A program made the translations under genes and the position numbers. A DNA stretch of 64,000 bases from Crossiella cryophila (GTDB lineage: Bacteria > Actinomycetota > Actinomycetes > Mycobacteriales > Pseudonocardiaceae): positions 4,055,501 to 4,119,500 of the forward strand of contig NZ_JACHMH010000001.1 of NCBI RefSeq assembly GCF_014204915.1, in the 5' to 3' direction. Position 1 is the stretch's first letter, and every line of letters starts with the position of its first letter. The notes below the pieces were generated by a model. It saw only the letters and a list, made by a program, of their open reading frames with translations. It did not search any database and had not been told where the DNA came from. This document shows positions 1 through 64,000 of the stretch, piece after piece.

Positions 1-240
1 CTGGGCGAGTTCGGGGTGGAGTTCGGCGCGAGCGAACGCACGCTGTCCCGGCTGTGCCGGGCCGAGCTGGGCATGTCGTTCCCGCAGTGGCGGACCCAGC
101 TGCGGTTGCAGCACGCGTTGATCCTGCTGGCCGAGGACCTGCCGGTGACCACGGTGGCGCACCGCTGCGGCTGGGCCACGCCGAGTGCGTTCATCGACGT
201 CTTCCGCCGCGCCTTCGGCCGCACCCCGGGCCGGGTCTAG
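1..240 (+). CDS. AraC-family transcriptional regulator, C-terminal fragment
   Basis: Only the last 79 codons are in the window; the frame is open from base 1, so the true start lies upstream. The visible part is an AraC/XylS two-helix DNA-binding domain: a first helix-turn-helix around ASERTLSRLCRAELG, the connecting QWRTQLRLQHAL segment, a second HTH at VTTVAHRCGWATPSAFIDVF, and the typical end FRRAFGRTPG. The stop is at 238-240, just before a repeat array. The effector domain and target cannot be judged from this fragment. It is unrelated in strand to the ipd genes that follow. Confidence 0.85.
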   Translation: MGEFGVEFGASERTLSRLCRAELGMSFPQWRTQLRLQHALILLAEDLPVTTVAHRCGWATPSAFIDVFRRAFGRTPGRV

Positions 241-276
241 GCATGTGGCCAGCGGCCCGGTCCGTATCCCGCCCGC

Positions 277-399
277 GTGTTGGCCGTTGTCGTACACAGT
301 CTTGGCCGAACTGGTACACCCATCCGGCCAACACACCGTCCATAACGGCCAACACACCGTCCAGTTCGGCCAACACACCGTACGAGAACGGCCAACACG
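277..399. repeat. 22-bp repeat array A
   Basis: This array holds two forward units (GTGTTGGCCGTTGTCGTAC and a variant with core TTGGCCGAACTGGTAC) followed by about four units in reverse orientation, the first truncated. It sits between the convergent ends of the AraC gene and ipdC. Its left 43 nt (278-320) recur inverted at 5605-5647 with one mismatch. The forward-then-reverse order could fold as a hairpin. No coding potential is credible here. Confidence 0.85.
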
Positions 400-428
400 G
401 TGGCGGGTGGGTGCTTCTGGCCGCTTGG

Positions 429-1475
429 TCAGCCGGGGTTGTTGCGACGTAACACCTCTTCGGCTTCGGCGACCAGGCGTTCGATGAGTTGTGCGCAGGT
501 GGGCAGGTCGTCGAGCAGGCCGACCACCTGGCCGGAGGCGAGCACCCCGGCGGCGGGGTCGCCCTGGACGAGACCGGCGCGTAGGAGCATGGGGGTGTTG
601 GCGGCCATGATGGTCTGTGCCCAGCTCAGTTTCTTGTTGTGGCGCAGGGCGAAACCCTCGCGGATCAGGGTGGTCCATGGCTGGCCGGTCAGGCGGCGGA
701 AGCGGCGGGCGTTGGCCAGGGCGCGGAGCAGACCGCGCAGGTTTCCGTTGTGCTCCAGGCGGTCCACCAATTCGGTGCGCAGCACGCGGTGCGGCAGGCC
801 GTCTACCTTGTGCGTCACCACCGTGCCGTTGAGGTCGTGCGCCAGGTAGCGCTGCTTGACCGCGTCCGGGACCGGGCTTTCCCGGGTGAGCAGGAAGCGG
901 GTGCCCATGGCGATCCCGGCCGCGCCGTAGCAGAGCGCGGCGGCCAGGCCGCGGCCGTCGAAGAAGCCGCCCGCGGCGATCACCGGCAGGTCCACCGCGT
1001 CCACCACCGCGGGCAGCAGCAGGGTGGTGGCGATGCCGCCGGTGTGCCCGCCGCCCTCGTTGCCCTGCACCAGCACCGCGTCCGCGCCCCAGTCCGCGAC
1101 CTTGCGGGCGTGCCGGGCCGCGCCCACCGACGGGATCACCACGATCCCGGCCGCCTTGAGCCTGGTGATCAGTTCGGGTTTGGGGGCCAGGGCGAAGGAA
1201 GCGACCCGGACCTGTTCGCGGATCAGCAGATCCACCCGCTCGGCCGCGTCGTGCGCGTCGGCGCGCAGGTTGACACCGAACGGGTTTGTGGTGCGGGAGC
1301 GGGTTTCCCGGATCGCGTGCTCAAGCTCGGCGAAGGTCATGGTGGCCGAGGCGAGGATGCCCAGGCCGCCCGCGTTGGCGGTGGCCGAGACCAGCCGCGG
1401 ACCGGCCACCCAGCCCATCCCGGTCTGCACCACCGGATGTCGCACGCCGACCAGGCGGGTGAGCGCGGTGTCCAT
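429..1475 (-). CDS. ipdC: IpdC-like FMN-dependent oxidoreductase (nitronate monooxygenase fold)
   Basis: A 348-residue TIM-barrel flavoprotein of the nitronate monooxygenase/enoyl-reductase superfamily. It closely resembles mycobacterial IpdC (Rv3553) from memory: the N-terminal HPVVQTGMGWVAGPRLVSAT, the GGEGGGHTG-like NEGGGHTGGIATT flavin phosphate loop, AAGGFFDGRGLAAAL, and a C-terminal LASGQVVGLLDDLP. IpdC is required for degradation of the sterol C/D-ring propanoate (HIP) as its CoA thioester; its exact step is less settled than that of its neighbours. It is last in the minus-strand operon echA20-ipdA-ipdB-ipdC. ATG at 1475 has a GAGG seven bases upstream and overlaps the ipdB stop; GTG at 1478 is an alternative. 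Confidence 0.9.
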   Translation of the reverse strand: MDTALTRLVGVRHPVVQTGMGWVAGPRLVSATANAGGLGILASATMTFAELEHAIRETRSRTTNPFGVNLRADAHDAAERVDLLIREQVRVASFALAPKPELITRLKAAGIVVIPSVGAARHARKVADWGADAVLVQGNEGGGHTGGIATTLLLPAVVDAVDLPVIAAGGFFDGRGLAAALCYGAAGIAMGTRFLLTRESPVPDAVKQRYLAHDLNGTVVTHKVDGLPHRVLRTELVDRLEHNGNLRGLLRALANARRFRRLTGQPWTTLIREGFALRHNKKLSWAQTIMAANTPMLLRAGLVQGDPAAGVLASGQVVGLLDDLPTCAQLIERLVAEAEEVLRRNNPG

Positions 1476-2197
1476 CACGGCACCTCGCGGTCACGCCGGG
1501 CCTGCGGATCCAGTTGCCGGATCAGCGCCAGCTCCCGCTCACCCGGTTGCCGGGTCTCGGTGTGACCGTTGGTGTGCAACGGGAATCCGGTCTGAGCCAG
1601 GACCTCCTCGACGGTGACGCCGGGGTGCACCGAGCGCAGTCGCAGGGTGCCGTCCGGGCCGGTGAGGTCGAGCACCGCCAGGTTGGTGACCACCCGGTGC
1701 AGGTCGTGGAAGCGGCCGGGATCGCGGTCGGTGCCCACCCCGGAGACCAGGTCCACGGCCGGGACGAACACGCGTTTGCTGTGCCGCGGCACCCAGTAGC
1801 TGGTGCGGTGGTTGACCGTGTTGCCGGGGGCGCCGCGCACGCCGAGCAGCTGGCGGACGGGTTGCTCGTGCGGGCCGATGCAGGAGATGTTCTGGTTGCC
1901 GTGCCGGTCGATCTGGTTCGCGCCCATGATCACGTGCCGGCGGCCGTGCGCGACCACGTCGAAGACCTGGCGGTAGGGCAGCCAGCCCTCGGCGGGCGCG
2001 GACTCGCCGAGGGCGGGCGTCCCGGCGAGCAGGGTGGCCTCGCCGTCACTGAGCAACAGGTCCGGGGCGGTGGTCAGCCGGGCCAGCCGGGCGCCCAGGG
2101 TGGGGATCAGACCCATCGGGCTGGCCAGGATCTCGCCGTCGTTGCCGAACAGGTCGGCGCAGGCGGCCACGCACACCTCGGCCCTGGTCGCGGTCAT
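1475..2197 (-). CDS. ipdB: IpdB, beta subunit of COCHEA-CoA hydrolase
   Basis: A 240-residue CoA-transferase family I beta-type subunit. With IpdA it forms the IpdAB hydrolase that opens the last steroid ring (ring C) by a retro-Claisen step on COCHEA-CoA. Visible features are the N-terminal region EVCVAACADLFGNDGEILASPMGLIP, the glycine-rich GVRGAPGNTVNH, and SVHPGVTVEEV near the C-terminus, as in class I CoA-transferases. ATG at 2197 is preceded by a clear GGGAGG ribosome site, which favours it over the upstream GTG/ATG options. Its start lies one base from the ipdA stop and its end overlaps ipdC, so the four genes are translationally coupled. Confidence 0.92.
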   Translation of the reverse strand: MTATRAEVCVAACADLFGNDGEILASPMGLIPTLGARLARLTTAPDLLLSDGEATLLAGTPALGESAPAEGWLPYRQVFDVVAHGRRHVIMGANQIDRHGNQNISCIGPHEQPVRQLLGVRGAPGNTVNHRTSYWVPRHSKRVFVPAVDLVSGVGTDRDPGRFHDLHRVVTNLAVLDLTGPDGTLRLRSVHPGVTVEEVLAQTGFPLHTNGHTETRQPGERELALIRQLDPQARRDREVP

Positions 2198-2198
2198 C

Positions 2199-3008
2199 TC
2201 AGTCCTCCCGCAGGTAGCTGTCCACAAAGGACTCCCAGGACTGCTCGCGCGCCGCGTTGGCGTAGGCGCGCTGACGGTTCTCGTCCCGGTCGTAGTCGGG
2301 CACGCAGCTGGTGAACCCCGCGCCGCCGGGCGCCTCGACCACTCCGTCCACCATCATCCGGTTGAGCAGCAAGCCCTGTGGCGGTCCGGCCGCGACAAGG
2401 TCAGCGGTGTCCACGACCCGTTCGCAGGAGACGTAGCGGCGGGCGGCGGCCAGGCAGAACAGGTCGTCGAAGTAGGGGTCAGGGCCGAGGTAGCGGGCGT
2501 TGCCGTGCGGGTCGGCCAGGTTGAGGTGCACCAGCGCGACGTCCAGGGGCAGCGCGGGCATGGCGACCAGTTCCTCCCCGGTGTACGGGCAGGCGACCAG
2601 GCGCAGTTCGGGGTTGACCCGCAGCACGTCGGAGGCCAGCCCGGCCCGGATCGGCAGGAACGGCAGCCGGTGCCCGGCCGCGCGCAACCCGGTCTGCAGC
2701 ATGCCTTCGTCCACTTCGGACACTTCAAGCCCGCCGCGTTGGCGCACCTGCTGGAACCACGGGTCGTACGGGATGGTGTCCAGCGAGACGAACCCGTACA
2801 CCGCCTTGCGCACCTTGCCCGCCGCGCACAGCATGCCCAGGTCCGGGCCGCCGTAGGACACCACGGTCAGGTCCCGCAACGGGGATCGCAGGATCGCCTC
2901 GACCAGCGCCATCGGCTTGCGCCGCGACCCCCAGCCGCCGATCCCGATCGTCATCCCGTCGGCCAGCTCGGCGACCACGTCCCGTGCGGTCATCCGCTTG
3001 TCCCGCAT
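2199..3008 (-). CDS. ipdA: IpdA, alpha subunit of COCHEA-CoA hydrolase
   Basis: A 269-residue CoA-transferase family I alpha-type subunit and partner of IpdB. The block MTIGIGGWGSRRKPMALVEAILRS, then VSYGGPDLGMLCAAGKV, LPFLPIRAGLASDV and LLLNRMMVDGVVEAPGGAGFT match actinobacterial IpdA. IpdAB hydrolyses rather than transfers CoA, and performs ring C cleavage of the sterol nucleus after HIP-CoA formation. The start ATG 3008 has GGGAGG eight bases upstream; a longer reading from 3026 adds six residues and lacks a better site. Downstream of echA20 by 14 bp in the same operon, with ipdB following immediately. Confidence 0.92.
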   Translation of the reverse strand: MRDKRMTARDVVAELADGMTIGIGGWGSRRKPMALVEAILRSPLRDLTVVSYGGPDLGMLCAAGKVRKAVYGFVSLDTIPYDPWFQQVRQRGGLEVSEVDEGMLQTGLRAAGHRLPFLPIRAGLASDVLRVNPELRLVACPYTGEELVAMPALPLDVALVHLNLADPHGNARYLGPDPYFDDLFCLAAARRYVSCERVVDTADLVAAGPPQGLLLNRMMVDGVVEAPGGAGFTSCVPDYDRDENRQRAYANAAREQSWESFVDSYLRED

Positions 3009-3022
3009 GGTGATCCTCCCGT

Positions 3023-3766
3023 TCAACCGCGGTCAAGGAAAGCCTGCCGGGCCTCATCGGCCGCCCCGGTCAGGTTCAGCTCGAAGGTGAACCCCTGCTC
3101 GTAGCGGTAACTCCGGTGCACCGGCTGCGGATCGATGCCGTTGATCGCCTCCTTGGCCCGCCGGATCACCCGCGGATCCTTGGCCGCGATCTCCCGCGCC
3201 ACCACCAGGGCCGCCTCGTCCAGTTCGGCCCTCGGCACCACCCGGTACACCGACCCGTGGTGCAGCAACGCCCGCGCGTCGATCCGCGAGGCGGTGAAGT
3301 ACAAGGCCCGCATCAGGTGCTGCGGCACCAGCCGCGCCAGGTGCGTCGCGGCCCCCAGCGCCCCGCGATCCACCTCCGGCAACCCGAAACTCGCGTCCTC
3401 GGCCGCCACCACGATGTCCGCGTTGCCCACCAGGCCGATCCCACCGCCCAGGCAGAACCCCTGCACCGCCACCACCACCGGCACCGGACAGTCGTAGACC
3501 GCGCCGAAGGCCGCCGCGCACCCCCGGTTCACCCCGATGATCGCCGCCCGGTCCGGATCGGCCTGGAGTTCCTTGAGATCCACGCCCGCGCAGAACCCGC
3601 GCCCCTCCGCGCGCAGCACCAGCACGTGCGTTGCCGGGTCCCGGCCCGCCTCGGTGATGGTGTCGGCCAGGTCGTGCCAAGCCTGCGCGGGCAACGCGTT
3701 GACCGGCGGAAAGTCCAGTGTCACAACGGATATCGAGGTCTCGGCCGCGTTCCGGGTGATGCCCAT
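3023..3766 (-). CDS. echA20: EchA20, crotonase-fold hydrolase opening steroid ring D
   Basis: A 247-residue crotonase-fold protein, the same length as M. tuberculosis EchA20 as I recall it. Signature regions are FPPVNALPAQAWHDLAD, the oxyanion loop RAEGRGFCAGVDLKEL, the second oxyanion segment GFCLGGGIGLVGNADIVVA, PEVDRGALGAATHLARLVPQHLMR and the C-terminal SYRYEQGFTFELNLTG. EchA20 hydrolyses ring D of the HIP-derived CoA thioester ahead of IpdAB. ATG 3766 aligns with the family start; upstream in-frame ATG 3781 is possible but overlaps the intergenic operator. It is the first gene of the minus-strand ipd operon, divergent from ipdF. Confidence 0.93.
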   Translation of the reverse strand: MGITRNAAETSISVVTLDFPPVNALPAQAWHDLADTITEAGRDPATHVLVLRAEGRGFCAGVDLKELQADPDRAAIIGVNRGCAAAFGAVYDCPVPVVVAVQGFCLGGGIGLVGNADIVVAAEDASFGLPEVDRGALGAATHLARLVPQHLMRALYFTASRIDARALLHHGSVYRVVPRAELDEAALVVAREIAAKDPRVIRRAKEAINGIDPQPVHRSYRYEQGFTFELNLTGAADEARQAFLDRG

Positions 3767-3785
3767 GGCGCCTTCTTCCAAACCT

Positions 3786-3799
3786 AGCGATTGCTTGGT
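3786..3799. promoter_or_regulatory. KstR2-like operator between echA20 and ipdF
   Basis: The 14-mer AGCGATTGCTTGGT matches 8 of the 10 fixed bases of the published KstR2 motif AnCAAGnnCTTGnT. It lies 20 bp upstream of the echA20 start and 46 bp upstream of ipdF. KstR2 is known to control the HIP (ring C/D) genes, exactly the genes flanking this site. The kstR2 gene itself is not in the window. Confidence 0.55.
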
Positions 3800-3845
3800 A
3801 CGTTAACAGCAAGCCCGGCGCCCGGCCTAGCCCCGGAGGTGTGCG

Positions 3846-4622
3846 GTGGACTTGTCCCTGGACGGTCAAGTAGTCCTGATCACCGGTGGTGTTCGTGGCG
3901 TGGGCGCGGGTATCACCCGGGCCTTCCTCGCCGCCGGCGCCACCGTGCTCACCTGCGCGCGCAGGCCACCCGATCAGCCGATCGAGGAAGCCGGTCGCGC
4001 ACCCGAGTACCTACCCTGTGACGTCCGCGACCCAGCCCAGGTGGACACCCTGGTCGACACCATCACCCGCACCCACGGCTGCCTCGACGTCCTGGTCAAC
4101 AACGCCGGCGGCGCGCCGTTCGCGATGGCAGGAGAGGCCTCGCCCCGGTTCCACGCCAAGGTGGTCGAACTGAACCTGCTGGCCCCGCTGCTCGTATCCC
4201 AGGCCGCCAACCGGGTGATGCAGCAACAGGACAGCGGGGGAGTGATCGTGATGATCAGCAGTGTCAGCGGCAGACGTCCGAGCCCCGGCACCGCCGCCTA
4301 TGGCGCGGCCAAGGCCGGGCTCGACAACCTCACCGCCACCCTGGCCGTGGAATGGGCGCCCAAGGTCCGGGTGAACGCCCTGGCCGTTGGCATGGTGCGC
4401 ACCGAGCTGTCCCACCTGCACTACGGCGACGAGGCCGGCATCGCCGCGGTGGGCCGGACGGTTCCGCTCGGCAGGCTCGCCGACCCGGCGGAAATCGGTT
4501 CCTGCGCGGTGTTCCTGGCCTCCCCACTGGCCTCCTACGTCAGCGGCGCTACGCTCCCGGTGCACGGCGGAGGTGAGTCACCGGCCTTCCTGTCGGCAAG
4601 CACCTCCCGGGAGGCCCCATGA
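3846..4622 (+). CDS. ipdF: IpdF, SDR acting on 5-OH-HIP-CoA
   Basis: A 258-residue classical short-chain dehydrogenase. It has the cofactor motif TGGVRGVGAG, the NNAGG segment, the catalytic serine in MISSVSGRRPSPGTAAY followed by YGAAK, and the C-terminal YVSGATLPVHGGGESPAFLSAS that is characteristic of IpdF (Rv3559c). IpdF oxidises the 5-hydroxyl of the HIP-CoA intermediate so that rings C and D can be opened. The GTG start is preceded by CCCCGGAGG. It is divergent from echA20 across a 79-bp region with a KstR2-like box. The next SDR starts by ATGA overlap. Confidence 0.9.
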   Translation: MDLSLDGQVVLITGGVRGVGAGITRAFLAAGATVLTCARRPPDQPIEEAGRAPEYLPCDVRDPAQVDTLVDTITRTHGCLDVLVNNAGGAPFAMAGEASPRFHAKVVELNLLAPLLVSQAANRVMQQQDSGGVIVMISSVSGRRPSPGTAAYGAAKAGLDNLTATLAVEWAPKVRVNALAVGMVRTELSHLHYGDEAGIAAVGRTVPLGRLADPAEIGSCAVFLASPLASYVSGATLPVHGGGESPAFLSASTSREAP

Positions 4623-5527
4623 CCCCGCTGTGCCACAACCGCGTCGTCATCATCACCGGCGCGGGCCGCGGCCTGGGGCGCGCGCACGCACTCGCCTTCG
4701 CCGAGGCAGGCGCCAGGGTGGTGGTCAACGACGCCGGGGTCTCGCTCAACGGACTGGGCGCCGACACCAGCCCGGCCCAGTCCGTGGTCAACGAGATCCT
4801 CGCCCTCGGCGGGCAGGCGGTGGCCAACACCGAGGACATCGCCGACTGGCAGGGCGCGCTGCGACTGGTCCGATCGGCGGTGGAATCCTTCGGTCAGTTG
4901 GACGTGCTGGTGAACAACGCGGGCTTCCTGCGTGACCGGATGCTGGTCAACATGGAGGAACACGAGTGGGACGCGGTGATCCGGGTCCACCTCAAGGGCC
5001 ACATGGCCCCACTGCGGCACGCGGCGGCCTACTGGCGCTCCGAACACCGGGCGGGCAGGCCCATCCAGGCCAGGGTGATCAACACCAGCTCCGGGGCGGG
5101 GTTACTGGGCAGCGTCGGCCAGGGCAACTATTCCGCGGCGAAGGCCGGGATCGCCGGGCTGACCACGGTCGCGGCGGCCGAACTCGCCCGGTACGGGGTC
5201 ACGGTGAACGCGATCGCCCCGGCCGCCCGGACCCGGATGACCGAGCTGGCCTTCGCCGAAACCATGGCCGCGCCAACGGAAACCGAGTTCGACGCGATGG
5301 CGCCGGAGAACGTCTCACCGCTGGTGGTGTGGTTGGGAAGCGAGCAGTCCGGCGACGTGACGGGCCGGATGTTCGAGGTCGAGGGCGGGCGGATCAGCAT
5401 CGCGGACGGCTGGCGGCACGGCCCGTTCATCGACCGCGAATCCCGCTGGCCCCTCGGCGAGGTCGGCGACGCGGTCAAACGCCTCCTGGCCGCCACCCCA
5501 CCACCAACCCCGGCCTACGGCACCTAG
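4619..5527 (+). CDS. SDR oxidoreductase (Rv3548c-like) of the ring C/D block
   Basis: A 302-residue short-chain dehydrogenase resembling the N-terminal dehydrogenase of peroxisomal multifunctional enzyme type 2. It shows the cofactor loop TGAGRGLGRAHAL, NNAGFLRDRML, INTSSGAGLLGSVGQGNYSAAK (catalytic Ser, Tyr and Lys) and a C-terminal tail beyond the normal SDR core. Homologues in mycobacteria sit in the KstR2 regulon next to the ipd genes. The substrate is probably a 3-hydroxyacyl-CoA from ring degradation, but this is not proven by sequence. ATG 4619 overlaps the ipdF stop. Its last ~20 codons are rich in C and A, and repeat array B begins at its stop codon. Confidence 0.85.
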   Translation: MTPLCHNRVVIITGAGRGLGRAHALAFAEAGARVVVNDAGVSLNGLGADTSPAQSVVNEILALGGQAVANTEDIADWQGALRLVRSAVESFGQLDVLVNNAGFLRDRMLVNMEEHEWDAVIRVHLKGHMAPLRHAAAYWRSEHRAGRPIQARVINTSSGAGLLGSVGQGNYSAAKAGIAGLTTVAAAELARYGVTVNAIAPAARTRMTELAFAETMAAPTETEFDAMAPENVSPLVVWLGSEQSGDVTGRMFEVEGGRISIADGWRHGPFIDRESRWPLGEVGDAVKRLLAATPPPTPAYGT

Positions 5528-5651
5528 TGTTGGCCGTTCTCGTACGGTGTGTTGGCCGAACTGGACGGTGTGTTGGCTGTTGTGGGCGGTGTGTTGGCGG
5601 AGTGGGTGTACCAGTTCGGCCAAGACTGTGTACGAGAACGGCCAACACGCC
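5525..5651. repeat. 22-bp repeat array B
   Basis: The array starts at the stop codon of the upstream SDR: four forward units with cores TTCTCGTAC, AACTGGAC, TTGTGGGC and GAGTGGGTGTAC, then two reversed units. The right 43 nt (5605-5647) are the inverse of 278-320 in array A with one mismatch, so the ipd/SDR block is bracketed by an inverted repeat. It lies between two convergent genes. Confidence 0.85.
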
Positions 5652-5660
5652 GGTGGGTCC

Positions 5661-6800
<1,140 letters not shown>

Positions 6801-6830
6801 TCACCGTGGATCAGTAGTCATTTGTATGAG

Positions 6831-6844
6831 TAGAACATGTTTCA
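6831..6844. promoter_or_regulatory. KstR-like operator 1, fadA5-cyp125 divergent region
   Basis: TAGAACATGTTTCA fits the KstR core TnnAACnnGTTnnA at every fixed position. It lies 40 bp upstream of fadA5 and 104 bp upstream of cyp125. KstR is the TetR-type repressor of sterol uptake and side-chain genes. Confidence 0.75.
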
Positions 6845-6906
6845 GTGAGGTTGGTAAGACTCAGTGAACACCCTTCACTCAACGCGGGTCTCGTGTTTGA
6901 ATCCAG

Positions 6907-6920
6907 TAGAACCTGTTCCA
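6907..6920. promoter_or_regulatory. KstR-like operator 2, proximal to cyp125
   Basis: TAGAACCTGTTCCA is a second full match to TnnAACnnGTTnnA, 28 bp before the cyp125 ATG. Two boxes 76 bp apart in one divergent region suggest separate control of the two promoters. Confidence 0.75.
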
Positions 6921-6948
6921 CATCGCTGTGTGAGCACGGAGGACAGCC

Positions 6949-8172
6949 ATGGCCCTGCCCCAACTTCCCCGGGGTTTCGACTTCACCGACCCCGACGTGT
7001 ACGCGCAGCGGCTGCCCATCGAGGAGTTCGCCGAGCTGCGACGCACCTCGCCGGTGTTCTGGAACGCCAAACCGCCGGGCCGGGACGGATTCCCTGACCA
7101 GGGCTACTGGGTGGTGAGCAGGCACGCCGACGTCAAGCGGGTCTCCCTGGACAGCCGCCTGTTCTCCAGCTCCGCCAACACCGCGATCATCCGGTTCGGC
7201 TCGGACATGACCAGGGAACAGCTTGACCTGCAACGACTTATCATGCTCAACCAGGATCCGCCGGAGCACACCAAGTTGCGCGGCATCGTCTCCCGCGGCT
7301 TCTCGGTGCGGGCCATCGCCGGACTGCGGGACGCCCTGGCCGAACGCGCGCACCGCATCGTGCAGACCGCGCGCACCGAGGGCGCGGGCGATTTCGTCAC
7401 CGACATCGCCTGCGAACTCCCGTTGCAGGCCATCGCCGAACTGCTCGGCGTGCCCCAGGAGGACCGGCGCAAGATCTTCGACTGGTCCAACGAGATGATC
7501 GGCTACGACGACCCGGAGTTCCAGACCGACTCGGCGATGGCCGCGGCGCAGATCCTGGCCTACTCGATGAACATGGCCGAGGAACGCAAGAAGTGCCCGA
7601 TGCCCGACATCGTGACCAAGCTGGTCCAGGCCGATGTGGACGGTGACTCGCTCTCCGCCGACGAGTTCGGTTTCTTCGTCATCCTGTTGGCGGTGGCCGG
7701 AAACGAGACCACCCGCAACGCGATCACGCACGGCATGATGGCCTTCCTGGACAACCCGGAGCAGTGGGAGCTGTACAAGGCCGAGCGTCCCAAGACCACC
7801 GCGGACGAGATCGTGCGCTGGGCCACCCCGGTGGTCTCCTTCCAGCGCACCGCCACCGCGGACACGGAAATCGGTGGGGTGCCGGTGAAGTCCGGCGACC
7901 GGATCGGCATGTTCTACAGCTCGGCCAACTTCGACGAGGACGTCTTCACCGACCCGGAGCGCTTCGACATCACCCGCGATCCCAACCCGCACCTGGGTTT
8001 CGGCGGCAGCGGCGCGCACTTCTGCCTTGGCGCCAGCCTGGCGAGGCTGGAGATCGACCTCATCTTCAACGCCATCGCCGACCACCTGCCCGACATCCGC
8101 AAGGCGGGCGAGCCGCGGCGGCTGCGTTCGGGCTGGCTCAACGGGATCAAGGAGTTCCCGGTTTCCTACTGA
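6949..8172 (+). CDS. cyp125: CYP125 steroid C26-monooxygenase
   Basis: A 407-residue soluble cytochrome P450. The I-helix segment is LAVAGNETTRNAITHGMMAF, the EXXR motif lies in ADEIVRWATPV, and the haem ligand is Cys359 in GFGGSGAHFCLG. Diagnostic CYP125 segments are PRGFDFTDPDVYAQRLP, LQAIAELLGVPQEDR and RLRSGWLNGIKEFPV. CYP125 hydroxylates the terminal C26/27 methyl of cholesterol or cholestenone and can carry it to the acid, starting side-chain degradation. ATG 6949 follows GGAGGACAGCC. The 3' end overlaps the convergent esterase gene by seven bases. No ferredoxin gene is adjacent. Confidence 0.95.
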   Translation: MALPQLPRGFDFTDPDVYAQRLPIEEFAELRRTSPVFWNAKPPGRDGFPDQGYWVVSRHADVKRVSLDSRLFSSSANTAIIRFGSDMTREQLDLQRLIMLNQDPPEHTKLRGIVSRGFSVRAIAGLRDALAERAHRIVQTARTEGAGDFVTDIACELPLQAIAELLGVPQEDRRKIFDWSNEMIGYDDPEFQTDSAMAAAQILAYSMNMAEERKKCPMPDIVTKLVQADVDGDSLSADEFGFFVILLAVAGNETTRNAITHGMMAFLDNPEQWELYKAERPKTTADEIVRWATPVVSFQRTATADTEIGGVPVKSGDRIGMFYSSANFDEDVFTDPERFDITRDPNPHLGFGGSGAHFCLGASLARLEIDLIFNAIADHLPDIRKAGEPRRLRSGWLNGIKEFPVSY

Positions 8173-9359
8173 CCCAGCGCGGTCCGCAACGCGGTGACCA
8201 GTCGCCCGGCCCGGCCGCCGTCCGCGGCCGGTCCGTGCTGCAACCGGTTCATCACGTAGGCGAAACCGATCCCGTGTTCGACATCGCCGAAGGCCAGCGA
8301 GCCACCGTGCCCGTCATGCCCGAACGACCCTGGCCCCAGCAGCGTCAGTTCACCCGGCAACTGCCCGTGTGGGATGAACCCCAGTGCCCACCGGGCCGGT
8401 TTGACCAGCACCCGATCTAGCCCCGCGGTCTGGCTGGCCCGCGCTCGTTCCACCGTTGACGGGGCCAGCAACCGCACCCCGTCCACCTCGCCGACGGTGG
8501 CCGCGTACAGCCGGGCGAACCCGTCCGCGGTGCCGATCGCGGAGGCGGCCGGGATCTCCGCCGCGTGCACCAGGCGGCTGTTCGCGTTGAGCTGCGGCGT
8601 GGTCAGCTCGAAGGTGCGCATGATCAGCGAGTCCGGATCGTCGTACTCGGCAAGGAGTTTCCGAGTCGGCTTGGGCAGGTCGGCGGGTGGCCGGGCCAGT
8701 TCCCGCGGCACCGGCGCGGACACGATCCGGGACACCCGCGGCTCCAGGGCTTCCGGCAGCCCGATCCACACCTCCGCGCCCACCCGGTCGGCGATCTCGG
8801 CGGCGAACACCTCGCCGAAACCCCGTCCGGTGATCCGCCGGATGACCTCGCCGATCAGCCAGCCGAAGGTCCAGGCGTGATACCCCTGCTCGGTTCCCGG
8901 TGTCCACCAAGGCTTCTGCGCTGCCAGCCGGGCCACCACCCGGTCCCACTCGGCCAGTTCGGCCACCGGGAACCGCTCGTTCAGCGCGGGCAGTCCGGCC
9001 TGGTGGGTGAGCAGCCAGCGCACCGGGATGTCCTGCTTGCCCGCGGCGGCGAACTCCGGCCAGTACCGGGCCACCGGCGCGTCCAGGTCGAGGTGCCCGC
9101 GCTCGACCAGCAGGTGCGCCAGCATCGTGGTGACGCCCTTGGTGACCGAGTACACGAACTGCAGGGTGTCCCGTGCCCAAGGCCGTCCGGCGCGCTCGTC
9201 CGCGATCCCGCCCCACAGGTCCACGACCTTGCGCCCGTGCCGGTACACGCACACCGCCGCACCGAGTTCGCCGCCCTCGGTGAAGTTGCGCGCGAACACC
9301 TCGCGCACCGCCTCGAACCCGGGCGCCACCGCGCCGTGCACCTCGGTCATCGCCATCAC
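8166..9359 (-). CDS. Family VIII esterase / beta-lactamase-like serine hydrolase
   Basis: A 397-residue protein of the class C beta-lactamase fold. The catalytic SxxK is SVTK in FVYSVTKGVTTMLAHLL; the tyrosine motif is in GYHAWTFGWLIGEVI. The C-terminal GHDGHGGSLAFGDVEHGIGFAYVMN is typical of the EstB/LipE-like family VIII carboxylesterases. No signal peptide is seen, so it is probably cytosolic. Substrate unknown; co-location suggests a sterol ester or a CoA/lactone intermediate. It is a tandem paralogue of the next gene: the block RYWPEFAAAGKQDIPVRWLL is near identical in both. ATG codons at 9359, 9356 and 9350 are all possible starts. Confidence 0.85.
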   Translation of the reverse strand: MMAMTEVHGAVAPGFEAVREVFARNFTEGGELGAAVCVYRHGRKVVDLWGGIADERAGRPWARDTLQFVYSVTKGVTTMLAHLLVERGHLDLDAPVARYWPEFAAAGKQDIPVRWLLTHQAGLPALNERFPVAELAEWDRVVARLAAQKPWWTPGTEQGYHAWTFGWLIGEVIRRITGRGFGEVFAAEIADRVGAEVWIGLPEALEPRVSRIVSAPVPRELARPPADLPKPTRKLLAEYDDPDSLIMRTFELTTPQLNANSRLVHAAEIPAASAIGTADGFARLYAATVGEVDGVRLLAPSTVERARASQTAGLDRVLVKPARWALGFIPHGQLPGELTLLGPGSFGHDGHGGSLAFGDVEHGIGFAYVMNRLQHGPAADGGRAGRLVTALRTALGQ

Positions 9360-9420
9360 CCCGTCCGCACAACGCGGACCGGCGGCACCCGGTCGCCCGC
9401 GTGCCGCCGGTCCGTGGAGA

Positions 9421-10611
9421 TCAACCCGCCAGCACGCCCTTGAGCGCGTCGACCAGCCGGGCCGCGGTGGCGCCCTCGCCGGTCAGTCCACTGTGGATTT
9501 TGTTCATCACGTAGCCGAAGCCGATCTCGTGATCCACATCGCCGAAGGCCAGCGAACCGCCGTAGCCGCCGTGCCCGAAGGTGCCCGGCCCGAGATGGCT
9601 GATCATCGGTGTGACGCCCTCGGCGTGCGCGCCGGTCATGTAGCCCAGGCCCCAGATGCTGGGCAGCATCAGCACCTTGTCCGGACCGACGGACTGCACC
9701 GCGCGGGCCCGGTCCACCGTCTCCCGCTCCAGCAGGCGGAAACCGTCCACCTCGCCGACCGTGCTCGCGTACAGCCGGGCGAAGGCGTCCGCGGTGCCGA
9801 CCGCGCTGATCGCCGGCACCTCGGCCGCGCGCAGTTCGGGACTGTTGGCCGGCATCGGGTCGCTCATCACGTTCAGCGCGCGCATGGCGAGTGAGTTGGG
9901 GTCGGCGAGCACCGCGAGCATCCTGGCCAGCTCCGGCGGCAGATCCTCGGCCGGGGACGGCGGGGCGCTCAGGTCGGCCTCGATGAACTTGCCCACCCGC
10001 GGTTCCTGCTCCTTGGGCAGGCCGATCCACAGGTCCAGCCCCAGCGGCTTGGCCACGTCCTCGGCCAGGATGGTGCCGACGGTGCGGCCGGTGGCCCGGC
10101 GGATGACCTCGCCGACCAGCCAGCCGTAGGTGACGCCGTGGTAGCCGTGCGCGGTGCCGGGCTCCCAGTTGGGTTCCTGCGCGGCGAGCTGGGCGACGAT
10201 CGGATCCCACTCGGCCAGCCAGGCGAGCGGGAACTTCCGCTCCGGCATGGCCAGTCCGGCTTGGTGGGTGAGCAGCCAGCGCACCGGGATGTCCTGCTTG
10301 CCCGCGGCGGCGAACTCCGGCCAGTACTGGGCCACCGGCGCGTCCAGATCCAGTTCACCGCGCTGGACCAGCAGGTGCGCGATGGTCGCGGTGACGCCCT
10401 TGGTGGTGGAGAAGACCAGCTGGATGGTGTCCTGGTCCCAGGCGCGGCCGGTGTCGACGTCGGCCACGCCGCCCCACAGGTCGACGACCTTCTGCCCGCG
10501 CTGGTACACGGTGACCGCGGCGCCGACGTCGGGGCCGTCGGTGAAGTTGGCCAGGAAGGCATCGCGCACCGGCTCGAAACCTGGTGCCACCGTGCCGTGG
10601 ATCTGGGTCAC
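9421..10611 (-). CDS. Family VIII esterase, tandem paralogue
   Basis: A 396-residue serine hydrolase with SxxK as STTK in VFSTTKGVTATIAHLL, the tyrosine motif in GYHGVTYGWLVGEVIRR and a C-terminal GHGGYGGSLAFGDVDHEIGFGYVMN. Extensive identity to the downstream gene shows a tandem duplication followed by divergence, strongest in the middle third. The start was placed at GTG 10611 because VTQIHGTVAPGFE then aligns with MTEVHGAVAPGFE of the paralogue; GTG 10617 and TTG 10623 are alternatives. No export signal. It follows the SnoaL gene in a long minus-strand run from 16843, but a 68-bp gap with a palindrome could carry its own promoter. Confidence 0.85.
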   Translation of the reverse strand: MTQIHGTVAPGFEPVRDAFLANFTDGPDVGAAVTVYQRGQKVVDLWGGVADVDTGRAWDQDTIQLVFSTTKGVTATIAHLLVQRGELDLDAPVAQYWPEFAAAGKQDIPVRWLLTHQAGLAMPERKFPLAWLAEWDPIVAQLAAQEPNWEPGTAHGYHGVTYGWLVGEVIRRATGRTVGTILAEDVAKPLGLDLWIGLPKEQEPRVGKFIEADLSAPPSPAEDLPPELARMLAVLADPNSLAMRALNVMSDPMPANSPELRAAEVPAISAVGTADAFARLYASTVGEVDGFRLLERETVDRARAVQSVGPDKVLMLPSIWGLGYMTGAHAEGVTPMISHLGPGTFGHGGYGGSLAFGDVDHEIGFGYVMNKIHSGLTGEGATAARLVDALKGVLAG

Positions 10612-10636
10612 GCCCACCCCCAAAAGGTGCTCAGTC

Positions 10637-10650
10637 GCATGTTGTCATGC
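10637..10650. promoter_or_regulatory. Small palindrome upstream of the esterase pair
   Basis: GCATG-TTGT-CATGC is a perfect 5-bp inverted repeat in the 68-bp gap before the esterase gene at 10611. It could be an operator; no regulator in the window can be assigned to it. Confidence 0.3.
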
Positions 10651-10679
10651 ACTCGCATCATATCGGGGATGGGCGTGGC

Positions 10680-11120
10680 TCAACCTTCCTGTTTGCTGAC
10701 AGTGGACAGCGCCCGGTCCAGTTCCCAGAAGGCCCGCAACGACCGGAGCAGGCCGTCCTCGCCGACCCGGTAGACGAACACGCCGTCGGTGTCGATGCGG
10801 GTGCCATCAGCGGCGATGGCCGAGATGGTGCCCACGTTGGCCACCTCGTCCCCGCTGGCGAAGGAGTCGGTGATGGCGAACTCCATCCGGGCCATGTGCC
10901 CGATGGTGAGGTCCCAGAACGCCCCGATGGCCGCCCTTCCGTGATGGCCCTTCCCGGTCTGGTCGAAGATCGAGGGCCCGACCGGGTCCTCCACCACGGC
11001 GTCCTCGGCCCACAACGCGAGCCAGCCCTGTTTGTCCCCGGCGGCGACCGCGGTCATCGAGCGGATGGAGGCCGCCCGCGCCGGGTGCTCGCCGTCGGGG
11101 GCGGTCCAGGTCACCGTCAT
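10680..11120 (-). CDS. SnoaL / ketosteroid-isomerase-like protein
   Basis: A 146-residue NTF2-fold protein. The segment LALWAEDAVVEDPVG closely resembles the active-site helix and loop of bacterial delta5-3-ketosteroid isomerases, where the Asp of VEDPxG is the catalytic base; the following GRAAIGAFWDL also fits. The tyrosine expected about two turns earlier (ARYxxLVxxGD in KSI) is replaced by RSMTAVAAGD, so the oxyanion partner is not conserved. It sits directly upstream of the esterases and downstream of the LLM and cholesterol oxidase genes. A role as steroid isomerase acting with cholesterol oxidase is plausible but unproven. Confidence 0.8.
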   Translation of the reverse strand: MTVTWTAPDGEHPARAASIRSMTAVAAGDKQGWLALWAEDAVVEDPVGPSIFDQTGKGHHGRAAIGAFWDLTIGHMARMEFAITDSFASGDEVANVGTISAIAADGTRIDTDGVFVYRVGEDGLLRSLRAFWELDRALSTVSKQEG

Positions 11121-11130
11121 CCAGCGCTCC

Positions 11131-12000
11131 TCACAGTTTGGCGATGATCGTCTCGGCGAACTTGCGCATCGAGTCCTGTTTGGCCGACAGCGGACCGTCG
11201 AAGGGCACCCCGTCCAGCACCCAGGGCATGGTGATCGCGTCGGTGACGCCGATCGAGGCCAGTTCCCGGTAGCCCTCCAGGCCGAACCGGTCGATGCAGA
11301 CCGACTGGATCTCGAAGGGTTCCGCCGCGCGTCCGTAGCCCGCGCGGAGTTCGGCCAGCCGGGCGATGGTGGTCTTGAGGTCGGCGAAGGTCATCATCGC
11401 CGAGGTCCAGCCGTCGCCGATGCGCGCCGCCCGCCGCAGTCCCGGTCCGCTGTGCCCGCCGACGTAGATGGGCACCGGTTTGGTCGGCGCCGGACTCATC
11501 CGCAGTTTGCCGAACCGGTAGTGCTCGCCGTGGTACTCGACCATGCCGCCGCCGAGGATCAGCTTGAGCACCTCGATCGCCTCGTCCCCGCGTGGCCCTC
11601 TGTCCACATAGGACGTTCCGCACCACTCGAACTCCTCAGGCGACCAGCCGAGTCCGACGCCGAGCCCGAACCGGTTGCCGGTGAGCACCGCCACCGAACC
11701 GACCTGCCTGGCCAGCAGCACCGGGTTGCGCGAGCCGAGTTTGAGCACCTGGGTGTAGAAGCCGATCCGGGAGGTGACCGCGCCCATCGCGGCGGCGGCC
11801 ACCATCGGGTCGACCCACGGCGTGTCCTCGGTCCAGAACCGGCTGCCGTCGGGGGTGTAGGGGTAGTCGGCGGAGACCTGTTCGGAGAAGAACAGCGAGT
11901 CCGGCAGGGCGATGCTGGCGAACCCGCATTCCTCGGCGGTGCGCGCTAGTTCGGGCAACTGCTCGATCGGACTCATCGCCACCGCGCAGGTGAACTTCAC
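11131..12000 (-). CDS. LLM-class F420-dependent oxidoreductase
   Basis: A 289-residue luciferase-like monooxygenase-fold protein. Family marks are SIALPDSLFFSEQ, DPMVAAAAMGAVTSRIGFYTQVL, the block LGVGLGWSPEEFEWCG, and VPIYVGGHSGPGLRRAARIGDGW, which contacts the F420 phosphate in relatives. The GTG start at 12000 overlaps the cholesterol oxidase stop (GTGA). Such enzymes use reduced F420 or FMN; the substrate here is not deducible, though position in the sterol run suggests a steroid or fatty-acyl intermediate. Confidence 0.85.
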   Translation of the reverse strand: MKFTCAVAMSPIEQLPELARTAEECGFASIALPDSLFFSEQVSADYPYTPDGSRFWTEDTPWVDPMVAAAAMGAVTSRIGFYTQVLKLGSRNPVLLARQVGSVAVLTGNRFGLGVGLGWSPEEFEWCGTSYVDRGPRGDEAIEVLKLILGGGMVEYHGEHYRFGKLRMSPAPTKPVPIYVGGHSGPGLRRAARIGDGWTSAMMTFADLKTTIARLAELRAGYGRAAEPFEIQSVCIDRFGLEGYRELASIGVTDAITMPWVLDGVPFDGPLSAKQDSMRKFAETIIAKL

Positions 12001-13637
12001 CGGCCGCCTCCCCGGATCTGGTTGGCCACGAACAGGTCCATGCAACGTTCCGCGTTGGCGGTGATGGTCAGCGACGGGTTGGCCAGGCAGGTGGAGCCGG
12101 GCAGCAGCGCGCCGTCCACACAGAACAGGCCCGGATATCCCTTGAGTTGACCGGTGAACTCGGTGGCCTGACCCATCACCAGTCCGCCGAGCGGGTGATA
12201 GGTGTTGCGGGCGCCCAATCCGTGCGCGGTGCCGCGGTCGTAGTTGGGCAAACCGTTGAACAGGAAGCCCTTCTTGCCCTCGGTCTCCCACCAGAACCGG
12301 GTGGCCAGATCGCGTCCGGCCTTCTCGCCCAGGGTCTCCATCACGCCGTAGGGCCAGTACACCTTGCCGCCGCCGGTCGCCGGGTCGTAGCGCACCTCGC
12401 CGCGTTCCGGGGTGACCGAGGTGATCAGGTGCGTGGTGGAGGCGACGTTGAGGATGTTGGGCACCGGCGCGGCTTCCCAGGCCATCGAGGTCGGTGCGAA
12501 CGGGTTCTTGTCGTCGAAGAACTTGACGTTGCCCGGCCCGCCCTGGTCGAAGCCGACGTCCTTGCGCAGGGTCATCCGCAGGACGAGGAAGTCGCCGTTG
12601 TTGCCCCAGCCCTTGCCGATCTGCTCGTTGAGTTTGGGCAGCCAGCCCTTGGCCTTGGCGGTGACGATCAGCCCGGAGGAGTACACCGATCCGGCGGCCA
12701 GGAACAGGTAGTCGGCGTCCATCTTCTTGGTGGACAGGACATCCCCGTTGTCGTTGGTCAGTTTGACCACGACCTCGTAGCGGCCTGCCACCTCGCGGAT
12801 CTCGGTGACCTCGTGCTGGGCCAGGATGGTCACGTTGCCGGTGGCGGTGGCGCGGGCCAGATAGGTGCGGTCCACGCTGTTCTTCGCGCCGGAGTTGCTG
12901 CCGAAGGGGCCCTCGCCGATGCTGTGGCAGGCGATGCGTTTGCCTTCCAGCTCCTCGCGAATGGCGTTCCAGTCCACCGCGAACGGGATCGGCACCGGCT
13001 CCTTGCCGAACTCGGCCAGGTACTCCAGCCAGGCCCGCGCGCCCCGGTACTGCGGGTGCGCCTGCACGTCGGAGGGGATGAAGCCGACCTTCAGGTTCTC
13101 CCTGGCGCGCGGCCAGTAGGTGCCGTCCATCTCGTCGAAGGGCAGCTGACTCGGGTAGACCTTGTCCCATTCGGACCGGCGTGGCTGCGGCATGTACAGG
13201 CCGATCACCAGCGAGCCACCGCCGACGCCCGCACCGCTGAGCACCCGGATGCCCTCGCCCTCGTGGGTGGCGATCAGCCCGGCCTTGCGCTCGATCTTCT
13301 TGTTGATGTCCAGGCCCAGCGGTGGCCGGTCGTTGAACCAGGCGCAGCGCCAGTCCGGGTTCTTGATGGTGCAGAAGGTGTCCCCGCTGGGTTTGACCTC
13401 CCAGCGGCGGCCGCGTTCGAGCACCGTGGTGCGCACCCCGGCCTGACCGAGCCGCAGCGCGGCGACCGCCCCGCTGAACCCGCTGCCGACCACGATGGCG
13501 GTTTTCCCGGCCAGCGCGGGTACTTCGCCGTAGGCGGCCAGCGCGCCGAAGCGGCCGAGCGCCCCGGAGGCGACCGCGGCTCCGGCGCCAGCCGCAGCCA
13601 CCTTGAACAGGGTCCGTCGTCGTACGGGTGTGCTCAT
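11997..13637 (-). CDS. Tat-exported cholesterol oxidase (GMC family, non-covalent FAD)
   Basis: A 546-residue GMC oxidoreductase. It opens with a Tat-type signal RRRTLFKVAAAGAGAAVASG, then the FAD motif IVVGSGFSGAVAALRLGQAG (about residues 47-66). The three active-site residues of class I cholesterol oxidases are present: Glu388 in MAWEAAPVP, His481 in YHPLGG and Asn520 in LANPSLTITA. It oxidises the 3-hydroxyl of cholesterol and isomerises the double bond to give cholest-4-en-3-one. The Tat signal implies action at or outside the membrane. ATG 13637 follows GGGAG. It is second to last in a tightly packed run ltp4-ltp3-oxidase-LLM-SnoaL. Confidence 0.92.
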   Translation of the reverse strand: MSTPVRRRTLFKVAAAGAGAAVASGALGRFGALAAYGEVPALAGKTAIVVGSGFSGAVAALRLGQAGVRTTVLERGRRWEVKPSGDTFCTIKNPDWRCAWFNDRPPLGLDINKKIERKAGLIATHEGEGIRVLSGAGVGGGSLVIGLYMPQPRRSEWDKVYPSQLPFDEMDGTYWPRARENLKVGFIPSDVQAHPQYRGARAWLEYLAEFGKEPVPIPFAVDWNAIREELEGKRIACHSIGEGPFGSNSGAKNSVDRTYLARATATGNVTILAQHEVTEIREVAGRYEVVVKLTNDNGDVLSTKKMDADYLFLAAGSVYSSGLIVTAKAKGWLPKLNEQIGKGWGNNGDFLVLRMTLRKDVGFDQGGPGNVKFFDDKNPFAPTSMAWEAAPVPNILNVASTTHLITSVTPERGEVRYDPATGGGKVYWPYGVMETLGEKAGRDLATRFWWETEGKKGFLFNGLPNYDRGTAHGLGARNTYHPLGGLVMGQATEFTGQLKGYPGLFCVDGALLPGSTCLANPSLTITANAERCMDLFVANQIRGGGR

Positions 13638-13639
13638 TG

Positions 13640-14803
13640 TCAGTCTCCCGGTCTGTCCGCTCCCACCACCCACAGTGCGAAGAACTGTGATCCACCGCCG
13701 TAGGCGTGCCCCACCGCGGTGCGTGCTCCCTCGACCTGATGTGCGCCCGCGCGGCCCTGCACCTGCCGGGCGGCCTCGGCGAAGCGCAGCAACCCTGATG
13801 CGCCAATGGGATTGGTGCTCAGCACCCCACCGGAGGGGTTCACCGGCAGGCGGCCCGCGAGTTCGGTCTCGCCCGCCTCGGTGAGCTTCCAGCCCTGACC
13901 GGCCTCGGCGAAACCGAGGTTCTCCAGCCACATCGGCTCGAACCAGGAGAACGGCACGTAGATCTCGGCCACGTCGACCTGCCGCAGCGGATCGGTGATC
14001 CCGGCCTGCCGCCACAGCGCGGCCGCGGCTTCCTGCCCGGCACGCGGGTTGACCTGGTCCCGCCCGGCGAAGCTGGTCGGTTCGGTGCGCATCGCGGTGG
14101 CGTGCACCCAGGCCACGTTGCCGGGTGCGGCGCGGGCCGCGGTCTCGTCGCCGAGCACGATCGCGGCGGCCCCGTCGGAGGAGGGGCAGGTCTCGTCGTA
14201 GCGGATCGGGTCCCACAGCATCGGCGATGCCTGCACCGATTCCAGGGTGATGTCAGGCTGCCGCAGGTGCGCGTGCGGGTTGCGGGCGCCGTTGCGCCGG
14301 TCCTTGACCGCGACCAGCGCGCCGATGTGCTCGGGTGCTCCCGCGCGCCGGATGTAGGCGCGCACATGGGGTGCGAAGTAGCCGCCCGCGCCGGCGTGCA
14401 CCGGCATCACGAACGGGGTCGGCACGGACAGCGCCCACATCGCGTTGGACTCGGACTGCTTCTCGAAGGCCACCGCGAGGACCCGGCGGTGGATCCCGGC
14501 CTGTACCAGGCTGGCCGCGACCACCGCGGTGGAGCCGCCGACCGAACCGGCGGTGTGCACGCGCAGCAACGGTTTCCCGGTGGCGCCCAGGGCGTCGGCC
14601 AGGTGCAGTTCGGGCATCATCACGCCCTCGAACAGGTCAGGGGCCTTGCCGAGCACGATCGCGTCGATGTCGGCGAGTTCGACCCCGGCGTCGATCAGCG
14701 CGCGGTCGACGGCCTCGCGGCAGAGTCCGGCCATGGAGACGTCGAGGCGTTTGGCCGCGTGGTGGGTCTGGCCGGTGCCGAGCACGGCCGCGAGCTGGGC
14801 CAT
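13640..14803 (-). CDS. ltp3: Ltp3-like thiolase-fold sterol-CoA lyase subunit
   Basis: A 387-residue thiolase-superfamily protein of the SCP-x/lipid-transfer type. The segment RVHTAGSVGGSTAVVAASLVQAG stands where thiolases carry the acylating cysteine, which is absent, and VNPSGGVLSTNPIGASGLLRFAEA and GHAYGGGSQFF are at the C-terminus. Length and gene order (DUF35, ltp4, ltp3) match Rv3521-Rv3523. In Rhodococcus, Ltp3 and Ltp4 are needed for aldol-type cleavage of C24-branched sterol side chains (sitosterol, campesterol). ATG 14803 overlaps the ltp4 stop. Confidence 0.85.
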   Translation of the reverse strand: MAQLAAVLGTGQTHHAAKRLDVSMAGLCREAVDRALIDAGVELADIDAIVLGKAPDLFEGVMMPELHLADALGATGKPLLRVHTAGSVGGSTAVVAASLVQAGIHRRVLAVAFEKQSESNAMWALSVPTPFVMPVHAGAGGYFAPHVRAYIRRAGAPEHIGALVAVKDRRNGARNPHAHLRQPDITLESVQASPMLWDPIRYDETCPSSDGAAAIVLGDETAARAAPGNVAWVHATAMRTEPTSFAGRDQVNPRAGQEAAAALWRQAGITDPLRQVDVAEIYVPFSWFEPMWLENLGFAEAGQGWKLTEAGETELAGRLPVNPSGGVLSTNPIGASGLLRFAEAARQVQGRAGAHQVEGARTAVGHAYGGGSQFFALWVVGADRPGD

Positions 14804-15855
14804 CAGTCCTCGCCCCCCATGACGCACACCAGATTCTGTTGCAGGCACGGGCCACTGGTCGCGTGCGCCAGCACCCGGTCCGCGGTGCCGGTGTGGATGT
14901 GCCTTGCCGCCAAACCGATCCGGGCCAGTCCGGCGGCGAACATCGGATTGCCCGCGAGCACACCGCCGGAGGGGTTGATCCTGGCCTCGTCGAGGCCGAG
15001 TTGTTGGCGGAGCAGGATTTCCTGGTGGGTGAACGGCGCGTGCAACTCGGCAACCTGCACGCCGTCGCTGCCCGCCGCGCGCGCCGCGGCGACCGCGGAG
15101 GGGACGGCGGTGAGGTCGCGGGCGCCGAGCTGGCCGCTGTCGATCCGGTGTTCCAGGCCGGTGATCCACGCCGGGCGCGGGCACAGTTCGCGGGCCCGGT
15201 CCCCGGCGGCCAGGACCACCACCGCGGCGCCGTCGCTGATCGGCGCGCAGTCGTGCGCCCGCAACGGATCCGCGAGGTAGGGCTGGTCCAGGAGTTCCTC
15301 GATCGTTGGCGTGCCAATGAGTTGCGCCTCGGGGTTGTCCCGCGCGTCGGCCCGGGAACGCGCGGCGACCTCGGCCATCGCGCGTTCGCTCCACCGGCCC
15401 TGGGCCATACCGAGGCGGGCCTGCAACCCGGCGATGCTCACCGAGTCCGGCCACAGCGGGGTCATCAGGTACGGATCCAGTTGCAGGGCAAGCACTCGGC
15501 GCAGTTCACCGGCGGAGGACTTGCCGAAGCCGTACACCAGCGCGACATCCACCTCGCCCAGCTTGAGCCGCACCCACGCCTCGTACAGCGCCCAGGCCGC
15601 GTCCATCTCCACGTGTGATTCGCTGATCGGCGGGAACGCGCCGATCGCGTCCACCGCGGAGACGAAGGAGAACGCCCGCCCGGCCAGGTAGTCCGATGAC
15701 CCCGAGCACCAGAACCCGATGTCCTGTTTGGACAGTCCGGTGTCCAGGTAGACCTGCTGGAACAGTGGTACGAGCAGTTCGACCCCGTTGCCGGACGCCG
15801 AAGTCCGGCGCACGGCCGGGGACTGGGCGAATCCGACGACGGCGACCTCCGGCAC
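14803..15855 (-). CDS. ltp4: Ltp4-like thiolase-fold sterol-CoA lyase subunit
   Basis: A 350-residue SCP-x thiolase-like protein, matching Rv3522 in length and position. Visible blocks are VAVVGFAQSPAVRRT, FWCSGSSDYLAGRAFSFVSAVDAIGAFPPISESHVEMDAAWAL, CAPISDGAAVVVLAAGDRAR and RINPSGGVLAGNPMFAAGLARIG. It is thought to pair with Ltp3 and a DUF35 protein in retro-aldol removal of branched side-chain carbons; exact pairing here is inference. It lies 25 bp downstream of the DUF35 gene and overlaps ltp3 (ATG over TGA). Confidence 0.85.
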   Translation of the reverse strand: MPEVAVVGFAQSPAVRRTSASGNGVELLVPLFQQVYLDTGLSKQDIGFWCSGSSDYLAGRAFSFVSAVDAIGAFPPISESHVEMDAAWALYEAWVRLKLGEVDVALVYGFGKSSAGELRRVLALQLDPYLMTPLWPDSVSIAGLQARLGMAQGRWSERAMAEVAARSRADARDNPEAQLIGTPTIEELLDQPYLADPLRAHDCAPISDGAAVVVLAAGDRARELCPRPAWITGLEHRIDSGQLGARDLTAVPSAVAAARAAGSDGVQVAELHAPFTHQEILLRQQLGLDEARINPSGGVLAGNPMFAAGLARIGLAARHIHTGTADRVLAHATSGPCLQQNLVCVMGGED

Positions 15856-15880
15856 GGCCGGCTCCTCTGCTGGTGGTGGG

Positions 15881-16843
15881 TTACAGGTGGCGGGCGAAGC
15901 TGTCGAACGGCGCGTCGGGCTCGCCGGTCGGGGTGAAGTGGTCGATGTTCTCCAGGGTGTGGCCCCACTGGTCGCGGGGCCGCCACACCGCGCGCACCCG
16001 CAGGCCCATCCGGACCTGTTCGGGCGCGATGCCCAGCACCAGGTGCTGGAACGGGATGTCCGCGCCGTCCAGCAACACCGAGGCGGCCACGTACGGCGGC
16101 TGGATGCGCTGGCCCAGGAACGGCACGTTGACCACGCAGAAGCTGGTCACCGTGCCTTCCTCGGCCAGCTCGACCCAGTCGGTCAGCGGCACGCCGTCGG
16201 TGGGGCAGGCGCCGCGCGGCGGGATGTAGACCTGGGTGCACACCGAGCAGCGCTGGCCGGTCAGCCTGCCCTGCTCGACGCCGCGCAGGAATTCGCTTTC
16301 CGCGGCCGAGGCACTGTGCCGGTAGCGCAGGTCCACCGGGCTCACCGTGCCGCGCACCGGCTCGTCGAAGGTGCGCACCGGTGGTTCGGGGGTGGGGGAG
16401 TCCAGCAGTTCGAAGCAGGCCAGGTCGGTGATGGCGCCGACCGGTTCTTCGGCCCAGCGGGCGCGGACCCGCAGGCCGATCGACATCGCGCCGGGGCCGG
16501 GTGCGGCCACCGCGTGCAGCAGGGCGGTGTCCGCGCCGTCCAGCCTGATCAACGCCCACGCGAACGGTTGCGCCAGTGGTTGTCCGGCAAGGGGTTCCGG
16601 CTGCCAGGTCCAGCTCAGCACGGTCCCGGCGCTGCCCACCTCGACCAGTTCGGTGAGTGGCTCGGCGGTCACCGGGTCGTACTCGGCGGGCGGCACGTGC
16701 ACCCGTCCGTCCGCGCCACGGACGCCCAGCACGCGGTGCTCGCGCAGGGCGGTCAGGAAGGCGCCGAGCGTCGGCCCGAGCGAGCGGGTGTAGGCGAACT
16801 CCACCCGAAGCTCAGCGCTGAGCGGCTCGTGGCTCACGGTCAC
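15881..16843 (-). CDS. Tandem DUF35 OB-fold protein, Rv3521-like lyase partner
   Basis: A 320-residue protein made of two OB-fold DUF35 halves: residues ~55-150 (EVGSAGTVLSWTWQPEP..MSIGLRVRARW) and ~235-310 (AEEGTVTSFCVVNVPF..VRMGLRVRAVW). A rubredoxin-like zinc ribbon precedes the second half, CSVCTQVYIPPRGACPTDG; the fourth ligand is Asp or absent, not Cys. DUF35 proteins complex with Ltp-type thiolases to form steroid aldolases, as ChsH2 does with Ltp2. It is the first gene of the minus-strand run and divergent from an LLM gene across a KstR-like box. The start is GTG 16843 or GTG 16837; neither has a clear ribosome site, so translation may be leaderless. Confidence 0.82.
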   Translation of the reverse strand: MTVSHEPLSAELRVEFAYTRSLGPTLGAFLTALREHRVLGVRGADGRVHVPPAEYDPVTAEPLTELVEVGSAGTVLSWTWQPEPLAGQPLAQPFAWALIRLDGADTALLHAVAAPGPGAMSIGLRVRARWAEEPVGAITDLACFELLDSPTPEPPVRTFDEPVRGTVSPVDLRYRHSASAAESEFLRGVEQGRLTGQRCSVCTQVYIPPRGACPTDGVPLTDWVELAEEGTVTSFCVVNVPFLGQRIQPPYVAASVLLDGADIPFQHLVLGIAPEQVRMGLRVRAVWRPRDQWGHTLENIDHFTPTGEPDAPFDSFARHL

Positions 16844-16852
16844 GGAAATGAG

Positions 16853-16866
16853 TGAAACACGTTCTC
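16853..16866. promoter_or_regulatory. KstR-like operator 3, DUF35-LLM divergent region
   Basis: TGAAACACGTTCTC keeps AACnnGTT and the first T of the KstR core; only the last A is C. It lies 9 bp from the DUF35 start and 55 bp from the LLM start, so it could control both directions. The same position is known between Rv3520c and Rv3521. Confidence 0.65.
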
Positions 16867-16921
16867 GTTTTTGCGGCAAGATGGTAGGCGTAGGCAGACC
16901 CCGGAAGGATGGTTGTGCGCT

Positions 16922-17980
16922 ATGCGGCTTGGGTTGCAGCTCGGCTACTGGGGTGCGGGACCACCGGCGGACACCCTGGAACTCGTTACCGAGGCGGAGC
17001 AGGCCGGGTTCGACGCGGTCTTCGCCGCCGAGTCCTGGGGCTCGGACGCCTTCACCCCACTGGCCTGGTGGGGCTCGCGCACCGAACGGATCCGGCTGGG
17101 CACCTCGGTGGCCCAGCTCTCCGCGCGCAGCCCGGCCGCCTGCGCCATGCACGCCCTCACCCTGGACCACCTCTCCGGCGGCCGGGCCATCCTCGGCCTC
17201 GGCGTGTCCGGACCGCAGGTGGTGGAGGGCTGGTACGGGCAGCCCTTCCGCAAACCCCTGGCCCGCACCAGGGAGTACGTCTCGATCATCCGCCAGGTGC
17301 TGGCCCGGCAGGCCCCGGTGCGCAACGACGGGCCGCACTACCCGTTGCCCTACACCGGAACCGGCGCACTCGGCCTGGGTCGTCCGCTCAAGCCGATCAC
17401 CCACCCGCTGCGCGCCGACCTGCCGATCTGGCTCGGTGCGGAGGGTCCGGCGAACATCGCGCAGACCGCGGAGATCGCCGACGGCTGGCTGGCCATCTAC
17501 TACACGCCACGGCTGGCCGGGATCTACCGCGAGTACCTGGAGGAGGGCTTCGCCCGGCCCGGCGCGCGGCGCAGTGCCGCGGACTTCGAGATCGCGGTGA
17601 GTGTGCCGGTGGTGGTCACCGAGGACCCGGCCGCCGCACTCGCCCGGCTCAAACCGACCTACGCGCTCTACCTGGGTGGCATGGGCGCGCCGTCGATGAA
17701 CTTCCACGCCGACGTGTTCGCCCGGATGGGATACGGCGAGGTGGTGGCGGAGGTGACGCGGCTGTTCGTGGCCGGTCGAAAGGAGGACGCCGCGCGGGCG
17801 GTGCCCGATGAGATGGTGTCCGAGGTGACCATCATCGGCGGGCCGGAGCGGGTGCGCGCGGAAGTGCGGCGATGGGCGGCGGCCGGGGTGAGCATGCTGG
17901 TTGTCGGCTGCCAGGACGCCGCGGCGGTACGCGCGGTGGGTGCGGCTGTGGTGTCGAGCGAGAGCGGGGTGGCGGTATGA
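16922..17980 (+). CDS. LLM-class F420-dependent oxidoreductase (Rv3520c-like)
   Basis: A 352-residue luciferase-like F420 enzyme. It begins MRLGLQLGYWGAGPPADTLEL, with DAVFAAESWGSDAFTPLAWW, GRAILGLGVSGPQVVEGWYG and LPIWLGAEGPANIAQTAEIADGWL. The divergent position opposite the DUF35-ltp4-ltp3 genes is the same as Rv3520c in M. tuberculosis, so a sterol-related role is likely, but the reaction is not known. GTG 16916 is an alternative start two codons upstream. The next gene starts by ATGA overlap, so the two are coupled. Confidence 0.85.
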   Translation: MRLGLQLGYWGAGPPADTLELVTEAEQAGFDAVFAAESWGSDAFTPLAWWGSRTERIRLGTSVAQLSARSPAACAMHALTLDHLSGGRAILGLGVSGPQVVEGWYGQPFRKPLARTREYVSIIRQVLARQAPVRNDGPHYPLPYTGTGALGLGRPLKPITHPLRADLPIWLGAEGPANIAQTAEIADGWLAIYYTPRLAGIYREYLEEGFARPGARRSAADFEIAVSVPVVVTEDPAAALARLKPTYALYLGGMGAPSMNFHADVFARMGYGEVVAEVTRLFVAGRKEDAARAVPDEMVSEVTIIGGPERVRAEVRRWAAAGVSMLVVGCQDAAAVRAVGAAVVSSESGVAV

Positions 17981-19533
17981 GCGAGCCGACCGGACTGTGG
18001 CAGATCGCGCAGGCGTACCCGGACCGGACCGCGGTGGTCGAACCGGACGGCACGCAGGTCAGCTACGGCGAACTCGTCCGGCGGGCCAACCGCTACGGCC
18101 GGGGTTTCCAGGCGCTGGGCCTGCGGCCGGAGGACACCGTGGTCGCGCTGCTGCCCAACTCCGCCGACCTGCTCGCGGTGTTCTTCGCCGCGTTGCAGAC
18201 CGGGCTGTACTTCGTGCCGGTGAACTGGCACCTGGTCGGCCCGGAGATCAACTACATCATCGGGGACAGCGGGGCCAAGGTCTTCCTCGCGCACGAACGC
18301 TTCACCGAGGCCGCCCAGGCGGCGGTCGCGGGTGCCGCGGTGACCGAGGAGGCGCGGTTCGCGGTCGGGGAGATCGAGGGGTTCCGGCCGCTGGCCGAAC
18401 TGGGCGCGGGGGAGCCCGCCACCCGGCCGGACGAGCGGGTGCTGGGCTCGCCGATGCTCTACACCTCCGGCACCACCGGGCGGCCGAAAGGCGTGCGCCG
18501 GCCGCTGACCGGGGAGCCGGTGGACGAGATCCCGGCCCGCAACCGGCTGTTCTTCGCCCTGTTCGACCTCAAACCGCACGACGGGCACGTGCACCTGTGC
18601 GGATCGCCGCTCTACCACGCCGCGGTGCTCAGCTTCGGCGTCGTCTCGGTGCTCTACGGGCATCCGGTGGTGCTGATGGACGGCTGGGACGCGGAGGAGT
18701 CGCTGCGGCTGATCGAACGGCACGGGATCACGCACAGCCACGTGGTCCCCACCCAGTTCAACCGCCTGCTCACCCTGCCTGCGGAGACCAGGGCGCGCTA
18801 CGACCTGTCCTCGCTGCGCAAGATCGTGCACGGGGCCGCGCCCTGCCCGCCGGAGACCAAGCGCCGGATGATCGAGTGGCTGGGGCCGGTGATCATGGAG
18901 TACTACGCGGCCACCGAGGGCGGCGGCGCGGTGATCGACTCCGCCCAGTGGCTGGCCAAACCCGGTTCGGTCGGCCTGCCCTGGCCGGGATCGCAGGTCA
19001 GGGTGCTCGACGAGGAAGGCACCGACCGACCGGTAGGCGAGCCCGGTCTGGTGTATTTGCAGGCCGGGGCGGTGACCACGTTCGAGTACCACGGCGATCC
19101 GGAGAAGACCAAGGCCAACCGGGTCGGCGAGCTGTTCACCATGGGAGATATCGGTTACCTGGACGCCGAGGGCTACCTGTTCCTGTGCGACCGGCGTAAC
19201 GACATGATCATCTCTGGTGGGGTGAACATCTACCCGGCCGAGATCGAGGGCGAGCTGGCGGTGCACCCGAAGGTGGCCGATGTGGCGGTCTTCGGCATCC
19301 CGCACCCGGACTGGGGCGAGGAGGTCAAGGCGGTGGTCCAGCCAGCCGACGGGGTGACCGCGGACGCCGCGCTCACCGAGGAGCTGCTCGCCTACGCCGG
19401 CACCCGGCTGGCCAGGTTCAAGCTGCCCCGCAGCATCGACTACCTCGACTCGCTGCCCAGGGATCCCAACGGCAAGCTGTACAAGCGCAGGCTGCGCGAA
19501 CCGTACTGGGCGGGCAGCGCACGCAACATCTGA
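17977..19533 (+). CDS. Acyl-CoA synthetase (FadD type)
   Basis: A 518-residue ANL-family AMP-forming ligase. It has the P-loop LYTSGTTGRPKGVRRP, the A5 motif YYAATEGGG, GDIGYLDAEGYLFLCDRRNDMIISGGVNIYPAEIEG and the C-terminal catalytic lysine in DPNGKLYKR. It activates a carboxylic acid to an acyl-CoA. It does not resemble FadD17 or FadD3 closely enough for me to name it; a steroid side-chain or branched acid is a reasonable guess from context. ATG 17977 overlaps the LLM stop; a PPOX gene follows 11 bp after the stop. Confidence 0.85.
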   Translation: MSEPTGLWQIAQAYPDRTAVVEPDGTQVSYGELVRRANRYGRGFQALGLRPEDTVVALLPNSADLLAVFFAALQTGLYFVPVNWHLVGPEINYIIGDSGAKVFLAHERFTEAAQAAVAGAAVTEEARFAVGEIEGFRPLAELGAGEPATRPDERVLGSPMLYTSGTTGRPKGVRRPLTGEPVDEIPARNRLFFALFDLKPHDGHVHLCGSPLYHAAVLSFGVVSVLYGHPVVLMDGWDAEESLRLIERHGITHSHVVPTQFNRLLTLPAETRARYDLSSLRKIVHGAAPCPPETKRRMIEWLGPVIMEYYAATEGGGAVIDSAQWLAKPGSVGLPWPGSQVRVLDEEGTDRPVGEPGLVYLQAGAVTTFEYHGDPEKTKANRVGELFTMGDIGYLDAEGYLFLCDRRNDMIISGGVNIYPAEIEGELAVHPKVADVAVFGIPHPDWGEEVKAVVQPADGVTADAALTEELLAYAGTRLARFKLPRSIDYLDSLPRDPNGKLYKRRLREPYWAGSARNI

Positions 19534-19544
19534 GAGGGAGCCGC

Positions 19545-20009
19545 ATGAGTCGCCGCGACCAGATCACCATGTCCCCGGCCGAGGTGGAGGACTTCCTGGC
19601 CGAGCGCCGCACGCTGGTGGTGGCCAGCCTCGGCCCGACCGGCCACCCACACGTGGTGCCCATGTGGTTCGCCCTGCTCGACGGGGAGATCGTGTTCTGG
19701 ACCTACGCCTCCTCGCAGAAGGTGCTCAACCTGCGCCGCGACCCACGGCTGAGCTGCCTGGTGGAGGCCGGGGACAGCTACGAGAAGCTGCGCGGGGTGT
19801 CGATGGAGGGCACCGCGCAGGTGGAGACCGACCCGGCGGCGGTGCTGCGGGTGGGGACGGCGATCCTCACCCGCTACGGCGGCGGGCCGGTGGACGAGGC
19901 GGCGCAGGAGCACATCGCCCGGCAGGCGGTGAAACGGGTCGCGATCACCTTCCATCGCAGCCGGATCGCGAGCTGGGATCACCGGAAGCTGGGGGCGGGG
20001 GTGTACTGA
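19545..20009 (+). CDS. PPOX-class F420/FMN-binding split-barrel protein
   Basis: A 154-residue split beta-barrel flavin/deazaflavin reductase-like protein (pyridoxamine 5'-phosphate oxidase class). Visible features are FLAERRTLVVASLGPTGHPHVVPMWFALLDGEIVFWTYASSQKVLNLRRDPRLS. These are the usual N-terminal strands and the basic loop that binds the cofactor phosphate. ATG 19545 has GAGAGGGAGCC upstream. It is the third gene of LLM-FadD-PPOX. Two LLM proteins and this one suggest an F420-dependent reduction in sterol breakdown, which is inference. Confidence 0.82.
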   Translation: MSRRDQITMSPAEVEDFLAERRTLVVASLGPTGHPHVVPMWFALLDGEIVFWTYASSQKVLNLRRDPRLSCLVEAGDSYEKLRGVSMEGTAQVETDPAAVLRVGTAILTRYGGGPVDEAAQEHIARQAVKRVAITFHRSRIASWDHRKLGAGVY

Positions 20010-20025
20010 GCGGCGGGTTGGCCGT

Positions 20026-20302
20026 TGTGGGGCAAGAGCGACAGTCAAGGGCGTCCTCGCCGGACGGGCAGAAATCAAAGGATGGGGGGAGAAAATCAAG
20101 AGCAAAGACGCAGTGCTCGTACGGTCCCCCATCCCCGTCAGCCCTCCGATACCAAACCACATCCCGGGCAAGCGGCCAGTCGCGTTTGTGTTGACTCGGC
20201 GGCGGATTGTGTTGAAGGCCGCTTGCCCGGGATGCGGTGTGTCCTCTCCAGGCTGACGGGGATGGGGAACCGCTCAGGAGATGTTTGAAAAGCCACCCCG
20301 GC
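20026..20302 (-). repeat. Long-hairpin element copy 1 (candidate structured RNA)
   Basis: Read on the minus strand. The outer stem pairs 20127-20144 with 20250-20267 (CCCCATCCCCGTCAGCC arm), then come internal loops of 11 and 11 nt, an inner stem pairing 20156-20177 with 20217-20238, and a 39-nt loop. Its two arm mismatches are C.A or A.C on the plus strand but G.U on the minus strand. Flanks shared with the other copies are GGCTTTTCAAACATC on the 5' side and TTTGATTTCTGCCCGTCCGG on the 3' side. It lies between convergent genes, transcript-sense downstream of echA19. Confidence 0.75.
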
Positions 20303-20309
20303 CGCCCGT

Positions 20310-20434
20310 CCTCGGGCTCCGCCCGGTCGCAGCGTGTGTGAACCGCCTAGCCGCATCGTTCCCGGGCTTCGCCCGCCTGCCCCCAACGCTCCCCGCCCCG
20401 GGCTCCGCCCGCCCACCAGGCCGCGTCCTCGACT
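20310..20434. repeat. Mini-hairpin tract (GGGCTTCGCCC type)
   Basis: Several short palindromes of the form CGGGCTTCGCCCG and GGGCTCCGCCC lie between the long-hairpin element and array C. The same kind of tract is at 28630-28745 and a single one at 56493-56510, always in the same relative place. They could be rho-independent stops or protein-binding REP-like sites. Confidence 0.5.
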
Positions 20435-20615
20435 CACAACGGCCAACATGGTGTCCCACTTCGGCCAACACACCGTCCACAACGGCCAACACGCCGTCCC
20501 ATAACGGCCAACACGCGCGGAGGGGGTTGAACCCCAACCCTCTCCCGGCGTGTTGGCCGTTGTCGTACCGTGTGTTGGCCGTTCTTGTACGCCGAGTTGG
20601 CACTTGTCGTACGCC
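20435..20615. repeat. 22-bp repeat array C1
   Basis: Three or four reversed units (cores GTGTCCCACTTC, CGTCCACAAC, CGTCCCATAAC) at 20435-20516 are followed by three forward units at 20548-20615 (cores TTGTCGTAC, TTCTTGTAC, ACTTGTCGTAC). Reverse-then-forward order makes a large potential hairpin around the GGGGTTGAACCCC segment near 20524-20536. Confidence 0.8.
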
Positions 20616-20831
20616 GGGCGGGCGGAGCCCTGCTGCCAACTCGCCCGTCTTCCAGCCCCGGAACCGCCCGGCTGTCCCGCTCCGGGCTTCCTCCGCCCGG
20701 AACCGCCCAGCCGCCACGCCCCGGGCTCCGCCCGCCCCGCGCCCACCACCACCACCACCACCACCACCACCCGGCCGCCCGCCTCCGGGGCTTCGCCCGC
20801 CTGCCCCCCACGCCCACCGCTTCGCCGTCCC
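20616..20831. repeat. GC-rich tract with mini-hairpins and a (CCA)9 microsatellite
   Basis: This holds degenerate GGGCTTC/GGGCTCC-CGCCC hairpins and nine perfect CCA units at 20743-20769. No gene is credible; the long open frames crossing it are a result of base composition. Confidence 0.6.
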
Positions 20832-20957
20832 GCAACGGCCAACATGCCGTACCAAAGCGGCCAACACCCCGTACCAAAGCGGCCAACACGCGGGCTGGGG
20901 GTTCAAGCTCTCGGCGTGTTGGCCGTTCTGGGACGGTGTGTTGGCCGTTGTGGGACA
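20832..20957. repeat. 22-bp repeat array C2
   Basis: Three reversed units (cores GTACCAAAGC) at 20832-20890 and two forward units (TTCTGGGAC and TTGTGGGAC) at 20914-20957. It ends 13 bp before the 3' end of echA19. Confidence 0.8.
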
Positions 20958-20969
20958 GACGGGGGCGGT

Positions 20970-21761
20970 TTACTCGCCTCGGAACTGGGGTGGGCGTTTT
21001 TCCTTGAAGGCGCGGGGGCCTTCCTTTGCGTCGGCGCTGGCGAAGACCGCTGCTCCCAGCTTTCCTTCCAGTTGGAACGCCTCGTCCTCGGCCATGCCCT
21101 CTGTGTCCCGGATGGTGCGCAGGATCGCCTGTACTGCGAGTGGTCCGTTGGCGGCGATTCGGTTGGCCAGCTCCAGGGCCTTCTCCAGGGCCTGACCGTC
21201 TGGGACGACGTGGCCGATCAGGCCGATGTCCTTGGCTTCGGCGGCGGTGATGTGTCTGCCGGTCAGCAGCAGGTCCGCCGCCACGGTGTACGGGATCTGC
21301 CGGGGTAGCCGGACCGCGCTGCCGCCCAAGGGGAACAAGCCCCAGCGGGCCTCGGATACGCCGAACCTCGCGCTCTCGCCGGCGACCCGGATGTCGGTCG
21401 CCTGCAGGATCTCGGTGCCGCCGGCTATCGCTGGGCCCTCGACGGCGGCCAGCAATGGTTTGCTGAGGCGGCGGCCTTTCAGCAACGCGGGGATCACCGC
21501 CAGGTCGAAGCCTGCGCGGAACTGGTCGCTGGGGTGGGACTGGGTCATGGCCTTGAGGTCCGCGCCCGCGCAGAAGGCGCCGCCCGCGCCGGTGAGTACG
21601 CAGGCGCGGATGCTGGGGTTGTTGTCTACCTCGTCCCAGGCCTCGCTCATGATCGACAGCATGGGGCCGGACAGGGCGTTGCGCGCCTCCGGGCGGTTCA
21701 GCGTCACCACGAGCACGGCGTCTCGTTGTTCCACCAGGCAATGCGGAGCGTCAGCGGGCAT
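20970..21761 (-). CDS. echA19: EchA19 enoyl-CoA hydratase of sterol side-chain oxidation
   Basis: A 263-residue crotonase. The oxyanion segments are [16 protein letters not shown] and [20 protein letters not shown], with the catalytic region [28 protein letters not shown]. The stretch [25 protein letters not shown] closely matches M. tuberculosis EchA19 (Rv3516). EchA19 hydrates the 24(E)-enoyl-CoA made by FadE26/27. It is divergent from fadD19, as in Mycobacterium, over a region with a KstR-like box. ATG 21761 has a GGAGAGGAG site upstream. Its 3' end faces array C2. Confidence 0.93.
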
Positions 21762-21799
21762 GGAGCCGTTCTCCTCTCCATGGGCTATTGCCGGACAAC

Positions 21800-21813
21800 G
21801 ATAACACGTTCTA
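21800..21813. promoter_or_regulatory. KstR-like operator 4, echA19-fadD19 divergent region
   Basis: GATAACACGTTCTA fits the KstR core except for G in place of the first T. It ends 10 bp before the GTG of fadD19 and begins 38 bp from the echA19 ATG, so a bound repressor would block both. Confidence 0.65.
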
Positions 21814-21823
21814 CTTTCGAAGC

Positions 21824-23422
21824 GTGGCCGTCAACATCGCGGATCTCGTCGAACATGCCGTCGATCTCGTCCCCGAGCGCGTCGCCGTGATCTGCGGTGG
21901 GCGTCAGGTCAGCTACGCGGAACTGGAGGCGCGGTCCAACAGACTCGCCCACCACCTGCGAAAGCGTGGGGTCGTACCCGGTTCGCACATCGGGGTGCAC
22001 TCGCGGAACTCCATCGAGGCGGTGGAGGCGATGATCGCCGCGTACAAGCTGCGCGCGGTGGCGATCAACGTCAACTACCGGTATCTCAAGAACGAGTTAC
22101 AGTACCTGTTCAGCAACGCCGACCTGGTCGCGCTGATCCACGAGCAGCGGCACAGCGAGGTGGTCGCCGAAGTGCTGCCGCACGTCCCGGGACTGCGGCA
22201 CACCGTGGTCATCCCGGACGAGTCCGGCCAGGAGTTCACCGGCGTGGCCTACCCGGACGCGCTCGCCGACGGCGCCCCGGACCGCGACTTCGCCGAGCGC
22301 AGCCCGGACGACCGCTACATCCTCTACACCGGCGGCACCACCGGCCAGCCCAAGGGCGTGGTGTGGCGGCACGAGGACATCTGGCGGGTGCTCGGCGGCG
22401 GCATCGACTTCCTCAGCGGCGCCCGGCTGCCCGACGAATGGCACCAATGCCGTGCTGGCAAGGACTTCGCGCTGATCCGGCTGCCGGTGGCCCCGCTCAT
22501 CCACGGCGCCGCCCAGTGGGCCACCTTCCAGAGCCTGTTCGGCGGCGGGACCGTGGTGCTGGTGCCGCACTTCGACGCGGACGAGGTGTGGCAGGCGATC
22601 CAGCGGCACCGGGTCAACGTGCTCACCATCGTCGGCGACGCCATGGCCCGCCCGCTCATCGAGGCATACCACCGCGGTGGCTACGACGCCTCCTCGCTGT
22701 ACGCGGTCTCCAGCAGCGCGGCCCTGTTCTCGCCCAGTGTCAAGGAACAGTACGTCGCCGCGCTGCCCAACATCATGCTCACCGACGCGATCGGCTCCTC
22801 CGAGACCGGGTTCAGCGGCATCGGCGTGATCGGCCGGGACGGGCAGCCCAAGGACGGACCGCGGGTCAAGGTGGACGCGGACACGGTGGTGATCGGCGAG
22901 GACGGAAAGCCTGTCGCCGCAGGGGTTGTGGGGCGGTTGGCGCGGTCGGGGCACGTGCCGTTGGGCTACTACAAGGATCCGGTCAAGACCGCGACCATGC
23001 TCACCGAGATCGACGGCCGCCGCTACGCCATCCCCGGCGACTACGCCAGGGTCGAACCCGATGGCACGGTCACCTTGCTGGGCAGGGGAAACACCAGCAT
23101 CAACACCGCCGGCGAGAAGGTCTACCCGGAGGAGGTCGAGGGCGCGCTCAAATCGCATCCGGACGTCTTCGACGCGCTCGTGGTCGGCATCCCGGACGAG
23201 CGGCTCGGCCGGCGGGTGGCCGCGCTGGTGCAACCCAGACCCGGTGCCACGCCTGGCTTTTCCGCGCTGGACGCGCATGTGCGCGGACTGATCGCCGGGT
23301 ACAAGGTGCCGCGCAGTCTGTGGCTGGTCGAGGAGATCGGCCGCACCGCCAGCGGGAAACCGGACTACCGCTGGGCGCAACGCTATGTCGAGGAGCACCG
23401 GGATGCGAACGTCGCTGTGTGA
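21824..23422 (+). CDS. fadD19: FadD19 steroid-26-oyl-CoA ligase
   Basis: A 532-residue ANL ligase. The N-terminus [37 protein letters not shown] matches FadD19 (Rv3515c) almost residue for residue in its opening, which fixes the start at GTG 21824; a longer reading from 21788 would run through the KstR box. The P-loop is [16 protein letters not shown]; the adenylate and hinge motifs are SSETGFSG and [21 protein letters not shown]. FadD19 converts the C26 acid of cholestenone, and C24-branched acids, to the CoA thioester. The downstream oxidoreductase gene overlaps by 20 bp. Confidence 0.93.
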
Positions 23423-24500
23423 GGTACTGGGCATCGAGTACCCGGTGCTCGGCTTCACCCCGTCCGAGCAGGTCGCCGCCGCGATCAGCCGGGCCGGTGG
23501 GTTCGGTGTGCTCGGCTGCGTGCGGTACAACCGGGCGGAGGATCTGGACGCCGCACTGGACTGGATGGACGCCAACACCGACGGAAAGCCTTACGGTGTG
23601 GACATCGTGATGCCCGCCGCGCCGCCGAAGGAGGGCACGGCGGTAGACCTGGACGCGCTGATCCCGTTGGCACATCGGGAGTTCGTCCATCGGACGCTGG
23701 CTGAACTCGGCGTCCCGGAGACGGCGGACGCCGAACCCGGTGGCGTGCTCGGCTGGCTGCATTCGGTGGCACGGTCCCATGTGGACGTTGCCATGGGACA
23801 CCCGATCCGGCTGATCGCCAATGCGCTCGGCCCGCCGCCCATCGACGTGATCGACCGCGCGCACCAGCACGACGTACTGGTCGCGGCACTGGCCGGGCGG
23901 GCCGAGCACGCGGTCCGGCACGTCTACGGTGGGGTGGATATCGTTGTGTCCCAGGGTTATGAGGCGGGTGGGCACACCGGGGAGATCGCCACCATGGTGC
24001 TGCTGCCGGAGATCGTGGACGCTGTTGGCGCCCGGGTGCCGGTGCTCGCCGCGGGTGGCATCGGCTCGGGTCGCCAGGCTGCCGCGGCCATCGCCCTTGG
24101 CGCGCAAGGGGTCTGGATGGGGTCCTACTGGCTCACCAGTGCCGAGTACACCCTCGGCGGTCCGAATTCGGCCACCCAGCGTGCGTTGCTGGCCGCCCGC
24201 TCCAGCGATACCGTGCGTTCCCGCATCTACACCGGCAAACCAGCCCGGTTGCTGCGTACCCGCTGGACCGAGGCGTGGGCCGCGCCGGACGCGCCCGAAC
24301 CACTGCCGATGCCGTTGCAGAACCTCCTGGTCAGCCAGGCTCATCAGCGACTCGCCGCCGCGGACGACCCCGAGGTGGTGGCCATGCCGGTCGGGCAGAT
24401 CGTGGGGCGGATGAACGAGGTCAGGCCGGTCGCGCGGATCATGGCCGAGCTGGTGGCCGAGTACCAGGAGACCGTGCGCCGGCTCGCCGAACTGGGCTGA
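23403..24500 (+). CDS. NAD(P)H-dependent flavin oxidoreductase (nitronate monooxygenase family)
   Basis: A 365-residue TIM-barrel flavoprotein. It opens [32 protein letters not shown] and has the FMN loop QGYEAGGHTGEIATMVLLPEIVDAV and AAGGIGSGRQAAAAIALGAQGVWMGS. It belongs to the same superfamily as IpdC at 429-1475 but is a distinct branch with an inserted helical segment (residues ~65-120). It is coupled to fadD19 by a 20-bp overlap, so it probably acts on a steroid acyl-CoA or relieves toxic by-products; the reaction is unknown. Confidence 0.82.
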   Translation: MRTSLCEVLGIEYPVLGFTPSEQVAAAISRAGGFGVLGCVRYNRAEDLDAALDWMDANTDGKPYGVDIVMPAAPPKEGTAVDLDALIPLAHREFVHRTLAELGVPETADAEPGGVLGWLHSVARSHVDVAMGHPIRLIANALGPPPIDVIDRAHQHDVLVAALAGRAEHAVRHVYGGVDIVVSQGYEAGGHTGEIATMVLLPEIVDAVGARVPVLAAGGIGSGRQAAAAIALGAQGVWMGSYWLTSAEYTLGGPNSATQRALLAARSSDTVRSRIYTGKPARLLRTRWTEAWAAPDAPEPLPMPLQNLLVSQAHQRLAAADDPEVVAMPVGQIVGRMNEVRPVARIMAELVAEYQETVRRLAELG

Positions 24501-24604
24501 AAGTCCACACCCGGCCAGCAAGTACCCCCCGATCGGAGGTTGAGCCGGCACCGGCGGCCGCGCAGGCTCGCTGGGGACCGGGTACCGATCGGGAGGATCG
24601 AACC

Positions 24605-27600
24605 GTGCGGGTGAGACATCGGGCCGTGCTTGCGACAACGTTGTCAGCGGCCCTGCTGGCCGGTGGGCAGCTGCCGATCGGCACGGCGCAACCAGCCTTG
24701 GACGTGTACTCCTACCTGGAGAATCCGCGGATCACCGGTGAGGGCCAGGAGCCGCACCACGCCGAACTGCGACCCTATGCTGATCACGCGGCCGCGTTGC
24801 GCGGGGATGAGCGCACGCCGTTCACCCAGAGCCTGGACGGCGACTGGAAGATCCAGATGGCCGAGCTGCCGGAGAAGGTGCCGGCCGGGTTCAGCGCCGC
24901 CGACTACGACGTGCGCGGCTGGCGCACCGTGCGGGTGCCGCACACCTGGCAGACCGACGGTCTGGACCACCCGATCTTCCGCAACATCGCCGAGGAGATC
25001 GTGCCGGACACCCCGCCCAAGGTGCCAAGGGACATCAACCCGACCGCGGCCTACGCCAAGGACTTCACCGTCCCCGCCGACTTCGACGGCCGCCGCACCG
25101 TGCTCCGGTTCGAGGGCACCACGTCCAGCTATTTCGTGTGGGTCAACGGAAAGCGGGTCGGCTACGACCAGGGTGGTTACACCCCGGCCGAGTTCGACAT
25201 CACCGACGCGCTGCGGCCAGGCGTCAACCGGCTGGCCGTGCAGGTGCATCGCTGGGCCGCCGGGGCCTACCTGGAGGACGTCGACCAGTGGCGTTTCGCC
25301 GGGATTTTCCGCTCGGTGTGGCTGTACTCGACCCCGGCCAGTTTCATCCGCGATCTCACCGTGCACACCGACCTGGATGAGAACTACCGGGATGCGAGGC
25401 TGGACGCCGCCGTCGAACTCGCCCGCAAACCCGTTGGCAGCACTGGGAAACACCGGGTCAACGCGACCGTGCACGACGCGGGCGGCGGGGTGATCGCCAG
25501 CGCGAGCGGTGAGGCCGACCTGACCGGTGAGACCGCCAAACTCACCCTGAGCGTTCCGGTGAGCAACCCGGCCAAGTGGACCGACGAGACCCCGAACCTG
25601 CATTCCCTGGTGCTCGAACTCCTTGGCCCGGACGGGAAAGTCGTGCACACCACCAGGGAGACCATCGGCTTCCGTGAACTGTCCATCAAGGACAAACAGC
25701 TGCTGGTCAATGGGAAGCGGGTGTTGTTCAAGGGCGTCAACCGGGCGGAAACCGATCCGCGGCACGGTCGGCATGTGCCGCGGGACAAGCAACTGCTTGA
25801 TGTGCAGCTGATGAAGAAGTTGCACGTCAACGCGGTGCGGACCTCGCATTATCCTTCTGATCCGCACTTCTATGACCTGGCCGACCAGCACGGACTGTGG
25901 ATCGACGATGAGGTCGACATCGAGACGCACTCCAGGGACAACTGCCCCAGCAACTGCCTGGCGGACAAGCCGGAGTGGCAGGATTCGTTCCTGGAGCGGT
26001 ACATCGCCATGGTGCAGCGGGACAAGAACCACCCCAGCGTGTTCATGTGGGACACCGGGAACGAGGCCGGACTGGGCGCCGCGCACTACAAGATGGCGGA
26101 GTGGACGAAGAAGAACGCACCCGGACGCCCGCTGTACCACCAGTCCAACAACCCGGACGGCGACGCGCCGTACGCTGACGTATGGGGTGCTCGTTACCCT
26201 GATCCGAACCGGTTGGCGCGGCATGCCGAGCGGACCACCAAGCCGGTGATCATGGGGGAGTACGCGCATGCGCAGGGGAACAGTCTGGGTAACTTCCGTG
26301 AGTTCTGGGAGGTCATCCGGGCCAATCCGGCGTTGCAGGGTGGGTTCATCTGGGACTGGGCGGAGCAGAATCTGAGCCTGCCGTTGAAGCTCACGCCGGA
26401 CAGTTCAGCCAACAAGATCACCGCGCATCTCAATGGGATGCCGGAGTTGGCGGAGGGGCGTCGGGGCAAGGCGGTCAGTCTGTCCGGGCTGGACGATTTT
26501 GTTGAGGTCTATCGGGATCGGAAGCTTGATCTGACCGGCCCGCTGACGCTGGATGCGTGGGTGAAGCCTGCTACCCAGTGGCGGGGTGACTTCACTGTGA
26601 TCGCCAAGGGGGATCACCAGTTCGCGTTGAAGATGAAGGATCAGCGGACGCTGGAGTTCTTTGTTTATTCCCAGGGGGACTGGCGGTTCGTGCACGCCAC
26701 TGTGCCCGCGGACTTCTATGGGAACTGGCATCGGGTCAGCGGGAGCTATGACGGAGCGATGCTGCGGTTGTACATCGATGGCCGGGAGGTTGGGCAGAAG
26801 GCATGGTCCGGGCCGGTGAACAACACGGTGGAGCAGGTCAACATCGGGCGTAACTCGGAGCTGCACGAGGACCACAACGGGCGGATGGCGCATGGGCTGA
26901 TCGATGACGCCCGGGTGTACGACCGGGCGTTGAGCGCGGAGGAGCTGGCCGCGGATCCGAGTGGGAGCGCGGTGCTGGCGCTGAACTTCGATGAGGCGGT
27001 GGATGCCGGGCGGTATGACTCCTTTGGGGCGCACCAGTCTGGGGCCGATGGGCTGGTGGATACCGATCGGCGGTTGCAGCCGGAGACTGCGCAGCTGGCC
27101 TGGGCGCATCAGCCGCTGCGGTTTGCTTATGGTGACGGGAACTTGCGGGTCAGTAATGAGCAGCAGTTCGCGGCGGTGGAGGGTGTTCGGCTGGAGTGGC
27201 GGATCACCGAGGGGAGCAAGGAGGTTCGGCGGTCGGAGAGTCCACTTAGGATTGAGCCGGGGCAGACCTTGAGTGTGCCGATTCCGGTGGTCGCCAATCC
27301 TGGTGATCGGGAGCGGTTCCTGGCGGTGCGGGTGTTGCGGGGTGGTGAGGTCTTCGCGCACGACCAGTTTGGTTTGGGCGGCAAGGTCGTGCCCGGTGCC
27401 GCGCCGCCGCCGGCCAGTGGGCGGCCGGTGATCGTGGATGGGATGAATCAGGTTGTGGTGGGGGGTAATGGGTTCCGGTATGTGGTCGACAAGCGGACCG
27501 GGACGCTGTCCTCGATGCGGGTCAATGGTGTGGAGCTGTTGAAGCAGGGGCCGAAGCTGAACGTGTGGCGGGCGCCCATTGACAATGAGGTGTCCAGCTG

Positions 27601-28312
27601 GCATCTGGCCGAGGCGGATCGGTGGCGTGCGGTTGGGCTGGATCGACTGGCCGCGACGGTCGAGTCGGTTTCGGTGCGGGGAAACGTGATTGAGGTTCGT
27701 AGCACGGTTGCCGCACCTGGGGTCGCGGATGCCTCGTTTGGGCAGACTGTGCGGTACACGGTGGATGGTGCGGGGACTATCTCGGTGGGGCATGACGTGC
27801 AGCCCCGTGGCCGGATGCGTACGTTGCCGTACTTGCCGCGGATTGGGCTCAGTTTCGCGGTGCCGCAGGAGTTTCAGCGGTTCAGTTGGTATGGGCGGGA
27901 GGTGGAGAGCTACAGCGATCGGAAGGAGGGGAGTCCGGTTGGGGTGTGGCAGTCCACTGTGGATGCTGAGCAGCGGGGTTATGGGAAGCCGCAGGAGCAT
28001 GGGAATCGGACGGATACGCGGTGGGCTGTGTTGACGGATGGTCGTAGTGGGGGGTTGATGGTGGCTGGGGCCAATGATGTTGGGGTTAGTCGGTACGATG
28101 ATCTGGATCGGGCTGAGTATCCGTTCCAGCTTCGGCGGAATCCGGGGTGGACTACGGTCAGTGCGGCGTTTCAGGCTAGTGGGGTTGGGGATACTCCGGC
28201 TGAGCTGTTGAAGCCTTATCAGGTTCGGGCGGATCGGGACTATAGCTACACGATGATGCTTCGGCCGCTCAGTCGAGGTGAGGTTGCGACTGGGCTGCCT
28301 GCTGGGTCTTGA
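24605..28312 (+). CDS. Secreted GH2 beta-galactosidase with inserted LamG domain
   Basis: A 1235-residue LacZ-type GH2 enzyme with an N-terminal signal peptide (VRVRHRAVLATTLSAALLAG..). Order: sugar-binding domain (~55-230), Ig-like domain, catalytic barrel with acid/base Glu487 (TGNEAG) and nucleophile Glu552 (MGEYAHAQGNS), a concanavalin/LamG domain spliced in at about 600-790 (SLSGLDDFVEVYRDRKLDL to LIDDARVYDRALS), then the remaining GH2 domains and the small-chain-like beta-sandwich. It hydrolyses terminal beta-galactosides outside the cell. GTG 24605 follows GGGAGG by eight bases. Its 3' half is G/T-rich at third codon positions, unlike its 5' half. Confidence 0.88.
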   Translation: MRVRHRAVLATTLSAALLAGGQLPIGTAQPALDVYSYLENPRITGEGQEPHHAELRPYADHAAALRGDERTPFTQSLDGDWKIQMAELPEKVPAGFSAADYDVRGWRTVRVPHTWQTDGLDHPIFRNIAEEIVPDTPPKVPRDINPTAAYAKDFTVPADFDGRRTVLRFEGTTSSYFVWVNGKRVGYDQGGYTPAEFDITDALRPGVNRLAVQVHRWAAGAYLEDVDQWRFAGIFRSVWLYSTPASFIRDLTVHTDLDENYRDARLDAAVELARKPVGSTGKHRVNATVHDAGGGVIASASGEADLTGETAKLTLSVPVSNPAKWTDETPNLHSLVLELLGPDGKVVHTTRETIGFRELSIKDKQLLVNGKRVLFKGVNRAETDPRHGRHVPRDKQLLDVQLMKKLHVNAVRTSHYPSDPHFYDLADQHGLWIDDEVDIETHSRDNCPSNCLADKPEWQDSFLERYIAMVQRDKNHPSVFMWDTGNEAGLGAAHYKMAEWTKKNAPGRPLYHQSNNPDGDAPYADVWGARYPDPNRLARHAERTTKPVIMGEYAHAQGNSLGNFREFWEVIRANPALQGGFIWDWAEQNLSLPLKLTPDSSANKITAHLNGMPELAEGRRGKAVSLSGLDDFVEVYRDRKLDLTGPLTLDAWVKPATQWRGDFTVIAKGDHQFALKMKDQRTLEFFVYSQGDWRFVHATVPADFYGNWHRVSGSYDGAMLRLYIDGREVGQKAWSGPVNNTVEQVNIGRNSELHEDHNGRMAHGLIDDARVYDRALSAEELAADPSGSAVLALNFDEAVDAGRYDSFGAHQSGADGLVDTDRRLQPETAQLAWAHQPLRFAYGDGNLRVSNEQQFAAVEGVRLEWRITEGSKEVRRSESPLRIEPGQTLSVPIPVVANPGDRERFLAVRVLRGGEVFAHDQFGLGGKVVPGAAPPPASGRPVIVDGMNQVVVGGNGFRYVVDKRTGTLSSMRVNGVELLKQGPKLNVWRAPIDNEVSSWHLAEADRWRAVGLDRLAATVESVSVRGNVIEVRSTVAAPGVADASFGQTVRYTVDGAGTISVGHDVQPRGRMRTLPYLPRIGLSFAVPQEFQRFSWYGREVESYSDRKEGSPVGVWQSTVDAEQRGYGKPQEHGNRTDTRWAVLTDGRSGGLMVAGANDVGVSRYDDLDRAEYPFQLRRNPGWTTVSAAFQASGVGDTPAELLKPYQVRADRDYSYTMMLRPLSRGEVATGLPAGS

Positions 28313-28335
28313 GTTGGTCTCTGGTTGGCGTGTTG

Positions 28336-28622
28336 GTTGTTGTGGGGCACGAGCGACAGTCAAGGGCGTCCTCGCCGGACGGGCAGAAATCAAAGGATGG
28401 GGGGGAAAGTCAAAGGCAGAGATGAAGAGCAGTGCTCGTACGGTTCCCCCATCCCCGTCAGCCTTCCGATACCAAACCACATCCCAGCCAGCGACCGCCG
28501 TCACGTTGGGTTGGCCGGGCGGCGGTTTGTGTTGCAGCGGCCGCTGGCTGGGATGTGGTGTGTCCTCTCCAGGCTGACGGGGATGGGGGAACCGCTCGGG
28601 GATGTTTGAAAAGCCACCCCGT
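28336..28622 (-). repeat. Long-hairpin element copy 2 (candidate structured RNA)
   Basis: Read on the minus strand. The perfect 18-bp outer stem pairs 28447-28464 with 28571-28588. The inner stem pairs 28476-28500 with 28535-28559 and has a different sequence from copy 1 (CCCAGCCAGCG in place of CCCGGGCAAGCG) yet still pairs. Its two arm mismatches (at 28494 and 28499) are G.U on the minus strand. The loop keeps the CCGCCGCC core. A degenerate 22-bp unit (GTGTTGGTTGTTGTGGGGCA) abuts it at 28330. It lies between the convergent GH2 and fadE27 genes. Confidence 0.75.
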
Positions 28623-28629
28623 CTGCTTG

Positions 28630-28773
28630 TGTGCGGGCTTCGCCCGGTCGCGGCGCGTCCTCACCGCCTAGCCGCAGCGTTCCCGGGCTTCGCCCGCCTG
28701 CCCCCAACGCTCACCGCTCCGGGCTCCGCCCGCCCACCAGGCCCCGTCCCCGTCCCCGTCCCCGTCCCCGTCC
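28630..28773. repeat. Mini-hairpin tract with (CCCCGT)5 microsatellite
   Basis: Three GGGCTTCGCCC/GGGCTCCGCCC hairpins near 28636, 28686 and 28721 are followed by five perfect CCCCGT units at 28742-28771. The layout is the same as at 20310-20434. Confidence 0.6.
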
Positions 28774-28945
28774 CACAACGGCCAACGTGCCGTACCACAA
28801 CGGCCAACACCCGGTACGAGAACGGCCAACACGCCGGCGGGGTTTCAACCTCCCGGAGTGTTGGCCGTTCTGGGACGGTGTGTTGGCCGTACTTGTACCG
28901 CGTGTTGGCCGTTCTTGTACGCCTGGTTGGCTGTTGTGGGACGCG
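28774..28945. repeat. 22-bp repeat array D1
   Basis: Three reversed units (28774-28833; cores GTACCACAAC and GTACGAGAAC) are followed by four forward units (28856-28945; cores TTCTGGGAC, TACTTGTAC, TTCTTGTAC, TTGTGGGAC). Confidence 0.8.
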
Positions 28946-29036
28946 CTGAGTTGTCCAGCTCTAGGGGCGTCCCTTCCGAGGCCGCCCCGACGCCGCCCTC
29001 CGGGCTCCGCCTACCCCGGCCTCGCCGTCTGCCTGT

Positions 29037-29076
29037 CCATAACGGCCAACACGGTGTACGACAACGGCCAACACGA
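29037..29076. repeat. 22-bp repeat array D2
   Basis: Two reversed units (CCATAAC and GTACGACAAC cores) lie 17 bp before the 3' end of fadE27. Between D1 and D2 is about 90 bp of GC-rich sequence with one GGGCTCCGCC hairpin half and no gene. Confidence 0.75.
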
Positions 29077-29092
29077 TGTGTGGGGGTGGGGG

Positions 29093-30175
29093 TTAGGGGC
29101 GGTGGGCTAGGGCGTTGCCTAGGGTGCGGAGGTGGGTGGTGGCGTTGCCTTGGGTGAATTCGGCTTGTTTGGCTGCGGTGAAGTAGCGGTGGAGTTGGTG
29201 GTCTTGGTCGATGCCTACGCCGCCGTGGATGTGGACTGCGGTGTGGGCTACTCGGTGGCCGGCGTCGGCGGCCCAGAACTTGGCGGTGGAGAGGGATTCT
29301 GAGCTGGGGAGGTTCTCGCTTACTCGCCAGGCTGCTTGCCAGAGGGTCAGGCGGATGGCTTGGACGTCCACATAGGCGTCGGCGAGGCGTTGGGCTACGG
29401 CTTGGAATTGGCCGATGGGGCGGCCGAACTGGATGCGTTCGCGGGCGTAGGCGGCGGTGAGTTCCAGGGCTCGTTCGGTGATGCCTAGTTGGAGGGCGCA
29501 CCAGCCGAGGATGGATCTGGTGTTGAGGAAGTCCGCGGCCTCGGGGGAGAGGGCTCGGTCGGGGGGGAGAGGGGTGGCGCTGAGGTCTAGTTGGGCGGTG
29601 GTTGGGCCGTTGACGGTTTGCTGGCGGCGGAGGGTGACGCGGGGGTCTTCCGGGGTTACCAGGAAGACCTGGGGGCCGTTGGGGGTTTCGGCGGGGACCA
29701 GGATTGCCGCGGCGAGGGCTCCCGCGGGGACGGCGGTTTTGGTGCCGGTGAGTAGCCAGCCGTCGGGGGTGGGGTCGGCTGTGGTGGGGGATTCGTCGGT
29801 GAGGGCGGCGGTCAGGACTGTTTCGCCGGAGAGGGCGTCGGGGAGCCAGCGTTCGCGGGTGGCCGGGGTGGCGAACTCGGCGAGGGTGGTGGCGGCGAGG
29901 GTGGTGGAGGCCAGGTAGGGGACGGGGGCTACCGACCTGCCCAGGGCGACCAGGACTGAGCACTGTTCCAGTACGCCGTAGCCGGAGCCGCCCATGGACT
30001 CCGGGATACCGGCTCCGAGCAGGCCTGACGTCCCAAGCATATTCCACAGTGGACGGTCGAAGTGGTCTGGGTCGGACTCGGCGGCGCGCAGGCGGTCCTG
30101 GGTCACCTGGTCGGTCAGGATCTCGGTGGCCAAAGTGGACAGTGCGTCCTGGGCCTCGGTGGTGCTGAAGTCCAC
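29093..30175 (-). CDS. fadE27: FadE27 (ChsE5-type) acyl-CoA dehydrogenase subunit
   Basis: A 360-residue acyl-CoA dehydrogenase-fold subunit. Marks are LGRSVAPVPYLASTTLAATTL, LGWCALQLGITERALELTAAYARERIQFGRPIGQFQAVAQRLADAYVDVQAIR and HIHGGVGIDQDHQLHRYFTAAK, which lines the FAD pocket. It lacks the glutamate base, as expected for the non-catalytic partner of FadE26 in the ChsE4-ChsE5 heterotetramer. The complex desaturates the C26 steroid acyl-CoA. GTG 30175 (VDFSTTEAQDAL) was chosen; upstream in-frame codons run into fadE26. Codon third positions toward the 3' end lack G. Confidence 0.9.
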   Translation of the reverse strand: MDFSTTEAQDALSTLATEILTDQVTQDRLRAAESDPDHFDRPLWNMLGTSGLLGAGIPESMGGSGYGVLEQCSVLVALGRSVAPVPYLASTTLAATTLAEFATPATRERWLPDALSGETVLTAALTDESPTTADPTPDGWLLTGTKTAVPAGALAAAILVPAETPNGPQVFLVTPEDPRVTLRRQQTVNGPTTAQLDLSATPLPPDRALSPEAADFLNTRSILGWCALQLGITERALELTAAYARERIQFGRPIGQFQAVAQRLADAYVDVQAIRLTLWQAAWRVSENLPSSESLSTAKFWAADAGHRVAHTAVHIHGGVGIDQDHQLHRYFTAAKQAEFTQGNATTHLRTLGNALAHRP

Positions 30176-30183
30176 GATCGCTC

Positions 30184-31365
30184 CTAACGCCGGATGGGGA
30201 GGCCGAGGGCGGTGGCGGCGATGATGTCGCGTTGCACCTCGTTGGTGCCGCCGCCGAAGGTCAGGATCAGGCAGGAGCGGTGCAGGCGCTCGATCTTGCC
30301 GTGCAGTGCGGCTCCTGGCGCACCCGCGCGCAGAGTGGCGACGGGGCCGAGCACCTCCATCAGCAGGCGGTAGGCCTCGGTGGCCAGCTCGGTGCCGTAG
30401 ACCTTGGTGGCGGAGGCGTCGGCCGGGGTCGGGGTGTGCGCAGCGCCCCAGGCGATTCGCCAGTTCAGCAGCTTCAGGTACTCCACCTTCGCGTGCACCC
30501 TGGCCAGGTGGATCCGCACCCACTCCTGGTCGGCCACTGGCGTGCCGTCGGGCAGCTTGGTCGCCTTCGCCCAGTCCAGGACCTCCTGCAGGGCGTTGCG
30601 GATCGGGGCGGCGGAGGTGAGGGCCACGCGTTCGTGGTTGAGCTGGTTGGTGATCAGTGGCCAGCCTTTGTTCACCTCGCCCACCAGCGCGCCGGCCGGG
30701 ACCCGGACCTCGCTGTAGTAGGTGGCGCTGGTGCCCGGTCCGGCCATGGTGCGCACCGGGGTCCAGGAGAAGCCGGGGGCGTCGGTGGGCACGATCAGCA
30801 CGCTGAGGCCCTTGTGCTTGGGTGCCCCCGGATCGGTGCGGCAGGCCAGCCACACGTAGTCGGCGTACTGGATCAGGCTGGTCCACATCTTCTGGCCGTT
30901 GATCACCCACTCGTCACCGTCGCGCACCGCCCTGGTGCGCAGTGAGGCCAGGTCGGTGCCGGCCTCGGGCTCGGAGTAGCCGATGGCGAAATGCAGTTCA
31001 CCGGCGGCGATGCGGGGCAGGAAGTAGGCCTTCTGCTCGTCCGTGCCGAAGCGCATGATCGTCGGGGCCACGCTGTTGAGGGTCAGGAACGGCACCGGCG
31101 CACCCGCGGTGGCCGCCTCGTCGGTGAAGATCAGCTGGTCCAGCAGTGGACGTTCCTGACCGCCGTACTCCCGCGGCCAGCCCAGCGCGAGCCAGCCGTC
31201 CCGGCCCATCTGCCGCACCACCTCCAGATAGGTGGCGCGGTCGCCGTAGTCGCCGCCGCCACCGGTGTACAGCGCCGCGCGCCGCTCCGGGGTCATCAGC
31301 TCGGCGAAGTACGCCCGCAAGTCCGCGCGCAACTGCTGCTGTTCCCGCGTGAAGGCGATCCGCAT
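30184..31365 (-). CDS. fadE26: FadE26 (ChsE4-type) acyl-CoA dehydrogenase subunit
   Basis: A 393-residue acyl-CoA dehydrogenase closely matching M. tuberculosis FadE26 (Rv3504): MRIAFTREQQQLRADLRAYFAELMTPERRAAL, GRDGWLALGWPREYGGQ, GYSEPEAGTDLASLRTRAV, GQKMWTSLIQYADYVWLA and LILTFGGGTNEVQRDII. The likely catalytic base is Glu245 in NQLNHERVAL. With FadE27 it introduces the alpha-beta double bond in the 3-oxo-cholest-4-en-26-oyl-CoA side chain. It is separated from fadE27 by eight bases, and a KstR-like box lies 10 bp upstream of its ATG. Confidence 0.94.
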   Translation of the reverse strand: MRIAFTREQQQLRADLRAYFAELMTPERRAALYTGGGGDYGDRATYLEVVRQMGRDGWLALGWPREYGGQERPLLDQLIFTDEAATAGAPVPFLTLNSVAPTIMRFGTDEQKAYFLPRIAAGELHFAIGYSEPEAGTDLASLRTRAVRDGDEWVINGQKMWTSLIQYADYVWLACRTDPGAPKHKGLSVLIVPTDAPGFSWTPVRTMAGPGTSATYYSEVRVPAGALVGEVNKGWPLITNQLNHERVALTSAAPIRNALQEVLDWAKATKLPDGTPVADQEWVRIHLARVHAKVEYLKLLNWRIAWGAAHTPTPADASATKVYGTELATEAYRLLMEVLGPVATLRAGAPGAALHGKIERLHRSCLILTFGGGTNEVQRDIIAATALGLPIRR

Positions 31366-31375
31366 GGGCCAATAC

Positions 31376-31389
31376 TAGAACACGTTCTT
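31376..31389. promoter_or_regulatory. KstR-like operator 5, upstream of fadE26
   Basis: TAGAACACGTTCTT is the KstR core with only the last A changed to T. It sits 10 bp from the fadE26 start. A weaker relative, GAGAACACATTCTA at 31463-31476, lies 48 bp before the ADH gene on the other side of the divergent region. Confidence 0.7.
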
Positions 31390-31524
31390 TCGAATCCGGA
31401 ACGTAGACTTGAGTCGTCCACCCCGGTACACCTGTGCCACTCAGTTGGCCCTTGCTCAGATCGAGAACACATTCTAGTGTCGGTCCCCATCCGAGGGCGC
31501 ACTACTCATCGAGGAGTGGATTCG

Positions 31525-32607
31525 GTGAAGGCTGCCGTGCTGAACCAGGTTGGCGACGACCGGCTGGAGCTGCGGACCGATGTGGCCACGGTCCCGCCCG
31601 GCCCCTTCGACGTGCGGGTGGCGGTGCGCGCCTCCGGCATCTGCCACAGCGATCTGCACGCCATGGACGGCACCCTGCCCGCGCTCGCGCCGGGTGTGCT
31701 CGGCCACGAGGGCGCGGGCGAGGTGGTGGAGATCGGCTCGGCGGTCACCGATCTGGCGGTGGGTGACCACGTGCTGATCACGTTCGTGCCACCCTGCCTG
31801 CGCTGCAAGTCCTGCCTGCGCGGGCAGTCGCACCTGTGCGCGGTGTACGCGATCGAGTCCTTCATGAAACCCCGCTTCCTCGATGGTGAGCAGCCGCTGT
31901 TCGGCTTCGCCGGCTGCGGCACCTTCGCCCAGGAGCTGGTGGTGCCGCAGCCCGCGGCGATCAAGGTGCCCGAGGACGTGCCGTTCGAGATCGCCGCGCT
32001 GATCGGCTGCGGGGTGCTCACCGGCGCGGGCGCGGTGCTCAACACGGCCGCGGTCGAGCCCGGTTCGACCGTGGTGGTGATCGGCTGCGGCGGGGTCGGC
32101 GTGTCCACTTTGCAGGGTGCGCGGATCGCCGGGGCGAGCACGATCATCGCGGTGGACCCGGTGCGGGACAAGCACGAGGCCGCGCTCAAGTTCGGCGCCA
32201 CGCACACCGCCACCCCCGAGGAACTGCCCGCGCTGCTGGCCGAGGTGACCGGCGGCGAGGGCGCGGACTACGCGTTCGAGGTGGTGGGTCTGCCCGCCAC
32301 CATCCGTTCCGCCTGGGACTCCGCCCGCCGCGGCGGCACCGTGGTGGTGGTCGGCGCCGGGCGGGCCGAGGCCCAGGTCAGCTTCTCCGCCCAGGAACTC
32401 TTCCTGCACGAGAAGCGGTTGCTGGGCTCCTTCTACGGCTCGGCCGACGTCCGCCGCGACTCGGCCAAGATGATCGACTTCTGGCGGGCAGGGCAGCTCG
32501 ACCTGGACGGCATGATCAGCCGCAGGCTGCCGCTGTCCAAGATCAACGACGGCCTGGACACCCTGCGCGGCGGCAAGGTGATCCGGCAGATCGTGACCTT
32601 CGACTAG
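31525..32607 (+). CDS. Zinc-dependent medium-chain alcohol dehydrogenase
   Basis: A 360-residue zinc ADH. The catalytic zinc site uses Cys40 (GICHSD) and His61 (GHEGAGEVVEIG); the structural zinc site is Cys91, Cys94, Cys97 and Cys105 (CLRCKSCLRGQSHLC). The nucleotide loop is VVVIGCGGVGVSTLQGARIAGA. It likely belongs to the class III/NDMA-dependent-like group. Next to an aldehyde dehydrogenase and CYP125 elsewhere in the island, it fits oxidation of the 26-hydroxysterol to the aldehyde, though CYP125 can do this itself. GTG 31525 was chosen because GAGGA at 31511 is correctly spaced; GTG 31516 is three codons upstream. Confidence 0.87.
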   Translation: MKAAVLNQVGDDRLELRTDVATVPPGPFDVRVAVRASGICHSDLHAMDGTLPALAPGVLGHEGAGEVVEIGSAVTDLAVGDHVLITFVPPCLRCKSCLRGQSHLCAVYAIESFMKPRFLDGEQPLFGFAGCGTFAQELVVPQPAAIKVPEDVPFEIAALIGCGVLTGAGAVLNTAAVEPGSTVVVIGCGGVGVSTLQGARIAGASTIIAVDPVRDKHEAALKFGATHTATPEELPALLAEVTGGEGADYAFEVVGLPATIRSAWDSARRGGTVVVVGAGRAEAQVSFSAQELFLHEKRLLGSFYGSADVRRDSAKMIDFWRAGQLDLDGMISRRLPLSKINDGLDTLRGGKVIRQIVTFD

Positions 32608-32611
32608 GCGG

Positions 32612-33526
32612 GTGTCGCTTGTGGACGATGGGCTGAGCCTGTCCGGCAAGGTCGCCGTGGTGACCGGCGCCGGCGCCGGACTCGGACGCGCGGAAGCGCT
32701 GGCACTGGCCGCGGCCGGGGCGAGCGTGGTGCTCAACGACTTGCCCGGCGCGGCCGAGGAGACCGCCGAGCTGATCAAGGCCGCCGGTGGCGCGGTGACC
32801 GTGGTGGCCGGGGACATCGCCGAGCGGGCCACCGCGGACGCGTTGCTGGCCGCCGCGCTGGCCGAGTTCGGCGGCCTGCACGTGGTGGTCAACAACGCCG
32901 GGGTGCTGCGTGACCGGATGCTGTTCAACCTCTCCGACGAGGACTGGGACCTGGTCATCCGGGTGCACCTGCGCGGGCACTTCCTGTTGTCCCGCAACGC
33001 CAGCGCGTACTGGCGGCAGCAGGCCAAGTACACCGACGGGCCGGTGTACGGCCGGATCGTGAACACTGCATCGGAGTCCTTCCTGCTCGGCTCGCCCGGC
33101 CAGGCCAACTACGCCGCGGCCAAGGCGGGCATCGCCGCGCTGACCGTGTCCACCGCCAGGGCCCTTGCCCACTACGGGGTGCGCGCCAACGCGATCTGCC
33201 CGCGCGCCCGCACCGGCATGACCAGGCACGTCTTCGGCGAGGCCCCCGCCGAGGGCCTGGATCCCCTTGACCCACAACACGTCGCGCCCTTCGTCGCCTA
33301 CCTCGCCGCGCCCGCCGCCGAGTCGATCAACGGCCAGGTGTTCGTGGTGCACGGCGGCATGGTCGCCCTGCTCGCCCCGCCCACGGTGGAACAACGCTTC
33401 GTCACCACCGGGGACACCTGGAGCCTGGCCGAGCTGGACGCCACCGTCGGCGAGTACTTCACCGGCCGCCCGGCCGAGCGCACCTTCGCCTGCACCGAGC
33501 TGAACGCGTTGCAGGCCCGCCCCTGA
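32612..33526 (+). CDS. hsd4A: Hsd4A-like 3-hydroxyacyl-CoA dehydrogenase (SDR)
   Basis: A 304-residue SDR of the MFE-2 dehydrogenase type. It has TGAGAGLGRAEALALAAAGA, NNAGVLRDRMLFNLSDEDWDLVIRVHLRGHF, the catalytic stretch NTASESFLLGSPGQANYAAAK and a C-terminal extension. It matches Hsd4A (Rv3502c) by sequence type and location near fadE26/27 and mce4. It oxidises the 3-hydroxyacyl-CoA of the sterol side chain and acts as a 17beta-hydroxysteroid dehydrogenase. The start is GTG 32612 or GTG 32621; it follows the ADH by four bases. Confidence 0.87.
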   Translation: MSLVDDGLSLSGKVAVVTGAGAGLGRAEALALAAAGASVVLNDLPGAAEETAELIKAAGGAVTVVAGDIAERATADALLAAALAEFGGLHVVVNNAGVLRDRMLFNLSDEDWDLVIRVHLRGHFLLSRNASAYWRQQAKYTDGPVYGRIVNTASESFLLGSPGQANYAAAKAGIAALTVSTARALAHYGVRANAICPRARTGMTRHVFGEAPAEGLDPLDPQHVAPFVAYLAAPAAESINGQVFVVHGGMVALLAPPTVEQRFVTTGDTWSLAELDATVGEYFTGRPAERTFACTELNALQARP

Positions 33527-33547
33527 TCCGCCAGCTAAGGAGTAGCC

Positions 33548-35059
33548 ATGCCGCTCACCGTGTTGCCGCACCGGGACACCGCGGGCCTGTCCGAAGGTCA
33601 GCTGCTGGTCGACGGGAAGTGGCGGGCGGCGGCCGACGGCGAACTCTGGCGGCACCGGCACCCGGCCACCGGCGAGGACATCGGCGGCTTCGCGGTGGCC
33701 ACGGTGTCCGATGTGGACGAAGCCGTGCGCACCGCCCGCCGTGCCTTCGACGAGGGCCCGTGGCCGAGGGCCCGTGCCGGGGAACGCATCCGCACCCTGC
33801 ACCGCTACAGCAACCTGCTGCGCGAGCACACCGCCGAGCTGCAGGCGTTGCAGGCACTGGACAACAGCGTGCCGCTGTCCTTCGGCGGCATCTACACCAC
33901 CTCGGTGGGCGCGGCCGCGGACGTCTTCGACCACCACGCCGGCTGGATCGACAAGCTCGGCGGGGACACCCTGCCGCCGTACCAGGGCGGTGATCACCTG
34001 GCCATGACCTTCCGCGAACCGGTGGGTGTGGTCGCCGCGATCCTGCCCTGGAACGCGCCGTTCCTGCTGTTCGCGCAGAAACTCGCGCCCGCGCTGGCCG
34101 CCGGGTGCACGGTGGTGCTCAAACCGTCGGAGTACGCCACCTTCTCCGTGCTGCGCATGGTGGAACTGCTCGCCGAGGCCGGGTTGCCCGACGGCGTGGT
34201 CAGCGTGGTCACCGGCCCCGGCGCCACGGTGGGCGAGGCGCTGATCACCCACCCCGGGGTGGACAAGATCAGCTTCACCGGCAGTCGCGCGGTCGGCAGA
34301 CGGATCGTCGAGGCATCCGCCAGCACCTTCAAACGGGTTTCCCTGGAGCTGGGCGGCAAGAGTCCGAGCCTGGTGTTCCCGGACGCGCCGAACGTCGGCC
34401 TGGCCGGGATGACCTCGATGGGCACGGTCACCATGGGCCTGTCCGGCCAGGCATGCGTGGCGCACAGCCGGGCCCTGGTGCACCGCGACGTCTACGAGGA
34501 GTTCCTGGCCGCCGCGCAGATGATGGCGGGCGCGATCACCTACGGCGACCCGTTCGACGCGGGCACCCTGGCCAGTCCGCTGATCAACGAACGCCAGCTG
34601 GAGCGGGTGCTCGGCTATATCAACCGGGGTCAGGAGGAAGGCGCCAGGCTGGTCACCGGCGGGTCCAAAGTGGAGGGTGAGCTGAGTACGGGTCACTTCG
34701 TGCAGCCCACCATCTTCGCCGACGTGGACAACAACATGGCCATCGCCCAGGAGGAGATCTTCGGCCCGGTGCTCGTGGTGGTCCCGTTCACCGATGAGGA
34801 CGAGGCGATCCGGCTGGCCAACGACACCGAGTACGGCCTGGGCGCCGGGGTCTACACCGCGGACAGCAAACGCGCCTTCCGGGTCGCCCGCAAACTCCGG
34901 GCCGGAACCATTGGCATCAACGGGTTCACCGTCGAACCACACCTGCCCTTCGGTGGGTTCAAGCAGTCCGGGCTGGGCCGCGAGGGCGGCCGCAGCGCCT
35001 ATGAGGCATACACCGAACTGAAGACCGTGCTGCTACCGCTGACCGAGGAGCTGATGTGA
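33548..35059 (+). CDS. NAD(P)-dependent aldehyde dehydrogenase
   Basis: A 503-residue ALDH-superfamily enzyme. The nucleophile is Cys303 in [13 protein letters not shown], the general base Glu267 in [14 protein letters not shown]; the Asn of LPWNAP and the LKPSEYA motif are also present, and the C-terminal [16 protein letters not shown] is standard. In this operon it most simply converts the C26 aldehyde to the acid that FadD19 activates, or a smaller aldehyde from aldol cleavage by Ltp proteins. ATG 33548 is preceded by AAGGAG. The following SDR starts by ATGTGAGG overlap. Confidence 0.9.
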
Positions 35060-35820
35060 GGCTGGACGGCAAGGTCGCCCTGGTCACCGGCGCGGCCCGC
35101 GGACTCGGCGAGGCGGTGGTCCGCCGGTTCCTGCGCGAGGGGGCCAGGGTGGTGCTGGCCGACATCGCCGACGACACCGGCCACCGGCTCGCCGCCGAGT
35201 TCGGCCCCAACGCCCGCTACCGGCACCTGGACGTCGGCTCGGAGGACGACTGGGCCGGGGTGGTCGCCGAGACCGTCACCGACCTGGGCAGGCTGGACGT
35301 GCTGGTCAACAACGCCGCGGTGCTGCATTTCGCGCCGCTGGCGCAGACCACGCTGGCCGACTACGAGCGGGTGATCCGGGTCAACCAGGTCGGCTGCTTC
35401 CTCGGTATGCGCGCGGTGATCCCGGTGATGACCGAGGCCCGCGCCGGATCCATCGTCAACGTGTCCTCTGTGGAGGGTCTGGCCGGAATGCCGACCCTGT
35501 CCGCCTACACCGCCAGCAAGTTCGCCATCCGCGGCATGACCAAGGTGGCCGCGCTGGAACTGGCCGCGCAGGGCGTGCGGGTCAACTCGGTGCACCCCGG
35601 CGCGATGGACACCCAGATGGCCAGCGAGGCGTTGGGCGGCATCGAGATCGACCGCACCGCCATGGGCAAACTGGTGCCGATGAAGCGGATCGGCCAGCCC
35701 GAGGAGGTGGCCAACGTGGTGCTGTTCCTGGCCAGCGACGAAAGCTCCTACTGCTCCGGTGGCGAGTTCGCCGCGGACGGCGGCGCCACCGCCACGCACG
35801 CCTTCGGGTCGGTCGGATGA
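35056..35820 (+). CDS. SDR, 3alpha/20beta-hydroxysteroid dehydrogenase-like
   Basis: A 254-residue classical SDR. Motifs are [14 protein letters not shown], and [21 protein letters not shown] with Ser, Tyr and Lys in place; [15 protein letters not shown] and [31 protein letters not shown] follow. The sequence is of the FabG3/20beta-HSD type, so oxidation or reduction of a steroid hydroxyl is likely; the position acted on cannot be read from sequence. It starts GTG 35056 inside the ALDH stop and ends overlapping yrbE4A, which links catabolic genes directly to the transporter operon. Confidence 0.85.
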
Positions 35821-36608
35821 CCGCTCCCCCGGCAAGGCAGGTCCCCGGCCTGGCGGCACTGCGCCAGGTCGGGCGGATGAGCCTGCTGTCCTGGGAGGTG
35901 CTGATCAGCCTGCCGCGCAGGCCTTTCCCGCTCGCCGAGTCGATCCGGCAGGCCTGGTTCTTCGCCAGCGTCACCATTCTGCCCACCGCGCTGGTCGCCA
36001 TCCCCTTCGGCGCGGTCATCTCGCTGCAACTCGGCTCGCTCACCCAGCAGATCGGCGCCCAGTCCTTCACCGGCGCGGCCGGTGCGCTCGCGATCATCCA
36101 GCAGGCCAGCCCACTGATCACCGCGCTGCTCGTTGCGGGAGCGGGGGGTTCGGCGATGTGCGCGGACATCGGGGCGCGCACCATCCGCGAGGAGATCGAC
36201 GCGATGGAGGTGCTCGGGGTCTCCCCGGTGCACCGGCTGATCCTGCCGAGAGTGCTCGGCGCGATGCTGGTCGCGGTGCTGCTCAACGGGGTCGTCAGCG
36301 TGGTCGGCGTGCTCGGCGGGTTCTTCTTCAACGTGGTCCTGCAGGGCGGCACCCCCGGCGCCTACCTGTCCAGCTTCTCCGCGCTGGCCCAGCTCTCCGA
36401 CCTGTGGATCAGCGAGTTCAAGGCGTTCCTCTACGGCTTCGTCGCGGGCATCGTCGCTGCCTACCGCGGCCTCAACCCCTCACCTGGCCCCAAAGGCGTT
36501 GGCGACGCGGTGAACCAGGCCGTGGTGATCACCTTCCTGCTGCTGTTCCTGATCAACATGGTGATCACCGGCGTCTACCTCCAGCTCGTCCCGGCGAAGG
36601 GCGGTTGA
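35817..36608 (+). CDS. yrbE4A: YrbE4A, Mce4 permease subunit
   Basis: A 263-residue MlaE/YrbE integral membrane protein with about five hydrophobic helices. It contains the conserved cytoplasmic block ADIGARTIREEIDAMEVLGVSPVHRLILPRVLGAM, the EExDAxxxxG coupling-helix motif that docks on the ATPase. It forms the channel of the Mce4 steroid importer with YrbE4B; the MceG ATPase is not in this window. ATG overlaps the SDR stop. Confidence 0.95.
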   Translation: MTAPPARQVPGLAALRQVGRMSLLSWEVLISLPRRPFPLAESIRQAWFFASVTILPTALVAIPFGAVISLQLGSLTQQIGAQSFTGAAGALAIIQQASPLITALLVAGAGGSAMCADIGARTIREEIDAMEVLGVSPVHRLILPRVLGAMLVAVLLNGVVSVVGVLGGFFFNVVLQGGTPGAYLSSFSALAQLSDLWISEFKAFLYGFVAGIVAAYRGLNPSPGPKGVGDAVNQAVVITFLLLFLINMVITGVYLQLVPAKGG

Positions 36609-36611
36609 GCC

Positions 36612-37439
36612 GTGGTCGTGGTGACGCGCAAGGCCCGATTACCCGTGCCGGGGCTGGAGGCACTGGGCCGCCAGCTCTGGTTCTGCCTGCGCGCCCTCGC
36701 GCTGATCCCCCTGGCCATTCGCCGCTACACCAGGGAGATCCTGCGGCTGCTCACCGAGGTCAGTTTCGGCAGCGGCGCACTGGCGCTGATCGGCGGCACC
36801 CTCGGCGTGATGATCGGCATGACCGTGTTCACCGGCGCGGTCGTTGGCCTGCAAGGCTATTCCGCACTCAACCAGCTCGGCACCTCCACCCTCACCGGGT
36901 TCATCTCGGCCTACTTCAACACCCGCGAGGTCGCCCCGCTCTCCGCCGGACTCGCGCTCTCGGCCACGGTCGGCTGCGGGTTCACCGCGCAGCTCGGCGC
37001 GATGCGCATCTCCGAGGAGATCGACGCCCTGGAGGTCATGGGCGTGCCGAGCCTGCCCTACCTGGTGACCACCCGCATCCTGGCCGGACTCGGTGCGGTG
37101 ATCCCGCTCTACGTGGTCGGCCTGCTCTGCTCCTACCTGGCCTCCCGGGTGGTCACCGTGCTCTTCTACGGCCAGTCCGCCGGCACCTACGACCACTACT
37201 TCGGCCTGTTCCTACCACCGGCCGACGTGCTGTGGTCCTTCCTCAAGGTCATCGTGTTCGCCGTGGTGATCATCCTGGTGCACTGCTACTACGGCTACAC
37301 CGCCAGCGGCGGCCCGGCCGGTGTCGGCGTGGCGGTGGGCCGGGCGGTGCGGGCGGCGATCGTGGCCCAGATGTTCCTGGACCTCTTCCTCAGCCTGGCC
37401 ATCTGGGGTTCCACCACCACCGTGCGGATCGCCGGATGA
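36612..37439 (+). CDS. yrbE4B: YrbE4B, Mce4 permease subunit
   Basis: A 275-residue YrbE permease with the coupling motif GAMRISEEIDALEVMGVPSLPYLVTTRILAGLG and five predicted membrane segments. GTG start three bases after yrbE4A. The C-terminal segment continues to the ATGA overlap with mce4A. Role as for YrbE4A. Confidence 0.95.
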   Translation: MVVVTRKARLPVPGLEALGRQLWFCLRALALIPLAIRRYTREILRLLTEVSFGSGALALIGGTLGVMIGMTVFTGAVVGLQGYSALNQLGTSTLTGFISAYFNTREVAPLSAGLALSATVGCGFTAQLGAMRISEEIDALEVMGVPSLPYLVTTRILAGLGAVIPLYVVGLLCSYLASRVVTVLFYGQSAGTYDHYFGLFLPPADVLWSFLKVIVFAVVIILVHCYYGYTASGGPAGVGVAVGRAVRAAIVAQMFLDLFLSLAIWGSTTTVRIAG

Positions 37440-38707
37440 ACGATCGCGGGTCACCACTGCGCTTCCAGTTGCTGGGACTGGTGTTCCTGCTGGTGGTCGC
37501 GCTGTTCGTGGCTGGCTCGATCGCGGTGTACCGCAAGGCGTTCACCCCGGTGGCCACCGTGCTGCTGGAGGTCGACCGGGCCGGGACGCAGCTGCGGGCG
37601 GGCGCGGATGTCAAGGTGCGCGGGCTGATCGTCGGCGAGGTCCGGGCCATCAGGACCGGCCAGGACCGGGCGGTGCTGGAACTGGCCCTGCAACCCGAAC
37701 GGATCCCGCTGATCCCGGCCGAGGTCACCGCCCGCCTGCTGCCCAAAACCCTTTTCGGCGAACGTTATGTGGCTCTGCAACCACCGCCCCAGCGTAGCGG
37801 TAAGTCCCTTGTGGACGGTCAGGCCATCGGCCTGGACCGCAGCCAGGCGGCGGTGGAGATCGAGGCGGTGCTCAACGACCTGCTGCCGGTGCTCACCGCG
37901 GTCCGCCCCGACCAGCTCTCCGCCACCCTCACCGCGATGGCGAATGCCCTGCGCGGCAGGGGAAAGCAACTCGGCAGCACGCTGATCCGGCTCGGCGACT
38001 ACCTGGACGGACTGGCCCCGTCCCTGCCCGATCTGCGTGCCGACCTCAAGGCGCTGGCCAAGGTCGCCGACACCTACACCACCGCCGCCCCCGACCTGAT
38101 CCAGGCCCTCGCCGACGCCACCACCACAACCCGGACCGTGCTCGACCAGCAGCACAACCTGCGTGCCCTGTTCGGCAACGTCACCCTGGCCGCGATCGAC
38201 ATCGAGGCGTTCCTGAAAGTCAACCGGGACAACCTGATCGCACTCGTCGCCGAGGGCAGGCCAACCCTGGAAGTGCTGGCCAAGTACGCACCCGAGTACC
38301 CCTGCCTGCTGGAGCAACTCGTCGCGATGATCCCCAACACGGACAAGACCTTCGGCAAGGGCAGCAAGGAACCGCACATTGCCAAGTTCACCCTGGAGAT
38401 CACCGCCAGCCGCGGGAAGTACCGGCCGGGTGTGGACGTGCCCAAGTACCTCGACAAACGCGGCCCCCGTTGTTACCCGCCCGCCAAACCACCCGGCCGG
38501 TTCCCGCAGTACCCGCCCGGCGGCCCGGTGCTGGACGGCTCCACCCACCCGGCCGCCGCGCCCTCGGTCGCCAACTCCCGGCCGGAACGCGAGCTGATCA
38601 ACGCGCTGGCCGCGCCGATCCTGGAGAAACCGGTGGCCGAGGTGCCCGAGTGGGCCGGACTCATGCTGGGACCGATGTTCCGGGGCACGGAGGTGACCCT
38701 GCGATGA
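37436..38707 (+). CDS. mce4A: Mce4A substrate-binding protein
   Basis: A 423-residue Mce protein: one N-terminal membrane helix (FQLLGLVFLLVVALFVAGSIAVY), the MCE domain (~38-115, VDRAGTQLRAGADVKVRGLIVGEVRAI), a long helical region that forms the periplasmic needle, and a proline-rich tail (~345-390). It is the first of six Mce subunits that form the sterol shuttle across the cell envelope. The A subunit commonly carries the conserved LLP-x-K-TLFGERYV block, present here as LLPKTLFGERYVAL. Confidence 0.93.
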   Translation: MNDRGSPLRFQLLGLVFLLVVALFVAGSIAVYRKAFTPVATVLLEVDRAGTQLRAGADVKVRGLIVGEVRAIRTGQDRAVLELALQPERIPLIPAEVTARLLPKTLFGERYVALQPPPQRSGKSLVDGQAIGLDRSQAAVEIEAVLNDLLPVLTAVRPDQLSATLTAMANALRGRGKQLGSTLIRLGDYLDGLAPSLPDLRADLKALAKVADTYTTAAPDLIQALADATTTTRTVLDQQHNLRALFGNVTLAAIDIEAFLKVNRDNLIALVAEGRPTLEVLAKYAPEYPCLLEQLVAMIPNTDKTFGKGSKEPHIAKFTLEITASRGKYRPGVDVPKYLDKRGPRCYPPAKPPGRFPQYPPGGPVLDGSTHPAAAPSVANSRPERELINALAAPILEKPVAEVPEWAGLMLGPMFRGTEVTLR

Positions 38708-39741
38708 ACGTGCTCTCCCCACTGGCCAAGCTCATCGTGTTCACCGCGGTGACCGTGACGCTGACCGCGTTGCTGGCCCTCACCATCGCCAACTCCACCG
38801 GCGGCCCCAAGTCCGGCTACTCGGCCAGGTTCACCGATGTCACCGGACTCAACGTCGGCGACGAGGTCCGCATGTCCGGCGTCCGGCTCGGCAGCGTCAC
38901 CTCGATCACCGTGGCCGACGAGAAACAGGCCAGGGTCGAGTTCGAAGTGGACAGTGCGACCCCGCTTCCCGCTTCGGCCACGCTGACCGTCAAGTACCGC
39001 AACCTGGTCGGCCAGCGCTACCTCGCACTCGCCCTGGACAACGGCGACATCCGGCAGAAACTACCGTGGGGCGCGGAAATCCCGCTGTCCCGCACCCGGC
39101 CAGCGCTCAACCTCACCGTGCTGTTCAACGGCTTCCGCCCGCTGTTCCAGGCCCTCAACCCGGACCAGGTCAACAAACTCGCCGGCGAGATCATCCAGGT
39201 CTTCCAGGGCGAGGGCGGCACCATCGAGAGCATCCTCGGCCACACCGCCTCGCTCACCTCGGCCATCGCGGCCAAGGACAAGGTGATCGGCGAGGTCGTC
39301 GGCAACCTCAACACCGTCCTGGACACCGTCAACGGCCGCACCGGCGAACTCACCGGCCTGCTCGACCAGCTGCAACGCCTGGCCAGCGGCCTGGCCGCAC
39401 AACGCCAGCCCATCGGCCAGGCCATCGCCGCCCTCGGCGAACTGACCCAGGTCACCGCCGGACTGCTGGACGCCGCCCGCCCCGCGCTCAAGGCCGATAT
39501 CGGCGCCCTCGGCCAGATCGCCGGACAGCTCGGCAACCGCAGCGACCTCCTCGAGAACTTCCTGGACCGCTTCCCGACCAAGGTCCGCTCCATCGCCAGG
39601 GTGGCCAGCTACGGCGGCTGGTTCAACTTCTTCGCCTGCCGCATCTCCGGCAAGGTCGGCGTCGGCGCTCTCGGCCTCACCGTCGACCTGCCACTGCTGC
39701 CCCTGGTGGGCACCCCGATGCCGGAACGGTGCAGCCAATGA
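38704..39741 (+). CDS. mce4B: Mce4B
   Basis: A 345-residue Mce protein with one N-terminal helix (LIVFTAVTVTLTALLALTIA), the MCE domain (FTDVTGLNVGDEVRMSGVRLGSVTSI.. LVGQRYLALA) and a coiled helical stretch with repeated Leu/Ala heptads (~145-290). A cysteine pair lies near the C-terminus (FFACRISGK and ERCSQ). ATGA overlaps on both sides. Confidence 0.93.
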   Translation: MNVLSPLAKLIVFTAVTVTLTALLALTIANSTGGPKSGYSARFTDVTGLNVGDEVRMSGVRLGSVTSITVADEKQARVEFEVDSATPLPASATLTVKYRNLVGQRYLALALDNGDIRQKLPWGAEIPLSRTRPALNLTVLFNGFRPLFQALNPDQVNKLAGEIIQVFQGEGGTIESILGHTASLTSAIAAKDKVIGEVVGNLNTVLDTVNGRTGELTGLLDQLQRLASGLAAQRQPIGQAIAALGELTQVTAGLLDAARPALKADIGALGQIAGQLGNRSDLLENFLDRFPTKVRSIARVASYGGWFNFFACRISGKVGVGALGLTVDLPLLPLVGTPMPERCSQ

Positions 39742-40754
39742 GGCGGGTCGGCGCGAGCACGCAGACCAGGATCGGCGCGATCACCGTGGTCGGCCTGCTG
39801 CTGGGCACCCTGGCCGCGTTCAACGCCGAGGACCTGCCGATCATCGGCGGCGGCACCACCTACAGCGCCGAATTCGCCGAGGCCGGTGGCCTGCGCACCG
39901 GCGACGAGGTCAGGGTGGCCGGGGTCAAGGTGGGCCGGGTGACCACGATCAGCCTGGCGGGCAACAAGGTCCTGGTCGGCTTCCGGCTGTCCGACACCCG
40001 GCTCGGCGACCGCACCACCGCCGCCATCGAGATCAAGACCCTGCTCGGCGACAAGTACCTGTCCCTGATCCCCGACGGCGCCCAGCCGCAACGCCCGGCC
40101 GAACCCATCCCGCTGGCCCGCACCACCACCCCCTTCGACGTCACCGACGCGGTCAACCAGCTCGGCGACACCGTGTCCAAAGTAGACACCCGGCAGCTGG
40201 CGGACAGCTTCCAGGTACTCACCGACACCTTCCGCAACACCCCGGACAAGACCAAATCCGCCCTGGACGGGCTGTCCGCGTTGTCTCGCACCATCGCCAG
40301 CCGCGATGACCAGCTAGCCGCGTTGCTGGCCAACACCGCCCAGCTCAGCGGCACCCTCGCCGGCCGCGACGACCAGGTCCGCCGACTCATCGCGGATGCC
40401 AGTCAGCTGCTCGGCGAACTGGACCGGCGCAAGGCCGCGATCAGCGCGCTGCTGCGTGGCACCAAGGATCTCGCGGCACAGCTCAAGGGCCTGGTCGCGG
40501 ACAACCGGGCCCAGCTCGGACCCGCGCTCAAGGAACTGGACAAGGTCACCGGGATCCTGCAACACAACCAGGACCAGCTCAGCGCCGGACTGCGCGACCT
40601 GGCCCCGTACGTGCGGCTGTTCAACAACACCATCGGCAACGGGCGCTGGTTCGACGGCTACTTCTGCGGCCTGGTCCCGCCGTACGCCAAGGTCGGCGTG
40701 TTCGAGATCAACGAGAACATCTGCACCCCACCGCTCACCGGAGGTGGCCGATGA
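39738..40754 (+). CDS. mce4C: Mce4C
   Basis: A 338-residue Mce protein. N-terminal hydrophobic helix IGAITVVGLLLGTLAAF, MCE domain with GGLRTGDEVRVAGVKVGRVTTI and LLGDKYLSLIP, then the helical needle region; it ends GRWFDGYFCGLVPPY..ENICTPPL with two cysteines, typical of the C subunit. Coupled to its neighbours by 4-bp overlaps. Confidence 0.93.
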   Translation: MRRVGASTQTRIGAITVVGLLLGTLAAFNAEDLPIIGGGTTYSAEFAEAGGLRTGDEVRVAGVKVGRVTTISLAGNKVLVGFRLSDTRLGDRTTAAIEIKTLLGDKYLSLIPDGAQPQRPAEPIPLARTTTPFDVTDAVNQLGDTVSKVDTRQLADSFQVLTDTFRNTPDKTKSALDGLSALSRTIASRDDQLAALLANTAQLSGTLAGRDDQVRRLIADASQLLGELDRRKAAISALLRGTKDLAAQLKGLVADNRAQLGPALKELDKVTGILQHNQDQLSAGLRDLAPYVRLFNNTIGNGRWFDGYFCGLVPPYAKVGVFEINENICTPPLTGGGR

Positions 40755-41917
40755 CCCACCGCAGCACCACCGGCCGCAGCCTCACCAACATGCTTGCCCT
40801 GGCCTGCGTGATCGCGCTACTGCTGAGCGCCTCGCTGGTGTGGTGGCAGGGCGGTTCCGGCGGCCCGTCGATCACCGCGTTCTTCGCCCGCACCGTCGGG
40901 CTGTACCCGGGCTCGGAGGTGCGGGTGCTCGGCGTGCCGGTCGGGCGGGTGCGTGAGGTGACCCCCGAGGGCGAGCGGGTCCGGGTGCGGTTCGAGGTGG
41001 ACCGCGGCATCCGGATCCCGGCCGAGGCCAAGGCCGTGGTGATCGCGCCCAGCCTGGTCAGTGACCGGTACCTGCAACTCACCCCCGCCTACGAGACCGG
41101 CCCGGAAATGGCCGGTGGCGCGGAGATCCCGTTGACCCGCACCATGATCCCGGTCGAACTGGACGAACTGCTCGGCGACGTCGGCGAGCTGAGCCGGGCA
41201 CTGGGACCGGACGGGGCGAACAAGAACGGCGCCCTCTCCGGCCTGCTGGACACCGCGGCGGCCAACCTCAAGGGCAACGGCGCCGCGCTCAACGCCACCG
41301 TCAAGGACCTGGCCGCCGCCGCGGAGACCCTCAACCGATCCCGCAAGGACCTCTTCGCCACCGTCGACGGCCTGCGCCAGTTCACCGCCGCCCTGGTCGC
41401 CTCGGACGGCCAGCTGCGCGCCTTCAACAACCGGCTCGCCTCGGTCAGCGGCCACCTCGCCGCGGAACGGGAAACCCTCGGCGCGGCCTTGCAGGGACTG
41501 GCCGGGGCGATGATCGACGTCAAGGAGTTCATCACCGCCAACCAGGACCGGCTCAAGTCCACAGTGGACAAACTGGCCAGCGTCACCAAGGTCCTGGTCG
41601 ACCAGCGGGCCGCACTGGCCGAGGTCCTCGACGTGGCCCCGCTGGCCGCCACCAACTACCTCAACAGCTACGACGCCGCCTCCGGCACCTTCGCCGTACG
41701 CGGCGCGATCAACGAGCTGACCTACCCGCCGGTGCTCCTGCTGTGCCGGGTCATCCAGGCCGGAACCCCAAAACAACTCCCCAAACTGCTAGGCGACGCC
41801 TGCGCCCAACTCGCCCCCCTACTGGACGGCGTCCTCAAGCTCCCCAGCCCAGCCGAAATCCTCGCCAGCCTGCAACAAGGCCACCTCCCCAAGCTCCCGC
41901 TCCTAGGCGGTCGCTAA
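40751..41917 (+). CDS. mce4D: Mce4D
   Basis: A 388-residue Mce protein with N-terminal helix LALACVIALLLSASLVW, the MCE domain (TVGLYPGSEVRVLGVPVGRVREV..LVSDRYLQLTPAY) and a long helical region. The last ~45 codons shift to C/A-rich third positions (CTA, AAA, CCC). Its TAA shares a base with an ATG (TAATG) that is the ancestral start of mce4E, beside repeat array E. Confidence 0.93.
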   Translation: MTHRSTTGRSLTNMLALACVIALLLSASLVWWQGGSGGPSITAFFARTVGLYPGSEVRVLGVPVGRVREVTPEGERVRVRFEVDRGIRIPAEAKAVVIAPSLVSDRYLQLTPAYETGPEMAGGAEIPLTRTMIPVELDELLGDVGELSRALGPDGANKNGALSGLLDTAAANLKGNGAALNATVKDLAAAAETLNRSRKDLFATVDGLRQFTAALVASDGQLRAFNNRLASVSGHLAAERETLGAALQGLAGAMIDVKEFITANQDRLKSTVDKLASVTKVLVDQRAALAEVLDVAPLAATNYLNSYDAASGTFAVRGAINELTYPPVLLLCRVIQAGTPKQLPKLLGDACAQLAPLLDGVLKLPSPAEILASLQQGHLPKLPLLGGR

Positions 41918-43227
41918 TGCCCCCCACCAGAGTGTTGGCCGTTGTCGTACGCAGTGTTGGCCGTTGTCGTACGCCACGTTGGCCGTTGCGGACAGGCCGC
42001 CGGACAGCGCCGTCCGAGAACAGCCAACACACCGTACGAGAACGGCCAACACACCGTCCCACTTCGGCCAACACACGGTACGAGAACGGCCAACACTCGG
42101 GGTGGGGGGTGTTGGGGGTGGTGATGTTGTTGGGTGGGTGTACTGGGGTGTATGGGGTGCCGTTGCCTGGTGGGGCGGATCTGGGTGACGTGCCGTACCG
42201 GATCACTGTGCGGTTCGCGGACGTGCTGGATCTGGTGCCGCAGGCCGGGGTCAAGGTGAACGATGTCGCGGTGGGGCGGGTGGAGGAGATCAGGCTCGGT
42301 GCGGACTACGCGACCGCGGAGGTGCGGCTCGCGGTCAACGGGGCGGTGCGGTTGCCGGGCAACGCGCTGGCACGGCTGCGGCAGTCGAGTTTGCTGGGGG
42401 AGAAGTTCGTTGAGCTGGCCGCGCCCAAGGAACCCGTGGGGCAGCTTGCCGAGGGTGCGGTGATCCCGGTGGATCGGACCAACCGCAGCACCGAGATCGA
42501 GGAGGTGCTGGGGGCGCTGTCCCTGCTGCTCAACGGTGGCGGGGTCGGGCAGCTGCGGACGATCACGACTGAGCTGGACGCGGCACTGGCCGGGAATGAG
42601 GCCAGGCTGCGCGGGTTGCTGTCCACTGTGGACAAGGTGGTGGCCGACCTTGACGGGCAGCGGGTGGGGATCACCAGGGCCATCGACTCGATCAGCCGGT
42701 TGTCGACGACGCTGGTCGCGCAGCGGCACAACCTGACCACCGCGCTGGACCACCTGGCGCCGGGGCTCGCGGTGCTCAACACCCAGCGGGACCAGCTGGT
42801 GGAGATGTTGCGGGCACTGGACAAACTCGCGGTCACCGCCACCGACACCGTGCGCCGCAGCTCGACCAACCTGGTCGCCGACCTGAAACTGCTCGAACCC
42901 GTGCTGCGCAAGATCGCCGAGGCCGGCGAGAACCTGCCCAAGTCGCTGGAGATCCTGGTCAGCTTCCCGTTCACCGACCAGACCCTGCAAACCCTCCGCG
43001 GCGACTACGTCAACGCGGATGTGAAGCTGGACCTGGATCTGAGTTCGATCCTGGACAACCTCACCCGCTCCAACCAGCCCATCATCCAGCCACCCGATCC
43101 ACGAAAGCCCCCGGCTGAGCCGCTGCTGCCCGGTGCGCCTTCGGGGACGCCCAAACCGCCCGAGCAGCCCGGTCTGCTGGGTGGGCTCGGCGGGTTGCTG
43201 CACACGATCCTGGGTGGTCGGCGATGA
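41917..43227 (+). CDS. mce4E: Mce4E lipoprotein interrupted in its signal peptide by a repeat array
   Basis: An Mce lipoprotein. The MCE domain (FADVLDLVPQAGVKVNDVAVGRVEEIRLG..LLGEKFVELAAP) and helical region are normal. From ATG 41917 (overlapping the mce4D stop) the frame reads MPPTRV, then 59 codons derived from array E, then VLGVVMLLGGCTG. Without the array the leader would be MPPTRVLGVVMLLGGC, a standard lipobox with Cys16; as written the cysteine is residue 75. The frame stays open through the array. Initiation could instead occur at GTG 42109, GTG 42118 or ATG 42124, but those leaders lack a positive N-terminus. Confidence 0.85.
   Translation: MPPTRVLAVVVRSVGRCRTPRWPLRTGRRTAPSENSQHTVRERPTHRPTSANTRYENGQHSGWGVLGVVMLLGGCTGVYGVPLPGGADLGDVPYRITVRFADVLDLVPQAGVKVNDVAVGRVEEIRLGADYATAEVRLAVNGAVRLPGNALARLRQSSLLGEKFVELAAPKEPVGQLAEGAVIPVDRTNRSTEIEEVLGALSLLLNGGGVGQLRTITTELDAALAGNEARLRGLLSTVDKVVADLDGQRVGITRAIDSISRLSTTLVAQRHNLTTALDHLAPGLAVLNTQRDQLVEMLRALDKLAVTATDTVRRSSTNLVADLKLLEPVLRKIAEAGENLPKSLEILVSFPFTDQTLQTLRGDYVNADVKLDLDLSSILDNLTRSNQPIIQPPDPRKPPAEPLLPGAPSGTPKPPEQPGLLGGLGGLLHTILGGRR
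41932..42097. repeat. 22-bp repeat array E, inside the 5' end of mce4E
   Basis: Three forward units (cores TTGTCGTAC, TTGTCGTAC, TTGCGGAC) then four reversed units (CGTCCGAGAAC, CGTACGAGAAC, CGTCCCACTTC, GGTACGAGAAC). GTGTTGG occurs at both edges of the insertion (41932-41938 and 42109-42115), 177 bp apart and in the same reading frame. Confidence 0.85.
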
Positions 43228-44453
43228 GCCGGGGCGTGATCATCCGAATTGGACTGTTCCTGGCCATCGCGGCGATCGGACTCAGCTATGTGGGCGCCCG
43301 GTACGCGGGGCTGGACCGGCTGTTCGGCACGCGCGGGTACCTGGTCACGTTGCAGCTGGCCGATTCCGGCGGGATCTTCACCAATGCCGAGGTCACCTAT
43401 CGCGGTGTCGCGGTGGGGCGGGTTGGGCAGTTGCACCTGACCGAGCGCGGGCTTGAGGTGGAGCTGGACATCGAGCACTCCGCGCCGCGGATCCCGGCGG
43501 ACACCGAGGCGGTGGTGGCGACCCGGTCCGCGGTGGGGGAGCAGTACGTGGACCTGCGGCCCAAGCACACCGGCGGGCCCTATCTGGCCGAGGGGTCGGT
43601 GATCGAGCAGCAGCGCACGACCATCCCGGCCGAGGTGTCCTCGGTGCTGGCCGATGCGCACCGCCTGGTCAAGAGCGTGCCGGTGGACTCGCTGCGGACC
43701 GTGGTCGGCGAGTTGAACACGGCTTTCGCGGATGCCGGTCCGGACCTGCAGCGGTTGCTGGACAGTGCGGACAGCCTGACCCGGACCGCGATCCAGCACC
43801 TGCCCCAGACCAAGGAGCTGCTGGCCAACGCCAGGACGGTGCTGGGCACGCAGGAGGAGCAGAGCCGGCAGATCGTGGACTACAGCCGGAGTCTGCGCGA
43901 GCTGGCCGAACAGCTGCGGCGGTCGGATCCGGACCTGCGCGTGCTGGCCAAAGAGGTGCCGGAGGTCGCGGCGCGGACCGATGATCTGCTGCGGCGGTCC
44001 GGGACCGGGTTGTCGGTGCTGCTGGCGAACCTGTTGACCACCAGCCGGATCACCAGTGCGCGGACGGCTGGACTGGAGCAGTTGCTGGTGGCGTTTCCGA
44101 TCATCACCGCGACCTCGCCGACCGCGTCCGGGGATGGGACCGGGCATTTGGGGCTGGTGCTGAACTTCTTCGACCCGTTCAGTTGCACCAAGGGTTATGA
44201 GGGCACGAAGCAGCGGGCGGGCAAGGAGACGACGGACGCGCCGTTGAACAACAAGGCGTACTGCGCGGAGCCGCCGAACAGTCCGACCGGGGTGCGTGGC
44301 TCGCAGAACGCGCCGTTCGGCGGGCGGCCCACCGCGTCGCCACCGGCCAAGCAGCAGCAGGCTGATCCGCGGTTGCCGGGGCCGCTGGGATTGCTCGGGC
44401 CGCAGCCGGGGCCGCGGACTTTGGGGCAGTTGCTGGGGTTGGAGGGTCGATGA
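43224..44453 (+). CDS. mce4F: Mce4F
   Basis: A 409-residue Mce protein: N-terminal helix IGLFLAIAAIGLSYVGA, MCE domain (DSGGIFTNAEVTYRGVAVGRVGQL..SAVGEQYVDLRP), the helical needle and a disordered Pro/Gln-rich tail (~350-409). Two cysteines near the C-terminus (FSCTKG, AYCAEP) are usual for the F subunit. Overlaps its neighbours by ATGA. Confidence 0.93.
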   Translation: MSRGVIIRIGLFLAIAAIGLSYVGARYAGLDRLFGTRGYLVTLQLADSGGIFTNAEVTYRGVAVGRVGQLHLTERGLEVELDIEHSAPRIPADTEAVVATRSAVGEQYVDLRPKHTGGPYLAEGSVIEQQRTTIPAEVSSVLADAHRLVKSVPVDSLRTVVGELNTAFADAGPDLQRLLDSADSLTRTAIQHLPQTKELLANARTVLGTQEEQSRQIVDYSRSLRELAEQLRRSDPDLRVLAKEVPEVAARTDDLLRRSGTGLSVLLANLLTTSRITSARTAGLEQLLVAFPIITATSPTASGDGTGHLGLVLNFFDPFSCTKGYEGTKQRAGKETTDAPLNNKAYCAEPPNSPTGVRGSQNAPFGGRPTASPPAKQQQADPRLPGPLGLLGPQPGPRTLGQLLGLEGR

Positions 44454-44944
44454 AGACAGTCCTTTATGGACTCGTCGCGGTGGCGCTGGTCGCGGCCGGA
44501 TGGTTTGGCTGGGGGTGGTGGCTGGCGAGTGGGGATCCGGATCTGCGGCAGGGTGTGGAGCGGGATGCCGCGCTGGCCGCGGGGCAGCGGGCCGTGGTGG
44601 AGCTGAACACCCTGGACCACCGGGAGGTGGAGGCGGGGCTGGCGCGGTGGCGGGAGGTGGCCACCGGGACGTTGCTGGACGAGCTGGCGCAGAACCGGGA
44701 ACAGCACGCCAGGGACATCAAGGCGGCGCGGACCGCCACCACGGCGAGGTTGCTGTCGGCCGCACTGACCACTGTGGACGGTCACGCGGGGGCGGCGACG
44801 CTGATCGCGGCGGTGGAGGTGACGGTGGCCAGGGACGGGGCGCAGCCGAGCACCCAGCGCAGCCGGTTGTCGGCGGAGCTGACCCGGACGGCGGCGGGGT
44901 GGCGGGTGGGGCGGTTGCAGACGATGGGGGTGGGTGGGCCGTGA
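44450..44944 (+). CDS. Mce-associated membrane protein (Mas, Rv3493c-like)
   Basis: A 164-residue protein with one N-terminal transmembrane helix (TVLYGLVAVALVAAGWFGWGWWL) and a periplasmic NTF2/SnoaL-like domain. It occupies the place of Rv3493c immediately after mce4F. Mce-associated proteins stabilise the Mce complex. The coding strand is strongly G-rich. Confidence 0.88.
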   Translation: MKTVLYGLVAVALVAAGWFGWGWWLASGDPDLRQGVERDAALAAGQRAVVELNTLDHREVEAGLARWREVATGTLLDELAQNREQHARDIKAARTATTARLLSAALTTVDGHAGAATLIAAVEVTVARDGAQPSTQRSRLSAELTRTAAGWRVGRLQTMGVGGP

Positions 44945-45684
44945 CCCGCGGGCGTGGGGTGAAGAAGCCGGTGCGGCGGGTGCGGGTGGTGGCCGGGCGG
45001 CATCCGCGGCCGGTGGGGGCGACGGCCGTGGAACCGGAGGTCATCGAGTCAGCGACCACGATCGTTGAGGCAGTATCGCCGGTAGTGGTGGACGTCGTCC
45101 CGACTGAGGTGGCGGCTGCGGTGCTGGAGCCGCCCGAAGTGGATCGCGCCGGGACGGTTCGATCCGTTGACCCGGAGCCGGTGGTGAAGCGGGCGTTTCC
45201 GCTGGTGGCGGTGTTGGGGGTGGTGCTGGTGCTCGCCGCGGGGTTCGCGGTCTGGGCTGGGGTGGCGACCCAGGCGTTGCGGCCGGGGACCAATGTCGCG
45301 CTGGTCGACAACGCGGCGACGGACCTGGTGCTGCGGCAGGTCACCGATGCCGTGCGGGACACCTTCAGCTACGACCATTCGGACACCGGGCGCACCGAAC
45401 AGGCCGCCGCCCGGGTGCTCGACGGCCGGGCCATCGAGCAGTACCGCGAGCTGTTCGCCGAGGTCCGCAAGGTCGCACCGGCGCAGAAACTCGTGCTCAC
45501 CACCACCATCCGGGCGGCCGGAGTGCGGGAGATCCAGGGCGACACCGCCACCGTGCTGGTCTTCGTCGACCAGCAGATGCTGCGGACCGGGGACAACGTG
45601 CAGAACTCCGGCGCGGCGCAGCTGGAGGTCACCGCGCGGCGGGACGGCCCGAACTGGCGGATCATCGAGCTGAAGGTGCTCTGA
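44941..45684 (+). CDS. Mce-associated membrane protein (Mas, Rv3492c-like)
   Basis: A 247-residue protein with a basic N-terminus (RGRGVKKPVRRVRVVAGRH), an acidic/Val-rich linker to ~80, one transmembrane helix (FPLVAVLGVVLVLAAGFAVWAG, ~84-105) and a C-terminal periplasmic domain ending NSGAAQLEVTARRDGPNWRIIELKVL. GTG 44941 overlaps the preceding stop. It is the last gene of the mce4 operon, as Rv3492c is in Mycobacterium. Confidence 0.87.
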   Translation: MTRGRGVKKPVRRVRVVAGRHPRPVGATAVEPEVIESATTIVEAVSPVVVDVVPTEVAAAVLEPPEVDRAGTVRSVDPEPVVKRAFPLVAVLGVVLVLAAGFAVWAGVATQALRPGTNVALVDNAATDLVLRQVTDAVRDTFSYDHSDTGRTEQAAARVLDGRAIEQYRELFAEVRKVAPAQKLVLTTTIRAAGVREIQGDTATVLVFVDQQMLRTGDNVQNSGAAQLEVTARRDGPNWRIIELKVL

Positions 45685-45693
45685 CTGGCCAAC

Positions 45694-45713
45694 GCGTAAC
45701 CAGTGGGTTACGC
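45694..45713. promoter_or_regulatory. Perfect palindrome, probable ArsR-type autoregulatory operator
   Basis: GCGTAACC-AGTG-GGTTACGC is an 8-bp perfect inverted repeat ending seven bases before GTG 45721. It covers the upstream alternative GTG at 45703, which argues that 45721 is the real, perhaps leaderless, start. Confidence 0.65.
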
Positions 45714-45720
45714 TTCCGCG

Positions 45721-46083
45721 GTGGATGAGGTGGCGGCGGCGATCGCCGATCCGGTGCGCAGGGAGATCCTGGTGCTGCTCCGGGACGGCCGGTTGGCCGC
45801 GGGTGAGATCGCCGGGCGGTTCGAGATCAGCAGGCCGGCGGTGAGCAGGCACCTGCGGGTGTTGCGGGAGAGCGGGCTGGTTCAGGACGAGCTGGTCGGC
45901 AGGCAGCGGCTGTACGCACTTGATCCGCAACGCTTCCGGGAGCTGGCCGCCTGGCTGGCCCAGTTCGAGCGGCCGACCGGGTGGGAACACCGGCTCGACG
46001 CCCTGGAAACCGAGGTCTACCGCACCCGCCGGGAGCGCCGCGCGCTGCCTTCGGCGTTGGACGACAAGGAGAACACGGCATGA
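45721..46083 (+). CDS. ArsR-family winged-helix regulator
   Basis: A 120-residue ArsR/SmtB-type repressor without metal-binding cysteines: VAAAIADPVRREILVLLRDGRLAAGEIAGRF followed by the recognition helix SRPAVSRHLRVLRESGLV and the wing QDELVGRQRLYALDP. ArsR proteins paired with an AHSA1/SRPBCC gene are common; the ligand is unknown. The start GTG 45721 was chosen over GTG 45703 because the latter lies inside the palindromic operator. The next gene starts by ATGA overlap. Confidence 0.88.
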   Translation: MDEVAAAIADPVRREILVLLRDGRLAAGEIAGRFEISRPAVSRHLRVLRESGLVQDELVGRQRLYALDPQRFRELAAWLAQFERPTGWEHRLDALETEVYRTRRERRALPSALDDKENTA

Positions 46084-46580
46084 CACCGTTGCCAACCGGC
46101 CGGTTGTTCGGCACCGACGCCGGGGTGGACCTGGTGCTGACCCGCACCTTTCGCGCTCCGGCCGAGGATGTCTGGGCCAGCCTGACCGAGTCCGAGCGCA
46201 CCGCGCGCTGGTTCGGGCCGTGGACCGGGGAATCCGGTCCGGGCCGCACCATCAAGGTGCAGATGGTCTTCGAGGAAGGCCAGGGGTGGATGGACATCCG
46301 CATCGACGACTGCGTCCCGCCCCGGCTGCTGAAGCTGAGCACCGTGGACGAGGTCGGCGTCTGGCTGCTGACCGTCGAGGTGTCCGAAGTGGACGGTGTG
46401 AGTGAACTGAAGCTGGTGCACCACCGAGAGAGTCGGGAGGGTGCCGGGGACATCGGGCCTGGGTGGGAGTACTACCTGGACATGCTGGTCGCGTCCAGGG
46501 AGGGCCAGGCGCTGCCGAGTTTCGACGACTACTACCCGGCGCAGAAGGAGTACTACGAGACGCTGACCGTGTCGGAGTAA
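46080..46580 (+). CDS. SRPBCC (AHSA1-type) ligand-binding domain protein
   Basis: A 166-residue START/Bet v1-fold protein. It shows the family beginning VLTRTFRAPAEDVWASLTESERTARWFGPW, a central GWMDIRIDDCVPPRLLKLSTVDEVGVW and the end GWEYYLDMLVASREG. Coupled to the ArsR regulator, it probably binds a hydrophobic ligand linked to that regulator. A strong terminator follows. Confidence 0.85.
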   Translation: MTPLPTGRLFGTDAGVDLVLTRTFRAPAEDVWASLTESERTARWFGPWTGESGPGRTIKVQMVFEEGQGWMDIRIDDCVPPRLLKLSTVDEVGVWLLTVEVSEVDGVSELKLVHHRESREGAGDIGPGWEYYLDMLVASREGQALPSFDDYYPAQKEYYETLTVSE

Positions 46581-46585
46581 TGGAG

Positions 46586-46619
46586 ACCGGGGTGGTCCCA
46601 GTGGTGGGACCACCCCGGT
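46586..46619. terminator. Bidirectional terminator hairpin
   Basis: ACCGGGGTGGTCCCA pairs perfectly (15 bp) with TGGGACCACCCCGGT around a GTGG loop, between the convergent SRPBCC and chitinase genes. There is no long T tract on either side, as is common in actinobacteria. Confidence 0.85.
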
Positions 46620-46639
46620 TGCCTTGTGGGGCAAGGGAA

Positions 46640-47902
<1,263 letters not shown>

Positions 47903-47963
47903 CTGTAACTCCGCAGGGGACGAGGTACAGGGGGCACGCTGGCGGCGTGCGTCACACGCTAGG

Positions 47964-47975
47964 TGGTTTAGACCA
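47964..47975. promoter_or_regulatory. DasR-type operator (dre) upstream of chitinase
   Basis: TGGTTTAGACCA, within GTGGTTTAGACCACT, differs by one base from the core TGGTCTAGACCA of the DasR site known upstream of Streptomyces chitinase genes. It is 62 bp before the chitinase ATG. Confidence 0.75.
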
Positions 47976-48012
47976 CTAGGTCAACGGTTTCTTTGCCGGG
48001 GCTTGTCGTGGC

Positions 48013-48120
48013 GGGTTGCGTTGCGCAGCCACAAGATCAAGAGCTGCGGGCGGCTTTGGCGGACGGGCGGGAATCAAAGGAAGGGGAACCGCTCGGGGAT
48101 GTTCGAGAAGCCGGTCCGGC
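48013..48120 (-). repeat. Remnant of the long-hairpin element (hairpin missing)
   Basis: On the minus strand the element 5' flank (GGCTTCTCGAACATCCCCGAG..) joins directly to the 3' flank (TTTGATTCCCGCCCGTCCG..). The whole ~130-nt hairpin is absent. In intact copies GGATGGGG occurs at both edges of the hairpin, so recombination between these short direct repeats could have removed it. Confidence 0.6.
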
Positions 48121-48149
48121 TGTCTGTTCGCTGGGCTTCGTCCTTCCGC

Positions 48150-48179
48150 TTGCGAGCCTCGCCCCATCGTGCGTACAGT
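48150..48179 (+). promoter_or_regulatory. Possible sigma70-type promoter
   Basis: TTGCGA and TACAGT with an 18-bp spacer, 42 bp before the start of the serine hydrolase gene. Confidence 0.35.
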
Positions 48180-48220
48180 GTGCGCAAGACGGGAACGATG
48201 TGCGCGACTGGGGAGTGACG

Positions 48221-49402
48221 ATGAACAGGTCGGGGCTGCGGCGGGTTCGGGAGCAGCTGGCGAAGCGGGTGGATTCCGGAGAGGTGCCGGGGCTGGTCGC
48301 GTTGCTGGGGAATGGGGATTCGGCGCACGTCGAGGTGCTGGGGGATATGCATGTCGGGGGTGGGGCGGCAATGGCGGAGGACTCGATTTTCCGGCTTGCC
48401 TCCGCTACCAAGCCGATCATCGCCGCGGGGGTGCTGGCGCTGGTCGAGGATTGCCGGTTGCGGCTGGATGACTCGATTGAGGAATGGTTGCCGGAACTGG
48501 CGGATCGGCGGGTGCTGGTGCGGCCGGATGCCGAGGTGACGGACACGGTGCCGGCTCGGCGGGCCATCACCGTGCGGGATCTGCTGACCTTCACCTGGGG
48601 GTTCGGGGTTGACCTGACCGGGGCTGACACGCCAATCCGGCGGGCGATGCTGGAATTGGGTTTGCTGGTGCCGCCTTCCGGGTTTGAGCCGGATGTGTGG
48701 ATCGCGCGACTGGGGTCGTTGCCGTTGATGGCTCAGCCGGGGGAGAAGTGGCTTTATCACGTCGGGTCGGATGTGTTGGGGTTGCTGGTGGCGCGGGTGA
48801 CCGGGGTTTCGCTGGGGGAGTTCCTGCGGGAGCGGATTTTCGCGCCGTTGGGGATGGTGGATACCGGGTTTTTCGTTCCTGAGGACAAGATCGGGCGGTT
48901 GCCCACCAGTTACGCGCATGATCCGGCGACGGGGGAGCTGGTGGTGTGGGATCCGGCGGTGGGGGGCAAGTACAGCAAGCCGCCCAGGTTCGAGACCGGT
49001 GGGGACGGGCTGGTCTCGACCGCGTCGGACTACTTCGCGTTTCAGCGGATGTTGTTGCAGGGTGGGAAGTATCGGGGGGAACGGGTGCTGTCGGGGGGCT
49101 CGGTGGCGTTGATGACCTCCGACCAGCTCACGCCCGCGCAGAAGGTGGAGAAGGACGAGTTGAACGAGTTCTTCGGGGATCACGGCGGGTTTGGGTTCGG
49201 GATGGGGGTGCGGACTGTGCGGCGGGGGTTCGCGCAGGTGGGGCAGTTCGGCTGGGATGGGGGGCTGGGGACTTCGGCGCAGGCTGATCCGGGGGCCGGG
49301 TTCAGTGGGGTGTTGCTGACCCAGGTGGCGTTGGACTCGCCGGTGTCCCGGTTGCTGATCAAGGACTTCTGGACTACGGCCTATCAGGCGATGGAGGACT
49401 GA
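48221..49402 (+). CDS. Beta-lactamase-fold serine hydrolase
   Basis: A 393-residue class C beta-lactamase-like hydrolase. SxxK is SATK in FRLASATKPIIAAGVLAL; the tyrosine motif is WLYHVGSDVLGLLVARVTG; a GWDGGLG segment stands for the third motif. No signal peptide. It belongs to a different subgroup from the family VIII pair at 8166-10611 and has an aspartate/glutamate-rich middle. Role unknown. ATG 48221 follows GGGGAG; GTG 48215 is possible. The coding strand is strongly G/T-rich at third positions. Confidence 0.85.
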   Translation: MNRSGLRRVREQLAKRVDSGEVPGLVALLGNGDSAHVEVLGDMHVGGGAAMAEDSIFRLASATKPIIAAGVLALVEDCRLRLDDSIEEWLPELADRRVLVRPDAEVTDTVPARRAITVRDLLTFTWGFGVDLTGADTPIRRAMLELGLLVPPSGFEPDVWIARLGSLPLMAQPGEKWLYHVGSDVLGLLVARVTGVSLGEFLRERIFAPLGMVDTGFFVPEDKIGRLPTSYAHDPATGELVVWDPAVGGKYSKPPRFETGGDGLVSTASDYFAFQRMLLQGGKYRGERVLSGGSVALMTSDQLTPAQKVEKDELNEFFGDHGGFGFGMGVRTVRRGFAQVGQFGWDGGLGTSAQADPGAGFSGVLLTQVALDSPVSRLLIKDFWTTAYQAMED

Positions 49403-49430
49403 GGGCTGGGGGCTGCGTTTTTGGGACAGC

Positions 49431-49462
49431 GAAAGGCCCTCCCGTTGCGGGGAGGGCCTTTC
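49431..49462. terminator. Bidirectional terminator hairpin
   Basis: GAAAGGCCCTCCC pairs with GGGAGGGCCTTTC around GTTGCG, between the convergent serine hydrolase and GH92 genes. The A/T-rich foot resembles a U tract on each strand. Confidence 0.85.
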
Positions 49463-49484
49463 GGTTGTTCAGTTGGCTAGCGGA

Positions 49485-52400
49485 CTACAGGTCCTGGCAC
49501 TGGCCGGTTCGGGGGCCGGTGCCGGTGTTGTCGAAGCCGTTGTCGACCGGTGCGGTGGTGTTGCCCGCACAGGTGACCGGGCCCTGGATGCCGCTGGCGG
49601 AGACCACGGGGGCCTCTGTCGCGGTGTTGCCCACCAGGGTCACCGGGCCTTCGATCCGGGTGGATTCGATGCTCAGCTCGCCGGTGGTGCCGGTGATGCT
49701 GATCGGACCCGATACGTTGCTGTTGAACAGGATCACGCTGGTGGCGCCGACCGCGCTGAGCGGACCACTGATCCGGCTGCCGTAGGCGTGCAGGGCGGCG
49801 CCGGGGGCGACGGTGACCGGGCCGGTGATCTCGGCGTCGCGCAGGACCGTGGTGCCCTCGGTGACCGTGAGCGGGCCCTCGTGCTTGCCGGTGATCTCCT
49901 TGGCCGGCTTGGCCGCCGGCTTGCTGAGGAACTCGACCTCGGCGACGGAGAAACCGCCGGTGCCGGTCAGTTCCAGCCGGTAGTGGCTGTAGCGGCCCGG
50001 CTTGGCCACCTTGAACGCCCTGGTGTGCTGGCGCCATACGAACTTCTCGTTCTTGCGTTCGTCGACCGTGGCCCAGGTCGTGCCGTCGTAGGAGCCCTTC
50101 AGCACCCAGCCCGTGGCATCGGCCGCGGCCTTGCCGGAGGTGAGGGTGTAGAAGGTGACCGGGTCGGTCTGCACCTTGGGCTGGAACTGCACCCAGCCGC
50201 TGCCGTTGAACGCGGTCTCGGTCGCGGAGGTGTTGTCCACCAACGCGTCCAGGCCGGTCGAGGCGGTGCGGGTGCCCTCGGCGTCGCGCAACGGCGTGGG
50301 GACCGCGCTGCCCTCGGTGATCGACTTCGGCGCGGCGTCCTTGTCGGTGCCCCACTTCGAGGGCTTGTCGCCCAGGTCGAACTCGAGGGTGCCGCCCTTG
50401 GCGATCAGGTCGTGCGGCAGGTCGGTCTTGCCGTAGTTGCGGCCGTTGACCTTCAGGCCCTGCACGTAGACGTTGCGCAGGCTGTTCTTCGGCGCCTTGA
50501 TCACCAGGTCCTTGCCGTTCTCCAGGTGCACGGTGGCCTTGGTGAACAGCGGGGAACCAATGGCGTAGCTGGGATTGCCCATCTGCAGCGGGTAGAAGCC
50601 GAGCGCGCTGAACAGCCACCAGGCGGACAGCTCGCCGTTGTCCTCGTCACCGCCGTAGCCCTGGCCGATGGTGGACCCGGTGTACTGCCGGGACAGCACC
50701 TCGCGCACCTTCTCCTGGGTCTTCCACGGCTGGCCCACGTAGTCGTACATGTAGGTGATGTGGTGCGAGGGCTGGTTGCTGTGCCCGTACTGGCCCATCC
50801 GCACATCGCGGGCCTCGATCATCTCGTGGATGGTCCCGCCGTAGGAGCCGGGGAACTCCGCGGTCTCCGGGGTGCTGAAGAACTTGTCCAGCTTGGCCGC
50901 CAGCTTGTCCCGGCCGCCGTAGAGGTTGGCCAGGCCCTGACCGTCCTGCGGGGCGTGGAAGGCCATGTTCCAGGCGTTGGTCTCGGTGTAGTCGTGGCCC
51001 CACTCGCGCGGCTCGTACTTGTCCGGCTCGACCCGCCAGCTGCCGTCGGGCTTGCGGCCCTGGAAGAAGCCGACCCTGGAGTCGAACATGTTGACGTAGT
51101 TCTGCGCCCGGTTCAGGAAGTACTCGTGGTTCTCCTTGAACTCCTTGCGGCGCGGGTCATTCGGCTTGGCCTCCTCATACAGGGTCTTGGCCAGCACGGC
51201 GATGCCGTAGTCGTTGATGTAGCCGTCCAGGGCCCAGGACATGCCCTCACCGGTGTTGGTGGAGGTGTAGCCCAGGAACACCGAGGTGTCCAGGCCCTTG
51301 CGGCCCACGCCGGGGTTCGGCGGGGCCACGGTGGCGTTCTTCACCGCGGCGTCGTAGGCGGCGCGCACGTCGAAGTTGGTCACGCCCTTGCGGTAGGCAT
51401 CGGCGAAGGCCACGTCCGAGCTGGTGCCCACCATCAGGTTCGCGTAGCCGGGGGAGGACCAGCGGGAGACCCAGCCGCCCTCCTTGTACTGCTGCACGAA
51501 GCCCTCGGCCATCTCGCCCGCCTTCTTCGGCGTGAACAGCGAGTAGGCGGGCCAGGTGGTCCGGTAGGTGTCCCAGAACCCGTTGTTGACGTAGATCTTG
51601 CCGTCGACGATCTTCGCGCCGGTGCTCACCGGGGTGTCCGGACCGGTCGGCGCGGCCACCGGGCTGGCGTGCCTGATGACCGGCTTGTCCTTGCTGCCCA
51701 CGTTCTCGTGCCCGGAGTTCGGGTAGAGGAACAGGCGGTACAGGTTGGAGTAGAGCGTGTGCAGCTGGTCCTGGGTGGCGCCCTCGACCTCGATGACGCG
51801 CAGCTGCTTGTCCCACTCGGTCTGCGCGCGCTCCTTGACCGAGTCGAAGGTGTCCGAAGTGGACACTTCAAGGGCCAGGTTCTTCTTGGCCTGCTCCACG
51901 CTCAGCAGCGAGGTGGCGATCCGCATGGTGACGGTGCGGTTGTCGGCCGGGGTGTCGAAGCGCAGGAACCCGGTGACGTTGTCCCGGCCTGCCCCGGTCA
52001 GCTTGCCGCCGTCGACCGCGGGACGGTCGAAGCTGGCGTGCACGAACAGCCGGGTGGCGCCGGTGGACAGGCCGCTCTTGATGTCGGAGAAGCCGGAGAC
52101 GGTGCCGGTGGCCGGGTCCAGGGTCAGCCCGCCGTTGTTGTTGACGTTGTCGAACAGCAGGCTGGAGGTGTCCCCGGTGAAGGTGAACCGGAACAACGCC
52201 GCGTGATCCGTCGGCGCGATCTCGGTCTTCATCCCGTTCTCGAAGGTCACGCCGTAGTAGTGCGCCTGCGCCGTCTCGTTGACGTGCTTGAACGGCAGGG
52301 CGCGGGCGGCGCGGTCCAGCTTCGGCGTGCCCTCGGCCGAGGGCATCACCTGGAAGGTCTGCCGGTCACCCATCCACGGGCTGGGCTGGTGGCTGGCGGT

Positions 52401-53804
52401 GAATGCCTGCAAGGTGGGCAGGTTCTGCGCGTTGTTGCTCTTGGCGTACTCGTACAGCCAGCTCGTGGTGCCCGCGTTGGTCATCGGGGCCCAGAAGTTG
52501 AAGCCGTGCGGCACCGCGGTCGCCGGGAAGTTGTTGCCCCGGGAGAAACCGGAGCTGGAGTTGGTGCCGCGGGTGGTGATCACGTGCTCGGACGGCCGCT
52601 TCGCGTTGATCTTCGGCGCGGTGCCCACCCGGATGTCGTCCACCCAGCCGGAGAAGCTGGCCGGGCCGGTCGGGTTGTCGTAGGCGACCAGGATCCGCTT
52701 GATGGTCTTGCCGGCGGCGACCTTGCCGATCACCGACTGCTGCAGGTTCCACTGGTTGGTGTAGAGCACCTTGGAGGCGCCCTGACCGCGCGGCGACAGC
52801 TCGAACCCGTGCTGGTCGGTGGCCTTGAGGTCACTGAGGTAGGTGCCGTCGGAGAAGGCCAGGTCCAGCGCGGCGTGCGTGCTGGGGTAGTTCATGTCCC
52901 CGGAGACGAACTCCGGGAAGATCAGGTACGACAACTCGGTGTCCCGGCCGACCTGGATGTCGACGTCGAAGACCTTGTTGTAGGAGTAGCCGCGGCCCTT
53001 GGCCTCGTGCGTGCCCAGGTAGCGGAAGGCGCGCGAGCCGGTGAACCCGCTGTTGTTGCGCACGTTGTACCCGCCTGCCGGGCCCTTGCCCGCGACGGTG
53101 CGCATGTACGGCGGGAACTCGCCGTTGCTCGGCCCGGCCAGCTGCAGCTCGGCCAGCTGGATCAGCGAGGCGCCGTTGTTCAGCGTGATGTCGAGGCGGT
53201 AGTGCCGGTAGGCGACCGTGTTGGTCAGGGTGAAGGTCTTGGTCTCCTGCCGCTTGGCGAAGCTCTCGCCGGTCCGACTGTCCACAGTGGTCCAGTTGGC
53301 GCCGTCGTTGGAGCCCTTGAGGGTCCAGTCCTTCGGGTCCCGTTCGGGCGCGTCATTGGCCGAGGAGATCGCGTACTTCTGCACCGCGACCGCCTCGGAC
53401 AGGGTCAGCGAGACCCAGCCGGTGCGCTCGAAGGCCAGCCATTTGGAGGCCAGGCTGCCGTCGAAGAGGTTGTCCCTGACCTCACCGCCGCCGGTGTTCT
53501 CCGCGCTGGCCGCGGTGGCGGTGATCTTGTCGTTGACGCTGCCCGGGATGCTCACCGAGTCCGCGCCGGTCACCCCGGACGCCTTCGGTCTGCCGTCCGG
53601 CCCGGTCTCGGGCGTGTCGGTCCACGTCGGCTGTGGCTCGCCTGCCTCGAAGGAGGTGGCGAACGAGGTGCCTTCCACTGGCTGCCCCTGGTCTGTCTCC
53701 GGTGGCGCCGCCAGCGCGACCGGGGACCCGGCCAGGCTCAGCGCCACGATGCTCGCGCAGACCAGCATCATCGGTGATCGTGCTGCGCGCACTCTGTTCC
53801 TCAC
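49485..53804 (-). CDS. Secreted multidomain GH92 mannosidase-family enzyme
   Basis: A 1439-residue protein. Order: signal peptide (VRNRVRAARSPMMLVCASIVALSLAG), an F5/8-type/CBM32-like domain (~80-190), the GH92 N-terminal beta-sandwich, the GH92 (alpha/alpha)6 catalytic domain, a second F5/8-like domain (~1190-1310) and a C-terminal tail of short repeats of the type xIxGPVTxxGNT. The motif that in alpha-mannosidases reads GNEPSHH is HSNQPSHH here: Gln1011 replaces the general-acid Glu. GH92 members with this change are known to cleave mannose-phosphate-mannose links. GTG 53804 has GGAGG nine bases upstream. Confidence 0.9.
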   Translation of the reverse strand: MRNRVRAARSPMMLVCASIVALSLAGSPVALAAPPETDQGQPVEGTSFATSFEAGEPQPTWTDTPETGPDGRPKASGVTGADSVSIPGSVNDKITATAASAENTGGGEVRDNLFDGSLASKWLAFERTGWVSLTLSEAVAVQKYAISSANDAPERDPKDWTLKGSNDGANWTTVDSRTGESFAKRQETKTFTLTNTVAYRHYRLDITLNNGASLIQLAELQLAGPSNGEFPPYMRTVAGKGPAGGYNVRNNSGFTGSRAFRYLGTHEAKGRGYSYNKVFDVDIQVGRDTELSYLIFPEFVSGDMNYPSTHAALDLAFSDGTYLSDLKATDQHGFELSPRGQGASKVLYTNQWNLQQSVIGKVAAGKTIKRILVAYDNPTGPASFSGWVDDIRVGTAPKINAKRPSEHVITTRGTNSSSGFSRGNNFPATAVPHGFNFWAPMTNAGTTSWLYEYAKSNNAQNLPTLQAFTASHQPSPWMGDRQTFQVMPSAEGTPKLDRAARALPFKHVNETAQAHYYGVTFENGMKTEIAPTDHAALFRFTFTGDTSSLLFDNVNNNGGLTLDPATGTVSGFSDIKSGLSTGATRLFVHASFDRPAVDGGKLTGAGRDNVTGFLRFDTPADNRTVTMRIATSLLSVEQAKKNLALEVSTSDTFDSVKERAQTEWDKQLRVIEVEGATQDQLHTLYSNLYRLFLYPNSGHENVGSKDKPVIRHASPVAAPTGPDTPVSTGAKIVDGKIYVNNGFWDTYRTTWPAYSLFTPKKAGEMAEGFVQQYKEGGWVSRWSSPGYANLMVGTSSDVAFADAYRKGVTNFDVRAAYDAAVKNATVAPPNPGVGRKGLDTSVFLGYTSTNTGEGMSWALDGYINDYGIAVLAKTLYEEAKPNDPRRKEFKENHEYFLNRAQNYVNMFDSRVGFFQGRKPDGSWRVEPDKYEPREWGHDYTETNAWNMAFHAPQDGQGLANLYGGRDKLAAKLDKFFSTPETAEFPGSYGGTIHEMIEARDVRMGQYGHSNQPSHHITYMYDYVGQPWKTQEKVREVLSRQYTGSTIGQGYGGDEDNGELSAWWLFSALGFYPLQMGNPSYAIGSPLFTKATVHLENGKDLVIKAPKNSLRNVYVQGLKVNGRNYGKTDLPHDLIAKGGTLEFDLGDKPSKWGTDKDAAPKSITEGSAVPTPLRDAEGTRTASTGLDALVDNTSATETAFNGSGWVQFQPKVQTDPVTFYTLTSGKAAADATGWVLKGSYDGTTWATVDERKNEKFVWRQHTRAFKVAKPGRYSHYRLELTGTGGFSVAEVEFLSKPAAKPAKEITGKHEGPLTVTEGTTVLRDAEITGPVTVAPGAALHAYGSRISGPLSAVGATSVILFNSNVSGPISITGTTGELSIESTRIEGPVTLVGNTATEAPVVSASGIQGPVTCAGNTTAPVDNGFDNTGTGPRTGQCQDL

Positions 53805-54022
53805 GCTTCGAGTCCTCCGCCTGGGATGTCGGGGGGTGCAGACGGCTGTGCTGGACTCGACCCGGCACAACCCGGACGAAAGCGAAGCCCGGCACTGACA
53901 TCGATGTCAAGAACTTCGTCCGGTCTTGTCACACCTCAGGCGGCGGATGAGGCCGGACGGCTCAATCCCTGGCAGTCGCTGTCATCCGAAGGTGTTGCGC
54001 CGTTCGGGTCGCCACCCAGGGC

Positions 54023-54460
54023 TCAGGGGCGTTCCAGCGCGCCCGGCCGGAACGGCTCCACCCCGACCACCCGGCGCACCCGCAGCGGCTCGATGACCAG
54101 CACCAACCGCCGCTCACCCGGGATCCGCCACTCGTAGGTCGGGGTGCCGACGTACTTGCGGGCCAGCCGGTCCATCCCGTCCTCGGCGACCGTCCCGGTC
54201 ACGAACTCCACCACCCGGCCGCGGATCTCCACCCGGTCATAGGGGTTGTCCGGCGAGGTCGCCGACAACGACACCCGGGGATCGCGCCGCAGGTTGTCCT
54301 CCTTGACCCGGCCCAGCGCGGTGTTGATCAGCACCCGGTCCCCGTCCGCCTCCGCCCACATCGGCGTGACCTGCGGCGATCCATCCGCGTTGAGCGTGGC
54401 CAGGTGCCAGAACAGCGGCCTGGCCAGCCACTCCCGCACCTCAGGACCGAGTTCCGCCAC
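54023..54460 (-). CDS. PPOX-class F420/FMN-dependent enzyme
   Basis: A 145-residue split-barrel protein: REWLARPLFWHLATLNADGSPQVTPMWAEADGDRVLINTALGRVKEDNLRRDPRVSLS. These are the flavin-binding strands and loop of the TIGR03618-type proteins. It probably binds F420 or FMN and reduces an unknown substrate. GTG 54460 start. It lies 63 bp upstream of the end of the protease gene and is transcribed in the same direction. Confidence 0.83.
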   Translation of the reverse strand: MAELGPEVREWLARPLFWHLATLNADGSPQVTPMWAEADGDRVLINTALGRVKEDNLRRDPRVSLSATSPDNPYDRVEIRGRVVEFVTGTVAEDGMDRLARKYVGTPTYEWRIPGERRLVLVIEPLRVRRVVGVEPFRPGALERP

Positions 54461-54523
54461 GTGCCTTCCCCTCCCGGACGACGCTGGGCGCGCGGTGGGG
54501 CGGGCGGACCCGCCCCACCGGCC

Positions 54524-55630
54524 TCACCAGTACATCAGTCCGACCCCGCCGAAGCTCCACGAGTAGTACAGCCGCAGTCGCACCAGGTAGCGCCTGCCCT
54601 GCACCAGCCTGGCCTCGATCAGCGCGTTCAGGTCGGTGCCGCTGTCGTCATCGCCTGCCAGGTAGACCGGCTGGCCGTCGATCTCCTCGAAGAGCACCAG
54701 CACCGCGTCGCAGCCGCCGAAGGTGCCGATCTGGTACTTGCCGGTGGCGGCCGGGGTGATGCTGAAATCGGCCTGCTGACCGGCCGCCAGCTCCAGCTGC
54801 ACCGTCTTGAGGTGCTCCAGCGCGGTCGGCGCGCCGGTCGGGGCCGGGTACCACTTGCGCACGAACTCCTTGTCCACCGGCGAGAGGACCCCCGGCGGAC
54901 GCAGGCCGCTCGCGTACCTGGCCGGCTGGCGGATCAGGCCGGGACCGAAGCCGTAGTGCATGATCGAGTCCGGGTCCCAGGACGAGCCGGTGACCTCGTC
55001 GTTGGCGAGTTTGCGCAGGATGTTGTGGAAGATGGTCTGCCGGTCCCAGAAGTTCGGCGGGCCGGACAGCGAGGCGTAGACCTTGGCCTCGTCCCACTCG
55101 ATGCCGGCGAACGGGTTCTGGTGCTCGTGCGGCATGCCCAGGGTGTGGCCGATCTCGTGCAGGGCCGTGGTCATGCCGTAGGCGTCCTCGGTCAGGTCCC
55201 AGCCGAAGTTCATCGTCCGGTCGTTCACCCCGGCGTGCAGCACCACGTCCCGGCCCACATACGACCAGGACCCGTCACCGTCCATGAACCCGATCCGCAG
55301 CTCGGACTGGGCCCGGTCCGGCACCTCCTCGAACCGCAGCCCGATGCCCAGCTCCTGCCAGGACCGGAACGCCCGCCGCACCACCTCCCGCTGCGGCTCG
55401 GCGCCGACCCAGGAGACGAACCGGGTGCTGCCGTCGGAGAAGCGCACCTGCTCGCCGTCGGTGTCCCGGTCGAAGAAGTAGTAGTGCAACACCGTGCCGT
55501 TGGCCCATTTGGAGCGGGTCCGGAGTATCGCCCGCGCCCGCTCCAGGTTCAGCCCCTCGGGCACCGCGGGGGCGGACTGGGTGCGCAGGGCGCAGTAGCG
55601 GAAATCGGCGGATTGGTCCTGTTCGGGCAT
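54524..55630 (-). CDS. Astacin-like M12A zinc metalloprotease without export signal
   Basis: A 368-residue protein. The zinc site is HEIGHTLGMPHEH with ligands His158, His162 and His168 and base Glu159, the astacin consensus; the Met-turn is SIMHYGF. The N-terminal ~60 residues contain VLHYYFFDRDTDGEQVRFSDGS, a beta-rich lead-in. A C-terminal PPC-like beta-sandwich (~270-368) carries FSITPAATGKYQIGTFGGCDAVLVLFEE. No signal peptide or Tat motif is visible, which is unusual for this family. ATG 55630 has GGAGG upstream. Divergent from a TetR gene across 135 bp. Confidence 0.85.
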   Translation of the reverse strand: MPEQDQSADFRYCALRTQSAPAVPEGLNLERARAILRTRSKWANGTVLHYYFFDRDTDGEQVRFSDGSTRFVSWVGAEPQREVVRRAFRSWQELGIGLRFEEVPDRAQSELRIGFMDGDGSWSYVGRDVVLHAGVNDRTMNFGWDLTEDAYGMTTALHEIGHTLGMPHEHQNPFAGIEWDEAKVYASLSGPPNFWDRQTIFHNILRKLANDEVTGSSWDPDSIMHYGFGPGLIRQPARYASGLRPPGVLSPVDKEFVRKWYPAPTGAPTALEHLKTVQLELAAGQQADFSITPAATGKYQIGTFGGCDAVLVLFEEIDGQPVYLAGDDDSGTDLNALIEARLVQGRRYLVRLRLYYSWSFGGVGLMYW

Positions 55631-55765
55631 GTCAGCGCCCTCCTCGCAATGACGGCCGAACCTCCATGGTCAGCGCGCGCACTCCGATCCGGTGCCCGCC
55701 ATCGGAGTGAGCGGGGCGAGCTTGGTCGGTACAGTGACCCGGCAGCGGCGCACTGGAGGAGGGTC

Positions 55766-56398
55766 ATGGGCGCGGGACCGGTGGCACGACGGGACTACGC
55801 GGGTCGCTCGGCCGCGGACCGCCGGGCACAACGCCGGGACCGGATGCTCGCCGCAGGCCTGGAACTCTTCGGCACCGAGGGCTACGCCGCCGCCAGCATC
55901 GAACGCCTCTGCGCCCAGGCCGCGGTCTCCACCCGCAACTTCTACGAGGAGTTCGGCAGCCGGGAAGCCCTGCTGATGGCCTTGCACGACCGGGTCAACA
56001 CCGCCGCCATCGAGGCCGTACGCACCGCCTTCGCCGCCCTGCCCGAGGCGGGCCTGGTGGAACGCACCCAGCTCGCCGTACACACCTACCTCAACGCCAC
56101 CGCACACGACCCCCGCCTGGCCAGGGTCGCCTACGTGGAGGTGGTCGGGGTCAGCCCCGAGGTCGAGCGCTACCGAGCGGGCTGGCGAGAACGCTGGATC
56201 GACCTCCTGGAGGCCGAGGCCCAGCGCGCGGTGGACCGAGGCGAGGCCCCACGCCGGGACTTCCGGCTCACCGCGATCGCCCTGATGGGCGCGGTGAACG
56301 AACTCGTACACCACTGGTCAGTACTCGGCGGCAGCACCCCAATCGAAGACATCACCAGGGAAATAGCCCGCATAGCCACCTCCCAAATCCAACACTGA
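55766..56398 (+). CDS. TetR-family transcriptional regulator
   Basis: A 210-residue TetR regulator. The HTH is MLAAGLELFGTEGYAAASIERLCAQAAVSTRNFYEEFGSREALLMALHD. The ligand domain is all-helical (~75-205). Target unknown; the divergent protease is the nearest candidate. ATG 55766 follows GGAGGAGG. The last 25 codons are C/A-rich, just before repeat array F. Confidence 0.9.
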   Translation: MGAGPVARRDYAGRSAADRRAQRRDRMLAAGLELFGTEGYAAASIERLCAQAAVSTRNFYEEFGSREALLMALHDRVNTAAIEAVRTAFAALPEAGLVERTQLAVHTYLNATAHDPRLARVAYVEVVGVSPEVERYRAGWRERWIDLLEAEAQRAVDRGEAPRRDFRLTAIALMGAVNELVHHWSVLGGSTPIEDITREIARIATSQIQH

Positions 56399-56415
56399 CC
56401 CACCCCAATCTCCCG

Positions 56416-56486
56416 CGTGTTGGCCGTTCTTGTACGGAGTGTTGGCCGTTATGGGACGGTGTGTTGGCCGTTCTTGTACGCCTTGG
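56416..56486 (+). repeat. 22-bp repeat array F
   Basis: Three head-to-tail forward units with an exact 22-bp period: cores TTCTTGTAC, TTATGGGAC, TTCTTGTAC. This is the cleanest example of the unit. It starts 18 bp after the TetR stop and is followed by a CGGGCGAAGCCCGG mini-hairpin at 56496. Confidence 0.85.
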
Positions 56487-56525
56487 GCAACTACGACCGG
56501 GCGAAGCCCGGAGAACAGGCGGCCG

Positions 56526-56812
56526 GGGTGGCTTTTCAAACCCCACCTGAGCGGTTCCCCCATCCCCGTCAGCCTGGAGAGGACACACCACATCCCGGGT
56601 GCGCAGACCGCAACCTGCCGCCGCCCTAGCCTGCCAACCGCAACGGTCTGCGTGCCCGGGATGTGGTTTGGTATCGGAAGGCTGACGGGGATGGGGGAAC
56701 CGTACGAGCACTGCTCTTTGCCCTTGTTCTTGTCTTTGACTTTCCCCCCCATCCTTTGATTTCTGCCCGTCCGGCGAGGACGATCTTGATCTTGACTGTC
56801 GTTCGGGTACCT
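56526..56812 (+). repeat. Long-hairpin element copy 3 (candidate structured RNA)
   Basis: Read on the plus strand. The perfect 18-bp outer stem pairs 56558-56575 with 56679-56696; 11-nt internal loops (GGAGAGGACAC and TTGGTATCGGA); a 24-bp inner stem pairs 56587-56610 with 56644-56667. Its two non-Watson-Crick pairs, at 56600 and 56601, are U.G and G.U on this strand. The inner stem sequence (GGGTGCGCAGACCG) differs from copies 1 and 2. Loop core TGCCGCCGCC. The 3' flank TTTGATTTCTGCCCGTCCGG is conserved. It meets copy 4 tail to tail. Confidence 0.75.
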
Positions 56813-56817
56813 CAGCA

Positions 56818-57135
56818 ACAGAGGCCAACAACGCAAAGATCAAGAGCGAAAAAGATGGCCTCGCCGGCCGGGCAGACCACCGGAGGGGGGAGGGCAGATC
56901 AAGAACCGGCATGAGCAGGTTGCGGGGCGGGGTTTGTGCTGCCGGGGCCTGAACCAGCGTGGCTCCGAGGGCTCGCGTGTTCTCCGCACGGCCTTCCGCA
57001 AGCCAACCACACCTCACCGAGCGGCCCCCGTTGCGGATTCGTGGGCAGGCGGCGGCAGGTTGCAGGGGCCACTCGGCGAGGCGCGGTCAGCAAGCTCCAG
57101 GCCGTACGGAGAACACGCGAGACCCCTCGTCGTGG
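56818..57135 (-). repeat. Long-hairpin element copy 4, divergent (candidate structured RNA)
   Basis: Read on the minus strand. The outer stem pairs 56972-56993 with 57100-57121 (22 bp, one G.U), an 8x8 internal loop follows (TGGAGCTT and TTGCGGAA), then a 27-bp inner stem pairs 57002-57028 with 57065-57091 with six G.U pairs. The stem sequences are unrelated to copies 1-3, but the internal-loop bases (CCTGGAG on one side, CGGAAGGC on the other), the loop (CAACCTGCCGCCGCC) and the 3' flank (CTCCCCCCTCC..TCTGCCCG) are shared. Confidence 0.7.
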
Positions 57136-57175
57136 GGTTTCACCCCCCAACCCCAACCCCCCGGCCTGCGGCCGT

Positions 57176-57285
57176 ACAACAACGGCCAACGACCCGTCCC
57201 ACAACGGCCAACACGGCGTACAAGAACGGCCAACACTCCGTACGACAACGGCCAACACGCTGTCCCATAACGGCAAACACTCGGA
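57176..57285 (-). repeat. 22-bp repeat array G
   Basis: Five head-to-tail units, all in minus orientation (plus-strand cores CGTCCCACAAC, CGTACAAGAAC, CGTACGACAAC, TGTCCCATAAC). It precedes copy 4 of the hairpin element in transcript sense. Confidence 0.85.
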
Positions 57286-57375
57286 TGGCGGTATGGTCTG
57301 CACTTCCGGATGAAATGCGGTGAATTTTGCCGGATAGGGGCAGATGTCGATCATTCATGATGGATGCTCGTGCGC

Positions 57376-57480
57376 ATGAAGCTCTGTCCTGATTGCTTCG
57401 GTTCCGGCACCGTCCCCGACAAGGACTACACGGCCTGCGGGAGGTGCGGTGGCGTTGGAGACGTCCCGGGTCAGCACTGA
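57376..57480 (+). CDS. Tiny zinc-finger-like ORF 1 (34 aa)
   Basis: A 34-residue ORF with two CxxC pairs: MKLCPDCFGSG near the start and ACGRCGGVGD at residues 20-29. CPDCxGSG and CGRCGGxG are the halves of a DnaJ-type zinc knuckle, so four cysteines could bind one zinc. ATG 57376 has no strong ribosome site. The next small ORF, in another frame, overlaps its 3' 32 bases. Real expression is likely but not certain. Confidence 0.55.
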   Translation: MKLCPDCFGSGTVPDKDYTACGRCGGVGDVPGQH

Positions 57481-57670
57481 GTCCCCGTGCACCCTGTGCC
57501 GTGGCACCGGGTACTTCGAGTGGACCCAGCCCGCGCCCGGACCCGGCGGCATGGTGTTGCGGCAGTTGCGGCATCCGTGCGTGCACGGCTGTTCGGGCTG
57601 GTGGCGGCAGCCCGCGGCCGAACGCGGCCGGGTGGTCGAGGGTGTGACCACCGCGGTGCTGCCGCCCTAG
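57449..57670 (+). CDS. Small zinc-finger-like protein (73 aa)
   Basis: A 73-residue ORF with CTLCRGTGYFEW and, later, HPCVHGCSGWW: again four cysteines in a CxxCxGxG-like layout, resembling half of a DnaJ zinc domain. GTG 57449 is preceded by GGGAGG. It overlaps the 34-aa ORF upstream and ends two bases from the convergent acyl-CoA synthetase gene. Function unknown; the two may bind the same partner. Confidence 0.6.
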   Translation: MALETSRVSTESPCTLCRGTGYFEWTQPAPGPGGMVLRQLRHPCVHGCSGWWRQPAAERGRVVEGVTTAVLPP

Positions 57671-57671
57671 C

Positions 57672-59297
57672 TCAGCTTTCCGGGTAGAGCGCGTCCAACT
57701 CGGCCGCGTAGCGGGTCGCCACCACCGCCCGCCGCAGCTTCAGCGTCGGCGTCAGCTCCCCGGTCTCCACGCTGAAATCCCGCGCCAGCAAGGCGAATCG
57801 GCGGATCCGCTCCGGTGGCGCGTACGCCTCGTTGGCCGCGGTCACCACCTCCTCGATCAGCGCGCGCACCCGCGGATGCGCCGCCAGCTCGGCGGGCTCG
57901 GCGCTGATTCCCAGCTCCCTGGCCAGGTTCGGCAGTTCCTCCGGGTCCAGGGTGATCAGCGCTACCGGGTAGGGGCGGCGGTCGCCGTGCATGACCGCCT
58001 GGGAGATCCAGCGGCAGCCGCGCAGGTCGTTCTCCAGGTTGGCGGGGGTGAGGTTCTTGCCGCCTGCGGTGATGATGATGTCCTTCTTGCGCCCGGTGAT
58101 CCGCAGGAACCCGTCCTCGTCCAGGGCGCCCAGATCACCGGTGTGCAGCCAGCCCTCGCGCACGGTGTCCGCGGTGGCGGCCGGGTTGTTGTGGTAGCCG
58201 GGGAAGACGTTCTCGCCCCGGGCCAGCACCTCGCCGTCCTCGGCGATGCGCACCTCGATGCCGGGGAAGGGTTTGCCCACGGTGCCGAACTTCCACGCCT
58301 CCGGGTGGTTGCCGCTGATCAACGCGGTGGACTCGGTCATCCCGTACGCCTCGTACACCGGGATCCCGCAGCCGGCGAAGAACTCCAGCACCGCGGGCGC
58401 GATCGGCGCGGCCCCGGTCAGCGCCTCCCGCAACCGGCCGCCGAACGCGGCGCGCACCATCTCCGGGACCTGCTCCGGCGGCAACCCGAGGGCCTGCACG
58501 GTGTTGTGCACCTTCTCGAACAGCCGGGGCACCGAGGGCAGAATCGTCGGGCGCAACGCGGCCAGGTCGGGCAGCAACTGCCGGATGTCACCGCGGTAGA
58601 AGCCCAGCGTGGCGCCGTGGGACAGGGTCAGGAACTGCACGATGCGGGCGAACATGTGCGCCTGCGGCAGGTACAGGAACATCACGTCGCCGGGGGCGAT
58701 CCGCACCAGCGGGCCGATCGCGTTGAGCGCGGCGTGCCAGTTCCGTTCGGTCAGCAGGCAGCCCTTGGGCGGGCCGGTGGTGCCGGAGGTGTAGATGATC
58801 GTGTTGAGGTCCGGGGCGGGCGGAGCCGCGCGCACCCCACGAGCACGCAGTTCCGCCAGCGAGACCGCCCCCGCCACCTCGGTGAAGCTCACGATGTGCC
58901 GCAACTCCGGGAGTTCCGGCCGCAGCCCGGCCACCCGGTCCACCTGCGCGGCGTTGCCGCAGAAGACCAGTTTCGCGCCGGAATCACCCAGCACCCAGGC
59001 GCACTCCGGTGCGGAGTTGGTGGGGTAGACCGGCACCACCACCGCGCCGACCGCGGCGATGGCCAGGTCGGTCACCGTCCACTCCGGACCGGTCTCGGCC
59101 AGCAGCGCGACCCGGTCGCCCGGCCCGATGCCGATGCCGGTGAGGCCGTCGGCGGTGGCGCGGACCGCTCCCGCGAGTTCGGCGTAGGACAGGTCGCGCC
59201 AGTCGCCGTCCCGGTGGAACCGCAGTGCGGGCGCGTCGCCGTAGACCCCGCCCGCCCAGGCGGCCAGGTCGGCGATCGCGGGATAGGTCCGCGTCAC
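57672..59297 (-). CDS. Long-chain acyl-CoA synthetase (FadD15-type)
   Basis: A 541-residue AMP-forming ligase: P-loop IIYTSGTTGPPKGCLL, YEAYGMTESTALISGN, GWLHTGDLGALDEDGFLRITGRKKDIIITAGGKNLTPANLE and the C-terminal ELTPTLKLRR with the catalytic lysine. The NLTPANLE form is typical of the long-chain synthetases related to FadD15 rather than the steroid ligases. It makes fatty acyl-CoA. GTG 59297 follows GGGGAAGG. The LIP lipase gene 17 bp upstream is in the same direction, so fatty acids released by the lipase may feed it. Confidence 0.88.
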   Translation of the reverse strand: MTRTYPAIADLAAWAGGVYGDAPALRFHRDGDWRDLSYAELAGAVRATADGLTGIGIGPGDRVALLAETGPEWTVTDLAIAAVGAVVVPVYPTNSAPECAWVLGDSGAKLVFCGNAAQVDRVAGLRPELPELRHIVSFTEVAGAVSLAELRARGVRAAPPAPDLNTIIYTSGTTGPPKGCLLTERNWHAALNAIGPLVRIAPGDVMFLYLPQAHMFARIVQFLTLSHGATLGFYRGDIRQLLPDLAALRPTILPSVPRLFEKVHNTVQALGLPPEQVPEMVRAAFGGRLREALTGAAPIAPAVLEFFAGCGIPVYEAYGMTESTALISGNHPEAWKFGTVGKPFPGIEVRIAEDGEVLARGENVFPGYHNNPAATADTVREGWLHTGDLGALDEDGFLRITGRKKDIIITAGGKNLTPANLENDLRGCRWISQAVMHGDRRPYPVALITLDPEELPNLARELGISAEPAELAAHPRVRALIEEVVTAANEAYAPPERIRRFALLARDFSVETGELTPTLKLRRAVVATRYAAELDALYPES

Positions 59298-59314
59298 GTC
59301 AGCCTTCCCCTCAC

Positions 59315-60535
59315 TCAGCAGTTGTTCGGCGCCGGACGGTTGCCGAACCGGTCAGCCAGCCAGTGCACGGCACCGGGCGCGCCGGTGATGGCCAGGCTGA
59401 TGTGCTCGCTCAGCAGGCTTTCCCGCATCTGCACCGGCACCCCGCGCGAGCACCAGCCGCGGACCAGCTGCCGGGCGTCGTTGATCGGCATGAACTCGTC
59501 GTTGACCGATTGGTAGACATAGGCCGGGACCCGAGGCGTGCCGGTGCCGAGCCGGTTGTGCGCCAGCACCTGCTGGAACTCCGGCAGCTGGATCGGGTCG
59601 GGCACGTCGGTGAACTCGCTGATCCGGTGGAAGGCGTACGGCGGCGTCCACTGCGCGTGGCACTGGTTGCGCACCTCGGCGAAGGCCTTGCGTCCCTTGG
59701 CGTTGAGCACCTTCTCCAGCCGCATCTCCGGATGCGCGGTGTCCAGCCCGATCGCGGCGGCCAGGAAGAAGCCGAAGAACGGGCCGCCGTCGATCTTGTA
59801 GCCGACGTTGCCGATGTCCCTGGGCACCCCACCCGCGGCCACCCCGCGCACGTTCAGCTCCGGCGCGTACCCCGGCTGCAGCTCGGCCGCCCAGGAGGAG
59901 GCCAGGCCACCCTCGGAGTACCCCCAGATGCCCACCGGACCCAACGGATCAAGCCCGGCCTCGGGAAGTCGTTGCGCGGCACGGACTCCGTCCAGCACGG
60001 CGTGCCCGGTGGGACGGCCCGCGGTGTAGGTGTGCGGGCCGGTGGTGGCCGAGCCCTCGTAGTCGCTGACCACGACCGCCCAGCCCTTGACCAGCGCCAG
60101 GGTCATCAGCGCCAGCTCGTACTCGATCCCGGCGCGGAACCAGAACGAGGGCGCGCAGTTCGAGGACAGGCCGTGGGTGCCGATGTTGTAGGCGACCAGC
60201 GGACGCGGGCCGTTGGTCCACGGCGTGTGCGGCACCAGCACGGTGGCGACCACCGCGTTGGCCGCGCCCTGGTTGTTCGTGGAGCGGTGCAGCACCTGCC
60301 AGGCCCGCACCGGGAACGGCAGCACCAATGCCTTGGCCACGATCGGCCGGGAACGCAGGATATCGCCCGCGGCCACCGGCGGGAGGGGAGCCGGGGGACG
60401 GTAGAAGGGGTCGGCCGAGGGCAGTGGCACCCCGGCGGTCTCGGCCTGAGCCGGTGCTGTGACCAGCGAGGACAGGGTCAGGACGGCGGTGAGCAGGCTG
60501 GTCAGTAGTACACGACGACGGGAACTACTCGACAT
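59315..60535 (-). CDS. Secreted LIP-family lipase
   Basis: A 406-residue alpha/beta hydrolase of the secretory lipase (LIP, PF03583) family. Signal peptide SSSSRRRVLLTSLLTAVLTLSSLVTAPAQA; nucleophile serine in GIWGYSEGGLASSWAAEL; the C-terminal EHISLAITGAPGAVHWLADRF supplies the histidine. It hydrolyses triacylglycerols or other esters outside the cell. ATG 60535. Coupled with the acyl-CoA synthetase downstream; a TetR gene and terminator lie upstream. Confidence 0.9.
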   Translation of the reverse strand: MSSSSRRRVLLTSLLTAVLTLSSLVTAPAQAETAGVPLPSADPFYRPPAPLPPVAAGDILRSRPIVAKALVLPFPVRAWQVLHRSTNNQGAANAVVATVLVPHTPWTNGPRPLVAYNIGTHGLSSNCAPSFWFRAGIEYELALMTLALVKGWAVVVSDYEGSATTGPHTYTAGRPTGHAVLDGVRAAQRLPEAGLDPLGPVGIWGYSEGGLASSWAAELQPGYAPELNVRGVAAGGVPRDIGNVGYKIDGGPFFGFFLAAAIGLDTAHPEMRLEKVLNAKGRKAFAEVRNQCHAQWTPPYAFHRISEFTDVPDPIQLPEFQQVLAHNRLGTGTPRVPAYVYQSVNDEFMPINDARQLVRGWCSRGVPVQMRESLLSEHISLAITGAPGAVHWLADRFGNRPAPNNC

Positions 60536-60612
60536 GTTCGCCCCTTTTCTCCGGGCGTCTGATAAGGGCTGTTGCCAGATGAACGGACCGTACCTACTCG
60601 CTCGTTAACTGA

Positions 60613-60650
60613 CAAGACCCCTTACCGGATTGCTCCGGCAAGGGGTCTTG
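60613..60650. terminator. Terminator hairpin after the TetR gene
   Basis: CAAGACCCCTTaCCGGA pairs with TCCGGcAAGGGGTCTTG around TTGC, with one A.C mismatch in a 17-bp stem. It separates the TetR gene at 60732 from the lipase gene, both on the minus strand. Confidence 0.75.
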
Positions 60651-60731
60651 GCGCGATTGTGAGACAGTCGTGTCCCAGGTGCGGGTCAGTCGGCAATGAA
60701 GTCCATTGTGGACTGTCGAGTGTGGACTGAC

Positions 60732-61328
60732 TCAGTCCTTGGCGAGCAGGCTGGTGAGCTGGCGGTGCAGCACCGCGCGCAGCCGCTCCGGCGGCATCAG
60801 GTCCGGGGCGGTCACCGCGTGCAGCACCATGCCGTCCATCAGCACGTGCAGCCGGTCCGCCTCCAGCTTGAGGTCCAGGCCCTCGGCCAGCATGTCGTTG
60901 GCCGCCAGCTCGTCCAGCAGGCGGCGGCAGGTCCGGGACAGGTGCTCGTGTCCGCCGCGGTTGATCCGCCGCGCCTCGTCGTCGACCAGGGTCCGGGACA
61001 GGAAGGCCACCCACACCTCGGCCACCGCGCGCAGCTCGGACTCCATGGGCAGCATGCGTTCCAGGGCTTCCTGGGCGGCATCCCTGGGGTCCGGCGGCAG
61101 CGTGCTCCTGGTGGGCGCCCTGCGCAGCACCTCGGAGATCATCCGCATCGCGAAGGAGAGCAGTTCGGCCTGGGTGGTGAAGTAGTACTGCACCGAACTC
61201 GGCGACCAGCCTGCCTCGCGGGCCACGCTGCGCACCGACGCCCCGTCGATGCCCTGCTGCCGGATCACCTGCCAGAGCGCCCGGCCCAGCTCGCGGCGTC
61301 GCTGTTCGTGATCGACGACCTTGGGCAC
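60732..61328 (-). CDS. TetR-family transcriptional regulator
   Basis: A 198-residue TetR protein: HTH LWQVIRQQGIDGASVRSVAREAGWSPSSVQYYFTTQAELLSFAM and a helical ligand domain. The Q-YYFxxxxxLL form is like the BetI/PsrA-like group. GTG 61328. Candidate operators lie in the upstream 363 bp. Target unknown, though the downstream lipase is possible. Confidence 0.88.
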   Translation of the reverse strand: MPKVVDHEQRRRELGRALWQVIRQQGIDGASVRSVAREAGWSPSSVQYYFTTQAELLSFAMRMISEVLRRAPTRSTLPPDPRDAAQEALERMLPMESELRAVAEVWVAFLSRTLVDDEARRINRGGHEHLSRTCRRLLDELAANDMLAEGLDLKLEADRLHVLMDGMVLHAVTAPDLMPPERLRAVLHRQLTSLLAKD

Positions 61329-61691
61329 CGGACGACCCCTCCCTGTGACTACCGAACGAATACACCAGTGTCCGGTATCAGTGCGAGCGTACTGAATAAA
61401 CTGTATGAAATGACTCCGAACGGGCCAAGTCGGACCGGCCTTGTTCTGCCGGTTCGCCCCCGGAGGCGACCCTGCCGGTGGCCAGCCGCCGCGCCGCCGT
61501 TCGGTGGGTCGTGATCAAGAAGTTGTCGTGGCGAGTAGGGAGATCGGAGGTTAATGACTTACCGTGGCGCCAGGCAGTCGGCGTAAGGGGTTGTGCGGCA
61601 AGCGATAGGCACCGGATGGCCGCTTCAACCCCGCCGTTTGGCTACCTACCATGGTCCGACACGCGGCATGCTCGACCAAAGGGGGTCGGCG
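61329..61691. other. Intergenic region between TetR and GH43
   Basis: 363 bp without a credible gene. It holds an interrupted palindrome TACTGAATAAACTGTA at 61390-61405 (TACnGnnTAnnCnGTA) and, at 61360-61378, ATAC..GTAT ends 19 bp apart; either could bind the TetR protein. No terminator or repeat unit is seen. Confidence 0.35.
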
Positions 61692-63179
61692 ATGTGGTCT
61701 CGCCCTGCGCGCTTGGTCGCGTTCCTGGGGATCATCGGGCTCGCCTTCGGGCTGATCGCCGAGCCGATAGCCACCGCGCAGAGCGGTCAGGCCCCGACCT
61801 ACACCTCCTTGCGGGCCTTCAACATTCCCAACGGGTACGTGCGCCACGGCGGCGGCTGGGCCCGGCTGGACGACATCTACCAGCACAGCCCGGAATGGGC
61901 TCGGGCGGACGCGACCTGGGCCGTCGTGCCAGGGCTGGCAGGCAACTGCGTGTCCCTGGAGTCGCGCAACTTCAAGCGGCACTACCTGCGGCACCAGAAC
62001 GGCAGGCTGCGCCTGGACGGCTTCCAGGACAGCCGCGGTTTCCGTGAGGACGCCACGTTCTGCCAGGTCTCCGGGCTGGCCGACCCCAACGCGGTGTCGT
62101 TGCGCTCCTTCCAGTTCGGCAACGCCTTCCTGCGGCACGCAGGCGGTCAGGTCTACCTGGCGGACAACGACAACAGCCCGCTGTTCCGGGCCGACGCGAC
62201 CTTCCGGACCAGCTCGCCGCTGATCTCCGGGGTCTTCTACAACTCGCTGCTGGACCGCGGCGCCGACCCGACCATGGTGCGGCACAACAACGTCTACTAC
62301 CTGTTGCAGGGCGACCAGTACAACGGCAACGACCTGGTGATCCGCAAGTCCGGCTCGGTGGAGGGCCTGCGCGACGCGCCGCCGATCATCCTGTGGCGGC
62401 ACCCGCAGTGCCCGGCCATCGCCTGCACCGAGGTGTGGGCGCCGGAACTGCAGCGGATCCGCAACCAGTGGTGGATTTTCTTCACCGGCGCCTCGGACAA
62501 CGGCAACGGCCGCAGCCATCGGATGTTCGCGCTGCGTGGCCGTACCGACGATCCTTCGGGCCCATACGACTATCTGGGTGAACAGCGGCTGCCGGACGGG
62601 CAGTGGGCCATTGACGGCGTGTGGTTCGAAAAGGACGGTCAGGGCTACTACGCGTGGTCCGGCTGGGACCGGGACTACGGCAACGCCAACGAGGTCCAGC
62701 ACCTGTACGTGGCCAGGATGCACGATCCGATGACCCCGGCCGGGCCCAGGGTCAAGATCTCCTCGCCGACCCAGCGCTGGGAGACCCGGCCCAACCACGC
62801 GAACGTGCTGCTCAACGAAGGCCCGCAGCCGATCATGGGGCCGCAGAACCAGCTCTTCATGACCTTCTCGGCCAACGCGAGCTGGACCGACGACTACTGC
62901 ATCGGCCTGCTCACCCTCAACGGCTCGCCGACCGAACCGAGTGCCTGGTCCAAGTCCGGCGACTGCGTCTTTGCCGGGCAGGACAGCACCATCGCGCCAG
63001 GCCACAATGGATTCATCCAGGTCAACGGCCGCTGGTGGATCACCTACCACGCCAGGCAGCACCCGGGCACCGGCTGGATGGGCCGCAGTGTCCGGCTGCA
63101 ACCGCTGTCCTTCAACGGCGCCGGACAGCCGATCTTCGGCACCGCGGTCAGCGCGCACCAGCCGGTGCCGTTGCCGTGA
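61692..63179 (+). CDS. Secreted AbfB-GH43 arabinosidase-like enzyme
   Basis: A 495-residue protein: signal peptide (SRPARLVAFLGIIGLAFGLIAEPIATAQ), an AbfB/CBM42 beta-trefoil at about 36-175 (three repeats with NxYxRHxxG or HYLRHQNGRL), then a five-bladed GH43 beta-propeller. The likely catalytic residues are Asp192 (GADPTMV), Asp308 (AIDGVWF) and Glu376 (NEGPQP). It probably removes arabinose from arabinoxylan or arabinan side chains. ATG 61692 after GGGGGTCGGCG. The following gene begins by GTGA overlap. Confidence 0.87.
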   Translation: MWSRPARLVAFLGIIGLAFGLIAEPIATAQSGQAPTYTSLRAFNIPNGYVRHGGGWARLDDIYQHSPEWARADATWAVVPGLAGNCVSLESRNFKRHYLRHQNGRLRLDGFQDSRGFREDATFCQVSGLADPNAVSLRSFQFGNAFLRHAGGQVYLADNDNSPLFRADATFRTSSPLISGVFYNSLLDRGADPTMVRHNNVYYLLQGDQYNGNDLVIRKSGSVEGLRDAPPIILWRHPQCPAIACTEVWAPELQRIRNQWWIFFTGASDNGNGRSHRMFALRGRTDDPSGPYDYLGEQRLPDGQWAIDGVWFEKDGQGYYAWSGWDRDYGNANEVQHLYVARMHDPMTPAGPRVKISSPTQRWETRPNHANVLLNEGPQPIMGPQNQLFMTFSANASWTDDYCIGLLTLNGSPTEPSAWSKSGDCVFAGQDSTIAPGHNGFIQVNGRWWITYHARQHPGTGWMGRSVRLQPLSFNGAGQPIFGTAVSAHQPVPLP

Positions 63180-64000
63180 GGCTGTTGCTGGGCAAGACCG
63201 TGTCCGTGCACTACGGACAGATGTACCTGCTGAACCGGGACAGCCCGTTCGACGGCGACCTGAGCGCGAGCTTCCGGGGCCAGTCGAACGGGCTGCTCGG
63301 CGCGGCCCGCCCCGAGCTGTTGTTCCTGATCACCGGCAGGCACACCGGCGAGGTGGGCCTGGACATCGAGCTGCACGACCGGGAACCGCCGCCCGCCGCG
63401 GACTGGCCGGACGTCGTCGAGGCGTCCTGCCGGTTGACCGGCGATGATCCGGTGCTCAGCGAGTGGGGCGAACGCTGGTACGAGCTGGATCTCCCGCCGG
63501 GTGACTACCGGATCCGGTACTGCGCCCAGGGCATGGACGCGGCCAACGACGCGGTCACCGCCGACGGCGTGCTGGACCGCTACCTGCTCCAGCTCTGGCC
63601 GGCCGAGCCCGCCCCGGACGCGGTACTCAGCCAGACCAGCCGGTCCGCCGCCTACTGGCACACCGAGGCGCGCAAGCTCCCGCCACCGGCCACCCCGGCC
63701 GAACTCGCCACCGAGGCGGCCCGCCGTGACGCGGAGGAGTCGGTGCGGGCCGCGCTGCGGGAACGCCAGGAGGACATCCGCCGCTGGGGCGGCGAACCGC
63801 CCAGCCCCGCGCTCCGGCAGCTCAAGGGCAACGCCCGCAAGATGATCCGCGAGCACCGGGACCTTGCTGAGGCCCTGGCCGCCGCGGACCCGGCCACCCA
63901 GCGCGCCCTGGCCGCCGCGCTGGCCAGGCAGGCATGCGCCGCCGCCCGCCTGACCGCCCTGGACTGGATCACCGGCGCGCTGGCCGCGGTGGACCGCGGT
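63176..64000 (+). CDS. Unidentified protein, 5' part only
   Basis: An open frame of 275 codons from GTG 63176 to the window edge, not terminated. It begins VRLLLGKTVSVHYGQMYLL; the first ~150 residues look like a beta-rich domain (FLITGRHTGEVGLDIELHD, DLPPGDYRIRYCAQGMDAAND) of the kind seen in immunity/DUF proteins, then an alanine-rich helical region (~170-275) with high coiled-coil propensity. No signal peptide. I do not recognise the family. It overlaps the GH43 stop by four bases, so they may be co-expressed. Confidence 0.65.
   Translation, partial: MRLLLGKTVSVHYGQMYLLNRDSPFDGDLSASFRGQSNGLLGAARPELLFLITGRHTGEVGLDIELHDREPPPAADWPDVVEASCRLTGDDPVLSEWGERWYELDLPPGDYRIRYCAQGMDAANDAVTADGVLDRYLLQLWPAEPAPDAVLSQTSRSAAYWHTEARKLPPPATPAELATEAARRDAEESVRAALRERQEDIRRWGGEPPSPALRQLKGNARKMIREHRDLAEALAAADPATQRALAAALARQACAAARLTALDWITGALAAVDRG

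Follow-up and report, generated by a model that had tools for sequence, protein, structure and literature searches.

Dispersed hairpin-forming repeats of several kinds are known from bacterial genomes. YPAL, ERIC and NEMIS/Correia are hairpin-forming miniature elements of Yersinia, enterobacteria and Neisseria, for which effects on the stability of upstream mRNA or cutting by RNase III have been proposed (PMC2229807, as extracted). REP elements are intergenic palindromes that occur mainly between codirectional and convergent genes and form inverted pairs; roles in termination and mRNA stabilisation have been hypothesised for them (extract of PMC3733652). REPINs are a related known element class (PMC3116915, as extracted). 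Terminators, finally, evolve by compensatory change (extract of PMC5381666).

The family considered here comes from Crossiella cryophila and is apparently new. No description of it was found in Rfam or in the extracts of the literature that were searched, and one may exist. Its members are like YPAL, ERIC and NEMIS in being small dispersed intergenic repeats with a predicted long RNA hairpin and with both filled and empty sites (compare the extract of PMC2229807). With REP, BIME and REPIN elements they share palindromes spread between genes and inverted pairs, and with bidirectional intrinsic terminators they share GC hairpins of a terminator-like kind with U-rich runs at convergent gene ends.

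Parts and copies of the unit

The window is the whole 64-kb stretch of C. cryophila DNA that was analysed. A preliminary description placed four long hairpins in it, and all four are present, on the strands claimed and with ends within about 5 nt of those claimed. The hairpin described there is one part of a larger unit, which also includes a small downstream hairpin and, at 37 of 64 loci, is faced by a second unit. The core of the unit starts at a GGGGTGGCTTTTC box. The parts found in the window are as follows.

56525..56544, + strand: conserved box GGGGTGGCTTTTCAAACCCC directly 5' of hairpin A, where the conserved core begins
56553..56701, + strand: long hairpin of type A
56768..56782, + strand: small terminator-like hairpin of unit A, CGTCC/GGACG stem of 5 bp, GGCGA loop
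56783-56797, + strand: T-rich run after the small hairpin of unit A
56972..57121, - strand: long hairpin of type B, convergent with A
56857..56869, - strand: small terminator-like hairpin of unit B, GGCC/GGCC stem of 4 bp, GGCGA loop
56856-56842, - strand: T-rich run after the small hairpin of unit B
28442..28593, - strand: single long hairpin of type A
28367..28381, - strand: terminator-like hairpin with GGCGA loop, belonging to a single A unit (locus L094)
20122..20272, - strand: single long hairpin of type A
20052..20066, - strand: terminator-like hairpin with GGCGA loop, belonging to a single A unit (locus L093)
48011..48134, - strand: apparent type A relic, in which the upstream box is joined straight to the tail, with no long hairpin and a degenerate small hairpin
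56417..56482, + strand: tandem array of a 22-nt repeat (GTGTTGGCCGTTNTNGTACGNN) from a different repeat family, adjoining the unit outside its core
57181..57280, - strand: 22-nt tandem array adjoining the unit in the opposite orientation

The long hairpin consists of two stems around a GGA/GGA internal loop and a second internal loop, and it ends in a C-rich apical loop. In 28 aligned copies the GGA/GGA loop (CCTGGAG...CGGAAGG) is conserved, as had been noted. The apical loop, also said to be alike between copies, is so for most of the CCGCCGCC stretch.

The family had been described as having four copies. Instead, intact hairpins number at least 101 in the genome that contains the window (G000, a single contig of 10.06 Mb), where they are spread over 64 loci. 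The search model was built from 28 copies and 150 of 18305 candidates were scored, so that for divergent types the count is a minimum. These hairpins score at least 136.6 bits on one strand, and matches on the opposite strand reach at most 95.2. The 64 loci comprise 37 pairs and 27 singles. Every pair is convergent (37/37), with 236-275 nt between its hairpins, and 36 of the 37 consist of an A facing a B; the remaining one has a partner of neither type. The singles are of type A in all 27 cases.

A pattern for the 5' arm of type A, with at most 3 mismatches allowed, occurs at 65 places in the genome, 64 of them in intact hairpins and one unrelated. Since nearly all of these places lie in intact hairpins, the intactness of type A is no artefact of selection by the structure model. 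The A tail together with its small hairpin occurs at 72 places, compared with 64 A units. Four of the extra tail places in G000 (L221, L222, L223 and L224) were read, along with one each from the relatives G001 (L226) and G002, and the long hairpin is missing in all six. In L221-L224 and L226 the flanking parts meet at a CCCCATCC repeat common to arm and tail, and loss of the long hairpin between these direct repeats is as expected for palindrome deletion. The GGCGA hairpin is kept at these loci, with one base changed in L226.

Stem pairing and the downstream end

Within the four window hairpins, 13 non-Watson-Crick stem positions had been claimed (2, 2, 2 and 7), with a bias to G.U on one strand. 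Over the 48 stem pairs as defined in this analysis the count is lower, at 12 (2, 1, 3 and 6), and the bias stands: 12 of 12 are G.U on the claimed strand and none is A.C. For 84 distinct G000 copies, the 48 pairs give 3789 Watson-Crick, 238 G.U, 1 A.C and 4 other cells, which are not independent because the copies are related. Counted by position, G.U occurs at 13 and A.C at 1 (sign test over positions, p = 0.0018). The outer 18 pairs, with orientation fixed by the CCTGGAG/CGGARGG motif only, contain 3 G.U and 0 A.C. Only 6 distinct arm pairs occur there among 100 hairpins, and thus most of the variety lies in the inner stem.

The strand bias was expected to persist in other genomes, and it does. 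Among 33 distinct hairpins from G001, G002 and G004 (36 hairpins, from fetched loci only) there are 71 G.U, 1 A.C, 34 other mispairs and 1472 Watson-Crick pairs. The other mispairs fall mainly at columns 33-135 and 54-114, which seem to be unpaired in the hairpin types of the relatives.

Likewise, stems differ between copies and yet pair, as first described. In the relatives the outer stems are very different in sequence and still paired, as read from folds of 36 correctly oriented alignment rows. For instance, the orthologous loci L074 (G000) and L134 (G002) have outer stems that differ by paired changes such as CAGCC/GGCTG versus CAACC/GGTTG.

Covariation was measured on 45 distinct sequences against shuffled and slid controls. 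Paired cells make up 97.5%, against 73.8% in shuffled and at most 46.8% in slid alignments; the covariation score is 0.645, against 0.208 and at most 0.104, and both sides have changed in 40 of 52 pairs. These three values are reached by 0 of 500 shuffles, a result that is not a probability, since the copies are related and the model itself guided the alignment. One of the five measures, the number of further pair types, is unremarkable (82 versus 76.2, reached by 17 of 500 shuffles). In Rfam 15, no family reaches its gathering score anywhere in the window; the best permissive matches are to miRNA precursor models (44.4 bits against a threshold of 197, and 39.6 against 90). With the G.U bias holding in relatives, covariation above controls and no Rfam family at threshold, the earlier proposal of a probable new structured RNA is supported, and with it that of selection on the structure in one strand only.

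A small hairpin with a GGCGA loop follows on the 3' side, on the same strand, in 99 of 101 hairpins of G000 and in 36 of 36 of the relatives (135/137). Its stem has three sequences, CGTCC/GGACG, GGCC/GGCC and GTCC/GGAC, all of which pair. The distance from the long to the small hairpin is 56-77 nt in A units of G000, 104-107 nt in B units of G000 and 61-117 nt in the three types of the relatives. The two G000 hairpins that lack it are the B units in L069 and L103. The next 15 nt contain a mean of 6.5 to 10 T, against a background of 2.18, and 99 of 101 G000 copies have at least 5. A small hairpin of this form, with 5 or more T among the following 15 nt, is found in 0.0008 of random 260-nt stretches from the same loci; the small-hairpin copies are homologous and represent one family, not 99 events.

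By its sequence, then, the small hairpin is like a short intrinsic terminator, and such an end on the same strand is the best evidence for the putative action of the structure in RNA. The small hairpins are short for terminators, with 4-5 bp and -4.5 to -6.9 kcal/mol. In the window, that of unit B (56857..56869) is overlapped by an alternative longer stem-loop; the longer stem that the B tail of G000 can form instead has -16.2 kcal/mol and ends at the U-run. The U-run after A is interrupted, as in ATCTTGATCTT. A generic terminator scan of the A/B composite in the window reported neither GGCGA hairpin; its one match there is a different stem-loop overlapping the B end, with 1.2 matches expected from shuffles. 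Rho-dependent termination from a C-rich tail was considered as well. The richness of the tail in C over G, which is expected for Rho, lies between the 95% and 99% background levels in B and below 95% in A, so that this candidate is partly supported and hinted at for B alone. When the RNA end is taken as 12 nt beyond the small hairpin, the predicted ends of a pair are separated by 21-51 nt, free of overlap, in all 35 of the 37 pairs that were measurable.

The family is probably a genus-restricted RNA family that forms a dispersed 3'-end or terminator cassette, with two units back to back in most loci. What can be read directly from the genomes is the strand-specific structure and its covariation, the small hairpin with its U-rich run, the placement, and presence or absence between species. 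From these we infer RNA production, termination and a role for the long hairpin. The transcript of an upstream gene on the same strand would pass the conserved box, the long hairpin and then a C/U-rich linker, and transcription would end at the small GC hairpin with its GGCGA loop and U residues, as at an intrinsic terminator. Back-to-back A and B units would close off two converging genes separately, leaving a gap of 20 to 50 nt between the predicted RNA ends. The long hairpin would most likely cap the 3' end of the RNA, either as protection from exonucleases or as a fixed site for an RNA-binding protein or RNase. One point against this reading is that termination alone requires no 150-nt hairpin.

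Distribution, placement and neighbouring repeats

Model R1 was run on 60 genomes and matched four Crossiella genomes, with one weak match in another genus (G024). Model R2 was run on 249 genomes of the family, with 12 candidates per genome scored under strict filters, and matched four Crossiella genomes, with two weak matches (G083 and G094). The weak matches (L052 in G024, L205 in G094 and L206 in G083) were taken as unrelated, with no CCTGGAG/CGGAAGG motif visible in them. They are GC-rich hairpins of great length from further genera of the family, and possibly belong to unrelated long-hairpin families. A pattern for the 3' arm had no match in viral contigs. It occurs in 36 genome-contig stretches, 32 of them from Crossiella; the other four (L163, L164, L172 and L177) failed the hairpin test, were taken as chance and were excluded from the placement count of the relatives.

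The sites themselves differ between species. The composite of the window is absent at the orthologous site in G002, G003 and G004, and in G001 only a remnant is left there, including half of a B hairpin. G001 also has an empty site at the 28.4-kb locus, with 33 nt between the aligned flanks. Other loci are shared: L074, L075, L087, L090, L091 and L112 of G000 are common to both G002 and G004, L069 and L089 are common to G004, and L076, L103, L113, L115, L117, L120 and L130 are common to G001. This comparison covered fetched loci of the relatives only, many of which matched no locus of G000. At shared loci the flanks differ by 3-17% between species and the hairpins are intact. Copies also have species-specific bases, such as GGAGCTTG in the B units of G000 and GGAGCATGC in the four G001 hairpins that were read. 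Shared loci together with species-specific bases indicate that the family persists in place and is renewed or homogenised. In the proposed mechanism, the cassettes would have spread by insertion near stop codons and been homogenised within each species.

It is possible, though doubtful, that the family is non-autonomous mobile DNA (MITE or REPIN-like) whose hairpin is recognised by a transposase as single-stranded DNA. Sites empty in some species and filled in others would suit such an element, as would a copy number that ranges from about 100 (G000) to none found (G003), with 24 hairpins counted here in G002 and 8 in G004, and copies that are alike within a species and different between species. 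The strand bias would then be G.T pairing in a DNA hairpin, where G.T pairs are also the tolerated mismatch, and placement would be a matter of insertion preference or tolerance. The shortness of the downstream hairpin fits this reading too. However, 135 of 137 copies have a terminator-like end on the hairpin's own strand, as expected of RNA and not of a DNA hairpin, and hairpins have stayed intact at several loci common to species with 3-17% flank divergence. No target-site duplication was recognised by eye at the inspected filled and empty sites, where the borders have diverged. A search for the Y1 transposase that mobilises REPs, the one transposase type searched, gave 0 matches in G002, G003 and G004, one with an inside stop in G000 and three in G001. 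Mobilisation by RAYT is unsupported, given that G002 and G004 carry hairpins without a Y1 family match.

The elements sit at gene 3' ends. In G000, the 64 element junctions are 42 convergent, 21 codirectional and 1 divergent (41, 22 and 1 at a lower gene-score cut-off), whereas 317 neighbouring junctions without elements are 32 convergent, 220 codirectional and 65 divergent (Fisher p 4.7e-20 for convergent), with genes called by a simple finder based on hexamers. In the relatives the excess of convergent junctions is less marked, with 15 convergent, 17 codirectional and 3 divergent among 35. Of the 40 hairpins there that lie on the same strand as the upstream gene, 26 begin no more than 70 nt from the stop codon of that gene, and the upstream gene is on the other strand for 17 of 57 hairpins. 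Single hairpins between codirectional genes have the right orientation in only 8 of 11 cases, so the argument from sense orientation rests mainly on the convergent preference.

A further alternative, an improbable one, is that each copy is an independent small RNA gene, transcribed from a promoter of its own, whose product would act in trans by way of the conserved apical and internal loops. Structure, a terminator-like end of its own and conserved loop sequences would all be expected of such a gene. On the other hand, a scan of the composite for one promoter type found no sigma-70-like promoter, and the cores of the relatives often come directly after same-strand stop codons, with little room for a promoter.

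Least probable by far is an origin without structural selection, in which young palindromes were perfected by arm-to-arm conversion and G.U arose by strand-biased cytosine deamination: palindromes are correctable by template switching and copies are homogenised within a genome, but several G.U positions alternate with A-U (23-131, 38-116 and 40-114 with no G-C form seen; 5-149 and 49-105 with both forms), which C to T alone does not readily give, the G.U bias recurs in other species with different stems, and loops and tails are conserved though not palindromic.

In G000, 22-nt arrays often lie between a gene and a unit. The window holds them at the following places.

277-398, 5527-5657, 20438-20593 and 20834-20960: intergenic 22-nt tandem repeat GTGTTGGCCGTTNTNGTACGNN, arranged in inverted groups
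28777-28925, 41932-42103, 56417-56482 and 57181-57280: further sites of the 22-nt tandem repeat

The repeat occurs as 556 exact 19-mers in G000, at a nearly strict spacing of 22 nt. Double units with at most 2 mismatches number 595 in G000, 123 in G001, 171 in G002, 48 in G003 and 0 in G004. The arrays do not belong to the element, because G004 carries hairpins and has no arrays, and the orthologous pair in G002 has none next to it. They are possibly a protein-binding array. Tn7/Mu-like transposon ends have 22-bp repeats in inverted groups; such an end was rejected here, since no matching target duplication was found by eye at the inspected blocks.

Two further observations concern gene ends and starts. 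At 41917-42148, the window has a 22-nt block between two genes that in G002 and G004 overlap or abut (TGATG), so the start of the downstream gene may have changed in G000. In G001, a repeat TTGGGCCAACTGGTACGCCGG...GGCGTACCAGTTGGCCCAA, or one close to it, is found at gene ends (L195 about 15440-15540, L194 about 3340-3440), at sites where G000 has hairpin elements.

Significance and comparison with known systems

If the preferred reading, a dispersed RNA 3'-end cassette, is true, the family would add a strongly covarying member to the known bacterial RNA families, and would be a clear example of a dispersed repeat by which genes acquire transcription ends. The element offers a direct route to testing whether spreading intergenic repeats become working 3' ends. 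It also bears on the separation of converging transcription units in a GC-rich genome and on the role of long hairpins near 3' ends. An unlikely extension of this reading is a genus-specific regulon of RNA 3' ends, in which about 100 mobile cassettes provide a common protein- or nuclease-binding tail and paired non-overlapping stops. One factor that recognises the GGA/GGA loop and the C-rich apical loop could then set mRNA stability genome-wide.

The Crossiella element differs in several ways from the systems named at the outset. Compared with YPAL, ERIC and NEMIS, its stems diverge with covariation, and their strand-consistent G.U pairs may be a further difference. It frequently occurs in convergent pairs, and nearly all copies have a terminator-like hairpin of their own. 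Neither terminal repeats nor a target duplication were recognised in it, and it belongs to an actinobacterial genus.

REPs are 20-40 bp long, whereas the Crossiella hairpins measure about 150 nt and have a tail in addition. REPs with a GTAG tag are associated with RAYT transposases; in the window, neither GTAG nor CTAC occurs up to 30 nt from any of the eight hairpin bases.

Integron attC sites are arrayed with gene cassettes beside an integrase. In contrast, the Crossiella copies are dispersed over the genome and lie mostly between convergent genes.

Unlike bidirectional intrinsic terminators, the Crossiella units are homologous copies, present in dozens, with terminal stems of only 4-5 bp. 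A pair has two separate one-way ends, each predicted to lie behind a conserved structure of 150 nt.
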